Part shown: one piece after another, positions 1 through 38,104 of the stretch
How the letters are laid out: each line of letters opens with the position of its first letter
How positions within the stretch are numbered: the stretch's first letter is position 1
Source: a virus
IMG/VR virus record: IMGVR_UViG_3300045051_000100
Span: 1-38,104 of that record
Length of the DNA stretch: 38,104 nucleotides
Direction: 5' to 3' (one strand)
Program-made: the position numbers and the translations under genes
The notes under the pieces: generated by a model
Told to the model about the DNA's origin: nothing
Databases searched by the model: none
The model's input: the letters and a program-made list of their open reading frames with translations, nothing else

Positions 1-135
1 GCAAGTGACGAAGCTAAGAAGAAAGTATTGGACAGCCTAGTTAGCGATATACGGAGTTCAGCCAAGATGGATGTTGCCAGTGGTGTCACACCAACTTCTA
101 CTGTAAGTACGACCTCCAAGATTGATACCTCTAAA
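1..135. repeat. Terminal direct repeat, left copy (assembly overlap of a circular genome)
   Basis: These 135 bases recur at 37970-38104 with one difference, A at 127 against T at 38096. The reading frame of the giant gene runs through both copies, so this is the overlap left when a circular or circularly permuted genome is opened, not a separate functional repeat. The mismatch changes Thr to Ser in the protein. Confidence 0.93.
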
Positions 136-621
136 CTAGATAATCCAGCTAAGGTTAAACTGACACTCGACCAGTTCGATAAATCAGGTAAAAATTACCT
201 AGAAAAAGACGGCTACGTGTACACTCGTGATGCTCAAGGTAAGGCTGGCTATACTACTAAAATCAAGTATGACTATAGCCTTAACAAAGAGGTTATGACC
301 CAACAGAAGAACAACGACGACTTAGCTGGTTGGATGCAAACTGCCCAAGCGCAGGTCGCAAGCATTGATAAACAGCTACAAGATAAGAACTTAGACCCTA
401 AAGAAAAGGTATCACTAGAGAATGACCGACAGGCTATCCTTGACTCTGCTGCTAAATACCAAGGTTACGGTGGGTTCACCAAAGGTTCATCAAGTAAAGG
501 TAAGAAAATCGACTACGCTTCTCAAATATCCGCTTCTAATGAAGACTACATGAAGTACGACACCGCATTACGCAATCTGGTTAAGAAAAGTAAAATTAAG
601 AGGAAGAAGGCAAAAGCATGA
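1..621 (+). CDS. C-terminal end of the giant polyvalent virion protein (continues from 34034)
   Basis: The frame is open from base 1 with no upstream stop. On the circle it is in phase with the gene that starts at 34034, giving 1,518 residues in total. This piece holds the last 206 residues: a charged, Lys- and Gln-rich tail with likely coiled coil, ending in a very basic KKSKIKRKKAKA-type stretch. The TTG at position 28 looks like a start only because the genome was cut here. The stop overlaps the next gene by 4 bases (ATGA). Such tails are common in proteins ejected with phage DNA, but that role is inferred. Confidence 0.85.
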   Translation, partial: ASDEAKKKVLDSLVSDIRSSAKMDVASGVTPTSTVSTTSKIDTSKLDNPAKVKLTLDQFDKSGKNYLEKDGYVYTRDAQGKAGYTTKIKYDYSLNKEVMTQQKNNDDLAGWMQTAQAQVASIDKQLQDKNLDPKEKVSLENDRQAILDSAAKYQGYGGFTKGSSSKGKKIDYASQISASNEDYMKYDTALRNLVKKSKIKRKKAKA

Positions 622-1283
622 TCGTTTCAACGTGCATGACACAAATCAACTACGCCTATAGGGGTACTGATGACGATGTACCAGCAGTAGGTACAGACGA
701 CTACGACCTATGGTTGGCGACAATTAACCGTAAGAAATCCGAGTGGGCTGGTGACACTAAGCACACTTGGGATTCAATGTTTGAAATACGGTCTATTACA
801 CCAGTATTAGCAGGTACACAGAGTTATGACTTAGATGATGACTTTACTAGCCCATCAGATACGATAATCGTTACCAGTGGTGGTAAGGACTACGAGTACA
901 CTGTTGTAAAGCCACAAGAGCGAGAGTCAGGTAAACAACAGGTATATATCAGCGGTAATGCACCTAAAGTACTGAACTTTGTTGATACTATTGAAGCCAC
1001 TAACCCGATTGTCGGTGGAACTATCAAGGTAGCTGGATACTATGAACCTGCCGATGTTACTGGTGATAGCGACGATATATTAGTTGATGACCCATATTGG
1101 ATTGTTTACTCAGTTGCTTCCGAGTTAGCTTTTAATGACTTGACTTACGAATCAAAGACCCCTGCCCTCAATGCTAAAGCCAACGCTGTCTATGCCGGTA
1201 TGGTAAGTAACAATAATCGTGGCACTTCAACCTACCCTAGACGAGTCCGTACTAATGTAAATAGGATACCAGGAGTTAGATAA
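618..1283 (+). CDS. Head-to-tail connector / adaptor-like protein
   Basis: 221 residues, acidic. It starts at the ATG overlapping the stop of the giant protein, with an AAGG-type SD upstream. The N-terminal half (MTQINYAYRGTDDD, then KKSEWAGD and a beta-rich region) and the C-terminal helix (ASELAFNDL, PALNAKANAVYAGM) resemble the layout of phage head-completion or tail-tubular-A-type connectors, where an N-terminal helix is followed by a beta domain and a C-terminal helical arm. I see no catalytic motif. It lies directly before an HNH gene and a stabilisation-like tail gene, which fits a neck protein. A generic virion protein is the alternative. Confidence 0.55.
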   Translation: MIVSTCMTQINYAYRGTDDDVPAVGTDDYDLWLATINRKKSEWAGDTKHTWDSMFEIRSITPVLAGTQSYDLDDDFTSPSDTIIVTSGGKDYEYTVVKPQERESGKQQVYISGNAPKVLNFVDTIEATNPIVGGTIKVAGYYEPADVTGDSDDILVDDPYWIVYSVASELAFNDLTYESKTPALNAKANAVYAGMVSNNNRGTSTYPRRVRTNVNRIPGVR

Positions 1284-1861
1284 TGCCTAAAGGTGTCTAC
1301 ATCAGGACTGAAGCAACTCTCCAAAAGATGAGGGGCCGTATTATCAGTCCCGAACAACGTGCTAAACAAAGTGCGTTTATGAAACAAGCGTGGGCTGATG
1401 GTAGGCGTAAAGGACACCCAATGTCAGAGAAAAAAAGGGCAGAAATGTTGGCGTATCATTTAGGCAGTAAACACACCGAGGAACATAGACGCAAGATAAG
1501 CGTTGCTAACAAAGGTCTGAAACGGACACCAGAACAGGTGGCTAAGTTTAGTGGTGAGAATCACTATAACTGGAAGGGTGGTATAACCGCACAAAATAAA
1601 CTAGATAGACAACGTTTCAGATGGGAGTTACAAGGCCAAGTATTTAATCGTGACGACTATACGTGCCAGATATGTGATGAACGCGGTGGTTGGTTGCAGG
1701 TAGACCATATTAAGAGTTGGAAAGAATGCCCGGAACTACGATTTGACATAGATAACTGTCGGACACTCTGCATGGCGTGTCACTATTACATAACTTTCAA
1801 AAGAAAGATACCGAAAGGTGTTGTTTGGGGTCATAACCTCAAACGGAGGATAACATCATAG
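1283..1861 (+). CDS. Free-standing HNH homing endonuclease with NUMOD3-like repeats
   Basis: 192 residues. The N-terminal half carries NUMOD3-like DNA-binding repeats (SPEQRAKQSAFMKQAW, MSEKKRAEMLA, HTEEHRRKISVANKG). The C-terminal HNH domain has CQIC, the WLQVDHIKSW core with the catalytic His, and CMAC as the second zinc pair. It begins on the TAATG that ends the connector gene and finishes on a TAG that overlaps the presumed start of the next gene. It separates two neck/tail genes and is almost certainly a selfish insertion. A GGAGGA SD for the following gene lies within its last codons. Confidence 0.9.
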   Translation: MPKGVYIRTEATLQKMRGRIISPEQRAKQSAFMKQAWADGRRKGHPMSEKKRAEMLAYHLGSKHTEEHRRKISVANKGLKRTPEQVAKFSGENHYNWKGGITAQNKLDRQRFRWELQGQVFNRDDYTCQICDERGGWLQVDHIKSWKECPELRFDIDNCRTLCMACHYYITFKRKIPKGVVWGHNLKRRITS

Positions 1862-3870
1862 TTTACGATATACCATCAGTTCCAAAAAAGAGTAATCGAC
1901 TACCGATTAACATCCATCAGAACAACTTTGCGAAGGGGTATATTTCCACATTCTCAGATTCTAGGCGACCACGCGACTCATTAAGTGATATGACCAATAT
2001 GGAACTCGTACAAGATGGGATACCACGCCCTCGACCACCTTTAGTTCTTTATGGTACACAACCTGCCTATCCTGTTATCGGGCGTGGTAGCTACCGCTAC
2101 AACGGTTCTAGGGGTATGTTATTCATGCTTAACGTCAATGGAACAGGTAAAATATACAAACAGGTAGATGGTGGGGTCTTTACACTAATTGGTGGGGCAA
2201 ACGCCTATGATGACGTAGCATGGGCTGGCTTTCGACAATCTAAAAACCGTGTTTACGTGTTTAACGGTGTTGACAACCTAACTTACATAGACCTTACCAC
2301 GAATGCCACAGTAGAATACGTTGCCTTGGCGACTCCTGCCGCACCTACTGGAACAGCCAGCGCTAACCTAACTTCTGGTACTAAACCTTATAATTACTAC
2401 TATAAAGTAACCGCTAATAACGCTGTCGGTGAGAGTACCGCTTCTGTTGCATCGGCTGCTGTCAATGTCAACTCTATCCGTGAAGACTGGTCGGCTGAAA
2501 CATCTATCGCTAAAACGGTAGCTGTTACTTGGTCTGCTGTTGCCAATGCCACTTCATACACTATATATGGTGGTGATGACCCTAACTTACTATATGAGAT
2601 TATTACTTTAACTGGTCTGACTACATTATCCTACACAGATGACGGTTCTATGACTCTCAACCCATTTAAGACTGCTCCTGCGTCTAACTCAACCCAAGGT
2701 GCTGTATTTACATGGATGTATGTCGATGCTCGCAACGCCCAAGTTTACGGTATTACAGCTGATAATAAACTATATTACGCTGCACCTGGGACTGGTGACT
2801 TTAGTTCCCTAAACGGTGGTGGCTATACTACAATTGATGAAGGTGGCGACACACAACTTAACTTTGTAGACGGATTTAGGACTGGTAAGGGCGACCCTGT
2901 TATCACGTGTTCGTCGAGGGGCGCTGCCGGTAAGGGTAAACTAACCCACATTACATTCGATTCAGTAACCTACGGCGACCAAGTTATATTCTATCCTAAC
3001 GTCATGGAAGCCAACGGACAGTCAGGTACTTACGCACCAAGGGCAACGGTTAAGGCTGGTGACTCATTCTATTACCCTACTGGTGACGCGTTTAAGTCAA
3101 CTGGTACTTCACAGAACATAATGAACATCCTAACGACTAACTCAATCTCGCAGGTAATTGTGCCTGACGTAGATAGGTTGAGTCTTGGCAGTTTAGATAA
3201 GGCTGCTGGTGTTGAATACCAGGATAAGATTTACTTTGCTCTGCCTGTTGGGTCGGACGAAAACAACGAGATATGGATACTAGACAGGGCGAGAAAGAAC
3301 GCTTGGACGCTACGCTGGACTGTAGCCGCTAAGGATATTTGGTTATATGAAGACAACAACGGTTCGTCGCATCTATGTGTACTTGTTGATAACGAGATAC
3401 TAGAGTTTACAAGGGCTGGGTCACAAACAACAACAGACAACGGTGTACCATTTAAAACTCGGTGTGCTTTCTCATCATTAGTATGGGATCAAGACGGTCT
3501 AGCATTAGGTAACTTAAACAACCAATACTTTAAACTACTACAACCTAGAGGGAACATCGTAGCAAATACTTATGGCTTAACCAAGCGTGGTGCGACTCGT
3601 GCAACTGGTTCTGACTCCTATTCTGTAGATGTATCATTTACTGGTATCGGACAGTGGGACTACTCAGGCGACTACTTATACGGTGATGACGTTGGTGCAG
3701 TTGACACTTACGCCAAGAGCATAGCTGTGTTGAGAGTACGACCAAAAGGACTGTTAAACCAAGAGGATTGGGAAGTTATTACTGAAGAGGCTGGTTGTGA
3801 CTACCTACTAAGTGCCGTATCGACTAGAGGAACAGCTAACAACGACCTCATATACCGAGGTATAACATGA
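1858..3870 (+). CDS. Tail stabilisation-like protein with FN3-like segment; apparent non-AUG start
   Basis: The first ATG in frame is at 1990, but it has no SD and the frame is open back to 1837. A strong GGAGGA at 1845-1850 sits 7 bases before ATA at 1858, and no ATG, GTG or TTG lies between. Translation from 1858 gives 670 residues, with an N-terminus (YDIPSVPKKSNRLPIN, then GYISTFSDSRRP and QDGIPRPRPPL) that runs smoothly into the body. The opening, with 'NM...QDG..RPRPPL', recalls P22 gp10-like head-tail stabilisation proteins. Roughly residues 160-270 look like an FN3-type beta domain (VTWSAVANATSYTIYGG). The rest is beta-rich and propeller-like. The product identity is an inference from order and overall look. 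Confidence 0.65.
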   Translation: MVYDIPSVPKKSNRLPINIHQNNFAKGYISTFSDSRRPRDSLSDMTNMELVQDGIPRPRPPLVLYGTQPAYPVIGRGSYRYNGSRGMLFMLNVNGTGKIYKQVDGGVFTLIGGANAYDDVAWAGFRQSKNRVYVFNGVDNLTYIDLTTNATVEYVALATPAAPTGTASANLTSGTKPYNYYYKVTANNAVGESTASVASAAVNVNSIREDWSAETSIAKTVAVTWSAVANATSYTIYGGDDPNLLYEIITLTGLTTLSYTDDGSMTLNPFKTAPASNSTQGAVFTWMYVDARNAQVYGITADNKLYYAAPGTGDFSSLNGGGYTTIDEGGDTQLNFVDGFRTGKGDPVITCSSRGAAGKGKLTHITFDSVTYGDQVIFYPNVMEANGQSGTYAPRATVKAGDSFYYPTGDAFKSTGTSQNIMNILTTNSISQVIVPDVDRLSLGSLDKAAGVEYQDKIYFALPVGSDENNEIWILDRARKNAWTLRWTVAAKDIWLYEDNNGSSHLCVLVDNEILEFTRAGSQTTTDNGVPFKTRCAFSSLVWDQDGLALGNLNNQYFKLLQPRGNIVANTYGLTKRGATRATGSDSYSVDVSFTGIGQWDYSGDYLYGDDVGAVDTYAKSIAVLRVRPKGLLNQEDWEVITEEAGCDYLLSAVSTRGTANNDLIYRGIT

Positions 3871-3926
3871 ACATAGGATATACAACAAGCATAAATAGTT
3901 TAATAATAGAAAGCAAAGGAAAATAA
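3867..3926 (+). CDS. Possible 19-residue coupling/leader peptide
   Basis: A 20-codon frame (MNIGYTTSINSLIIESKGK) opens on the ATGA overlapping the previous stop and closes two bases before the next ATG. It contains the AAAGGA SD for the appendage gene. It may be translated to carry ribosomes across the junction, or it may be chance. Confidence 0.25.
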   Translation: MNIGYTTSINSLIIESKGK

Positions 3927-3927
3927 A

Positions 3928-5259
3928 ATGGTAGCACTCAGCACAGATGGATTCACCAAGGTAGGAGTAGGTACAGCGACTACATTAGCTGCCCCTGGCC
4001 ATACGATTGGCAGCACTACAATCAATGTTGTCAGTACATCTAACTGGCCAACTGATACAGGCGTTATATTCGCCATGGACGCAACCACACTTGTTAACGG
4101 AGTTGAGACTCGAACGGCAGGTACTTATACTGAATGGGAAGGTGTGGTAACTGGCGCAACCACAATAGGGTCACTTATTCTACGAGAAGGCACAGACCAA
4201 AACTATGCTGCCGGTACAGCCACTAGAGTTTACATACCTGTTGCAAGTTCACAAGTTAATCGTCAAGTCGATACATTACTAGCGGAACACAAACAGTCTG
4301 GTGAACACTCCGATGTCAATGCCGATAGCGTAACGACAACCGACCTAACTGCTACTAACTCTACTCTAACCAATGCTACTATTACTAACCCGACATTTAC
4401 TAATGCGCCTGATGTACCAGACAGCGTAGACCCAGTAGTAAGAATGTCTGAGATACTGTTCGACCATATCGCCTCTGGTTGTGTCTGGACGGCTGACGCT
4501 GCTGGTTCGACTCGACTGGCTTCTATGACATCGGGCGTATGTTACATTGACGGTAAACGACTAACTGTAGCGGCTGTTAACAACCGAACATTTACCGCAT
4601 CTAAAGATGTTTATGTAGACCTACACGATAACGGCGACGGTACGGCTGTACCTGTTTATACAGATAATACAACTAACGCTGCTTCACCTGCTTTAGCTGC
4701 CAATTCAATTAGGTGCGCCATTGTCGTAGTAGGCGCTAGTAGCATTGCTGCCGCAACTTCGGTTAATCAAGGTCAAGAAACAATGGTAGTACCTATTGCC
4801 TCATCTATCCCTTATTGTGTACAAGACTCACTTGGAAACTTAATTTGCCCTAGGGACTCAACTAGAAAACTACTAGGTCTAAGACGACTGGCATCTAATA
4901 TAACTGTGGCTAGTGCTAGCCTTGCTGATTTTTCTAATGTTATGACCTGCCCGGTCATTATACCAACTGGTCGCAAAGCCAAATTATCAGTACGTGGTCA
5001 CAACCAACAAACATCTGGTGTAGCCGGTCAGAGTATGGCCAAAGCTATTTATGACGTTACATCGTCCGTAGTTGCTATAGAAGATGTCGTTACGGGTAAA
5101 GGGACTGGATACGGCGAAGTATGCAGTTTAGAAAAGATTTATACCCCACCTGCTGCTGGCGCTAGGACATTTAAAGTCCAAGGTGCAACTTCATCTGGTA
5201 CGTTCACGATTGCTGGAATAGCCACTAGCCCTGTCGAACTGAGGGTAGAACTGGAGTAA
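3928..5259 (+). CDS. Tail appendage / receptor-binding-like structural protein
   Basis: 443 residues with SD AAAGGA. Residues 1-120 are beta-rich and Thr/Gly-rich. Residues 120-170 form a repetitive Thr/Asn linker (TDLTATNSTLTNATITNPTF). The middle segment (ILFDHIASGCVWTADAAGSTR, then GVCYIDGKRLTV and RTFTASKDVYVDL) is the kind of shaft or appendage domain I associate with phage-like loci of Patescibacteria. The C-terminal ~120 residues look like a jelly-roll or TNF-like sandwich ending in VELRVELE. The end of the protein at 31094 is similar. Its place after the neck genes and before lysis fits a host-recognition appendage. Confidence 0.6.
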   Translation: MVALSTDGFTKVGVGTATTLAAPGHTIGSTTINVVSTSNWPTDTGVIFAMDATTLVNGVETRTAGTYTEWEGVVTGATTIGSLILREGTDQNYAAGTATRVYIPVASSQVNRQVDTLLAEHKQSGEHSDVNADSVTTTDLTATNSTLTNATITNPTFTNAPDVPDSVDPVVRMSEILFDHIASGCVWTADAAGSTRLASMTSGVCYIDGKRLTVAAVNNRTFTASKDVYVDLHDNGDGTAVPVYTDNTTNAASPALAANSIRCAIVVVGASSIAAATSVNQGQETMVVPIASSIPYCVQDSLGNLICPRDSTRKLLGLRRLASNITVASASLADFSNVMTCPVIIPTGRKAKLSVRGHNQQTSGVAGQSMAKAIYDVTSSVVAIEDVVTGKGTGYGEVCSLEKIYTPPAAGARTFKVQGATSSGTFTIAGIATSPVELRVELE

Positions 5260-5262
5260 AAA

Positions 5263-5523
5263 ATGACAGCAAACGAAAGAGAAAGGTTGGGTATGGTAGA
5301 AGAAAGAACTGCCCGAATAGAGCAAAAATTAGATTGTTTACCAGACACGCTTATCAAACGTCTTGATGACCGTTATCTCACCAAGGATGCTGCCGACAAA
5401 ATAAAAGAAGAAATCAATGAAAAGTATCTATCTACTGGACAAGCCAAATTAGTAGTAGGGGTTTTCTCGACCATTCTATTAGTTCTTGGAATCATTGATT
5501 GGTACTTGCAGTTCCGCAAATAA
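5263..5523 (+). CDS. XhlA-like small lysis-associated membrane protein
   Basis: 86 residues. The N-terminal 60 are amphipathic and charged (ERLGMVEERTARIEQKLDCL), followed by one C-terminal membrane span (LVVGVFSTILLVLGIIDWYL) and a basic tail. This matches the layout of XhlA/haemolysin-like proteins that accompany phage holins. It lies directly before the endolysin and holin in one transcription unit. Confidence 0.65.
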   Translation: MTANERERLGMVEERTARIEQKLDCLPDTLIKRLDDRYLTKDAADKIKEEINEKYLSTGQAKLVVGVFSTILLVLGIIDWYLQFRK

Positions 5524-5532
5524 GGAGGTCTT

Positions 5533-6357
5533 ATGAAACAACTAGTATGGCCGAACACAAACACACCTTACACAGGTGGCTGGTGCGAGAAGGGCATTGA
5601 GAACTCTGTCGGCACAACTGGCATCTATACCTCGGCTATGGCAGCATATAAGGCTGGTCTAGCACGTGGGTCTATCCACACTGAGGAACTGCCACTTGGG
5701 TTTTGCGCTCCTGTCCATCTCGACCTACCTAACGGCCCGAGAGACAGGAATGGAAACACTGAGGGTGATGTAGCCTTCAGATTAGCTGATGGTAAAGTCG
5801 CTGCCTGTGCTATGCCAGGCAACCACTCTAGCCTATACATTTACCCATCGCTCCAGGCCTACATTGATGACTACAGTAGGGCCAATAATGGTGCAGTTTA
5901 TCTTGGTTGGAATGAGTACGCAGGGAATATCAAAGTAATAGAAACGGAGGAAAATATGCCTAGTCTATTAGGTTTACAACAGGGCAGAATACTAGCTTGG
6001 GCCATTGGTGGCAGGAACGGTTTAGACGGTACACCAAACGCTCTTAACGGTGAAAGTGACAAAGATATAATCCCGAACAATGTCGGGACAGAAGCCGACG
6101 CAGCGATTGTCGATTGGTACAACTCACCCGACGGCCAGGAGTGGGCAAGAGTCCGTCTACCTGCTTTAGTTGAGAAAGCTGCTAAAGCCGAAGATTTACA
6201 AAATCAACTGACCACTCTACAGAACAACCCTATCGTCAAAGAAGTTCCTATCGAGAAGGTCATCACTAAAAATGTCCCAGCTAACCTTGATAGTTTAACC
6301 GTATGGGAGCTGATAAGCGCAGCCTGGGAAAAACTAACTAAGAAAAAGGAGCAATAA
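5533..6357 (+). CDS. Endolysin: papain-like (CHAP/NlpC-type) wall hydrolase with C-terminal domain
   Basis: 274 residues behind a perfect AAGGAGGT SD. The catalytic domain (about 1-140) opens with a GGWCEKGIEN motif, Cys18 being the likely nucleophile, and has the likely catalytic His98 in AMPGNHSSLYI. YLGWNEYAGNIKV closes the fold. This arrangement is typical of cysteine amidases/endopeptidases of the CHAP/NlpC group in phages of Gram-positive hosts. Residues 142-274 form a separate domain with a coiled-coil segment (LVEKAAKAEDLQNQLTTLQ), probably for wall binding or oligomerisation. GGAGG five bases before the in-frame ATG at 5956 suggests that domain is also made alone. Neighbours are the XhlA-like protein and the holin. 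Confidence 0.75.
   Translation: MKQLVWPNTNTPYTGGWCEKGIENSVGTTGIYTSAMAAYKAGLARGSIHTEELPLGFCAPVHLDLPNGPRDRNGNTEGDVAFRLADGKVAACAMPGNHSSLYIYPSLQAYIDDYSRANNGAVYLGWNEYAGNIKVIETEENMPSLLGLQQGRILAWAIGGRNGLDGTPNALNGESDKDIIPNNVGTEADAAIVDWYNSPDGQEWARVRLPALVEKAAKAEDLQNQLTTLQNNPIVKEVPIEKVITKNVPANLDSLTVWELISAAWEKLTKKKEQ
5946..5958 (+). promoter_or_regulatory. Internal ribosome binding site and in-frame start in the endolysin gene
   Basis: GGAGG at 5946-5950 stands five bases before ATG 5956, which is codon 142 of the endolysin and lies at its domain boundary. Starting here would give a 133-residue C-terminal protein. Known endolysins such as Lys170 and CD27L use the same arrangement to make free binding-domain subunits. 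Confidence 0.6.
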
Positions 6358-6358
6358 A

Positions 6359-6547
6359 ATGCAAAACAGATTTAAATCAAAGGTTCTTTGGGCCGCTGTG
6401 GTCGCACAGGTGGTAACACTGCTGATAACCTTCGGCGTTATCAACACTGGTCTAGGTACGCAGGTCAATGACGTTGTAGCTATTGTCCTACAGCTATTGG
6501 TCGCTATAGGTGTTCTAAACAACCCAACCGACCCGACGAGGTTATAA
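6359..6547 (+). CDS. Holin, phi-LC3-like family (two membrane spans)
   Basis: 62 residues. A short basic N-terminus (QNRFKSKVLW) is followed by two hydrophobic spans (AAVVAQVVTLLITFGVI and VVAIVLQLLVAIGVL) and then the NNPTDPTRL end. The 'G(V/I)xNxPTxxT' tail after the second span is characteristic of phi-LC3-type phage holins. It follows the endolysin stop by one base, consistent with a lysis cassette. Confidence 0.75.
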   Translation: MQNRFKSKVLWAAVVAQVVTLLITFGVINTGLGTQVNDVVAIVLQLLVAIGVLNNPTDPTRL

Positions 6548-6548
6548 A

Positions 6549-6665
6549 ATGTACGCGCTGTCAGTAATTATCAGCGCAATCGGGTTTAGCCTAATAATGG
6601 TAACAGCTATCGCTATTGCGGTGGCTGTTTTCTTTGCTGACGATGATAAACGAAACCGCTATTGA
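6549..6665 (+). CDS. 38-residue membrane peptide, possible second holin or antiholin
   Basis: A small frame (MYALSVIISAIGFSLIMV...) starts two bases after the holin stop. It encodes one long hydrophobic span and ends with a charged FADDDKRNRY tail. No family was recognised. Its position suggests a lysis accessory peptide. Its stop codon overlaps the -35 box of the next promoter. Confidence 0.5.
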   Translation: MYALSVIISAIGFSLIMVTAIAIAVAVFFADDDKRNRY

Positions 6666-6690
6666 CAAACATAAGCAAGTAGCGTAAAGT
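6662..6690 (+). promoter_or_regulatory. Rightward sigma70-like promoter for the 6.7-8.9 kb unit
   Basis: TTGACA at 6662-6667, a 17-base spacer, and TAAAGT at 6685-6690. The spacer contains AACATAAGC, shared with the promoters near 13655 and (as AACATTAGC) 10801. The expected start is about 6697, some 25 bases before the first gene. Confidence 0.7.
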
Positions 6691-6722
6691 ACAAAACATA
6701 AACTTTATCCATCGAGGGTATC

Positions 6723-7157
6723 ATGGAAAATAGACAAGAGTTACACGACCTACCTTACACAGAGTTAATCGGGCTAAAGGCATCTGCGATTAACCGAGAA
6801 GACCAATTGTTTCTAGCTGGGGCGATTGACAGAATACTACGTCTAAGAGTTAACAACTTCCGTGCCTACTTAGACCAGTACGACCAACTAACACCAGAAC
6901 AAAAAGAGATAGCCGAACCCTGCATAATTTATCGTATGCAACTCGGCCCTCAAAACTACACGCCTGAGAGCGCCGTAGAGCCGTCTTTGCTAGCAGAACG
7001 CACTAGAACTCAAATTGCGTCACGAATGGCTACCACGGCCTTCCAGAACACTGTCAGCGAAAGCGTAGCCAGAATTAGAGCCAGAAACGAACAAGAAGAA
7101 CTAGAACAAGACTTTATTGAGAACTTTGGCTATCGGCCTGATGGGTCGGAGGCCTGA
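6723..7157 (+). CDS. Hypothetical protein, first gene of the middle unit
   Basis: 144 residues, mostly helical and charged, beginning with MENRQELHDLPYTELIGLKAS. The C-terminal third (SVARIRARNEQEELEQDF) is likely a coiled helix. No family was recognised. It directly follows a strong promoter, with GAGGG as SD. Confidence 0.6.
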   Translation: MENRQELHDLPYTELIGLKASAINREDQLFLAGAIDRILRLRVNNFRAYLDQYDQLTPEQKEIAEPCIIYRMQLGPQNYTPESAVEPSLLAERTRTQIASRMATTAFQNTVSESVARIRARNEQEELEQDFIENFGYRPDGSEA

Positions 7158-7158
7158 C

Positions 7159-7578
7159 ATGATGGGATGTGAGCAATATCCTGTCGGACATGACGGACTA
7201 GCGCTCACCACACAAGAAGTTGTACCTGACTACATGTGGGGGCATATTCGTAATGAGCGAAACCAGAACTGGCAGCATCTACAGTGGACACGCAAGCAGT
7301 ACGGGAAACAATTCCTGTATTTTTGTTTTCGTTCGCTAGAGACTAGACAAGAACTTATCCCTGTCGAGATACACAACTGGGTGCATGAGAACTACGACCC
7401 ACCTAAGTTTCCGCACCCAACTACAGCTTTACATGAAATTATGAGAGCCGCTGAAGCTGGCGAAAAGATGCACGTAAGAAGTCCCGAAAAGAAAGGTGGG
7501 TATGACGAAAAGGATATTACCAGTGAAGTATTAAAAAGGTGCTTGGATAACTGGCACGATTTAAAAAGGGGGCAATAG
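7159..7578 (+). CDS. Hypothetical protein, 139 residues
   Basis: I chose ATG 7159 because GGAGG at 7148-7152 is six bases upstream. A longer frame from 7117 would overlap the previous gene by 41 bases. The protein has several aromatic/His patches (MWGHIRNERNQNWQHLQW, HNWVHENYDPPKFPHP) and a charged C-terminus. No family was recognised. Confidence 0.6.
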   Translation: MMGCEQYPVGHDGLALTTQEVVPDYMWGHIRNERNQNWQHLQWTRKQYGKQFLYFCFRSLETRQELIPVEIHNWVHENYDPPKFPHPTTALHEIMRAAEAGEKMHVRSPEKKGGYDEKDITSEVLKRCLDNWHDLKRGQ

Positions 7579-7579
7579 G

Positions 7580-7864
7580 GTGATTGATTCAATAGACAAA
7601 ACATTTAAAGATGCGTTGGTGCTTCTGAAAAAGAAGAGTCATGACTACGCCGGAACAGACGATCCATTTAAAAACTTCCGTTCATCAACTGTCGTAGGGG
7701 TAGAAGTGGAACGAGCCATCTTAGTGAGAATTATGGACAAAGTGAACCGAATATCCAACTTACTCGACAAAGACGCTCAGGTGGCTTCTGAGAGTGTTCA
7801 AGATACGATTATAGACGCTATATGCTATTTCGCTATTCTAAAAGCCTACTTGGAGCAGAAATGA
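7580..7864 (+). CDS. DUF1599 / Nmad1-like nucleotide-metabolism protein
   Basis: 94 residues, GTG start. The motifs KKKSHDYAG, DPFKNFR, VRIMDKVNRISNLL and SVQDTIIDAICYF match the nucleotide-modification-associated domain 1 family (DUF1599), an all-helical group related to MazG-type NTP pyrophosphatases. The Asp/Glu residues of these helices would bind metal and nucleotide. In phages such proteins are linked to altered nucleotide pools or modified DNA. The substrate here is unknown. Confidence 0.7.
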   Translation: MIDSIDKTFKDALVLLKKKSHDYAGTDDPFKNFRSSTVVGVEVERAILVRIMDKVNRISNLLDKDAQVASESVQDTIIDAICYFAILKAYLEQK

Positions 7865-8613
7865 AAAACCCTAACATAGAAACTACTGTAGTCTTTGGTG
7901 ATGTACATGGGGTCTACTACGACAAAAAGGCGTGGTCTATTCTTTTACAGGTGATAGACGACATCAAACCCGATAGAGTGATAATCAACGGCGACTTCAT
8001 GGACTGCTACTCTATTAGTTCATTCGACAAAGACCCTAGCCGTGATTTCAACTTGCAAGATGAGTACGAACAGGCCAACACTTTACTGGACGAATTAGGT
8101 AGGGTGCATACTGGCAAAACGGTATTTGTGTATGGCAATCACTGTGCTAGACAAAAGCGCAACATCTGGAAAAACACACCTGAGTATGATTGCATTCCTG
8201 AACTGACTATCGAAGGTAAGTTGCATTTAGAAGAGCGAGGGTTTGAGGTGGTCAAGCCAAAAGGTAAAGATGCTTATTACCAACTTGGAAAGATCAAGGT
8301 TGGCCATTTTAACAAGGCTGCTCAAGCATCTGCCTACACTGAGAAGTGGCTAGTCGATAAATACGGTTGTTGTATCGTACAGGGGCATTCACACCGTCTG
8401 GGCAAGCATTATAAGACTATGAATGGCGATACAATAGTCGGGGTTGGTTCAGGCTGTTTATGCGACCTCAATCCAGAATATGTCTCAGACCCTAACTGGC
8501 AGCAGGGCTTCGTCGTAATAGATAAAGTAAAAGTAGGTAAGTGGTTTCAAATACAAGACGTACCAATTATTAAACACACCACATTATTTAACGGAAAGGT
8601 TTATTCAGCATGA
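7861..8613 (+). CDS. Calcineurin-like metallophosphoesterase
   Basis: 250 residues from ATG 7861, which overlaps the previous stop by ATGA. The full metal-site series is present: GDVHG near residue 14, GDFMD, YGNHCARQ, and GHSHR near residue 178, with HF in KVGHFNKAAQ as an additional ligand. These define a class III-type metallophosphoesterase of the phage/DNA-repair type. It could be a nuclease or a nucleotidase. The neighbouring DUF1599 gene favours a nucleic-acid or nucleotide role. Confidence 0.8.
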   Translation: MKNPNIETTVVFGDVHGVYYDKKAWSILLQVIDDIKPDRVIINGDFMDCYSISSFDKDPSRDFNLQDEYEQANTLLDELGRVHTGKTVFVYGNHCARQKRNIWKNTPEYDCIPELTIEGKLHLEERGFEVVKPKGKDAYYQLGKIKVGHFNKAAQASAYTEKWLVDKYGCCIVQGHSHRLGKHYKTMNGDTIVGVGSGCLCDLNPEYVSDPNWQQGFVVIDKVKVGKWFQIQDVPIIKHTTLFNGKVYSA

Positions 8614-8684
8614 TTTTACTAACAGTATTTATAGTTATACTGGCGTTTTTTGTCGGTAGATTTTTTGGAGGTTTAGATGAGTGA
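8610..8684 (+). CDS. 24-residue membrane peptide
   Basis: A short frame (MILLTVFIVILAFFVGRFFGG...) starts on the ATGA of the phosphoesterase stop and overlaps the next start. It is a single hydrophobic span, and the GGAGG SD of the next gene lies within it. Its function is unknown. Confidence 0.45.
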   Translation: MILLTVFIVILAFFVGRFFGGLDE

Positions 8685-8928
8685 AGTATTTAACCACACA
8701 GAACAGCCCACACAGCGCTTACTAGACCGCCATGATGAGTTAGTACGCCTAACTGAACTTGTAGACCACACAGAGCCACGTAGAAGCCAAATAGAGCATG
8801 AGATGACCTGCCTAGTCTTTGAGTTGACGCTTAGAACGCTCGACGAACCTATGCCTAGTATGGAGTTAGAAGTGCCAATGGGATTACTGACTGTCCTACA
8901 CGATGACGACATAGAGATTATTGACTGA
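8677..8928 (+). CDS. Hypothetical acidic protein, 83 residues
   Basis: GGAGG SD, ATG start. The protein is helical and charged (RLLDRHDELVRLTELVDHTEPRRSQIEHEM), ending DDDIEIID. Last gene of the unit before the convergent terminators. No family recognised. Confidence 0.55.
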   Translation: MSEVFNHTEQPTQRLLDRHDELVRLTELVDHTEPRRSQIEHEMTCLVFELTLRTLDEPMPSMELEVPMGLLTVLHDDDIEIID

Positions 8929-8964
8929 TTTCTAACATACACTTTAGTCGTAAACTGCTACTAT

Positions 8965-9001
8965 AAAAACAGCCAGCTCCTGTTGTCTATTCGGGAGCTG
9001 G
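8965..9001 (-). terminator. Leftward Rho-independent terminator
   Basis: Read on the minus strand, CCAGCTCC and GGAGCTGG form a perfect 8-bp stem (arms 8994-9001 and 8973-8980) with a 13-base loop, followed by CTGTTTTTAT. It ends the leftward unit. The same CCAGCTCC plus poly-A wording recurs at 10674-10691. Confidence 0.75.
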
Positions 9002-9017
9002 TGCTATAATGTTCCAA

Positions 9018-9065
9018 AAGGTACGCTTCTCGTGGTCACGTGCAGGGAGGGCGTATCTTTTTATT
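9018..9065. terminator. Bidirectional terminator between convergent units
   Basis: AAGGTACGC (9018-9026) pairs with GCGTATCTT (9051-9059) through nine pairs including one G-T. T-rich tails follow on the plus strand (TTTTTATTTTT), with a shorter T-run on the minus strand. It ends the 6.7-8.9 kb rightward unit. The region 8929-9060 otherwise has no gene. Confidence 0.7.
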
Positions 9066-9276
9066 TTTGGGCGTGGGTGTGTAGGTGTTTATCTACTACT
9101 ATTCGTAGAGGAACTGGACTAGGCTTACCAAGTTTAGCGTTTATTCGGGCCAATGATTCGGCTGAACGCTGATTAAAGTCTTTGATAATATCTGATTTGT
9201 ACCGTCTACCAACTGTTGCTGTAGGGCAGAACTCTCGCCCTATTGACTTGATAGATCCTGGTTTGTAGTCGCTCAT
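9061..9276 (-). CDS. Hypothetical basic protein, 71 residues
   Basis: Last gene of the leftward unit. It is rich in Lys/Arg (MSDYKPGSIKSIGREF, GRRYKSDIIKDFNQRS) and ends in HLHTHAQK. Its start overlaps the upstream gene stop by ATGA. A small DNA-binding role is possible, but no fold was recognised. The stop lies at the edge of the bidirectional terminator. Confidence 0.55.
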   Translation of the reverse strand: MSDYKPGSIKSIGREFCPTATVGRRYKSDIIKDFNQRSAESLARINAKLGKPSPVPLRIVVDKHLHTHAQK

Positions 9277-9602
9277 GACATCATTCTCTTTATTTCGGCT
9301 ATCTTAGCAGGAGTGACGATACCGCGACGGACACCACTGTCCGGTACACCGTTACGCTTCTTATCCCACTCATCTAACTTGACGGATTGGTGTTTAGACG
9401 CTAACTCCAAATGTGCCGGTAGTGGGCGGCTGTTCCCATTTTTATCAATCGGTATAAACTTAAAGGCTACAATTACGTCCTCACCTTTTGATCGTTCTTT
9501 GTTAATTATATGATAACCTACACCATAATTGGCTAACTCGACTACCTTTTTACCTCGTTCGTCGTTACTTGTATACCTGGCTAACGCCCACTCATACTGC
9601 AT
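9273..9602 (-). CDS. Hypothetical protein, 109 residues
   Basis: Middle gene of the leftward replication unit, one base after the initiator-like gene. The sequence is mixed alpha/beta with EWALARYTSNDERGKKVVE, a GEDVIVAFKFIPID strand pair and a C-terminal AKIAEIKRMM helix. No family was recognised. Partnership with the replication initiator is suggested only by position. Confidence 0.55.
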   Translation of the reverse strand: MQYEWALARYTSNDERGKKVVELANYGVGYHIINKERSKGEDVIVAFKFIPIDKNGNSRPLPAHLELASKHQSVKLDEWDKKRNGVPDSGVRRGIVTPAKIAEIKRMMS

Positions 9603-9603
9603 A

Positions 9604-10302
9604 TTAAAACTCCAATTCCGTTAATTTACCTTTATACCCTTGAGACTCGTACTTACTAGACCACTCCTCGGCTTTTTCAACTGATTGTAAACACCAATAA
9701 GGGTCAGCTATCCAACAACGTGGATTGTCGCCCATATGGAAACTACTTTTACTGATAGCTTCACAGGCTTTGATGATGTTCTCTTTTCCGGTGTCTTTTA
9801 GTCGTGTTGATAAAATCTTTCTCCTTTTATCAGTTAGTTTATATTGGTTCGTGTTTTTTCCAAATAGTTTACAAATAGATTCATGAAGAGGTTGATATTG
9901 CGAATGCAATTCGACATTACTATTATTCTTACTTCTTACTTCTTTACTTCTTGTTAGAGTGTTACTGGGGGTGTTACTGGAAGTGTTACTGGGGGTGTTA
10001 CTTAATGTGTTACCATTGCCTTGATATTCAGACCATTTACAGATTGATATTACAGAATACCTAGTGTTACTGTCTAGTGTTACCATTTCGGCTTTTTTTA
10101 ACCTAGAAATTGCTTTGTATATTGTCGTGGCTTTGATATTGCCACAATGCTTCTCTAGCTGGTATCGCCCACCAGACCATGATCCAGTTTTTCTATCGAC
10201 TAACAAAAGTAGCGTTTCAAATACCTTCCAGGCGGTATCGTCGTATAGGCGTACATTGTTTTCTAAAACTTGGCGGTGTAGTTTTATCCAACCGTCATTC
10301 AT
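9604..10302 (-). CDS. Replication initiator-like protein (phage O / DnaD-type), containing iterons
   Basis: 232 residues. Residues 1-95 look like a winged-helix domain of phage replisome organisers: GWIKLHRQVLEN, DDTAWKVFETLLLLVDRK, TTIYKAISRLKKAEMV. Residues 95-125 are a low-complexity Ser-Asn-Thr-Pro linker encoded by a DNA repeat array. The C-terminal part (KRRKILSTRLKDTGKENIIKA... NPRCWIADPYWCLQSVEKAEEW) matches the C-terminal segment seen in Gram-positive phage replication proteins that load host helicase. As in phage lambda O, the origin may lie in the linker-coding region. It is the first gene of the leftward unit. Confidence 0.72.
   Translation of the reverse strand: MNDGWIKLHRQVLENNVRLYDDTAWKVFETLLLLVDRKTGSWSGGRYQLEKHCGNIKATTIYKAISRLKKAEMVTLDSNTRYSVISICKWSEYQGNGNTLSNTPSNTSSNTPSNTLTRSKEVRSKNNSNVELHSQYQPLHESICKLFGKNTNQYKLTDKRRKILSTRLKDTGKENIIKACEAISKSSFHMGDNPRCWIADPYWCLQSVEKAEEWSSKYESQGYKGKLTELEF
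9959..10083 (-). repeat. Iteron array inside the initiator gene, putative replication origin
   Basis: The plus-strand 7-mer GTGTTAC starts at 9959, 9971, 9983, 9995 and 10007, an exact 12-base period, with two further copies at 10064 and 10077. Two copies are the full GTGTTACTGGGG. The bases at 9875-9957 to the left are A/T-rich with pyrimidine repeats (TTACTTC-type), a candidate unwinding element. The placement inside a replication initiator matches the lambda ori plan. Confidence 0.65.
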
Positions 10303-10316
10303 ACCTTACTTGCCCC

Positions 10317-10349
10317 ATAAAAGAAACCCTCTTCCTTTCGGTTGAGGGT
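10317..10349 (-). terminator. Leader hairpin with T-run before the initiator gene (possible attenuator)
   Basis: On the minus strand ACCCTC and GAGGGT form a 6-bp stem with a 12-base loop, followed by TTTCTTTT. It lies between the proximal leftward promoter and the gene start at 10302. This could be an attenuator or a weak terminator. The short stem keeps confidence moderate. Confidence 0.45.
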
Positions 10350-10368
10350 GTGTCTTCGCGATACACTT

Positions 10369-10398
10369 AATATAGCATAATCACGTTACGCCCTGCAA
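10369..10398 (-). promoter_or_regulatory. Proximal leftward promoter
   Basis: Minus strand: TTGCAG (10398-10393), an 18-base spacer, and TATATT (10374-10369), with TATGC just before the -10 giving an extended -10 element. The expected start near 10362 lies inside the left arm of the inverted repeat. It drives the initiator unit. Confidence 0.6.
10375..10390. repeat. 16-base direct repeat, copy 1 (operator candidate)
   Basis: GCATAATCACGTTACG lies over the spacer of the proximal leftward promoter. The second copy at 10481-10496 differs at one base (A to G). A site placed over a promoter spacer and repeated about 106 bases away is typical of regulator binding. Confidence 0.55.
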
Positions 10399-10480
10399 CC
10401 TTTATTTTTGTTTCATATCGTCAAATCGCGAAGACGATACTTGCCAGTAGTATATACCTTTTTTCTTGGATTGACAATAG

Positions 10481-10496
10481 GCATAATCACGTTGCG
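10481..10496. repeat. 16-base direct repeat, copy 2
   Basis: GCATAATCACGTTGCG, one mismatch to the copy at 10375-10390. TTGACA lies just upstream at 10471-10476, but no convincing -10 follows on the plus strand. A weak leftward -10 (TATTGT) abuts it on the minus strand. Confidence 0.5.
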
Positions 10497-10514
10497 GATA
10501 AACTGTGTAAAAGT

Positions 10515-10545
10515 AAAAGAGCCGTACACACTGGTCGGCTCTTTT
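10515..10545. terminator. Bidirectional terminator in the control region
   Basis: AAAAGAGCCG (10515-10524) and CGGCTCTTTT (10536-10545) form a perfect 10-bp stem with an 11-base loop. T-rich ends occur on both strands. It sits between the distal and proximal leftward promoters, so it could set how much distal transcription reaches the initiator gene. Confidence 0.75.
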
Positions 10546-10643
10546 TGTATAGCTTCGATTATCATAGGGGGATAATCTTATTCACTTTAGAAGGTACTTG
10601 TTAGTTCGTATCTACGCCAGTAGGTGATCCTAACAATGATTGG

Positions 10644-10673
10644 ATATTAGCATAAGTGGCATTTAGTTGTCAA
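10644..10673 (-). promoter_or_regulatory. Distal leftward promoter
   Basis: Minus strand: TTGACA (10673-10668), an 18-base spacer, and TAATAT (10649-10644) with TATGC directly before it. This is an almost consensus extended -10 promoter. Its transcript of about 335 leader bases would pass the 10515-10545 hairpin, both 16-base repeats and the attenuator-like hairpin. Confidence 0.65.
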
Positions 10674-10683
10674 TAAAAACAGA

Positions 10684-10748
10684 CCAGCTCCGTAGAATGG
10701 ATTATCGTTACCGGTAAGGGTGGGCATCACCGGTTAAGAATAAGCTGG
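10684..10748. other. Nested inverted-repeat structure next to the distal leftward promoter
   Basis: Outer arms CCAGCT (10684-10689) and AGCTGG (10743-10748) enclose an inner stem built from TTACCGGT (10708-10715) and ACCGGT (10729-10734). On the minus strand the structure is followed by a TCTGTTTTTATT tail that runs into the -35 box of the distal promoter, so it could insulate that promoter from leftward read-through. The whole stretch 10303-10864 (562 bases) has no gene and holds only these control elements. Confidence 0.45.
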
Positions 10749-10800
10749 CCCATTTGTTATATTGTACTACACGGTTGTGGAAAACTCAAGCGTAAACTAC

Positions 10801-10829
10801 TTGCAAATACCCAAACATTAGCGTAGAAT
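10801..10829 (+). promoter_or_regulatory. Rightward promoter of the recombination unit
   Basis: TTGCAA at 10801-10806, a 17-base spacer, and TAGAAT at 10824-10829. The spacer contains AAACATTAGCG, close to the AACATAAGC of the promoters near 6662 and 13655. The expected start near 10836 lies 29 bases before the first gene. Confidence 0.6.
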
Positions 10830-10864
10830 AAGTAGTAGGTAATAACGTAGAAAGGATTACGCAA

Positions 10865-11077
10865 GTGACGCAAATATATTCAAACGGTGCAATAGTCGAA
10901 GACTTAGCTGGTGAGGTACTAGCAGTTACAAATGGTGAGGTATCAGTAACATTAAACGACGTAGATGCCGGTGACTTTGTCAACGAGTTTACAATTGACG
11001 AAGTATTAAACCAGTACGAGTTCTCAGACGTATTTGACTGGTGTGCTAAACGAATGGAGGAAAACAATGAAGATTAA
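10865..11077 (+). CDS. Hypothetical acidic protein, first gene of the recombination unit
   Basis: 70 residues, GTG start behind AAAGGA. Strongly acidic (VTLNDVDAGDFVNEFTIDEVLNQYEF) with a short C-terminal helix FDWCAKRMEENNED. No family recognised. Acidic early proteins sometimes mimic DNA or inhibit host enzymes, but nothing here shows that. Confidence 0.55.
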   Translation: MTQIYSNGAIVEDLAGEVLAVTNGEVSVTLNDVDAGDFVNEFTIDEVLNQYEFSDVFDWCAKRMEENNED

Positions 11078-11153
11078 AATAACTACGATTAAAAGTGAAT
11101 ACCCACTCGGAACTACCGACGGTATAGATTACACAATAATACCAAGGAGATAA
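11067..11153 (+). CDS. 28-residue small protein
   Basis: ATG 11067 overlaps the previous gene and has GGAGG six bases upstream. The peptide (MKIKITTIKSEYPLGTTDG...) is beta-like, and its end contains the AAGGAG SD for the ERF gene. Function unknown; it could serve translational coupling. Confidence 0.45.
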   Translation: MKIKITTIKSEYPLGTTDGIDYTIIPRR

Positions 11154-11154
11154 T

Positions 11155-11754
11155 ATGAAATCACTATACAAAGCACTAGCCGACTTCCAACAGGTAGTAC
11201 CACACATTTACAAAGGTACATCTGGTTATAACTATAAGTATGCTGATTGGGGTCAGATACTAGACATAGTAAACCCACTACTTAAAAAGCACGGTCTAGG
11301 GTTCACTCAATTACTAGACGGAACTAACTTAAAGACAGTTCTATTCCATGTTGAATCGGGCGAGACTATTGAAGCATCAGTATATATCCCACAAGACGTT
11401 GAATTACAAAAGATGAACACATTTCAAGTAATCGGGTCTGGTATAACTTACTACCGTCGTTACTCATTAAGTGCCATCCTAGGACTTGTAACTGACGAAG
11501 ACGCAGACGCAAGTGGTGAACAGGTACGACCCAAACCTACAACCGTAATTCGTGATCGTGCAGCCGAACAAGCAGAAGCCGAGGCTGACATACTAACTAG
11601 GGCAAAAAAGACTATCAACGAAACCCTAGAAGCACACGACTACATACGAGCAGACAGTAAAAAGACATTCATTAAAGGTGTACTATCCAAGACTACGATT
11701 GATACTATTGACGACGCTGACCTTGTTATGGATGCGCTTGAGAACGAGGCGTAA
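11155..11754 (+). CDS. erf: ERF-family single-strand annealing protein
   Basis: 199 residues. The signature of the ERF superfamily is plain: SLYKALADFQQVVPHIYKG, then YNYKYADWGQILDIVNPLLKKHGLGF, a HVESGETIEASVYIP strand, and FQVIGSGITYYRRYSLSAILGLVTDEDADA. Such proteins bind and anneal single-stranded DNA for recombination or concatemer formation. The C-terminal 60 residues are helical and variable. It is followed by two nucleases and a methyltransferase, forming a recombination/DNA-processing operon. Confidence 0.85.
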   Translation: MKSLYKALADFQQVVPHIYKGTSGYNYKYADWGQILDIVNPLLKKHGLGFTQLLDGTNLKTVLFHVESGETIEASVYIPQDVELQKMNTFQVIGSGITYYRRYSLSAILGLVTDEDADASGEQVRPKPTTVIRDRAAEQAEAEADILTRAKKTINETLEAHDYIRADSKKTFIKGVLSKTTIDTIDDADLVMDALENEA

Positions 11755-12104
11755 TGAAAGCGGTACAATTTCCAGCGTTACTAGAAAGCGTGTCTACTAA
11801 AAAAGACCGGTCATTGAAAGTTGTTCTATCAACCCAAGAGATGAACGAAGACGATATGGCATCTCTATTTCAATACCGTGACGGTGTAGGGTACGTTACA
11901 TTCACGCCAACAGCTAAGTCTGACATAGCAGTACCGAACGCACCTATTGAGTCAGGCGAAAAATCACCGTCACAACGTCTTAGGAACGTACTATGGGTTC
12001 TTTGGGAACAGCGATATAAGCAACAGTATGACGACCCAGACATATTCTATATATGGTATATGAATAAAATAATCGACCAAGTAAAGGATAAACTAGATGC
12101 TTGA
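11754..12104 (+). CDS. Hypothetical protein linked to ERF
   Basis: 116 residues starting on the TAATG of the ERF stop. A beta-rich N-terminus (MKAVQFPALLESVSTKKDRSLKVVLSTQEM) precedes a helical C-terminus (SPSQRLRNVLWVLWEQRYKQQYDDPDIFYIWYMNKIIDQVKDKL). Proteins of this size and shape often follow recombinase genes in phages. The function is not known to me. Confidence 0.6.
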   Translation: MKAVQFPALLESVSTKKDRSLKVVLSTQEMNEDDMASLFQYRDGVGYVTFTPTAKSDIAVPNAPIESGEKSPSQRLRNVLWVLWEQRYKQQYDDPDIFYIWYMNKIIDQVKDKLDA

Positions 12105-12201
12105 CGAGATGCTATTAGATAAATGGATATTCACATTAAGGCGAGTAGGCCGTAAACAGATGACAGGTTATGAGTTATGGCAGAGTTGGATAGAGAACTA
12201 A
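12097..12201 (+). CDS. 34-residue small protein
   Basis: The frame at ATG 12097 overlaps the previous gene by 8 bases and has AAAGGA upstream. It encodes MLDEMLLDKWIFTLRRVGRK and a Trp-rich end (ELWQSWIEN). No family recognised. Confidence 0.45.
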   Translation: MLDEMLLDKWIFTLRRVGRKQMTGYELWQSWIEN

Positions 12202-12209
12202 CAATAACA

Positions 12210-12272
12210 GTGAGCGAAATACTAGATTGGATACACAGGTGGCATGACAACCAGCGAAAAAAACAAACTTGA
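12210..12272 (+). CDS. Possible 20-residue peptide
   Basis: GTG 12210 opens MSEILDWIHRWHDNQRKKQT and closes inside the following HNH gene. There is no clear SD. It may be chance, or it may couple translation into the HNH gene, whose own SD is poor. Confidence 0.2.
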   Translation: MSEILDWIHRWHDNQRKKQT

Positions 12273-12591
12273 TAAACTATGGAAAGAAACAATACATACA
12301 CGCGATAAGTTTTGTCAGGTATGTGGCCAAACTAAGTCTCGACTCAATGCCCATCACATTATAGGTAGGCGCAACTTAAACTTACGGTGGGAACTACAAA
12401 ATGGCATCTTGCTGTGTGCTGGCGACCACACCCTCAGAACTAAGTCGGCTCACCAAGACCCTTTATGGTTCAGCCAGTGGTTTCAAGAAGAGTACCCAGA
12501 GCGATACGAACACATAACATCTAACCGCATCAATAATGGTTTAAAGCATGACTTTGACTATTGGAAAGAACATATATGTTCGTCGAAATGA
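12244..12591 (+). CDS. HNH nuclease, possibly NinG/Rap-like recombination endonuclease
   Basis: 115 residues. HTRDKFCQVCGQTKSRLNAHHIIGRRNLNLRWELQNGILLC contains the first CxxC, the HH pair, the Asn and a later Cys/His of the His-Me finger. A GDH follows where many HNH proteins have a second CxxC. Unlike the three late-region HNH genes it lacks NUMOD repeats and lies in the recombination unit, so a NinG-like role in recombination is more likely than homing. Homing remains possible. Confidence 0.7.
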   Translation: MTTSEKNKLDKLWKETIHTRDKFCQVCGQTKSRLNAHHIIGRRNLNLRWELQNGILLCAGDHTLRTKSAHQDPLWFSQWFQEEYPERYEHITSNRINNGLKHDFDYWKEHICSSK

Positions 12592-13040
12592 CTGAAACTG
12601 AGCGACGCATAGCCCAATTTATCGCCAAGTGCCGTGATGCTGCTTGCCGGTCAAACAACGTCACTGATAAGCAGCAGGGCAATCAAGACCCATCACAAAT
12701 AGAGTATGATGGTATATTAAGTGAAATGGCTGTAGCTAAGAAATTAAACCTGTACCCAGACTTCACCACCCAAGTAAGAAAAGGTGGTTACGATCTACTA
12801 TGGGGTGATAAACGAGTAGATGTTAAGTCCACCCGATACAACAATGTAATTTTATGTATCAGTATAACTAAACCAGTTGATGCCTGTGACTTATACATAT
12901 CCACCCGAATTACCACAGATGATAACGTCGAGATGATAGGTTGTATTGAATCAGATAAAGCCATACACGCAGACAATGTAGGCGATCTAGGGCATGGTAA
13001 GTGTTACGTTATAGACGTAGGAAAGTTGAGGAAGTTTTGA
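12576..13040 (+). CDS. PD-(D/E)XK-like nuclease, possible resolvase
   Basis: Starts considered are ATG 12576 (GGAAAG seven bases upstream, 154 residues) and ATG 12588, which overlaps the previous stop as ATGA; the choice is uncertain. The helical N-terminus (RRIAQFIAKCRDAACR) has a conserved-looking Glu in YDGILSEMAVAKKL. Then GGYDLLWGDKRVDVKSTR gives the D...(D)xK core of the PD-(D/E)XK fold. The gene order with ERF and HNH supports a DNA-processing role. Confidence 0.65.
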   Translation: MFVEMTETERRIAQFIAKCRDAACRSNNVTDKQQGNQDPSQIEYDGILSEMAVAKKLNLYPDFTTQVRKGGYDLLWGDKRVDVKSTRYNNVILCISITKPVDACDLYISTRITTDDNVEMIGCIESDKAIHADNVGDLGHGKCYVIDVGKLRKF

Positions 13041-13627
13041 ATAAGGATTGGACTGGAAATAAGAAATCTACATTTGTAACCTTAGGCGCAAGTAGCCATA
13101 CAGATAGGGAACGCCAAGAAGATGATTACTATGCAACCGACCCTAAGACGGTATTTGAACTATTATCGCATGAGATATTTAGTGGTTCAATATGGGAGTG
13201 TTGCTGTGGTGAGGGTCATCTTTCAAAAGAATTGGTTAGGGCAGGTTTTGATGTAGTGTCTACAGATTTAATAGACCGAGGTTATGGTCAGGGGGGGGTA
13301 GACTTTTTCCTAGAAGACAAACTATTGGCTAACAATATCATTACTAACCCACCATATAAGTACGCTACACAGGCAGTTGAGCACTCTATCAAATTAGGGG
13401 CTGATAAAGTTGCTATGTTCCTTAAACTCACATTCTTAGAGGGAAAGGCTAGAAATGCACTATTCAAAAAATACCCACCTAAAAAAGTATGGGTCTATTC
13501 TAGCCGTCGGCAAGTCGCAATCAATGGCGATCCTGAAATGTTCAAAAAAAGTAGTGCTGCTGCGTATGCTTGGTTTGTATGGGAAAAAGGATATGAGGGT
13601 GATACTACTATCGGGTGGATACTATGA
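13037..13627 (+). CDS. Phage DNA adenine-type methyltransferase
   Basis: I chose TTG 13037, which overlaps the previous stop as TTGA, with GAGGA just upstream (196 residues). Residues include DDYYATDPKTVFELL, the AdoMet site IWECCCGEGHLSKEL, VVSTDLIDRGYG, and the catalytic ITNPPYKYA (an N-P-P-Y variant of DPPY). MFLKLTFLEGKARNALF and YAWFVWEKGY follow. This is the phage N6-adenine-like methyltransferase family, without a specificity-domain extension. A run of eight G at 13291-13298 lies in the Gly-Gly codons. The target sequence is unknown. Confidence 0.82.
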   Translation: MNKDWTGNKKSTFVTLGASSHTDRERQEDDYYATDPKTVFELLSHEIFSGSIWECCCGEGHLSKELVRAGFDVVSTDLIDRGYGQGGVDFFLEDKLLANNIITNPPYKYATQAVEHSIKLGADKVAMFLKLTFLEGKARNALFKKYPPKKVWVYSSRRQVAINGDPEMFKKSSAAAYAWFVWEKGYEGDTTIGWIL

Positions 13628-13628
13628 C

Positions 13629-13637
13629 TTATCCACA
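13629..13637 (+). promoter_or_regulatory. DnaA-box-like sequence
   Basis: TTATCCACA matches the DnaA consensus exactly, just after the methyltransferase gene and 17 bases before the early promoter. A single box is weak evidence for an origin. It might help regulate the promoter or be chance. Confidence 0.3.
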
Positions 13638-13654
13638 GCCTAGCATAAGCATAC

Positions 13655-13683
13655 TTGACATAACATAAGCGACGTGCTAATAT
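13655..13683 (+). promoter_or_regulatory. Strong rightward promoter of the early small-gene unit
   Basis: TTGACA at 13655-13660, a 17-base spacer, and TAATAT at 13678-13683. It is the best match to consensus in the window. The spacer contains AACATAAGC and ends ACGTGC. The expected start is about 13690, exactly at an ATG. Confidence 0.8.
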
Positions 13684-13689
13684 GGGGTT

Positions 13690-13776
13690 ATGACAGAAAC
13701 CGTAGAAATGGATTTTGCCATGAACCAGCTAAGGATAGATAGAGTCCTACGCCACTCCACACTGATAAGGCAATAG
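13690..13776 (+). CDS. Possible leaderless 28-residue ORF or structured leader
   Basis: ATG 13690 coincides with the predicted transcript start, so the frame (MTETVEMDFAMNQLRIDRVL...) would be leaderless. The same stretch contains ATGAACC (13720-13726) and GGTTCAT (13782-13788), a 7-bp closing stem over 69 bases. A structured 5' leader or small RNA is therefore equally possible. Confidence 0.3.
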   Translation: MTETVEMDFAMNQLRIDRVLRHSTLIRQ

Positions 13777-13814
13777 CATACGGTTCATAAATAAACTAAA
13801 CAGGAGACACCACA

Positions 13815-14042
13815 ATGTCTAAAAAAGAAAAACAACCAAAAGTAGCAAAGACTATCAAAGTTAAGACACTATGCCTATGGGTATTCAACATAGTATTAGT
13901 AGCATCTGTTATCGGGGCAACTTGGTACGCAGCCTATAATACTGGTTACTCTCAAGGTAAGAACAACGCCAGCGAAACTGACGCTATTGTCCTTAGCCGT
14001 ATCAAAGAAGTCAAAGGCCTAATGGCCGAGTTAAAAAAGTAG
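13815..14042 (+). CDS. Small signal-anchor membrane protein; zero frame of a possible -1 frameshift
   Basis: 75 residues behind AGGAG. A basic N-terminus (KKEKQPKVAKTIKVK) precedes one membrane span (TLCLWVFNIVLVASVIGATW, about residues 19-40) and an outward helical stalk ending AELKK. The last codons are TTA AAA AAG TAG, so the canonical slippery heptamer A AAA AAG sits directly before the stop. A -1 slip would run into the transglycosylase frame, giving a 210-residue anchored enzyme. Confidence 0.7.
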   Translation: MSKKEKQPKVAKTIKVKTLCLWVFNIVLVASVIGATWYAAYNTGYSQGKNNASETDAIVLSRIKEVKGLMAELKK

Positions 14043-14065
14043 AGTTGTACCTAGCCGATACAACT
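14033..14065 (+). other. Candidate programmed -1 frameshift site
   Basis: The heptamer A AAA AAG (14033-14039) is in the correct phase for tandem slippage and is followed immediately by the zero-frame TAG (14040-14042). AGTTGT (14043-14048) and ACAACT (14060-14065) can form a 6-bp hairpin with an 11-base loop, though the spacer is short. The downstream frame is open through the site and lacks a good start of its own. Confidence 0.55.
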
Positions 14066-14446
14066 ACAGCGCCACAGGCTGAACTAAAAGACGAAGTGGC
14101 ACAAGTACCGTCTTTGAACCTTACAACGCAACACAGCGCACCTACTCAAGCCACAGGCGATATAGAAGCGATAGTACGTGCAGCAGCTAACAAGTATGGT
14201 ATCAGCGAGGACTATTTTGTAAGCGTAGCGAGATGTGAAAGCACACTTAACCCCACAGCAGTTAATCACAATTACTATGCTGGTGGTGGCAATCCAAGCG
14301 GACTATTCCAATACTTACCTGAAACTTGGTCACGTATATCATCAAGGGCTGGTGTATCGGGAGACGTATTTGACGCTACGATTAACGCAGAAGTTACCGG
14401 TTGGGCGTTCGCAAACGGATATTCTAACGAGTGGGCTTGTGCATAA
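14045..14446 (+). CDS. SLT-type lytic transglycosylase / lysozyme-like domain
   Basis: If translated alone it would start at TTG 14045, without an SD. Residues 1-38 are a Thr/Gln/Ala-rich linker. The domain follows: IEAIVRAAANKYGISEDYFVSVARCESTLNP, with catalytic Glu65 in CES, then GGNPSGLFQYLPETWSRI and a closing Trp-Ala-Cys. This is the Cys-bridged SLT domain common in actinobacterial-type muralytic proteins. It lies in the early region, far from the lysis cassette, so release of progeny is not its obvious job. It is probably produced as a -1 frameshift extension of the upstream membrane protein. Confidence 0.72.
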   Translation: MYLADTTTAPQAELKDEVAQVPSLNLTTQHSAPTQATGDIEAIVRAAANKYGISEDYFVSVARCESTLNPTAVNHNYYAGGGNPSGLFQYLPETWSRISSRAGVSGDVFDATINAEVTGWAFANGYSNEWACA

Positions 14447-14456
14447 AGGAGACAAA

Positions 14457-14651
14457 ATGGAACACGAACTATTAACAGAAATCAACCTACTACCTAAAGC
14501 AGACCGAGAAGCCATAGGTGAAGACGGTATGTTAGGTGTAAACGCTCTTATTAAAAGAGACTTAGCTAAACAAGCAATGGATACAATAGTAGTTAAACAA
14601 TGGGAAGACTATATAGATTATTTAGCCAGCCCAGTGGATATAAGGGATTGA
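14457..14651 (+). CDS. Hypothetical protein, 64 residues
   Basis: ATG 14457 is chosen for AAAGGAGA upstream. A longer frame beginning at 14235 lies mostly inside the transglycosylase gene. It is an acidic helical protein (MEHELLTEINLLPKADREAIG, KQWEDYIDYL). No family recognised. Confidence 0.55.
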   Translation: MEHELLTEINLLPKADREAIGEDGMLGVNALIKRDLAKQAMDTIVVKQWEDYIDYLASPVDIRD

Positions 14652-14652
14652 T

Positions 14653-14886
14653 ATGAAAGATAATCAAATAACAGGTAAATCAAGTGTCTTTCACGGCCCA
14701 TTTAATGAACCTGTAGTTAAACACATACCAATAGAGATATGGAGTGAGATTAGTCTTGAAACCAAATTAGAAAATGGTTTATATACCTTCAGCCATGAAA
14801 CAACTGACAGCAGAGATGAATACTGGATTAGAAACTCAGGTGGAAAAGTTTATATAGTAACGGAGGTTTGTAATGGTAAAAGATAA
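14653..14886 (+). CDS. Hypothetical protein, 77 residues
   Basis: Starts one base after the previous stop. Beta-rich (GKSSVFHGPFNEPVVKHIP, ENGLYTFSHETTD, KVYIVTEV). The final codons carry the CGGAGG SD of the next gene, which overlaps by 14 bases. Function unknown. Confidence 0.55.
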   Translation: MKDNQITGKSSVFHGPFNEPVVKHIPIEIWSEISLETKLENGLYTFSHETTDSRDEYWIRNSGGKVYIVTEVCNGKR

Positions 14887-15190
14887 AACACCTAAAACGA
14901 TAGACGAGATACTAATACAGGTCATGCAACAGAAGCATGACGGTCTAGGGTGTACTGTTCCACAGGCACTTTATCTAGCAAAGCAAGACCTGTCTGCTCT
15001 ATTTGATTATGTAATAGGGGAAGATGAACCGTTAGATGTACAATCAGATTTTGATAAGCGAGATATTAAACACCTAGAAACTGATAGATACCCAGGTCTA
15101 GATGGTGTTAGGCAAGCAAGTCGTAATATACTTCGAGAATATCAACGAAACTGTAAGAACCAATTATTTAACCAGGGAGGTACAAAGTAA
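14873..15190 (+). CDS. Hypothetical protein, 105 residues
   Basis: CGGAGG lies seven bases upstream. Helical and acidic (IDEILIQVMQQKHDGLG, LAKQDLSALFDYVIGEDEPLD), with a basic C-terminus (REYQRNCKNQLF). No family recognised. Its stop overlaps the next start (TAATG). Confidence 0.55.
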   Translation: MVKDKTPKTIDEILIQVMQQKHDGLGCTVPQALYLAKQDLSALFDYVIGEDEPLDVQSDFDKRDIKHLETDRYPGLDGVRQASRNILREYQRNCKNQLFNQGGTK

Positions 15191-15432
15191 TGAAATATCA
15201 AACTAAAAAACAGTGGCCGTTATTCTCAGTATTGACACGTGTATTTCTCGACCCATTTTTAGCGATGTCGTTGGCTAACCTATTAGGTGGCACAGTCCCT
15301 AACCTAGCGTGGTTAAGTGGATATAGCTACTGGGCGTGGGTTGGAATTGTCATACTTATACAAACATTATGGGGAACAGACACGCAACACTTGATAATTG
15401 AACCATACAAGTCATTAAAAGAGCAGGTATAG
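15190..15432 (+). CDS. Two-span membrane protein, 80 residues
   Basis: The frame shows hydrophobic stretches FSVLTRVFLDPFLAMSLANLL and YSYWAWVGIVILIQTLWG, with short charged ends. An early membrane protein could act in superinfection exclusion, but no family supports that. The SD GGGAGG lies in the tail of the previous gene. Confidence 0.55.
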   Translation: MKYQTKKQWPLFSVLTRVFLDPFLAMSLANLLGGTVPNLAWLSGYSYWAWVGIVILIQTLWGTDTQHLIIEPYKSLKEQV

Positions 15433-15451
15433 GATAAGGTAGGTAGTGATA

Positions 15452-15667
15452 ATGACTAAATATAACCAAAGAGTAACACACGATGCTATCACGATTGAAC
15501 CATCAGTGACTGGTATGTATCTTGTAGTATCTAGTAACCATTTTGAACGAAGAGTGCTGCCCACTACGTTCCTACTGGACTACCGCATCAGCAGAGCGAT
15601 AAAAAAGGTACAGTTTTTAGAAAGCAGACTGCGTGTAGAAGGTAAACCTAATAAAGGAGCAATATGA
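15452..15667 (+). CDS. Hypothetical protein, 71 residues
   Basis: ATG 15452 is preferred over an upstream GTG because AAGGTAGG lies at a suitable distance. Beta-rich core (AITIEPSVTGMYLVVSSNHFERRV) and a basic helix (ISRAIKKVQFLESRLR). The C-terminus GKPNKGAI is written with the AAACCTAATAAA wording that recurs at neighbouring gene junctions. Confidence 0.5.
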   Translation: MTKYNQRVTHDAITIEPSVTGMYLVVSSNHFERRVLPTTFLLDYRISRAIKKVQFLESRLRVEGKPNKGAI

Positions 15668-15840
15668 AATATAATAAGTTACAAATACGTAGCAAAGGTT
15701 GGGATAATGGTCATTTGAAAGTTGACTTCTATATATCCACACAGCTCGCTGGTCGCATCATTGAACTAATTGCCTTAAACGAAAAGTCACCTCACGTTCT
15801 GGTTAAACTGCCTAAACCTAATAAAAAGGAAAGGGAATAA
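15664..15840 (+). CDS. Small basic protein, 58 residues
   Basis: ATG 15664 overlaps the previous stop as ATGA, with AAAGGAG upstream. It encodes MKYNKLQIRSKGWDNG, a strand (LKVDFYISTQLAGRIIELI) and a LPKPNKKERE end. The last codons again use AAACCTAATAAA followed by AAGGA. No family recognised. Confidence 0.5.
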   Translation: MKYNKLQIRSKGWDNGHLKVDFYISTQLAGRIIELIALNEKSPHVLVKLPKPNKKERE

Positions 15841-15842
15841 AA

Positions 15843-16040
15843 ATGTCAAGCGTTGGAGAAGATATACAGGTAGAAATTAAACGTAATCAAGAGTTGAAGT
15901 CTATGTATGACGTCATTCCAGCTGGTTTTATCGGTGCGAGTATGATTCAGCTAGATATTGATGATGCAATTAAAGCACTCGCAAGCGGTGATATTATAGC
16001 AATACTAAAAGCGTATGAAAAGTTAAAGTCCAATGAATAA
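15843..16040 (+). CDS. Hypothetical helical protein, 65 residues
   Basis: AAGGAAAGGG lies upstream. Helical (VGEDIQVEIKRNQELKSMYDV, IDDAIKALASGDIIAILKAYEKL). Overlaps the next gene by 8 bases. Function unknown. Confidence 0.5.
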   Translation: MSSVGEDIQVEIKRNQELKSMYDVIPAGFIGASMIQLDIDDAIKALASGDIIAILKAYEKLKSNE

Positions 16041-16260
16041 ACCTAATACTAAACAAGACACCGAGATACAATATTGCCCTGTATTGACTTGTAGTTCAGT
16101 TCTATTGTTCCCAGAATACCCAATACCTTGTGGGAAGCACGGCACAGTGATGGTAAATTACTCAGAACTGCCACTAGAAAAACGAATATATATGAGAATT
16201 AAAGAGTTAGTATTGAAACGTCAATATGTTGTTAGAAAGGTAAAAACTAATGGTTACTAA
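16033..16260 (+). CDS. Cys-containing small protein with shared NKPNTKQDT start
   Basis: 75 residues. The first ten residues (NKPNTKQDT) are shared in wording with the genes at 16250, 17076 and 17498. CPVLTC and CGKHG could bind a metal. The C-terminus is basic (RIKELVLKRQYVVRKVK). Overlaps the next gene by 11 bases. Confidence 0.5.
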   Translation: MNKPNTKQDTEIQYCPVLTCSSVLLFPEYPIPCGKHGTVMVNYSELPLEKRIYMRIKELVLKRQYVVRKVKTNGY

Positions 16261-16277
16261 ACAAGACACAGGTAAAC
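16248..16277 (+). repeat. 30-base direct repeat at a gene start, copy 1
   Basis: Thirty bases covering TA plus the first nine codons of this gene (MVTKQDTGK) are identical to 17496-17525. It is one of a family of duplicated junction sequences in the early region. Confidence 0.8.
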
Positions 16278-16687
16278 TACTCAAACTAGGCGATAAGTTG
16301 TATAGACGGTCTAGAAAAGGTAGTCTCGGCAGACTATTCACCTATATAGTTACTGAAAAATGGGAAAGTGAAAAAGGCGTTACTTATATTGTCGAGTGCG
16401 AAAACTGCACTGACCACGATACCTGCATTGTTAGAGTGAAACCAGTAGACAACGATACGTTTAACTATCAATGTATGCTAGACGATGACGATTACCAGCC
16501 ACAATACTACTGGCATAATCAGGGTGCATACTACAGAACACTAGAAGACGCTGACCTTAACTACTATAAAGACCTATTCAAAACTACACTCGCTGAAGTA
16601 GAGCAAAAACGCAACGACATCCGCAACACCGAGCAAAGGTTAGACGAAATAAGCGACAAAATAAAAGAATTGGAGCATAAATTATGA
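16250..16687 (+). CDS. Hypothetical acidic protein with C-terminal coiled coil, 145 residues
   Basis: The N-terminus MVTKQDTGK is identical at DNA level to that of the gene at 17498. The middle is beta-rich with four Cys (YIVECENCTDHDTC). Residues 110-145 form a coiled coil (EVEQKRNDIRNTEQRLDEI, IKELEHKL). The IKELE ending is shared with neighbouring genes. No family recognised. Confidence 0.55.
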   Translation: MVTKQDTGKLLKLGDKLYRRSRKGSLGRLFTYIVTEKWESEKGVTYIVECENCTDHDTCIVRVKPVDNDTFNYQCMLDDDDYQPQYYWHNQGAYYRTLEDADLNYYKDLFKTTLAEVEQKRNDIRNTEQRLDEISDKIKELEHKL

Positions 16688-17073
16688 CCTCTAAACCTAA
16701 TACTCCAAAAGACCCTAATACAGACGATAAGAAAGACTACTCAACCTTACCTCGTAGCGATATGAAAACAATTAAGATTGCTTTTGATGTTGATGGCACT
16801 TTACGCTGTAATTGTAACGAAACCTGTGAAGATAGCAACCCAGATATTGTTACACTATTCAGAATACTGCGAAAGTTCAAAAATGTGGAGTTGTTTGTCT
16901 GGTCGGGTGGTGGTGCTAAATACGCCTATCGTTTCGCCCAACTCTACAAGTTGCCAGTAAAAGAAAATCACTGTATCAGCAAGTTCAGCGATTATCCTAA
17001 AATGGATATTGCCATAGATGATATTCAAGAAACGGCACTCGGAACATTAAACCTAATTGTGAGAGAAAAGTAG
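16684..17073 (+). CDS. HAD-superfamily phosphatase-like protein
   Basis: 129 residues. After a variable N-terminus (SKPNTPKDPNTDDKKDYS) come HAD motif I FDVDGTL with both Asp residues, motif II LFVWSGGG, a Lys in YKLPVKENH or SKFSDYPK as motif III, and motif IV DIAIDD. The cap is minimal, as in small C0-type HAD proteins. Phages use such enzymes as nucleotidases or end-healing phosphatases; the substrate is not evident. Confidence 0.75.
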   Translation: MTSKPNTPKDPNTDDKKDYSTLPRSDMKTIKIAFDVDGTLRCNCNETCEDSNPDIVTLFRILRKFKNVELFVWSGGGAKYAYRFAQLYKLPVKENHCISKFSDYPKMDIAIDDIQETALGTLNLIVREK

Positions 17074-17075
17074 TT

Positions 17076-17498
17076 ATGAATACAGACGAAAAACCTAATA
17101 CTAAACAAGACAAAAGGGTAATTTATTGCACCGCCTGTGAAAAAGATGTTGACCCTAGACTGACTGATGGTTCAGAGATTTATCCTCACCGCCCCGACCT
17201 TGCGAGTTTACCTTTTTGGATATGCGATACCTGTGGCAATTATGTCGGTTGTCACCATAATACCGATAACCCGACTAACCCCAAAGGTGTAATACCCACT
17301 AAAGAGATGCGTGATATTCGTGTAGCGATACATCGTTTACTTGACCCACTATGGCAATCTAAACGAATTAAACGTGGCAAAGCATACGCCTACATATCAC
17401 ACCGACTTGGTTATACCTATCATACTGGCGAATTAAAAAGCGTTGAAGAGGGTCGAGAGATATATAAAATCGTTCTTAAACTGAAAGAGGAATTGTAA
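17076..17498 (+). CDS. Zinc-ribbon protein resembling DUF3268
   Basis: 140 residues. After the shared EKPNTKQD start come YCTAC and WICDTCGNYVGCHHNTDNPTNPKGVI, then EMRDIRVAIHRLLDPLW and a KRGKAYAYISHRLGY helix. The order CxxC, CxxC-xYVGCH, RxxxHxxxDPLW is that of the DUF3268 zinc-finger family, found in phages and mobile elements. Biochemical role unknown; probably nucleic-acid binding. Confidence 0.7.
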   Translation: MNTDEKPNTKQDKRVIYCTACEKDVDPRLTDGSEIYPHRPDLASLPFWICDTCGNYVGCHHNTDNPTNPKGVIPTKEMRDIRVAIHRLLDPLWQSKRIKRGKAYAYISHRLGYTYHTGELKSVEEGREIYKIVLKLKEEL

Positions 17499-17525
17499 TG
17501 GTTACTAAACAAGACACAGGTAAAC
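17496..17525 (+). repeat. 30-base direct repeat at a gene start, copy 2
   Basis: Identical to 16248-16277. It provides the start codon and first nine codons (MVTKQDTGK) of an otherwise unrelated gene. Confidence 0.8.
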
Positions 17526-17761
17526 CAGCAGATAGGACATGTTCAATGTGTGGCAATACGCTACACGCTGAAGTTCACGGATATACTATAGATAAAGACT
17601 TTAATACAGTCCCGTGCTATATGTTCGGACACATCTGCCCTGCCCAGACTAAAGCGTATAATGACCGTATAAAGTCAATCAATCAAAATGCGAGTATGAA
17701 CGACGAGCAAAAGCGAAATGCTACCGAGATGGCTGGATATATGAATGCGTGGGGTAGTTAA
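17498..17761 (+). CDS. Small putative zinc-binding protein, 87 residues
   Basis: MVTKQDTGK start shared with 16250. CSMCG, then C and HIC later in the chain (VPCYMFGHICPAQ) could form a zinc site. The C-terminal half is helical. It starts on TAATG of the DUF3268-like gene. No family recognised. Confidence 0.5.
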   Translation: MVTKQDTGKPADRTCSMCGNTLHAEVHGYTIDKDFNTVPCYMFGHICPAQTKAYNDRIKSINQNASMNDEQKRNATEMAGYMNAWGS

Positions 17762-17763
17762 TT

Positions 17764-18051
17764 ATGACCACTCCAAAACCTAATACTCCAAAAGAAGAAG
17801 TAGAACAAATACTCAGTATGCTAAAACTGCACGAAATGGCTTTTGTTGATGATGGGTTAAATAGATATGGTTGGGATAACTCTGTTGCACAACAAATCCT
17901 AGACTGGCATAACAAAGCTATCGCTCAAGCAGAAAAGAAGGCACGAATAAACGAGGTCGAACGGTGTCGCACCGCATGGCATGGGTCAGATGATAAAGAG
18001 TTCGCATGGGTTATGAATACCCGACTTAAAGAGTTAGAGGAGCAGTTATGA
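17764..18051 (+). CDS. Hypothetical helical protein, 95 residues
   Basis: Starts TPKPNTPKEEVEQ, wording shared with the HAD-like gene at 16684, and ends RLKELEEQL, shared with the next gene. The middle is helical with several Trp residues. The final codons carry GAGGAG, the SD for the next gene. Looks like an exchangeable accessory gene. Confidence 0.5.
   Translation: MTTPKPNTPKEEVEQILSMLKLHEMAFVDDGLNRYGWDNSVAQQILDWHNKAIAQAEKKARINEVERCRTAWHGSDDKEFAWVMNTRLKELEEQL
18026..18042 (+). repeat. 17-base stop-junction repeat carrying an SD, copy 1
   Basis: TTAAAGAGTTAGAGGAG at the 3' end of one gene gives both the peptide KELEE and the SD of the next. It is identical at 18256-18272, and a shorter form (TTAAAGTTAGAGGAG) occurs near 18437-18451. 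Confidence 0.75.
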
Positions 18052-18281
18052 CAGACGATATAGATAAACAGTCAAGTTATTGGTATGCAGCAATTCGTGG
18101 TGGTGTTGACCCAGATACTAAAGTTTTACATTCAACAGAAGAAGATTTTAAACAATCACTTCACCAACTAGTAAACAAAGCAATATTAGATGAATTACAA
18201 AGCGTATTACTATTATGGAGTGCTGGAGAGTCAAAGCAGTACATTTTAGACCGTATTAAAGAGTTAGAGGAGAATAACTAA
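18048..18281 (+). CDS. Hypothetical protein, 77 residues
   Basis: Overlaps the previous stop as ATGA, with SD in the junction repeat. Acidic and helical (EDFKQSLHQLVNKAILDELQ) with the end RIKELEENN. No family recognised. Confidence 0.5.
   Translation: MTDDIDKQSSYWYAAIRGGVDPDTKVLHSTEEDFKQSLHQLVNKAILDELQSVLLLWSAGESKQYILDRIKELEENN
18256..18272 (+). repeat. 17-base stop-junction repeat carrying an SD, copy 2
   Basis: Identical to 18026-18042 and placed the same way, at the end of a gene just before the next ATG. Confidence 0.75.
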
Positions 18282-18282
18282 A

Positions 18283-18378
18283 ATGACCGCCAGTGAACTA
18301 GAAGCAGGTAGAAAAGCCTACGAAGCTGAAATGGCAGCTTATGCAGCATGGTACAAAAGGGAGGTTCTAGGGTTATGA
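18283..18378 (+). CDS. 31-residue Ala-rich small protein
   Basis: ATG 18283 follows the junction SD by ten bases. MTASELEAGRKAYEAEMAAY and a Trp-Tyr end form an amphipathic helix. Overlaps the next start as ATGA, with GGGAGG upstream of that start. Function unknown. Confidence 0.45.
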   Translation: MTASELEAGRKAYEAEMAAYAAWYKREVLGL

Positions 18379-18461
18379 GTAAATATGAATACCGAGTTTG
18401 GACACTACGAGGGTTTAGAAACGCAATTAGACGAGCATTAAAGTTAGAGGAGAGTAAGTAA
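18375..18461 (+). CDS. 28-residue basic small protein
   Basis: MSKYEYRVWTLRGFRNAIRR then ALKLEESK. Arg-rich helix. The tail is a shortened form of the KELEE junction repeat. Its stop overlaps the next ATG. Confidence 0.45.
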   Translation: MSKYEYRVWTLRGFRNAIRRALKLEESK

Positions 18462-18652
18462 TGAAAACAATGATGGACTTTGTAAAAGAACGTATGCTCC
18501 AATTAGCGAAAGAGGATAGTGGAAATGCTGGTGGTTGGGAACAGGTTGATGATATGGCGCACTTAAAACTGACCGTAGACTATGCCGACTACTTTATATT
18601 AGCGATGGCAGATGTATTAAAAACTATGCCATACCCAAAGATAGGAGAATAA
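18461..18652 (+). CDS. Hypothetical protein, 63 residues
   Basis: SD GAGGAG lies in the junction repeat. Helical protein (MMDFVKERMLQLAKEDSGNA, DYADYFILAMADVLKTM). Ends in a region with ATAGGAGA used by the next frame. No family recognised. Confidence 0.5.
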   Translation: MKTMMDFVKERMLQLAKEDSGNAGGWEQVDDMAHLKLTVDYADYFILAMADVLKTMPYPKIGE

Positions 18653-18655
18653 GTA

Positions 18656-18709
18656 ATGTTCCCTAGTTATAGCGACGATCAAGCAAGTGAAATAGAACCG
18701 GAGGAATGA
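18656..18709 (+). CDS. Possible 17-residue peptide
   Basis: A short acidic frame (MFPSYSDDQASEIEPEE) has AGGAG upstream and holds the GGAGGA of the following gene in its last codons. It could be a coupling peptide. Weak evidence. Confidence 0.3.
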   Translation: MFPSYSDDQASEIEPEE

Positions 18710-18710
18710 T

Positions 18711-18878
18711 ATGTACACTAAAAAAGACGTAGAAAAGTGGTTCAAAGGTATTACACGGCCAATCATAGACCGGTACAACAAGCGAGTGGCCAAACAAATA
18801 GCTTACATGACGGAACTCACTGAAAAAGAGATTCTAACCTATATTAACGAAATGAAAGATAACGGAGGAACAAACTAA
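18711..18878 (+). CDS. Hypothetical charged protein, 55 residues
   Basis: Strong GGAGGA SD. Helical and basic (MYTKKDVEKWFKGITRPIID, RYNKRVAKQIAYMTELTEKE). Ends with CGGAGGA used by the next gene, which starts on its TAATG. No family recognised. Confidence 0.5.
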   Translation: MYTKKDVEKWFKGITRPIIDRYNKRVAKQIAYMTELTEKEILTYINEMKDNGGTN

Positions 18879-19135
18879 TGGTAATGACAGCTAAAGGTGG
18901 CGGTACGCTACGCTACAATAACGTACAGAAGTTTAAGCGACCAGGGGACACTAACGAACAGGCCTACGAACGATATAAGGCCTATATGAGGCAGATAGGA
19001 AGCAAAGGCGGCCAACTAGGTCACGATGGCGGTTTTGCCTCACACAAGGTCGGTAGTGATGGGCTAACTGGTCGTGATCGTGCCGTTATAGCTGGTTCAA
19101 TCGGTGGTCGTAAGAGTCGTAGGACGGCTAAGTGA
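18878..19135 (+). CDS. KGG-motif small basic protein
   Basis: 85 residues. The C-terminal half IGSKGGQLGHDGGFASHKVG, then GRDRAVIAGSIGGRKSRR, contains paired Gly-Gly motifs of the general-stress/KGG type that recur in small phage proteins. It is strongly basic and may bind nucleic acid. No biochemical role is established from sequence. Confidence 0.6.
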   Translation: MVMTAKGGGTLRYNNVQKFKRPGDTNEQAYERYKAYMRQIGSKGGQLGHDGGFASHKVGSDGLTGRDRAVIAGSIGGRKSRRTAK

Positions 19136-19227
19136 AATCTTACATCATCCCAACCCTACTAATTGTTACGACCATAGCCTTTTTGGTGATATACTGTTTA
19201 CAAACAAACATACTTAATATCAACTAA
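19132..19227 (+). CDS. 31-residue membrane peptide
   Basis: GTG 19132 overlaps the previous stop. One hydrophobic span (SYIIPTLLIVTTIAFLVIYC) and a short polar tail. Function unknown. Confidence 0.4.
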   Translation: MKSYIIPTLLIVTTIAFLVIYCLQTNILNIN

Positions 19228-19241
19228 CAAAGGAGTGATAT

Positions 19242-19343
19242 ACGAATACGTTAGAGACTTTTAGTCTTACATACGAGTACGATATACTTACAACTGAGTT
19301 CAGAAAAAGACTTAGAAAACGTACAATCAGGGAGTCGCAGTAA
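19242..19343 (+). CDS. 33-residue small protein with apparent ACG start
   Basis: AAAGGAG at 19229-19235 is followed by no ATG, GTG or TTG at the right distance that opens a sizeable frame. ACG at 19242, seven bases after the GGAG, opens the 34-codon frame (M)NTLETFSLTYEYDILTTEF with a basic end KRLRKRTIRESQ. Its TAA lies in the loop of the terminator hairpin. Either a near-cognate start or a decayed gene. Confidence 0.4.
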   Translation, partial: TNTLETFSLTYEYDILTTEFRKRLRKRTIRESQ

Positions 19344-19358
19344 GCGGCTCTCTTTATT
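19331..19358 (+). terminator. Rho-independent terminator of the early unit
   Basis: GGAGTCGC (19331-19338) pairs with GCGGCTCT (19344-19351), including G-T pairs, with a 5-base loop and TCTTTATT after it. It lies directly before the packaging-unit promoter. Confidence 0.65.
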
Positions 19359-19367
19359 ATATAGGGA

Positions 19368-19397
19368 TAGTCAAGCGGAAGCATTACGTGCTAAAAT
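19368..19397 (+). promoter_or_regulatory. Promoter of the packaging unit
   Basis: TAGTCA at 19368-19373, an 18-base spacer, and TAAAAT at 19392-19397. The -35 is weak, but the spacer ends ATTACGTGC, matching the ACGTGC before the -10 of the 13655 promoter, and TGC gives an extended -10. It follows a terminator. Confidence 0.5.
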
Positions 19398-19433
19398 TAC
19401 TACAATCAAGTAAACCTTAACAGAGGGAAACTA

Positions 19434-19526
19434 ATGTACGAAAAGAGACAAAGACGAATCAAAAGGCAATTAAAGGCCTGGAACAAGCGTCGCATTAAAC
19501 AAGTCTTGAGGTATCTACAGCAATGA
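19434..19526 (+). CDS. 30-residue very basic peptide
   Basis: GAGGGA SD. MYEKRQRRIKRQLKAWNKRR then IKQVLRYLQQ has about twelve Arg/Lys in 30 residues and would form a basic amphipathic helix. A nucleic-acid binding or antiterminator-like peptide is possible given its place right after a promoter; this is speculation. Confidence 0.45.
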   Translation: MYEKRQRRIKRQLKAWNKRRIKQVLRYLQQ

Positions 19527-19684
19527 ACCGTGCCATACTCAACTTCACATACAGGTTAGAGACAGCCTTACGCATACTATTCTGTAGCAAGTCCACTATT
19601 ATCTACTTTGGCGGCAGACGGCTACAAAAGGGCGACACTATTTATTTAGATGATTTACAAGCAACATTTAGGAAGAGAAAATGA
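19523..19684 (+). CDS. Hypothetical basic protein, 53 residues
   Basis: Starts on ATGA of the previous stop. MNRAILNFTYRLETALRILF, then STIIYFGGRRLQKGDTIYL and an RKRK end. No family recognised. Confidence 0.45.
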   Translation: MNRAILNFTYRLETALRILFCSKSTIIYFGGRRLQKGDTIYLDDLQATFRKRK

Positions 19685-19986
19685 CTAAGATACTCGAAGA
19701 CTACGACAAAGGTATTACGATAGACGAGTACGACGATACTATCCATTGCGACCTATGCTATTCAAATGTAAATCCACCTAAAAAGATTCAGTACATTGGA
19801 GTGGGTATAAGCCACGTTCGAGCAAGCGACGGCATTAGAGTATCTTATGATTACGACCGAGATGGTTATGTAATAGAGCAGCAAAGACTAATTGGTCACG
19901 ATACTTGGTCAGAAGACACGGGCGAGTGGAAAGAAGTTGCATTCGTTCAATCTTGGGGTCTACAGGAGGAGTCTAGGGATGACTGA
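19681..19986 (+). CDS. Hypothetical acidic protein, 101 residues
   Basis: Overlaps the previous stop as ATGA. Contains one CDLC pair and beta-rich segments (YIGVGISHVRASDGIRVSYD). Very acidic at both ends. Carries GGAGGA, the SD for the small terminase, in its last codons. Confidence 0.5.
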   Translation: MTKILEDYDKGITIDEYDDTIHCDLCYSNVNPPKKIQYIGVGISHVRASDGIRVSYDYDRDGYVIEQQRLIGHDTWSEDTGEWKEVAFVQSWGLQEESRDD

Positions 19987-20383
19987 TAAACCTCAAGGCG
20001 GAAACCAATACTCAGTAGATCCTAGACAAGTAGAGTTCCTTACATATTATCTAAACCCAGGTAGTGAAACATACAGTAATATATACCAATCAGCTAAGAA
20101 AGCCGGATACTCTGAATCATATGCCGCACAACTTAAAACTAAGGTCAATTGGTTACCAGAAAATATCAAGTTAGTTACTAAGGACAAATTAGTTACAAAA
20201 GCCAAGAACAACCTAAACAAATTACTAGACTCAGCAGATGAGAAGATACAGGCTGATATTACTAAGTTTGTGGCCAAAACAGATATAGAGTTCAGTGAGA
20301 AGCAAGAGACAACTATTAACTTACCTACTCCGATACTATCCGGCATCAGTAAACAAGGCGATATGGAAGATGCCAAAGACTAA
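19979..20383 (+). CDS. terS: Terminase small subunit
   Basis: 134 residues from ATG 19979, eight bases after GGAGGA; a longer frame from 19892 lies mostly in the previous gene. DPRQVEFLTYYLNPGSETYS, NIYQSAKKAGYSESYAAQLK is the helix-turn-helix arrangement of terminase small subunits that recognise the packaging site. The rest is a helical oligomerisation region (KNNLNKLLDSADEKIQADIT). Adjacent to large terminase, separated by a nuclease gene. Its last 14 bases overlap that gene. Confidence 0.75.
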   Translation: MTDKPQGGNQYSVDPRQVEFLTYYLNPGSETYSNIYQSAKKAGYSESYAAQLKTKVNWLPENIKLVTKDKLVTKAKNNLNKLLDSADEKIQADITKFVAKTDIEFSEKQETTINLPTPILSGISKQGDMEDAKD

Positions 20384-20801
20384 GGAAAGTATAGCGGCAT
20401 ACAATAAAGAGTATTTTGCTAGACCCGAAGTCATAGCCCACGCTAAAGTTCGCAACGCACAACGTAGACAAAAACGTGCAGAATATAAAAAGACTGATGC
20501 CGGTATCGAAGCAGATAAAAGATACCGGTCTAGTTGTGTGGGTAGGACAACGGCCGAGAAGAGTCGGCTAAAGGTTAGGTATGGTATCACACTAGAAGAA
20601 GTAGAACTGATGAAAGAGTCTCAAGGTTATAGATGTGCTATATGTTGGAGAGAACCTAAACACTGGCACATAGACCATGACCATAAGACCGATAGGGTGC
20701 GTGGTATGTTATGTGGGCCATGCAATATGGCACTTGGTCTACTTCAAGATGATATTCATACTATAAAGAAAGCGGCAGAATACTTAGATGCCAGTATTTA
20801 A
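20370..20801 (+). CDS. Endonuclease VII-like His-Me finger nuclease inserted between terminase genes
   Basis: 143 residues. The N-terminal half is basic (KTKESIAAYNKEYFARPEVI, RRQKRAEYKKTDAG). The C-terminal domain GYRCAICWREPKHWHIDHDH, KTDRVRGMLCGPCNMALGLL, QDD is the T4 endonuclease VII/His-Me finger signature with two CxxC pairs. It overlaps the genes on both sides by exactly 14 bases, each overlap beginning ATGCCA and ending TAA. Homing insertion is likely; a role in resolving DNA for packaging is possible. Confidence 0.85.
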   Translation: MPKTKESIAAYNKEYFARPEVIAHAKVRNAQRRQKRAEYKKTDAGIEADKRYRSSCVGRTTAEKSRLKVRYGITLEEVELMKESQGYRCAICWREPKHWHIDHDHKTDRVRGMLCGPCNMALGLLQDDIHTIKKAAEYLDASI

Positions 20802-21966
20802 ACCGACGACGGCTCTACATAAAATATCAGCGCTAAGGAAGCGTATTAGGGGCGTGTCAGGTGGGACAAGTGCATCTAAGACTATCAGTATTTTGATGTG
20901 GTTAATTGACTATGCACAGACTCACCCGAATGAGTTGATAAGTGTGGTATCTGAGTCTTTTCCTCATCTGAAGAGAGGCGCTATTAGGGATTTCTTAATG
21001 ATTATGAACGATGCTGGGTACTTTAAAGACTCACTGTGGAATAGGACTGATTATACCTATACATTTGAAAGTGGTACAAAAATGGAGTTTTTCAGTGCCG
21101 ACCAACCAGGAAAGGTTAGAGGACCGAGGCGCGATGTTCTGTTTATGAACGAGGCGAACAACATCGGGTACGAAACATATACTCAACTAGAAGTGCGCAC
21201 CAAGAAGATTGTATGGATAGACCATAACCCTGTCAGCGAGTATTGGTGGTATGACGAGGTAATGAAAAACAACGATGTAGACTTCCTAACCCTAACCTAT
21301 AAGGATAATGAGTCATTAGCCCAAAGTATTGTCGAGTCTATCGAGTCACGCAAAGGCAACAAACAATGGTGGCGAGTGTATGGTCTAGGACTACTTGGTG
21401 AGGTAGAGGGAAAGATATACACCGACTGGAAAGTGATTGATGAAGTACCACACGAAGCACGGTTAGTTAGGTACGGTGTAGACTTTGGTTATTCCAATGA
21501 CCCCACAGCTATTATTGCTATCTATGAGTACAACCAAGGTTACATACTAGATGAAGTGTGTTACCAAAAAGGAATGAGCAATAAAATGATTGCCGATTTA
21601 CTCAATAACCTACCAAAAGCATTAGTAATAGCTGATAGTGCTGAACCAAAGAGTATTGATGAGATTAAGAGTTACGGTATCAACATACTAGGTGCGACTA
21701 AAGGTCAGGGTTCAGTATCTCAAGGTATAGGTTACGTTCAACAACAGCGTATATCAGTCACCAAGAGTTCCACCAACACTATTAGGGCGTACCGTAACTA
21801 TATGTGGATAATTGACAAAGATGGCAAGATTATTAACGTACCTGATGACTCAATACACGAATGGTCTAACTCCATGGATGCTATACGTTATGGGTTCGAC
21901 TCATTAAAGCCAAAGACTGAACGTAAGCCGCATAAACATGCTGAGAGGTTGAGACTACATTTATGA
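20788..21966 (+). CDS. terL: Terminase large subunit (PBSX/Terminase_3-like)
   Basis: 392 residues. ATPase: RGVSGGTSASKTISILMWL is the Walker A region, SVVSESFPHLKRGAIRDF the adenine/coupling segment, and DVLFMNEANN the Walker B with catalytic Glu. Nuclease: VRYGVDFGYSNDPTAI gives the first Asp, LVIADSAEPKSIDEI the second, and EWSNSMDAIRYGFDSL the third. This matches PBSX-type large terminases of normal length. The overlap with the nuclease gene provides coupling. Confidence 0.93.
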   Translation: MPVFKPTTALHKISALRKRIRGVSGGTSASKTISILMWLIDYAQTHPNELISVVSESFPHLKRGAIRDFLMIMNDAGYFKDSLWNRTDYTYTFESGTKMEFFSADQPGKVRGPRRDVLFMNEANNIGYETYTQLEVRTKKIVWIDHNPVSEYWWYDEVMKNNDVDFLTLTYKDNESLAQSIVESIESRKGNKQWWRVYGLGLLGEVEGKIYTDWKVIDEVPHEARLVRYGVDFGYSNDPTAIIAIYEYNQGYILDEVCYQKGMSNKMIADLLNNLPKALVIADSAEPKSIDEIKSYGINILGATKGQGSVSQGIGYVQQQRISVTKSSTNTIRAYRNYMWIIDKDGKIINVPDDSIHEWSNSMDAIRYGFDSLKPKTERKPHKHAERLRLHL

Positions 21967-22202
21967 ACACCACGATTAAACACGGTAAGCTGATAACAAC
22001 ATCCTCATTCTACGATGGTAAGGAAGTATCACAAAAGCAGGAGTTTGAGGTCAGCATATACTCTACTAAGCAGACTATATTAAATGACATCATTGACGCT
22101 ATGGGCGTTATATCTACAGGTGAGTCAAGCAAACTAGAACTATGTATTAAAGTCGATGTACGTGGTAGGTATCAACTGGTTAAGAGGTGGCGTGTCAAGT
22201 GA
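21963..22202 (+). CDS. Hypothetical protein, 79 residues
   Basis: Starts on ATGA of the large terminase stop. Beta-rich (IKHGKLITTSSFYDGKEVSQ, ELCIKVDVRGRYQLVKRWRV). No family recognised. Lies between terminase and portal promoter. Confidence 0.5.
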   Translation: MNTTIKHGKLITTSSFYDGKEVSQKQEFEVSIYSTKQTILNDIIDAMGVISTGESSKLELCIKVDVRGRYQLVKRWRVK

Positions 22203-22270
22203 GTGACTGTACGATAGAGGGATGTGTCGCACGATTAGTGATGCTATTGTGGAACGGGATAAAATGTTAG
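22199..22270 (+). CDS. Possible 23-residue Cys-containing peptide
   Basis: GTG 22199 overlaps the previous stop and gives MSDCTIEGCVARLVMLLWNG and IKC. No SD. May be spurious. Confidence 0.2.
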   Translation: MSDCTIEGCVARLVMLLWNGIKC

Positions 22271-22286
22271 AAGCTAGGAGGTTGAA

Positions 22287-22550
22287 GTGAGAGTAACGAT
22301 AGGTAAAGACACACTAGATATACGGGACTGGCCTGGCAAGAAGCAACGCCTCCAGACGGCCATTGATAGTGAGATGTACGATAGATCTAAATCAAACACC
22401 TTGCCATTTAAGTTGATTATGAGTCCAGAACAGTATGAGATGCTTAAGAATACTGTCGAGTTTGGCATCAAAGGTGAGTGGCGATACAAGCAACCTGAAG
22501 ACCGCATCTATGTAACCTTATACAACGCTATGGAAGTTGCTGTAAAATAG
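22287..22550 (+). CDS. Hypothetical protein, 87 residues
   Basis: GTG start six bases after a strong AGGAGG. Residues MRVTIGKDTLDIRDWPGKKQ and FKLIMSPEQYEMLKNTVEF. Mixed alpha/beta, last gene before the late promoter. No family recognised. Confidence 0.5.
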   Translation: MRVTIGKDTLDIRDWPGKKQRLQTAIDSEMYDRSKSNTLPFKLIMSPEQYEMLKNTVEFGIKGEWRYKQPEDRIYVTLYNAMEVAVK

Positions 22551-22553
22551 CCA

Positions 22554-22582
22554 TAGACACGATGCACAGTTAGTAGTATTAT
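22554..22582 (+). promoter_or_regulatory. Late promoter before the portal gene
   Basis: TAGACA at 22554-22559, a 17-base spacer, and TATTAT at 22577-22582. It lacks the AACATAAGC spacer block of the early promoters, which may reflect different timing. No other gap of comparable size lies upstream of the structural genes. Confidence 0.5.
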
Positions 22583-22635
22583 AACTTCATAACACAGAGA
22601 TATGCCATTGCGCAAGCTGTATCAAGGATATACAC

Positions 22636-24696
22636 ATGGCATACCTCAAAAAAGACGACATCAAAACCCTATATAAAGAAAGTAAAACCGAAGCGCGACT
22701 ATGGCGTGAGCAGTACCCAGAGTACGAACGCCTAGCTGATAACGGTCTTATGCAAGGTATGGACAAAAGTCTACCTGAAGTTAACGATGGCAGTCTATCA
22801 GCTGCTCTATTTAAGTTACCTAAGCGTATCGTATCATCTGAACTAGAGGGTACAGTCAAAGTAGTTGACCGAGACGAGGCCTGGATTAGCGAACTGGGTA
22901 ACCTAGTATGGCAGAAGTACATCATTCCTTACGCTAATACCCAAGCACCATTTACTCGTAAGTGGAAAGATGCAGTTCGTAAGGCTGCTATCTATGGGTC
23001 GGTGCCTCTTATTACGTTATTCGTTGAGTCTGAAGGCAAGCGACACGCTGACTTTATCGTAGCCCAGCCACAGGATGTAACTTTAGAACCAGGTAAAGTA
23101 TCCGATTATGATTCAGATATTATGTTCTGGGACATTTACTACTCAAAACTACAGTTAGAAAACATCATTGAACAGGCCAAGTCCGAAAAACCCGCCAAAG
23201 GTAAGCCGACTGTCAATAAGTGGAACATTCCTGCTTTAGAGAGAATCCTAGCGTCTAACGGTACTGAGTCACGAGAGGGTATCGACGAGCCAAAGGCCAA
23301 CCAAGACAAGAAACGCCCATCAGGTTACAAGTTCTGTATTGCTGTTCAAAAGGGTGAAGACGCACCGTTCTATATGTATTACGCTTCAACTAACGAAACA
23401 GTGAGAGAGTGGTCTAACCCTGACCCAACAGGCGACTGTGGTATCCACTTCCTCTACTGCTATCAGGATATGATTAACCCTTATGGTATTGGTATTGTTA
23501 AGTTAGCCGGTGGTACACAGAACGTCCTAGACTACTTCCGACAAGCCGACATCCTAGCGACGCAGACAGGTATACGCCCACCAGTTGCTATTGAGGGTAA
23601 CGAAGACGATGTAGATGTCGACTCAATTGTTTACGAACAAGACGCTATCTGGTTTACAGGTGGTGCTAAGGTAGTCCGACAAGAACTATCCAATGGTATT
23701 TATCAGTCAATCCCAGAGCGAATGAGTATGTACAAGACTTCACTGAACCAGCTTATACCTACAGGTGATACATCAATCTCTAGTGGTAGTGGTGATCCCC
23801 AGTATTCTAAGACTCCAGCAGGTGTAAAGTTCCAGGCCGCATCTCTATCTATTGATGATGAGGACTTTAAAGACAACCTTTATATTACCTACGCTGCTGT
23901 CGCCAAGTCGATGATTAACGTACACTTCGCTAACATGGAGGGTACTGACCTAATGAAACTGACCGATGACGAGCGTGAGATACTTGCTAAAGGTGGTATG
24001 GAGTTCCCAGAGAACCCAGATGGTGAGGTATCTAACCAACTAGAGATTAAGTGGGACGATGTACGTGCTAAGTTTGACTTTGAGGTCAATCCTGAAGTAG
24101 ACCAGGCCAAAGATGATGCTGACAAACTAGAGGGGTTAACTAAAGTAGCGGAACTATCGGCGGCTGACCCTACCTTCGCCCAAGACCTACAGGCAGTTGG
24201 TAAGAAGTTCAATAAGGGTGAATTATACGCTGATATGATTCGTCTAACTACCGATAACGACAAGATTGTGACTGACATTAGCCCAGAAGATGAGCAGTCT
24301 GACCAAGTAGATGAGAACGGTAATCCTATTGAACCACCACAAGAGCAAACTATGGATATGGGTGCAGAAGGCCCAGAAAACCAAGAAGCGCATAAAATGG
24401 ACATGGCCATGAAACAACAAAAAATGCAACAATCGGATGAATTGCACCAAGCAAAGATGGCTAAAATGACTCAGCCAGCAGAAATGACCGCACCAGAGGG
24501 CGCACAAGGCATGGGACAGGGTCAAGCCGCACCAGTTAGCGAAGAAGAAATGCAAGCCAATGTCGAGGCTTTAATGAAGGAATACGGCGTAGATGAAAAT
24601 ACAGCCCTTGCTGCACTAGCTGCTGAACACCAAGGTCTACCGATTAACGACATCATAGATAAGTTAAAAGAATACTCACAAGGTAACGAGTCATGA
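22636..24696 (+). CDS. Portal protein
   Basis: 686 residues. The N-terminal domain (LYKESKTEARLWREQYPEYE, DGSLSAALFKLPKRIVSSEL, FTRKWKDAVRKAAIYGSVPL) and the central part (YGIGIVKLAGGTQNVLDYFR, TGIRPPVAIEG) fit long portals of short-tailed phages. The C-terminal 150 residues are Met/Gln-rich helix (KMDMAMKQQKMQQ), typical of the portal barrel, ending in a ubiquitin-associated-like segment (VEALMKEYGVDENTALAALA). It follows the terminase unit and precedes scaffold and capsid genes. Confidence 0.85.
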   Translation: MAYLKKDDIKTLYKESKTEARLWREQYPEYERLADNGLMQGMDKSLPEVNDGSLSAALFKLPKRIVSSELEGTVKVVDRDEAWISELGNLVWQKYIIPYANTQAPFTRKWKDAVRKAAIYGSVPLITLFVESEGKRHADFIVAQPQDVTLEPGKVSDYDSDIMFWDIYYSKLQLENIIEQAKSEKPAKGKPTVNKWNIPALERILASNGTESREGIDEPKANQDKKRPSGYKFCIAVQKGEDAPFYMYYASTNETVREWSNPDPTGDCGIHFLYCYQDMINPYGIGIVKLAGGTQNVLDYFRQADILATQTGIRPPVAIEGNEDDVDVDSIVYEQDAIWFTGGAKVVRQELSNGIYQSIPERMSMYKTSLNQLIPTGDTSISSGSGDPQYSKTPAGVKFQAASLSIDDEDFKDNLYITYAAVAKSMINVHFANMEGTDLMKLTDDEREILAKGGMEFPENPDGEVSNQLEIKWDDVRAKFDFEVNPEVDQAKDDADKLEGLTKVAELSAADPTFAQDLQAVGKKFNKGELYADMIRLTTDNDKIVTDISPEDEQSDQVDENGNPIEPPQEQTMDMGAEGPENQEAHKMDMAMKQQKMQQSDELHQAKMAKMTQPAEMTAPEGAQGMGQGQAAPVSEEEMQANVEALMKEYGVDENTALAALAAEHQGLPINDIIDKLKEYSQGNES

Positions 24697-25025
24697 CCGA
24701 CCCTAAGGAACACGTAGGCAGGGACGACTCCATCCTATACTCAGGTGCTAGTAGCGCCAGCTTTGCTAAACCACTAACCGAAGAAGCAATCGCTAAAAAG
24801 GAAGAGGCCTACAAGAAACACAAGGAACTCAAGCCAGCCGGTGAAATAGTTGTCTCAGAGATAGACAGAGAGTTGACCCTGCTTAAGTTTGGGGTCTACC
24901 CAGATGAAGACAAAATGACTGACGAACTGTTTAGGGTAGAACGACGCGCCCGACGACTCGCCCACGAACGACTGACTACCTTCAAGACCCACCTGCTTAA
25001 CGTTCTACGAGAGAACAAATTATGA
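24693..25025 (+). CDS. Hypothetical protein, 110 residues
   Basis: Overlaps the portal stop as ATGA. Helical and charged (EEAIAKKEEAYKKHKELKPA, LFRVERRARRLAHERLTTFK). Between portal and scaffold; a minor head protein is possible. Confidence 0.55.
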   Translation: MTDPKEHVGRDDSILYSGASSASFAKPLTEEAIAKKEEAYKKHKELKPAGEIVVSEIDRELTLLKFGVYPDEDKMTDELFRVERRARRLAHERLTTFKTHLLNVLRENKL

Positions 25026-25216
25026 ACGACGACGAAGTAGTTACGCCTGAATACGAGTTAGACCTTAACAATTTGCCGAAAGTGAAACATAACTGGGTCA
25101 GAAGGGGAATTGTAGTCAGTTGTGAGAACGCTGGTCACCCAAACCACCGTCACTTCCTTACACAGAAAAGGGATGTTGCTTTAGACGCTAAACGGATTGA
25201 AAAATCTAGCGTCTAA
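25022..25216 (+). CDS. Hypothetical protein, 64 residues
   Basis: Overlaps the previous stop as ATGA. The segment HNWVRRGIVVSCENAGHPNH then RHFLTQKR has Cys/His residues that might bind metal. No family recognised. Confidence 0.5.
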   Translation: MNDDEVVTPEYELDLNNLPKVKHNWVRRGIVVSCENAGHPNHRHFLTQKRDVALDAKRIEKSSV

Positions 25217-25217
25217 A

Positions 25218-25234
25218 GGAGTACCTCTTACTCC
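25218..25234 (+). other. Short hairpin between portal-side and capsid-side genes
   Basis: GGAGTA (25218-25223) pairs perfectly with TACTCC (25229-25234) over a CCTCT loop. No T-run follows. It might be an RNA-processing or stabilising element for the highly expressed scaffold/capsid message. Confidence 0.4.
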
Positions 25235-25303
25235 AACGCTCGCATCGTACTGCTGTCAGGCTGAATATCGGGAGTCGCCACCCCAGAAGAAAAGGAGTGA
25301 AAC

Positions 25304-26110
25304 ATGGCAGATAAAACTGCACCCAGCACAGAAGTCGCAGATGACGACGGTATCGAGCTAGAAGATACTGAAATCAATTTTGAGACTGAGGCAGACTTAG
25401 ACGACGGGTCGGACGATTTGGACGAGTCCAAAATAGACGATTCGATGGATGAGGATGACACTGAGGCTGTGTCTGAAGAGGAAGCGAAAGCTGAACCTGA
25501 GGAAAACGAAACTGAGGAAGAAGCCGAGGACAAACCCGAAGCAGAAGCCGAAGTGGAACTGTCTGAGGCGGAGAAGCAGAAGGCCTTCAATGATGAAATG
25601 GCCAAGAAGCGTATCCAAGAGCGTGAGAATCGCAAAGCCCAAGAAGAGTTACAGAAAACCCAGCAACAGGCATACGTGGCTGAAGCAGATGGTGATCCTG
25701 TACAAGAGGCTGTCAGACAACTACAGGTTGATGCTTATAACAATAAGGTCGAATCAAATACAAACAAGCTACAGAATGGTTATGAGAGAGCAGTAAAGGA
25801 TTTTCCGATACTAAACGACCAGACACCAGAGATACAGGCTGAAGTAAACGCTGCTATAGATGCTTTCCAAGCAATGCACGTTAAGATAGACCAATGGGGC
25901 AACCCAAGTGAAGTAAGCGGAGATTTGTATACATATTTACAATCTAAAGCTGATTCTATACAACGACTAACCGCGATTGGTGCTAGGAACCAGGTTGAGA
26001 ACAAGGTTAAAGAGAAATCCAAGACTTTCACTCCGCCATCCAAAACGCCAAAAGAACCTAAGATAGACCCCGACCTAGAGGCATTCGATGAGGAGGCGAA
26101 TCGTTGGTAG
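25304..26110 (+). CDS. Scaffolding protein
   Basis: 268 residues behind AAGGAG. The first 110 residues are extremely acidic (DDDGIELEDTEINFETEADL, EEEAKAEPEENETEEEAEDK). Coiled-coil helix follows (AKKRIQERENRKAQEELQKT), then a helical C-terminus with basic residues. Acidic N-terminus, central coil and position just before the major capsid gene fit phage scaffolding proteins. Confidence 0.78.
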   Translation: MADKTAPSTEVADDDGIELEDTEINFETEADLDDGSDDLDESKIDDSMDEDDTEAVSEEEAKAEPEENETEEEAEDKPEAEAEVELSEAEKQKAFNDEMAKKRIQERENRKAQEELQKTQQQAYVAEADGDPVQEAVRQLQVDAYNNKVESNTNKLQNGYERAVKDFPILNDQTPEIQAEVNAAIDAFQAMHVKIDQWGNPSEVSGDLYTYLQSKADSIQRLTAIGARNQVENKVKEKSKTFTPPSKTPKEPKIDPDLEAFDEEANRW

Positions 26111-26128
26111 AAGGAAAAGGACAACATA

Positions 26129-26962
26129 ATGGCTATTAACCTAGCACAGAAGTTTGAAAGCAAAACATCAGACTTGATGAAAGCAAAAGCATTGTCTACT
26201 GCTTTCACAAACCAAGACTGGAACTGGGATGGCGTAAACTCAATTAACGTTTACACTCTAACAGACCCAACCATGACCAACTATAACCCTAACGGTGCTA
26301 ACCGATACGGTGACCCAACGGAAGTAGAAGACACAGTACAAAACTTCGCACTTACCCGTGACCGATCATGGACAAAGACAATTGACAAAAAGAACTCGCA
26401 GGACACAATGGCAGTTCGTAAACCAGGTAAGTACCTTGCACAAGCAACTAAGAACGTTCTAGTACCAGAGATTGATACTTACGTTTTTGCTGCTATTAAC
26501 ACAGCCGGCATGGCTTATGACCGTGATGACATCGTTGCTGATGCTGCTACAACCAGCTCAAACGCATGGACTAACTTCACAGCCATCAATGCTGACATAA
26601 CTGACAACGAAGCACCTACAGAAGGTCGCGTTTGTGCTATGACTGCTGCTTACTACAATATGTTGAAGCAATCAGGATACGTACTAGCTAGCGACTCAGC
26701 TTACGGTGACCGTAAGAGTGGTGACCTAGGAACTGTTGACGGCGTTAAAGTCTTCATCGTACCTTCGAGCCGTATGCCAGCTAACACTGACTTAATCATC
26801 AGCCACCCAAGTGTATGTGTCGCCCCTGAGAAATTAGTAGACTACACTCTACACAACAACCCAGCTGGTATTAGCGGTGACCTACTTGAATACCGACACC
26901 GATACGATGCTTTCGTAGACGTAAACCGTGTTAAGTGCATCGGTCTACACCACACTGCGTAG
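26129..26962 (+). CDS. Major capsid protein
   Basis: 277 residues. AINLAQKFESKTSDLMKAKA starts the N-arm; DRSWTKTIDKKNSQDTMAVR, GKYLAQATKNVLVPEIDTYV resembles the E-loop and spine helix; and the body has GRVCAMTAAYYNMLKQS, GTVDGVKVFIVPSSRMP and DLIISHPSVCVAPEKLVDYT. This A-domain pattern ('G..dGv.v..vps...p') is characteristic of HK97-fold capsid proteins of small Gram-positive phages. Position after scaffold supports it. Confidence 0.88.
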   Translation: MAINLAQKFESKTSDLMKAKALSTAFTNQDWNWDGVNSINVYTLTDPTMTNYNPNGANRYGDPTEVEDTVQNFALTRDRSWTKTIDKKNSQDTMAVRKPGKYLAQATKNVLVPEIDTYVFAAINTAGMAYDRDDIVADAATTSSNAWTNFTAINADITDNEAPTEGRVCAMTAAYYNMLKQSGYVLASDSAYGDRKSGDLGTVDGVKVFIVPSSRMPANTDLIISHPSVCVAPEKLVDYTLHNNPAGISGDLLEYRHRYDAFVDVNRVKCIGLHHTA

Positions 26963-26990
26963 TTCTTAGTAACTAACTAAGGAGTAAACA

Positions 26991-27161
26991 ATGGCAAATA
27001 TAGTAAAAACCCTAGAACAAGTTAAAAAAGATGCTGAACGTATCACCCTTAAAAGAATTAGGGAGTTCCGAGAGCAACAACTAGAACAACAGGGTGCGGA
27101 AGTTGCGATTGACCTAGATGTCAAACCAGCCGAAGTTAAAGCAAAGAAAGAAGATAAATAA
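26991..27161 (+). CDS. Hypothetical helical protein, 56 residues
   Basis: AAGGAG SD. A single charged helix (MANIVKTLEQVKKDAERITL, RIREFREQQLEQQG) with a Lys-rich end. Follows the capsid gene; minor head protein or assembly helper possible. Confidence 0.5.
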   Translation: MANIVKTLEQVKKDAERITLKRIREFREQQLEQQGAEVAIDLDVKPAEVKAKKEDK

Positions 27162-27163
27162 TC

Positions 27164-27523
27164 ATGGCAGAAATTAACTTTACTGCAAACGGTTACAACC
27201 AGTACGAAGACGTTTCTACGGCTAAAACCCTAGATGACGGTGACTGCGGTGTTGTACAAAACGTTACTGCAACTGCAACTATAACTCTACCTTCAACAGT
27301 AGTTGGATACTCATACCCAATTCGTGTTGGTAAAGAAGGTATTACAGTTACAATCTCACCTGCTGCCGCAGACAAGATTGCTGGTAACGGATTTACTGCA
27401 GCTGATGATAAGGATATGATTTTCACAAATCAACCAGCCGGATCATTCGTTCAGTTAATTGGTGACGGCGCAAACGGTTGGATGGTTCAACGAATCAACG
27501 GTACAGCCACCCGACAAGCGTAA
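27164..27523 (+). CDS. Head decoration-like beta protein
   Basis: 119 residues. Beta-strand-rich with DDGDCGVVQNVTATATITLP, YPIRVGKEGITVTISPAAAD and GSFVQLIGDGANGWMVQRI. The 'GdcG...nv..t.TitLP...vG......v.k.....vti.p..gd.I.g' layout is common in small phage surface or fibre-knob domains. Placement after the capsid protein suggests decoration. Confidence 0.55.
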   Translation: MAEINFTANGYNQYEDVSTAKTLDDGDCGVVQNVTATATITLPSTVVGYSYPIRVGKEGITVTISPAAADKIAGNGFTAADDKDMIFTNQPAGSFVQLIGDGANGWMVQRINGTATRQA

Positions 27524-27538
27524 TAATTAACGGCTAAG

Positions 27539-27589
27539 GCCTGTCGATAACGGTGTAGTTATTAAATTAACCAGAACACTACGACAGGC
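27539..27589 (+). other. Long hairpin with flanking direct repeats in a late intergenic gap
   Basis: GCCTGTCG (27539-27546) and CGACAGGC (27582-27589) form a perfect 8-bp stem over 35 bases. GGCTAAGGCC occurs at both feet (27532-27541 and 27587-27596). No T-run follows, so a terminator is unlikely; an mRNA-stabilising or processing structure is more plausible. The rest of 27524-27655 holds no gene. Confidence 0.5.
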
Positions 27590-27655
27590 TAAGGCCACCT
27601 AACTAAACTCACTAAGACGACCAATACCTTGGTGAATGTAGACAAAGGAAATATC

Positions 27656-27709
27656 ATGGCAAAAGGAATGAACAAACGAAAAGCAACTAAAAAGAAAGGT
27701 AAATGCTAA
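27656..27709 (+). CDS. 17-residue Lys-rich peptide
   Basis: MAKGMNKRKATKKKGKC, eight Lys/Arg in 17 residues, with AAAGGAAA upstream. Its TAA overlaps the start of the next gene (TAATG). Tiny basic peptides of this kind occur between structural genes in other phages. It could bind RNA or DNA, or only couple translation. Confidence 0.4.
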   Translation: MAKGMNKRKATKKKGKC

Positions 27710-28896
27710 TGAGTAATCTATCCAGAGGTGACTTAGCTGAGATTACAGCTGGTATTCGACCAGCAGCCGCATTTAAGACCATCACGTTTGACGGTGGTAT
27801 ACAAAGTGGTAAACTCTCAACGAAGGCCGCACTGACAACAACTTTAACAGGTACAAACAACGACTTAGTCTTTACAGCTGATACAGCTGGACTGGCTGGC
27901 AATAACGTTGCTATTCAGTATAAAGACCCTAAATCTACTGTTGCTCGCGCTATTAACGTCAATGTTAACGCTGGAACAACTAAACTAATAACAGTTGAAC
28001 TAGCTGTGGCTTCGCTAACAGAGGCAAGCAAGGTTCTAACTAGCACCAATACTGAAGTAGCTGATGGTGACACTGTCACTGTTGGAACAATTGTCTACCG
28101 TTTTAAAGACACAATGGCACAAGCCAACGATGTTAAGCGACACGGTACAACTGCCGATACTACAATGGGTAACCTAATTAAAGCCATCAACGGTACAGGC
28201 ACAGAGGGTGTAGAATACTTTGCAGGTACACAGGCTAGCCCTGTAGCAACTGCTGGTACATTGGCTGCACACGCCTTTACCCTTACGGCTAAGGCCGGAA
28301 CTGGTAAAGCCGGTAACTCAATTGCGATTGCTGAGAGTTCTGCTCAACTATCATGGGCTGGTGGCGCTACTAACTTAAGTGGTGGCCTAGACGCAGGACA
28401 AATCATTTCAACTGCTGCCAACGTAAAGACGGCTGTTGACGCTCATACCGAAGCTGCTGCATTAGTAGACATTGCTAACTCAGGGGCAGATGACGGATCA
28501 GGTGTGGTGACAGCTATGGCTGCGACCAACCTATCTGGTGGTTCAGACGGCACAGTACCACTATTCACCGTTAAGGGTTCAATCATTTGTTCGCTACGTG
28601 GTTATATAGCTACTGACTTGGCTGGTACTAACGCCACTCTAGTACATGGAGTCACTGGTACAACTAATATGTTAATCCCAATCCTAACAAGCACGACTTT
28701 AGTTAAACCTAAAGGTATTGATAAGAGTGCGGCTGTTGTTGCTAGGGGTACGGCATTAGATAAAGTACCACTATGGCACGTTTGCGACGAAAACATCTTC
28801 GCTACCACTGCTACGGCTGCAACTAGCGCTGGTAAGATAAACTACGTTTTGGATTACATCGCTGTATCTGACGGAGCAACTGTAACACCGGCATAA
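27709..28896 (+). CDS. Beta-rich structural protein with repeated domain
   Basis: 395 residues from ATG 27709; an ATG at 27703 is too close to its SD. Two related segments are seen: NNDLVFTADTAGLAGNNVAI near 45-65, and AHAFTLTAKAGTGKAGNSIA near 185-205 followed by GGATNLSGGLDA. The second half repeats ATNLSGGSDG. Such repeats are seen in fibre- or sheath-associated phage proteins. The C-terminal part is a compact Thr/Ala-rich beta domain. Exact role unknown. Confidence 0.55.
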   Translation: MSNLSRGDLAEITAGIRPAAAFKTITFDGGIQSGKLSTKAALTTTLTGTNNDLVFTADTAGLAGNNVAIQYKDPKSTVARAINVNVNAGTTKLITVELAVASLTEASKVLTSTNTEVADGDTVTVGTIVYRFKDTMAQANDVKRHGTTADTTMGNLIKAINGTGTEGVEYFAGTQASPVATAGTLAAHAFTLTAKAGTGKAGNSIAIAESSAQLSWAGGATNLSGGLDAGQIISTAANVKTAVDAHTEAAALVDIANSGADDGSGVVTAMAATNLSGGSDGTVPLFTVKGSIICSLRGYIATDLAGTNATLVHGVTGTTNMLIPILTSTTLVKPKGIDKSAAVVARGTALDKVPLWHVCDENIFATTATAATSAGKINYVLDYIAVSDGATVTPA

Positions 28897-28906
28897 AAAC
28901 TAAAAC

Positions 28907-28930
28907 GGGGTAGACAATCGGGTCTGCCCC
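28907..28930 (+). other. Strong intergenic hairpin without T-run
   Basis: GGGGTAGAC (28907-28915) pairs with GTCTGCCCC (28922-28930), nine pairs with one G-T, loop of six. AACGAAGG follows rather than a T-run. Likely an mRNA-stability element between structural genes. Confidence 0.45.
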
Positions 28931-28943
28931 AACGAAGGATGTC

Positions 28944-30002
28944 ATGGACACTAACAAACTCAAGCAAATCAATCTGACAAACGCTGATAATCAGTTAGCG
29001 ATACAACGGCACAAACAACTTGTAGATTCTTCCGTAATGGTATCCAACACTGTCTTGTCAGCGGTTGCCTCACTGATTAAGTACCTAGAGGGTCATATAT
29101 CTAAGACTGAAGTAGTTAATAACCTTGAATCTATTGCTACGCCTGATGCCTTAGAGGTTATCCCTCATATTGAGGCCTTACACGCTACTATCAAGTCTCA
29201 TAAAGACGTAGATTTAGGCGAATTAACTGGTTTAATCAAAGAATTAGTATCAGAAGCCAAACTTATACCTAAAGACCACATGAAGATGCCTGAGATGAAG
29301 ATGGCCGACTACACGGCTCAATTCAAGGCCTTACAAGAAGCAGTTGTAGCTGTTGGGAAGTTCGTTAAAGACCAAAAGACCGTCGTAGAAGCGCCTGTAG
29401 TGAACGTAGACGCACCAAACGTCAATGTAGCACCTCCAGACCTAAAACCTCTCCAGAGCGATATTAAGGCCGTTGTAGAAGCAATTAAGAAGATTATTAT
29501 ACCAAAAAACGATAATTCGGCTGTAGAAGTGCTAGTGTCTAAGTCTAACGATCTATTAAAGAAGATTTTAGAGAAGCCAGTTGGTTCAGGTGGCGGTGGG
29601 GGTATAGCATCTTATGTGGATTCTGCCGGTATAGTTACTCAAGTTAAACTGTCTACCCAGGGATCTGTCCCGACTGATACGAAACAAGGGTTTATAATTC
29701 AATTTGCGTCAGTATCAGTTAACCAGGCTGGCGATAACGCTGTAGTAGTTGCCGTTGCTAATAAGCGTATAAAAGTTCTGTCAGCTGCTTTAGTTTCAGG
29801 CGGAACTGTTGGTTTAAAGTGGCGTTCAGCCACCACAGATATATCGGGGACAATGCCGTTAATAGCTAATTCGGGATTTGTCCTACCTGCTTCTTCACCA
29901 GGACAGGGATGTTACTTACAAACTGCCGCAGGTGAGGCGCTAAATATCAATCTGTCAGGGGGCGTTCAAGTCTCAGGACACTTAACTTATTACGAGGAGT
30001 GA
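28944..30002 (+). CDS. Tail fibre/baseplate-like protein with coiled coil and C-terminal sandwich
   Basis: 352 residues. The N-terminal 120 are helical. VVEAPVVNVDAPNVNVAPPD is a repetitive proline linker near residue 150. A helix and GSGGGGG hinge lie near 215. The C-terminal 130 residues form a beta sandwich (VGLKWRSATTDISGTMPLIA, GQGCYLQTAAGEALNINLSG) resembling receptor- or surface-binding decoration domains. A trimeric fibre is plausible. Confidence 0.58.
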   Translation: MDTNKLKQINLTNADNQLAIQRHKQLVDSSVMVSNTVLSAVASLIKYLEGHISKTEVVNNLESIATPDALEVIPHIEALHATIKSHKDVDLGELTGLIKELVSEAKLIPKDHMKMPEMKMADYTAQFKALQEAVVAVGKFVKDQKTVVEAPVVNVDAPNVNVAPPDLKPLQSDIKAVVEAIKKIIIPKNDNSAVEVLVSKSNDLLKKILEKPVGSGGGGGIASYVDSAGIVTQVKLSTQGSVPTDTKQGFIIQFASVSVNQAGDNAVVVAVANKRIKVLSAALVSGGTVGLKWRSATTDISGTMPLIANSGFVLPASSPGQGCYLQTAAGEALNINLSGGVQVSGHLTYYEE

Positions 30003-30004
30003 AC

Positions 30005-30172
30005 ATGGTAGAAACCGAAGAACGAGAAATGACTATCAACGGTAAAACATTTATCGGTGTAGTTACTAAGACAACCGATGGGGTCGATGAGCATGGTAAT
30101 CCAAAAGTAAGTATTAACGTAAAAGTACCTTCGGCTGACTTTTTTGCAGTCCCAGGTGAGAACGGAGAATGA
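30005..30172 (+). CDS. Hypothetical protein, 55 residues
   Basis: MVETEEREMTINGKTFIGVV, then NPKVSINVKVPSADFF. Small beta-rich, acidic. GAGGAG upstream. Between two fibre-like genes. No family recognised. Confidence 0.5.
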   Translation: MVETEEREMTINGKTFIGVVTKTTDGVDEHGNPKVSINVKVPSADFFAVPGENGE

Positions 30173-30173
30173 C

Positions 30174-30614
30174 ATGGCAGTCGTAACTGCAATCTACACA
30201 GAAGCAAAGAAAGATATGTTAGGCACAGGGCTTAACTGGACTTCAGCAACAATTAACTGCGCTTTGTTTAGCGCGTCAACATTTACAGCAGCAGATACTA
30301 CTTATACAACAAGTGGTACAGAGGTTGCTAACGCCAACGGTTACACCACAGGCGGCGGTGCTGTTGGAACCCGAACACTATCAGGTACAACCACTCAAGT
30401 CGCCAAGATTACTGGTGCTTTCGGTGGTGGGGCAGCAGGTACAACCACTTGGACAGCTACAGGTGCAGGTTTTAGTGCAGTCGCAGCCAAAGTATATATA
30501 TCCGCAGGACATCCAATAGCCCACGTTGACTTTGGTGGGACACTCACCGCTTCAGGTGGCGGCACTTTCGTCATTACTTGGGACGGAACTTCGGGAGTCT
30601 TCTCTCTATCTTAG
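30174..30614 (+). CDS. Gly/Thr-rich virion surface protein
   Basis: 146 residues from ATG 30174 with GGAG eight bases upstream. MAVVTAIYTEAKKDMLGTGL, NWTSATINCALFSASTFTAA opens a beta-rich Gly/Thr/Ala domain. Its last ten residues (DGTSGVFSLS) are nearly repeated at the end of the following HNH protein (RGTNGVFSLT). Confidence 0.55.
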   Translation: MAVVTAIYTEAKKDMLGTGLNWTSATINCALFSASTFTAADTTYTTSGTEVANANGYTTGGGAVGTRTLSGTTTQVAKITGAFGGGAAGTTTWTATGAGFSAVAAKVYISAGHPIAHVDFGGTLTASGGGTFVITWDGTSGVFSLS

Positions 30615-30626
30615 AAAGGGTAATAT

Positions 30627-31082
30627 ATGCACACAATCCCACATACATTAGAAGCACGTAAGAAAATGAGTGCAACAAAAATGGGTAAACACTATTCTCC
30701 CAGGACGGAGTTTAAGGTTGGTCAAGTAGCTCCTATGAAGGGGAAGAAACGACCTGACTTAATTGGCAATACTCAAGGATTCACAAAGGGTCATATACCA
30801 TGGAATAAGGGTCTAGGTACTAAAAGTTCAGAAAACGAGAAAGCACGAAAGGTAAAATTAGCTCGTGATTGGCGTAAGTCAATTTTTGAAAGAGATGATT
30901 ATACTTGTAAAGAGTGTGGTGTCCGAGGAGGCACACTAAATGCTCATCATATTAAACCGTTCGCTATCTATCCAGAACTAAGATATGAGTTAGATAACGG
31001 CATAACACTATGTGAAGAATGTCACCGTTCTACAGACACTTGGGGTGTTCGTGGTACGAACGGCGTATTTTCACTAACATAA
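30627..31082 (+). CDS. NUMOD3/HNH homing endonuclease with structural-gene tail
   Basis: 151 residues. N-terminal NUMOD3-like piece (TLEARKKMSATKMGKH) and Lys/Gly-rich repeats (GFTKGHIPWNKGLGTK). HNH domain: FERDDYTCKECGVRGGTLNA, HHIKPFAIYPELRYEL, DNGITLCEECHRSTDTWG. The last ten residues RGTNGVFSLT do not belong to the HNH fold and match the C-terminus of the upstream structural gene. Different codons encode the two copies, which suggests insertion into the 3' end of that gene with a recoded replacement tail. Confidence 0.88.
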   Translation: MHTIPHTLEARKKMSATKMGKHYSPRTEFKVGQVAPMKGKKRPDLIGNTQGFTKGHIPWNKGLGTKSSENEKARKVKLARDWRKSIFERDDYTCKECGVRGGTLNAHHIKPFAIYPELRYELDNGITLCEECHRSTDTWGVRGTNGVFSLT

Positions 31083-31093
31083 GGAGGTAAGGC

Positions 31094-32047
31094 ATGGCTG
31101 ACGTTAAAATAAGCGCCCTACCTGCTGCTGGTGCATTAGCTGGTACTGAGCCGATTCCAACAGTTCAGACGGCAACTACGGTAGCAACTACTCCTGCGGC
31201 CTTAAAAACATATATGGGGGTGTCTGTAGCTGCTGGTAAAACTTTAACTGCTAGTAACTCACTTACTCTAGCTGGTACTGACGCTACTACAATGACATTT
31301 CCAACTGCGACAGATACAGTAGCCGGTCTAGCAGCCGTCCAAACTGTCACTGGTGCATGGTCATTTAACGATAGTAAACTGATACTCAAGGGGGCAACAT
31401 CAGGGACTACAACCCTAAAAGCAACGGCGGCGGCTGGCGCAACTACAGCTACATTTCCTGCGGCTAACATAACAGTTGCAGCGAACGATGGCTCTAACCT
31501 GACTATTACTGGTCAAGCTATTGGTGATATTCCAGTTGCCTCCAGCACGACGGCTTACGGAAAACTAGCAGCCGTAGCGACAGGTAGTGTTCTTCTATCT
31601 AAAGGCACAGGCACAGCTCCAGCGTGGGGTCTAGTCCCCAGCCGAGTTCTAGGCTATACGGAAGTCACAACTAACGGCACAGTGGCATCAGCCACTTTAG
31701 TGACATTTACAACTACCCCTCTTGCTGTCACATTCACAGCCCCAGGTAGCCGAGACGTAATCGTCACAGTTAATATGTCTGCTAGTGGCGCAACTACTGG
31801 TGACGGTTGCTGTATTGGTGTACAAGAATCGACCACTGTTTTAGGTGTAAAAACATGGTCACAATCTGTAGGTGGGAACTTTGTACCAATATGTCTACGT
31901 TTTAAGGTTACTGCACCATCAGCAGGTTCTCATACTTATACAGTTATGGGAGCTGAAGCTGGCGCTCGTACGCTTACGATGCAAGCTAGTGCATTAGGTA
32001 ACAGCATCGTAGCTGGGCCAGCATCAATCTTAGTCGAACTGGCGTAA
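31094..32047 (+). CDS. Tail appendage/fibre protein
   Basis: 317 residues behind AAGGAGGT. MADVKISALPAAGALAGTEP, IPTVQ is a common N-terminus of phage appendage proteins. Ala/Thr-rich beta repeats follow. The C-terminal 130 residues are a jelly-roll-like domain (RDVIVTVNMSASGATTGDGC, AGSHTYTVMGAEAGARTLTM, ILVELA) similar in layout to the end of the 3928 gene. Confidence 0.62.
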   Translation: MADVKISALPAAGALAGTEPIPTVQTATTVATTPAALKTYMGVSVAAGKTLTASNSLTLAGTDATTMTFPTATDTVAGLAAVQTVTGAWSFNDSKLILKGATSGTTTLKATAAAGATTATFPAANITVAANDGSNLTITGQAIGDIPVASSTTAYGKLAAVATGSVLLSKGTGTAPAWGLVPSRVLGYTEVTTNGTVASATLVTFTTTPLAVTFTAPGSRDVIVTVNMSASGATTGDGCCIGVQESTTVLGVKTWSQSVGGNFVPICLRFKVTAPSAGSHTYTVMGAEAGARTLTMQASALGNSIVAGPASILVELA

Positions 32048-32051
32048 CGTC

Positions 32052-32921
32052 ATGGCTGGCTATATCTTAAAAGAGGACGCAAGTTTCATCCTCTTGGAGG
32101 ATGGTGTTAGTAAACTTCTTTTAGAACGCAACGATGTAGCCGTCGCCCAGATTGCAGGTGCATTGTCACTCACTGGTGGAACACAGTCAGTTACGACTAC
32201 AGCCGGTGTTCAGAACGCCACAGTAGCACAAATCGCTGGGGCTTTATCATTATCTGGTGGAACTCAATCGACAGCATCCAGTCGATTCGCAACACTCTCA
32301 CAAATCGCAGCGACGGTTTCTTTAACAGGTGGTACGCAAACTCTAGCAACTATCAATAACTCCAGTGTAGCCCAGGTATCTAACGTACTAAACCTAATAG
32401 GTGGCACTCAGACAGTCGTAACGGTTCAGAACTCATCTATTTCACCAACTGCTGGGACACTTTCTATTGCTGGTGGTACACAGGGAGTATCGGGTAATGC
32501 TGGTGTAGCTAATGCCTCGGTTACTCAGATAGCTGGCAACCTATCACTCAGTGGCGGTACGCAGTCTACAAGTGCCATGAGAAACTCGACGGTTACTCAG
32601 GTGGCTGGAGCCATAAGCCTATCGGGTGGTACACAGTCTGCTACATCATCTAGGTTCGCAACAGTCACCCAATCAGCAGGTCTTCTGTCATTATCAGGCG
32701 GTACGCAGTCGGTCAACGCTATACGAAACGCTACTGTCACTCAATTAGTAGCGCAACTTAACCTAACCAATGGCATACAATCGCTAACATCGGTAAGCAA
32801 CGCCACTGTGTCGCAAGTAAGCGCGAACCTTACCTTAGTTGGCGGAACGCAGTATGTGGTAGGCGGTACAGGTGGAACACCAACTACATTTACTAGAATG
32901 ATGATGGGTGTAGGTTTATGA
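32052..32921 (+). CDS. Repeat protein with ten 24-27 residue units
   Basis: 289 residues. The head (MAGYILKEDASFILLEDGVS, KLLLE) has the LLEDG wording of phage appendage proteins. Residues 27-272 are ten tandem units of the form N-A-T-V-x-Q-x-A-x-x-L-S-L-x-G-G-T-Q-S, eight of 24 and two of 27 residues. A short GGTGGTPTTF tail follows. The array could form a beta-solenoid-like rod on the virion. No enzymatic motif. Confidence 0.62.
   Translation: MAGYILKEDASFILLEDGVSKLLLERNDVAVAQIAGALSLTGGTQSVTTTAGVQNATVAQIAGALSLSGGTQSTASSRFATLSQIAATVSLTGGTQTLATINNSSVAQVSNVLNLIGGTQTVVTVQNSSISPTAGTLSIAGGTQGVSGNAGVANASVTQIAGNLSLSGGTQSTSAMRNSTVTQVAGAISLSGGTQSATSSRFATVTQSAGLLSLSGGTQSVNAIRNATVTQLVAQLNLTNGIQSLTSVSNATVSQVSANLTLVGGTQYVVGGTGGTPTTFTRMMMGVGL
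32130..32870 (+). repeat. Ten tandem coding repeats (about 72 bp each)
   Basis: The units begin NATVAQIAG, FATLSQIAA, NSSVAQVSN, NASVTQIAG and so on, and each contains GGTQ (one has NGIQ). DNA identity between units is modest, so the array is old or selected for codon variety rather than a recent expansion. Confidence 0.75.
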
Positions 32922-34024
32922 TGAGAAAACTGTTGTGCTTTACTTGTGTATTTGTTATAATGTGCCTAATTGGAATCGGCTATCACGCCAACCACAGTCT
33001 AACTGTATCGACAGAAGATGAAGTAAAAACTTTAACTTTTGGAGATACAAAAATGGCAGATGCCAACACACTAACACCGGAACAATGGGCGACTATCAAT
33101 TATGCTCTTAATCCTAACTATGAAACTAAAACAGCCGTATCTGGTATAGGTACACCTTATGCACCACCGACTACTGACACACAAACAGTTGACTACGCTG
33201 CACAACAGGCAGCAGCCACAACAGCCGCTAACAATGCTTACTTAGATGACCAAGCAAACCAACTACGTGACTTACTAGCACGTACTGGTACTTATCTCAG
33301 CCAAGGCAACGAAAAAATTGCTAGTGAGTACAACAAAGAACTCGGCAATGCTAACCTTGACAAAGAAAAACAGTTAACTAACTATGGTGACCAGCGAACA
33401 GCCCAGAATCAGAATAAAGTCAGCACTTACGGAACAATCAATAAGAACGCTAACAACGGATACCGCAGTTTAGCCCAGATTATCGGGCGAGCAAGCGGTG
33501 TAGGTTCATCGGCGTATTTAGAGGCATTACCTAATGCTGTTGGCACCGACACTTCAAGCAAGCGTCGTGCTGCGACTGAAACCTTTGGTAAGAACCTACA
33601 GGGTATTGATAAATCACAGAACGAATACCTATCGAGTTTTGAACAAGTCCTACAAGACCTACTTGACCAGAAGAAAGCCAACGAAGAGCAACTGGCATCA
33701 GGTGTTGAAACCCAACGACAAGGTATTAACTCGCAACTTGCCACCAACGCAGCTACTAAAGCACAAAATGCTGGCGGTGGTTACGCAGCCGTACAAGCAG
33801 CTATCGCACCTTACTCACAGGCTATCCAGAACTCTCGTAACGCAGTTGATACCTTCTTTAACCAATTTAAACCAAGTTATACGCCACAGAAAGCCGCTGC
33901 GGCTACTCCAGAACTGGCCGCCTACACTACTGACCGTTCAGCCGTAAACGCCGGACAACAGGGTGTAGATCCTACTAACCCATACGCCCAGTTATTGAGG
34001 AAAAAACTTCAAGGACAGGCATAG
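32918..34024 (+). CDS. Probable ejection/internal virion protein with optional N-terminal membrane segment
   Basis: 368 residues if started at ATG 32918 (ATGA overlap). That start adds a hydrophobic signal-anchor (MRKLLCFTCVFVIMCLIGIG). ATG 33053, codon 46, has GGAG at 33041-33044 eight bases upstream and would give a soluble 323-residue protein starting MADANTLTPEQWATINYALN. A promoter-like TTGTGC-17-TATAAT lies between the two starts. The body is Gln/Ala/Asn-rich coiled coil (EKIASEYNKELGNANLDKEK, DLLDQKKANEEQLASGVETQ). It precedes the giant polyvalent gene, as expected for ejection proteins. Confidence 0.6.
   Translation: MMRKLLCFTCVFVIMCLIGIGYHANHSLTVSTEDEVKTLTFGDTKMADANTLTPEQWATINYALNPNYETKTAVSGIGTPYAPPTTDTQTVDYAAQQAAATTAANNAYLDDQANQLRDLLARTGTYLSQGNEKIASEYNKELGNANLDKEKQLTNYGDQRTAQNQNKVSTYGTINKNANNGYRSLAQIIGRASGVGSSAYLEALPNAVGTDTSSKRRAATETFGKNLQGIDKSQNEYLSSFEQVLQDLLDQKKANEEQLASGVETQRQGINSQLATNAATKAQNAGGGYAAVQAAIAPYSQAIQNSRNAVDTFFNQFKPSYTPQKAAAATPELAAYTTDRSAVNAGQQGVDPTNPYAQLLRKKLQGQA
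32933..32961 (+). promoter_or_regulatory. Possible internal promoter before the soluble form
   Basis: TTGTGC (32933-32938), 17-base spacer, TATAAT (32956-32961), with TG one base before the -10. It lies within the putative membrane-segment codons, which are naturally T-rich, so chance is a real alternative. Confidence 0.35.
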
Positions 34025-34033
34025 GAGCGAACA

Positions 34034-37000
34034 ATGTTCGACCTAAAGAAACTTTTTGACCCATTTGCAAAGCCGACTGTTAAGAGTACCCCACAGCCAG
34101 CGTCTACTTCGCAAGCCATTAAAAAGCCAGTAGATAATAGGCCATTCCCAATGCGCGTACCAGGTACTACACCTACTCCACAGCAACAGGTGCAGTTCAC
34201 CCCACCAGTACAGCAGTTTAAACCTGCTATCGTGCCACAGTTCAACCGACCACAGGTAAAGTCAGTCATTGCTAAACCGAATAATAACGGCAATCCATTC
34301 AATATGATTGGTGACGCTGGAAAGTTTATAGGTGACTTTGTGCCTAATGCTATTGGTAGTGGCTTGAAGTCAGGTGTTGCCGGTATATCTAATGCTGTCA
34401 ATGACCTGACCACAGGTTTTGATAAGTACCAGACACAAAAGAATACCCAAGACTTGCTCAACACTTTAGGTTTAAGTAAACTTGGTAACGGTAAATCGGT
34501 GGGTGCAAAGGCAGGACAAGCCGTTGGCGATATCATATCTGGATTGGCTACGTTTGTTCCGACTACTGGGGAAAAGGTTATATCACAGATACCGAAGGCT
34601 GTTTTACAAGGCGAACTCGCACGTGCTGCTAACGATGCCTACGCCAAAGGCAACACCGCACTAGGCGGTAACTTACAGGCTGAATCACAGAATCACGGTA
34701 TTACCCTAAACGACGTAGCATCTAACACCGCACAGGGCGTACTAGCTGCTTTAACAAGTGGCGCTGGTGTCGCTAAACCAGTCACCAACGCTGCCGAGAA
34801 TGCTCTAGCAAAGGGTACTGGTAACGTACTAGACCGAGCAGTTGCGAACTACGCTAAGTTTGGTGAAGGTGCTGGATTAAACAACCTAGCAAAGAACTTA
34901 TTAGTTAAACAAGGTGGTACAGGTGCGGCTTTCGGTCTATCGGGAACAGTTGCTGACCCTAACGCTACACCACAAGATTACCTAAACTCTGCTGCATCAG
35001 GTTACGCTGGTGGTGTTGGTTTCGGATTACTAGGTAAGGCACTATCACCACCTGCTAAAGCGGTCAATAAAGTAACAACTAAACTAGTCAGTAATACTCC
35101 TAAAGGCAGAGTAGGTGAACGTGGTTCAATACAACTACCAACCATCAACCAAGAACTACGACAGATGAACGAAACTTTACGCTCCTTAAACACCGAGCAT
35201 GGTAAGTTACTCGCTAAAGGGTTGTCTGAGAACAGCCCAGCCGTTAAAGCCAATGCAAGGTCATATAAAATTGCCCTAAACGAGAAGATGGCTATACAGA
35301 AACGTATCGGACAAAGAGGTTCGGCGGAAGCTGGTATGTTTGACCCTACAGGTAAGTTAGGGAAAGAAGTACCAAAGACTAGTTATCGTTCATCTCACCA
35401 GATAGATACCGTTACTAGTCGCAACTTAAGTAACCTTACGAACCTAGACGGTGATATAAATACCATTAAAAGTAAGTACGGCTTAACAAACTACGACAAC
35501 AAAGATATTACTAACTTGAAAAAGATAGTCGGTAATCCTGAAGCAGATGTTAAAATATACCGTTCCTCACCTGTAAACGAAATAAACAATGGTGATTGGG
35601 TAACGACAAGTAAGACCTACGCCAACGATATAAAGGCACAAAACGGTGGAAAAGTTTATGAATATACTGTTAAGGCAAAAGACTTAAACCTACCACAGAA
35701 TATAGAAGATAACCCATCACTAGCAAGATTTAGTGCATTTCAATACAACAAATCTGACATCGCCCCACAAGTAAGTAAGACAGCCGAGTTACCTATCGTC
35801 GGGCCAAAGATTACTAAGACTACCTCTAAAAAAGCCAGTGAAGTAGACCCACTACTTAAAGAACGTGGTTTTGTGAAGTCTGCTAAACAATCAGAGTTCG
35901 TATCTGACGCGGCTAAATCACAATTAGATAGCACTTATACGACAAAGGCTAATAAAGTTCTACAAGACAAAGCAGCTATTCGCATCAGCAAAGACCCTAC
36001 CAAGGCCTATGATTATGCCCTACGCACTCACTCAGACGAAGGTACAGCGACAGCTATCGCCTTGGCCCAAGAATACCGTAAAACTGGTAAATACGACCTA
36101 GAGGCAAGCCTGATTAACGAGAAGGCACGACGATTGACAGAAGCAGGTCGTGAAGTTCAGGCTGCTTCTCTGATAGATAAGATGTCACCTGAGGGCGTAG
36201 TACAATCTGCTGCTCAAACTATCCAGAAGTATAACGAAACCGCTAAAAAACCAATCCCAGAACTAACAGGTAAGATAGCTGAACAGTTTACCAAGCAAGC
36301 CGAAAAGATTGGCAAGATGAAAGATGGTCGTGCCAAGAACGTCGAACTATGGAAACTAAAAGAAGATATGGCTAACCTTATACCTTCTACCGTAGCAGAT
36401 AAGGCAATCACAGTATGGAAAGCAGGTCTACTAACCTCACTACGAACACATGAGCGTAACTTATTTGGAAACTCTATTATGCTAGGTTCAGAAGTCGCTA
36501 AAGACGTACCATCTGTATTAGCAGATAAGTTGATGTCACTAAAAACTGGCAAGCGTACACTTACACCTACCGTTAAAGGTATGGGCGAGTTTGGTTCTAA
36601 AGGAACACGACAACAGGTATCTGACCTAGTTAAGTACGGTGTAGACCTAAGTAAAGATATTAGCAAGTACGACGTTAATCACATTACATGGGGCAAAGGT
36701 AAGATACAACAGGGTCTAAAGGCATATACCGACGCTGTATTCCGACCACTAGGTGCAGAAGACGTAACCTTTGCTAATGCGGCTATGGCACGATCACTAT
36801 ATGACCAGGCTGGAGCGATGGCTATCAACGCCGGCAAAAAAGGTGATGCTGGCTTTATACGTAAGTTAGTTAAAAAACCTACCGACACTATGCTAGAAAC
36901 GGCTCTAAAAGATGCTGAGTATGCAACATTCCATGACAAGACTGCTCTAGGTGGTCTCGCATCAAAAGGTAAACAGTTTGTCCAAGGTCTACCTGGCTGG

Positions 37001-38104
37001 AAAGGTGAAGTTGGTAAAGTTGCATCTGAGGTTATTGCACCATTTACAGGCGTTCCTACATCAATTGCCGGCAAGACAGTCGCTTACTCACCTATCGGAC
37101 TAGCAAAGGGTATTGTCAATACTGGCCGTGTGTTAGCTGGTAAAGTACCAGAACTACAACGACAGGCTGCTCAAGAGATTGGTCGTGGTGTAATGGGTAC
37201 TGGTTTGTTCGGACTAGGCGCATACCTCACAAGCCAAGGACTGATGACTGGACAACCTAAAGATGCAAAGGAAGCCGAACTGTGGGCTGCGGAAAACAAA
37301 CCATCTAATTCAGTTAAGATGCCTGACGGTAAATGGTACGGTATTAACTCGATTGGCCCTCAAAGTCTTGTGATGTTAGCTGGTTCTAAAGCACAAGAGG
37401 AAATGGCTAAAGGCGACAAAGGCAACCTTGGCACGTACGCGGCTGGAGTCGGTAAAGACCAACTAAGTCAAACATTCCTAGCTGGTGTACAAGGCCCACT
37501 TAATGCCTTAACTGACCCAGTGAGATACGGACAAAGTTACCTAGGTAGCCAAGCATCATCTGTAGTACCTAATATCATTAAAGATACCGCTAAGGCCTTT
37601 GATACTAAACAGCGAGAAAATAACTCTGTTGGTGACTACTTCCAGAACTCTATACCTGGTTGGCGCAATATGAACGTAGTTAAACGTGATGTCATGGGCA
37701 AAGAGATGCCACAAGAACCAACTGGCCCATCGGCATTTGTAGACCTATTCAACTCTAAGACTCCTAACAATGACCCAGTAATCCAAGAGTTAGACCGACT
37801 ATATAACGTAGGGCAAGAAGCCACCCCATCAAAACTTAATAAGAATATGTCGGTATTAGGGCAAAAGTTCACTCTAACACCTACAGAACTAAACAATTTT
37901 GAAAAGACCACTGGTGAAAGTGTCTCCAACCAGTTCAGTTCAATTATGAATACACCTGAGTACCAGCAAGCAAGTGACGAAGCTAAGAAGAAAGTATTGG
38001 ACAGCCTAGTTAGCGATATACGGAGTTCAGCCAAGATGGATGTTGCCAGTGGTGTCACACCAACTTCTACTGTAAGTACGACCTCCAAGATTGATTCCTC
38101 TAAA
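34034..38104 (+). CDS. Giant polyvalent virion protein with ART-like domain (continues at 1-621)
   Basis: The frame runs to the window end and, on the circle, to 621: 1,518 residues. The Pro/Gln-rich N-terminus (20-90) is followed by Gly/Ala-rich helices (100-380). RGSAEAGMFDPTGKL near 430 is a typical linker of phage polyvalent proteins. Residues 505-565 (DVKIYRSSPVNEINNGDWVT, TSKTYANDI, KVYEYTVKAKDLNLP) match an ADP-ribosyltransferase-like ART-PolyVal domain. Then come long helical LPD-like regions (HERNLFGNSIMLGSEV near 807) and W-A-A-E-N...KWYGINSIGPQSLVML near 1085-1110. A virion protein ejected with DNA is likely. The ART activity is an inference. Confidence 0.78.
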   Translation, partial: MFDLKKLFDPFAKPTVKSTPQPASTSQAIKKPVDNRPFPMRVPGTTPTPQQQVQFTPPVQQFKPAIVPQFNRPQVKSVIAKPNNNGNPFNMIGDAGKFIGDFVPNAIGSGLKSGVAGISNAVNDLTTGFDKYQTQKNTQDLLNTLGLSKLGNGKSVGAKAGQAVGDIISGLATFVPTTGEKVISQIPKAVLQGELARAANDAYAKGNTALGGNLQAESQNHGITLNDVASNTAQGVLAALTSGAGVAKPVTNAAENALAKGTGNVLDRAVANYAKFGEGAGLNNLAKNLLVKQGGTGAAFGLSGTVADPNATPQDYLNSAASGYAGGVGFGLLGKALSPPAKAVNKVTTKLVSNTPKGRVGERGSIQLPTINQELRQMNETLRSLNTEHGKLLAKGLSENSPAVKANARSYKIALNEKMAIQKRIGQRGSAEAGMFDPTGKLGKEVPKTSYRSSHQIDTVTSRNLSNLTNLDGDINTIKSKYGLTNYDNKDITNLKKIVGNPEADVKIYRSSPVNEINNGDWVTTSKTYANDIKAQNGGKVYEYTVKAKDLNLPQNIEDNPSLARFSAFQYNKSDIAPQVSKTAELPIVGPKITKTTSKKASEVDPLLKERGFVKSAKQSEFVSDAAKSQLDSTYTTKANKVLQDKAAIRISKDPTKAYDYALRTHSDEGTATAIALAQEYRKTGKYDLEASLINEKARRLTEAGREVQAASLIDKMSPEGVVQSAAQTIQKYNETAKKPIPELTGKIAEQFTKQAEKIGKMKDGRAKNVELWKLKEDMANLIPSTVADKAITVWKAGLLTSLRTHERNLFGNSIMLGSEVAKDVPSVLADKLMSLKTGKRTLTPTVKGMGEFGSKGTRQQVSDLVKYGVDLSKDISKYDVNHITWGKGKIQQGLKAYTDAVFRPLGAEDVTFANAAMARSLYDQAGAMAINAGKKGDAGFIRKLVKKPTDTMLETALKDAEYATFHDKTALGGLASKGKQFVQGLPGWKGEVGKVASEVIAPFTGVPTSIAGKTVAYSPIGLAKGIVNTGRVLAGKVPELQRQAAQEIGRGVMGTGLFGLGAYLTSQGLMTGQPKDAKEAELWAAENKPSNSVKMPDGKWYGINSIGPQSLVMLAGSKAQEEMAKGDKGNLGTYAAGVGKDQLSQTFLAGVQGPLNALTDPVRYGQSYLGSQASSVVPNIIKDTAKAFDTKQRENNSVGDYFQNSIPGWRNMNVVKRDVMGKEMPQEPTGPSAFVDLFNSKTPNNDPVIQELDRLYNVGQEATPSKLNKNMSVLGQKFTLTPTELNNFEKTTGESVSNQFSSIMNTPEYQQASDEAKKKVLDSLVSDIRSSAKMDVASGVTPTSTVSTTSKIDSSK
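37970..38104. repeat. Terminal direct repeat, right copy
   Basis: Copy of bases 1-135 with one mismatch at 38096. See the left copy for interpretation. Confidence 0.93.

Follow-up and report, generated by a model that had tools for sequence, protein, structure and literature searches.

The window analysed here is the whole 38,104-nt stretch of a virus record (IMGVR_UViG_3300045051_000100, positions 1 to 38,104), and the cassette described below lies on its plus strand. At 13815–14042, an ATG-initiated open reading frame (ORF) encodes a protein of 75 residues, with a Shine-Dalgarno-like (SD) AGGAG at 13802–13806. The protein is predicted to contain a single transmembrane (TM) segment at about residues 18–36 and has a positively charged N-terminus; its gene is referred to here as the anchor ORF. 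The 3' end of this ORF reads GAG TTA AAA AAG TAG. Reading in the -1 frame meets no stop from 13997 onwards, through the putative slip site, until the one at 14444–14446, and both frames are open in the overlap at 13997–14042. Past the slip, the -1 frame (14036–14446) encodes a linker and an SLT domain. Joined at the slip, the two frames are predicted to yield a fusion of 210 residues, in which the junction peptide would read ..LKKVELYLADTTTAPQAELK. The original prediction had described this arrangement as a small membrane ORF ending in AAA AAG TAG, a -1 frame open across the site and encoding an SLT domain, and a product of 210 residues if the frames were joined; the sequence, the Pfam match and the predicted fusion length bear it out.

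The SLT (GH23) domain lies at 14174–14395 and matches PF01464 with an E value of 5.9e-8 and 32.7 bits, compared with a gathering score of 21.3. Its CES catalytic motif is invariant in 16 aligned rows and aligns with the ES of MltC, and two cysteines are also invariant in the SLT alignment. An AlphaFold (AF2) model is confident over the SLT domain only, from about residue 41, and the best Foldseek matches to this model are MltE, Slt, MltF, MltC, and EtgA, with E values of 6e-3 and weaker and a probability of 1.00. Judged by Pfam match, motif, and predicted fold, the domain is a real SLT/GH23 lytic transglycosylase; cleavage of peptidoglycan is inferred. It shares the SLT domain, the fold, and the ES motif with MltE, MltC, Slt70, and EtgA, but differs from them in being minimal, in its two invariant cysteines, and in acquiring a TM anchor through a putative frameshift. 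The positively charged N-termini of the TM ORFs, the two invariant cysteines, and the peptidoglycan substrate together suggest that the domain faces the outside of the membrane, an inference from sequence features and hydropathy. As a separate observation, the SLT region of the window (14147–14446) looks mosaic, its N-terminal half being near that of the relative L002 and its C-terminal half (QYLPETW..GWAFANGY..EWAC) near those of L003 and L018.

Relatives and the history of the layout

The SLT sequence and alignments of it served as queries against viral contigs and gave the loci L002–L016 and L018–L094, some of them duplicates. The -1 layout was found in 15 relatives, namely 14 distinct viral contigs (L002, L004–L012, L014, L021, L072, and L092) and one bacterial contig, a prophage in a patescibacterial assembly (L107/L117). 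The TM ORFs of these relatives encode 61–78 residues with a single TM segment and start with ATG, and the SLT frame is always -1 to the TM ORF. The fusion proteins are mostly 30–55% identical between lineages, which indicates many separate lineages. Relatives were found through the SLT domain; the anchor ORF alone, used as a query against the collection, returned none. Among isolated phages no close relative was found, and the matches were only SLT domains of tape-measure and internal virion proteins, while a scan of genome contigs gave one weak match (L017), a different gene.

In five further loci (L003, L013, L015, L016, and L018), a TM segment or signal and the SLT domain are encoded together in a single in-frame ORF that has a start of its own, an arrangement which indicates that the anchor and SLT parts belong together. 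The two comparisons that had been proposed as checks, retention of both frames and the shift site among homologues and the existence of in-frame fusions, thus turned out as a frameshift would have it, the retained site being A_AAA in all 15 relatives.

In a tree of the SLT domain, the -1 layout does not form one clade; 8 changes of layout are counted, 5 of them forced by starred branches. The domain is short and many forks remain open, and the history may be read either as several gains of the -1 layout or as several losses to in-frame forms. The distant members L021 and L072 group with the in-frame L025 outside the main clade and lack a pseudoknot of the common geometry. Given this placement, the -1 layout may have more than one origin.

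The putative slip site and the predicted downstream pseudoknot

At every junction, the zero-frame AAA is preceded by an A (as TTA AAA, TCA AAA, or GTA AAA), so that an A_AAA tetramer is present in 16 of 16 members, at 14033–14036 in the window, and zero to five sense codons separate the slip AAA from the zero-frame stop. The original prediction had instead placed the shift on the heptamer A_AAA_AAG (14033–14039), which is indeed present in the window, in phase and before the stop, but is not conserved: L021 has A_AAA_AAC, L014 and L107 have the canonical U_UUA_AAA, and the others have the tetramer only. The heptamer was rejected as the conserved site. In the window, stem 1 of the structure described below begins 6 nt from the tetramer, as in the relatives, and only 3 nt from the heptamer; for this reason the tetramer is probably the working slip site there as well. 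A slip on either motif would yield the identical 210-residue product. No conserved internal SD was seen 5' of the slip when the member sequences were inspected by eye, without a formal count.

In E. coli, Z_ZZN tetramers, A_AA.A included, shift only when a stimulator is present, in the order A_AA.G >> U_UU.Y > C_CC.Y > A_AA.A, and stimulatory structures usually begin 5–8 nt downstream (Sharma et al. 2014, PMC4066793). As A_AA.A is the weakest working tetramer in that organism, the yield from tetramer-only sites may, by analogy, be low.

A 6-bp hairpin had been foreseen just downstream of the site. The hairpin exists, but its stem is of 7 bp (AGTTGTA at 14043–14049 with TACAACT at 14059–14065) and forms stem 1 of a possible H-type pseudoknot, in which TAGCC in the loop (14052–14056) is predicted to pair with GGCTG at 14077–14081 as stem 2. 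An H-type pseudoknot can be formed in 13 of 16 members, 4–9 nt past the slip AAA, with stem 1 of 5–8 bp, stem 2 of 5–8 bp, and loop 3 of 9–13 nt. In a fixed-geometry search, all 12 of the members found first have it; this includes L002, for which the first pseudoknot scorer had picked other stems and which the fixed geometry aligned with the rest. L107, found after the geometry had been set, fits with a spacer of 7 and stems of 6 and 6. No knot within this geometry was found in L021, L092, and L072, in which other stems are present.

After dinucleotide shuffling of the first 12 members, a knot of any kind appears in 0.3–5% of shuffles, and in 11 of the 12 the observed score was not reached by any of 300 shuffles. 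The geometry was fixed after these 12 sequences had been seen, so this comparison is biased. Of 803 natural AAAA sites in the 13 knot-bearing members, 51 have a knot of any kind and 8 reach a score of 25.5 or more, as against 13 of 13 at the members' junctions. For the window alone, any knot occurs in 0.7% of its shuffles but, across the member sequences, at 6.4% of natural AAAA sites, and its predicted knot is by itself only modest evidence, becoming strong through conservation. The arms of each member's own stems are complementary in 13 of 13 cases; when arms are swapped between members, only 2 of 110 combinations for stem 1 and 2 of 90 for stem 2 pair fully. Arms that have been rewritten and yet remain complementary amount to compensatory change across many sequences, the strongest single item of evidence.

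The same data bear on two explanations that do not involve the ribosome. RNA polymerase could gain or lose an A in the run and so produce an mRNA with both parts in frame, and the junction is an A-run, of six A in the window. Runs of 4–5 A are, however, short for transcriptional slippage, and most members have no more than that; in addition, constant spacing to an RNA pseudoknot downstream would be expected for a ribosome and not for a polymerase, which leaves this explanation with very little credit. The two frames could also result from a sequencing or assembly error, or from the decay of a former in-frame TM-SLT ORF, as homopolymers are error-prone and in-frame forms exist (L003, L013, L015, and L016). 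Against this, the -1 layout recurs in 16 sequences that are divergent, come from different samples, and differ in A-run length, the CES motif and the domain are intact, and the predicted pseudoknot is kept by compensatory change. Runs of 4–6 A in independent contigs dispose of the assembly error that had been named as a possible refutation; for the family, the comparison of sequences already refutes error or decay, and for the window it is barely conceivable.

Start codons and the reading of the cassette

In none of the 16 members does an ATG precede the SLT domain, and seven (L004, L005, L006, L008, L009, L010, and L092) have no ATG, GTG, or TTG ahead of it. Relatives with a strong SD and an ATG before the SLT domain would have spoken against the original prediction, and no ATG was found there in any relative with the -1 layout. 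In the window, the candidate starts are a TTG at 14045 near the junction, without an SD, which had been named beforehand as the best start of the domain, and a GTG at 14096 and a TTG at 14114 in the linker. It is therefore conceivable that the cassette consists of two genes, with the SLT domain started separately, either by reinitiation at TTG 14045, just past the TAG that closes the anchor ORF, or from the later GTG or TTG. The first of these codons lies three bases past the zero-frame stop, the others are available further downstream, and phages are known to use reinitiation near stop codons. The candidate starts nevertheless lack an SD, and TTG 14045 is not conserved. With no start codon of any kind in seven members and no ATG in any of the 16, independent initiation is ruled out as the family's general route to the enzyme. 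Nor would separate initiation account for the SLT frame being always -1, for the A_AAA site, or for the covarying pseudoknot, and it is considered highly improbable.

Programmed -1 ribosomal frameshifting best explains the cassette, with a probability that we put at roughly 0.93; no product has been measured, and both the occurrence and the rate of the shift are inferred. This reading rests on the frames, the A_AAA site, the covarying pseudoknot, the lack of start codons, the SLT homology, and the in-frame fusions in relatives, and it agrees with what was originally proposed from the window alone. An open -1 coding frame, an in-phase slip motif, a conserved stimulator, and the absence of an independent start are all met, with the caveat that the window itself has TTG 14045.

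In the proposed mechanism, most ribosomes would complete the 75-residue single-TM protein. At TTA AAA (A_AAA, 14033–14036), the downstream H-type pseudoknot would hold a fraction of them, on which tRNA-Lys would re-pair one base back and reading would continue in the -1 frame. The resulting 210-residue protein would share its cytoplasmic N-terminus and TM anchor with the short form and continue through a variable linker into the SLT lytic-transglycosylase domain. The anchor is inferred to assemble with a minority of enzyme-bearing copies.

Genomic setting, possible role, and known systems

In the phage members, the genes ahead of the cassette are Erf, NinG-like/HNH, or exonuclease genes, and RecT is also found among its neighbours. 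In the window, 5263–6547 is occupied by a holin and candidate lysis genes, apart from the cassette, which sits in the recombination module and not with a holin or endolysin, so that it does not qualify as part of a lysis cassette; its distance from the lysis genes had been noted at the outset. L003 and L018 carry separate endolysins. Taken together, the recombination genes beside the cassette, the lysis genes elsewhere, and these separate endolysins make an early, non-lysis role more likely, an inference from gene neighbours alone, in which the protein would remodel or guard the wall during infection. The same frameshift could instead serve an early-placed lysis effector, a signal-anchor endolysin whose short form acts as holin or inhibitor. 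The membrane-anchored muralytic domain would suit such a role, as would the small TM ORFs upstream of the in-frame SLT in L018 and L024; the lysis genes of the window, the endolysins of L003 and L018, and the neighbouring Erf, RecT, and NinG-like/HNH genes all speak against it, and we regard it as unlikely without dismissing it.

Two further features of the window were observed. Six successive small ORFs at 16033–17800 begin with variants of a single leader peptide (KPNTKQD, VTKQDTGK, KPNTPK), as if one gene start had been repeatedly copied, and the ORFs at 1283–1861 and 30627–31082, with similar N-termini, resemble NUMOD/HNH homing endonucleases and both match L011:3447–3965.

On the patescibacterial contig (L117), a RecT-like gene, the TM/SLT cassette, and a CAP-domain gene are followed by a tRNA-Gly and then by a Mur ligase gene, the pattern that a prophage ending at a tRNA within a bacterial chromosome would show. 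The CAP-domain protein directly 3' of the frameshift cassette (L117:1572–2087, PF00188) is TM-anchored. A host among the Patescibacteria, possibly Saccharimonadia, is inferred from the phylum of L017 and the class of the genome G080, through which the prophage-bearing genome was reached, and applies directly only to the prophage (L107); the host of the window phage is unproven. A chromosomal DUF348-G5-SLT protein in the patescibacterial genome G080 (L095:1498–2664) has an SLT domain close to that of the window family (E 5e-48), which suggests, from sequence similarity, exchange between phage and host; unlike the -1 cassette, it is a single in-frame ORF in a cellular genome.

Among phage genes, -1 frameshifting is chiefly familiar from tail chaperones, together with a few capsid genes. 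The lambda gpG/gpGT pair resembles the window cassette in being a phage -1 frameshift with short and C-terminally extended forms, suggesting a set ratio, but these are tail assembly genes, whereas the cassette combines a TM anchor with an SLT domain and has no adjacent tail gene. Bacterial -1 frameshifting of the IS3 type (Z_ZZN or X_XXZ_ZZN) shares a slippery A-run, a nearby downstream pseudoknot, and a C-terminally extended minor product (PMC4066793). It serves a transposase, whereas the window cassette lies in a phage recombination module and would fuse an anchor to a peptidoglycan enzyme, and the conserved motif of the window family is the weak A_AA.A tetramer. A Lactococcus phage lysin from overlapping genes (Shearman 1994, cited in PMC10885494) appears there in a list of genes with a known frameshift; it is likewise a phage muralytic enzyme with overlapping frames, but it is a lysis gene and not a TM-anchored SLT protein in a recombination module. 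In the open-licence literature, we found no case of phage frameshifting with a lysozyme, endolysin, or transglycosylase, and no paper on Saccharibacteria and ribosomal frameshifting, both of which are weak evidence of absence. The mechanism is of a known kind, and its product, a TM-anchored wall enzyme, was not found described in that literature.

Gene callers can be expected to annotate the anchor and a shortened SLT domain as unrelated ORFs, which makes the family easy to miss. With its many natural pairs of slip site and pseudoknot, the family offers a ready set of cases on which to study the action of weak A_AAA tetramers, possibly on ribosomes of ultra-small bacteria. The leading but unproven idea of what the cassette is for is a ratio-controlled membrane complex that serves wall remodelling or exclusion. 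Tentatively, and at somewhat less than even odds, Patescibacteria phages would make early in infection a new kind of membrane complex whose stoichiometry is set by pseudoknot-driven -1 frameshifting, with many anchors and few copies bearing an outward peptidoglycan-cutting domain, for remodelling the wall or excluding other phages. Frameshifting in this family would control the amount of a potentially lethal wall enzyme that is attached to a membrane anchor.

Follow-up and report, generated by a model that had tools for sequence, protein, structure and literature searches.

Why should the gene for a phage HNH endonuclease end in nearly the same residues as the gene in front of it? The question is raised by a 38,104-base virus record (the whole stretch of DNA analysed, called the window below), in which WDGTSGVFSLS* closes the gene at 30174-30614 and TDTWGVRGTNGVFSLT* closes the HNH gene that follows it at 30627-31082. 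A 135-base overlap with a single mismatch joins the two ends of the window (1-135 and 37970-38104), which is therefore probably a near-closed phage genome, complete and circular, the record itself carrying no completeness value. The features of the locus are as follows.

30174..30614, plus strand: gene of 146 amino acids, apparently the one invaded; an open reading frame matching phrog_644 (E 1e-11), with relatives in L001-L039 and L167-L199.
30585..30614, plus strand: putative replacement tail GTSGVFSLS*, the copy used by the upstream gene; an outlier at a near-invariant T-N-G, its core matching that of the HNH-free relative L184 at 14/15.
30615..30626, plus strand: 12-nucleotide spacer with AAAGGG, from its sequence the likely ribosome-binding site of the HNH gene.
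30627..31082, plus strand: HNH endonuclease gene, 151 amino acids (Pfam HNH E 2e-7; phrog_144 E 1.6e-15; weak N-terminal NUMOD3).
30906..31031, plus strand: HNH domain, residues 94-135, from the Pfam match and a predicted model.
31053..31082, plus strand: putative displaced original tail GTNGVFSLT*, the end and stop codon of the HNH gene; 25/30 to the empty-site tail of L010 (19/30 for the upstream copy), with the T-N-G consensus.
31083..31093, plus strand: probable original intergenic stretch with GGAGGT, the ribosome-binding site of the next gene; the first 20 nucleotides after the stop match L010 at 17/20.
31094..32047, plus strand: gene starting MADVKISAL, which probably followed the invaded gene before the insertion; MADAKISAL lies directly after the phrog_644 gene in L008 and L010.

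The last 30 nucleotides of the two genes are identical at 18 positions, and the 12 differences fall nine times at codon position 3, twice at position 1 and once at position 2. The endonuclease ORF is accordingly flanked by a second, diverged version of the end of the host gene (18/30 nucleotides, 7/12 amino acids). Because four of the 780 gene-end pairs in the window reach 18/30, the DNA likeness taken alone is modest evidence; at the protein level the tail pair is the best of 780 in the window, with 7/12 against 5/12 for the runner-up. An end-anchored similarity score, computed between the C-termini of HNH ORFs and those of the ORFs just upstream (present for 92 of 98 distinct HNH ORFs), gives 37 for the window pair, whereas the maximum among 8372 mismatched HNH/upstream pairs is 26 and none reaches 29. 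The shared tail described in the original prediction, with its mostly third-position differences and a score above all mismatched pairs, is thus real. The exact junction is blurred, since ACTTGGG is common to both copies just before the tails and is followed in the HNH gene by six extra bases, so that two additional residues (GVR) separate TW from GTNG.

The tail does not look like an ordinary part of the nuclease. The Pfam HNH domain (residues 94-135) retains the conserved CxxC...HH...N...CxxCH, and the NUMOD3 match at the N-terminus is weak and below the cut-off. In the predicted protein model, blocks of residues 71-140 have pLDDT values of 87-98 against 38-49 for residues 141-151, so the HNH fold appears not to use the C-terminal tail, in line with what had been supposed from the sequence. 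Comparable HNH proteins have short, variable tails past T-x-[TSN]-[YFW], and GVFSL, NGVF and TNGV are absent from the last 20 residues of all 97 other HNH ORFs; HNH homologues naturally ending in GTNGVFSLT, which would have spoken against displacement, did not appear in this set, and an ordinary HNH C-terminus is rejected. The HNH gene has no stop codon of its own and terminates on the one that seems to have been displaced, a dependence that contradicts the earlier view of a 'seamless' insertion. We note that the window contains three more HNH or endonuclease VII genes (1283-1861, 12244-12591 and 20295-20801), the last just upstream of the large terminase gene; in the tail survey its two other HNH genes showed no tail match to their own upstream genes.

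The upstream gene had been labelled structural, which is not established: its product belongs to phrog_644, with no function assigned, the gene lies in the virion region downstream of the major head protein, and the best PDB match of the predicted model (mean pLDDT 70), a phage fiber-tail adaptor, has an E value of only 0.043. VFSL forms the last strand of that model. A tblastn search of the phage collection with the invaded gene returned no match. The gene 3' of the phrog_644 gene varies in most of the relatives read (L001-L014 and others), so genetic exchange seems to have one of its boundaries at the 3' end of the phrog_644 gene.

Which of the two tails is original can be judged from relatives without the HNH gene. 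We compared 17 relatives chosen from 39 and 33 rows of viral-contig matches (L001-L039 and L167-L199), leaving out by choice contigs found twice, near-identical repeats (L005, L012, L013, L186) and most distant relatives. As far as the contigs reach, an HNH gene directly after the phrog_644 gene is absent in 16 of the 17 and present in L003. In the HNH-free L008 and L010 the MADAKISAL gene follows the phrog_644 gene with nothing between; its likeness to the window gene at 31094-32047 is seen at the N-terminus. (The protein encoded beyond that gene, at 32052-32921, contains many AQIAGALSLTGGTQS-type repeats.) The tail of L010 matches the HNH-side copy at 25/30 positions versus 19/30 for the upstream copy, and after the stop codon at 17/20 versus 9/20. 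The 30-nucleotide tail of L008 scores 20/30 to the HNH side versus 23/30 to the upstream copy, with 7 versus 7 after the stop. Over the 15 nucleotides of the TNGVF core, 13 of the 16 HNH-free relatives are nearer to the HNH-side copy, two are tied (L008, L187) and one (L184) is nearer to the upstream copy; the corresponding stretch of L003 is also closer to the HNH-side copy. T-N-G is near-invariant in the phrog_644 family, where the window's own T-S-G, with TCG rather than AAC or AAT, is the outlier. The expectation that HNH-free tails would resemble the HNH-side copy therefore held for 13/16 cores and for L010, but not for the core of L184 or the 30 nucleotides of L008, which fit the upstream copy. 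These alignments largely support the view that the HNH-side tail is the original, now displaced, and that the upstream tail has replaced it, and the claim that the original tail now ends the nuclease gene is supported by L010, before and after the stop, and by the T-N-G consensus.

The HNH-free L184 (2501-2953) has T-S-G with the window's codons in a ACTTCGGGAGT-type core that matches at 14/15. This suggests that the replacement tail has a natural counterpart and was not recoded for the purpose, and the bespoke replacement tail that had been envisaged is not upheld. L184 could represent a natural donor-type allele or the scar of an HNH loss. The nearest relatives have about 80% protein identity and include no near-identical pair of empty and occupied sites, so the insertion is read across old divergence; a 45-nucleotide identity profile along the invaded gene revealed no clean switch that would mark a recombination breakpoint, L008 often being the nearest relative both upstream and at the tail. 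In L003 a homologue of the window HNH (65% over 63 amino acids) follows the phrog_644 gene, whose tail, TNGAFSAASS, is unlike the window's, and the contig stops inside the HNH. When viral sequences were scanned for further copies of the window HNH, the window/L003 alignment returned the contig of L003 alone, again ending inside the HNH. The presence of this homologue suggests that either the phrog_644 site was entered at least twice or the HNH was kept in both the window and L003.

The arrangement recurs at other viral HNH genes, next to unrelated upstream genes. In a survey of loci gathered by HNH similarity, by the GHIPWNKG pattern (among the matches listed) and by other routes, five of 92 viral HNH ORFs matched their own upstream tail with a score of at least 23, against 0.077 expected from 7/8372 mismatched pairs, a threshold fixed after the first survey results had been seen; the comparison of HNH tails with the tail of the downstream gene gave 0/83 at that score. 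The window was the survey query and L009 entered through the invaded-gene search, and with both removed the count is 3/90. The five loci are the window, L222, L075, L077 and L009, and relatives support three of the four non-window cases. L009 pairs another HNH with another upstream gene; this HNH ends LIEALN*, and all seven relatives of the upstream family read to the end (7/7) finish IESLN, IEALN, GESLN or IESLT. The HNH of L075 ends WFEVARSVN*, and the HNH-free upstream-gene relative L334 ends WYEVSRSTN*. In L222 (reverse complement 1-2173) the HNH splits a glycosyltransferase into two ORFs with a copy of about 22 residues on both sides; the gene is uninterrupted in L348, and the ORF after the HNH continues the enzyme. 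Over this part of the copy the displaced PEEKVFITSNG is nearer to PDEKVFITANG of L348 than is the upstream LREKIFVTSNG, although the alignment scores of the whole segments are nearly equal (86 and 85). A second HNH-like ORF lies at 2384-2959 of L222. The upstream gene of L077 yielded no informative relative, and this locus is a plausible candidate tail-swap case. L251 (score 21) and L335 (score 20) fall below the threshold and were kept out of the case count. No convincing tail match was found among 13 HNH loci from sequenced phage isolates, and of 28 chromosomal HNH ORFs preceded by another ORF, drawn from 30 bacterial loci in the phylum of the Mucilaginibacter record, none scored at least 15, so the displaced-tail trait seems to be confined to a minority of viral HNH genes.

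The closest parallels come from fungal mitochondria and from another phage. In the mORFs of Glomus atp6, atp9, cox2 and nad3 and of Allomyces atp6, as in the window, the endonuclease ORF brings a diverged C-terminus and leaves the native one downstream, where the native copy is nearer to element-free relatives (PMC3630166). The same is found here for 13/16 cores, with L010 for it and L008 against it over 30 nucleotides. These mORFs differ in encoding LAGLIDADG or GIY-YIG nucleases of mitochondria rather than an HNH of a phage, and the part of that paper available to us describes no mORF that runs into the displaced tail, whereas the window HNH ends on displaced tail and stop (PMC3630166). Gene 68 of mycobacteriophage Island3, absent from Brujita, ends with the last 18 residues of its upstream gene, for which its authors proposed recombination between sequences of about 50 bp (PMC3029335); in the sequence record we find the tail copy to match at 54/60 nucleotides. 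Unlike the window HNH, its product has 85 residues and no homologues and, in the sections available, is not described as an HNH (PMC3029335). The ShiLan insertion in phage methylases resembles the window in being an HNH insertion that opens, when read in the frame of the host, with residues similar to those that follow the site, but as presented in the accessible text it is mid-gene, with the HNH out of frame, its own stop at the element's end and no displaced tail (PMC11855218). Free-standing HNH and GIY-YIG endonucleases of the T4 type share with the window HNH the adjacency to a conserved gene and, as proposed here, co-conversion of flanks and resistance of the carrier allele, and the portion of the account at hand mentions no displaced tail fused to the nuclease (PMC2988022). 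The split nrdA of Aeh1, from a partial account, is a gene in pieces like the L222 glycosyltransferase. Our searches of an open-access literature library brought up no account of a phage HNH gene that terminates in a tail displaced from its target gene; the published precedents are the fungal mORFs and Island3 gene 68, and a phage HNH completed by a displaced host tail would be the new aspect.

We regard it as probable that the window locus arose by one-sided homing, with co-conversion of the donor's gene end and an in-frame junction between the 3' end of the nuclease and the severed tail of the recipient. In an ancestral phage the 30174-30614 gene would have been broken near its last codons, and a free-standing HNH gene would have inserted there, at the gene's 3' end. 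On the left, where donor and recipient were homologous, repair would have copied the donor gene end together with the HNH gene; on the right, with no homology past the HNH gene, the nuclease 3' end would have been attached directly to what the cut left of the recipient tail. The nuclease stays open to a stop only if such a junction is in frame, and an in-frame product presumably survived. The invaded gene would thereby still encode its entire protein, now with a tail of the donor type, and the nuclease would have gained the old tail and stop codon of the recipient, with the ribosome-binding site of the next gene preserved. Since the HNH ends in the recipient's old tail, that tail may be a scar marking the point of insertion, and the replacement tail would have removed the target and made the carrier resistant. 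One-sided events with illegitimate, microhomology junctions are reported for T4 intron homing (PMC2988022), and free-standing endonucleases are described as conferring resistance when the donor allele replaces the recipient's cleavage sequence (PMC12724721), each as far as the available part of the source goes.

The principal alternative is that replacement tail and HNH formed a ready-made cassette that homed precisely, the tail swap being a property of the element and not a by-product of rough repair. We think this rather improbable but worth serious consideration, as the anatomy is that of the Glomus and Allomyces cases in the excerpted report (PMC3630166) and an HNH homologue occupies this site in L003. 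The L003 contig, however, ends inside the HNH and allows no comparison of tails, its upstream tail is unlike the window's, and each supported case involves a different HNH and host gene, with repeat homing of one cassette not seen. It is unlikely that the 3' end of the gene was instead duplicated within the genome and the copy captured by an HNH, with neither donor nor homing: an event in situ does leave duplicates at both ends, and the Island3 copies are 54/60 identical, but the window copies differ at 12/30 nucleotides and have different nearest relatives (L184 or L008 versus L010), and the stop of the downstream copy is followed by sequence of the L010 type.

Two further explanations have very little probability in our estimation. 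Chance or convergence, by which the HNH C-terminus merely resembles its neighbour's tail, could draw on the four gene-end pairs in 780 that are as alike over 30 nucleotides; it is disfavoured by the score of the window pair, reached by 0/8372 mismatched pairs, by the recurrence of tail matches at other loci and by the L010 match that extends past the stop codon. No more credible is a small intron or intein whose removal rejoins the HNH-side tail to the gene, even though the ShiLan insertion, on the partial text, likewise has repeats at its 5' and 3' flanks (PMC11855218). The upstream gene ends on a stop of its own, the HNH ORF nearly fills the gap between the tails, and the window has no Rfam match at gathering scores, including any to a group I intron core around the HNH ORF, on which ground an intron was rejected. 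One-sided homing is the reading that we carry forward.

What makes the locus interesting is that the pattern recurs and that nuclease C-termini may allow insertion sites to be read. Predicting the targets of free-standing homing endonucleases is difficult, and the similar tails on a few other viral nucleases raise the prospect that the nuclease's own tip may mark where it landed. If the displaced tail marks the break, comparison of the C-terminus of a nuclease with that of its neighbour would yield candidate target sites for uncharacterised HNH genes, together with a record of the allele invaded and the allele that replaced it. If true, this would also account for some unusual extensions at the C-termini of HNH proteins and for split genes such as the L222 glycosyltransferase. 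We therefore suggest, tentatively and as something short of probable, that viral HNH genes are recurrent tail-swap invaders of coding sequence, in which a foreign end keeps the host gene intact while displaced host codons complete the nuclease, and whose C-termini may record the points of insertion and make target sites readable across uncultured phages.
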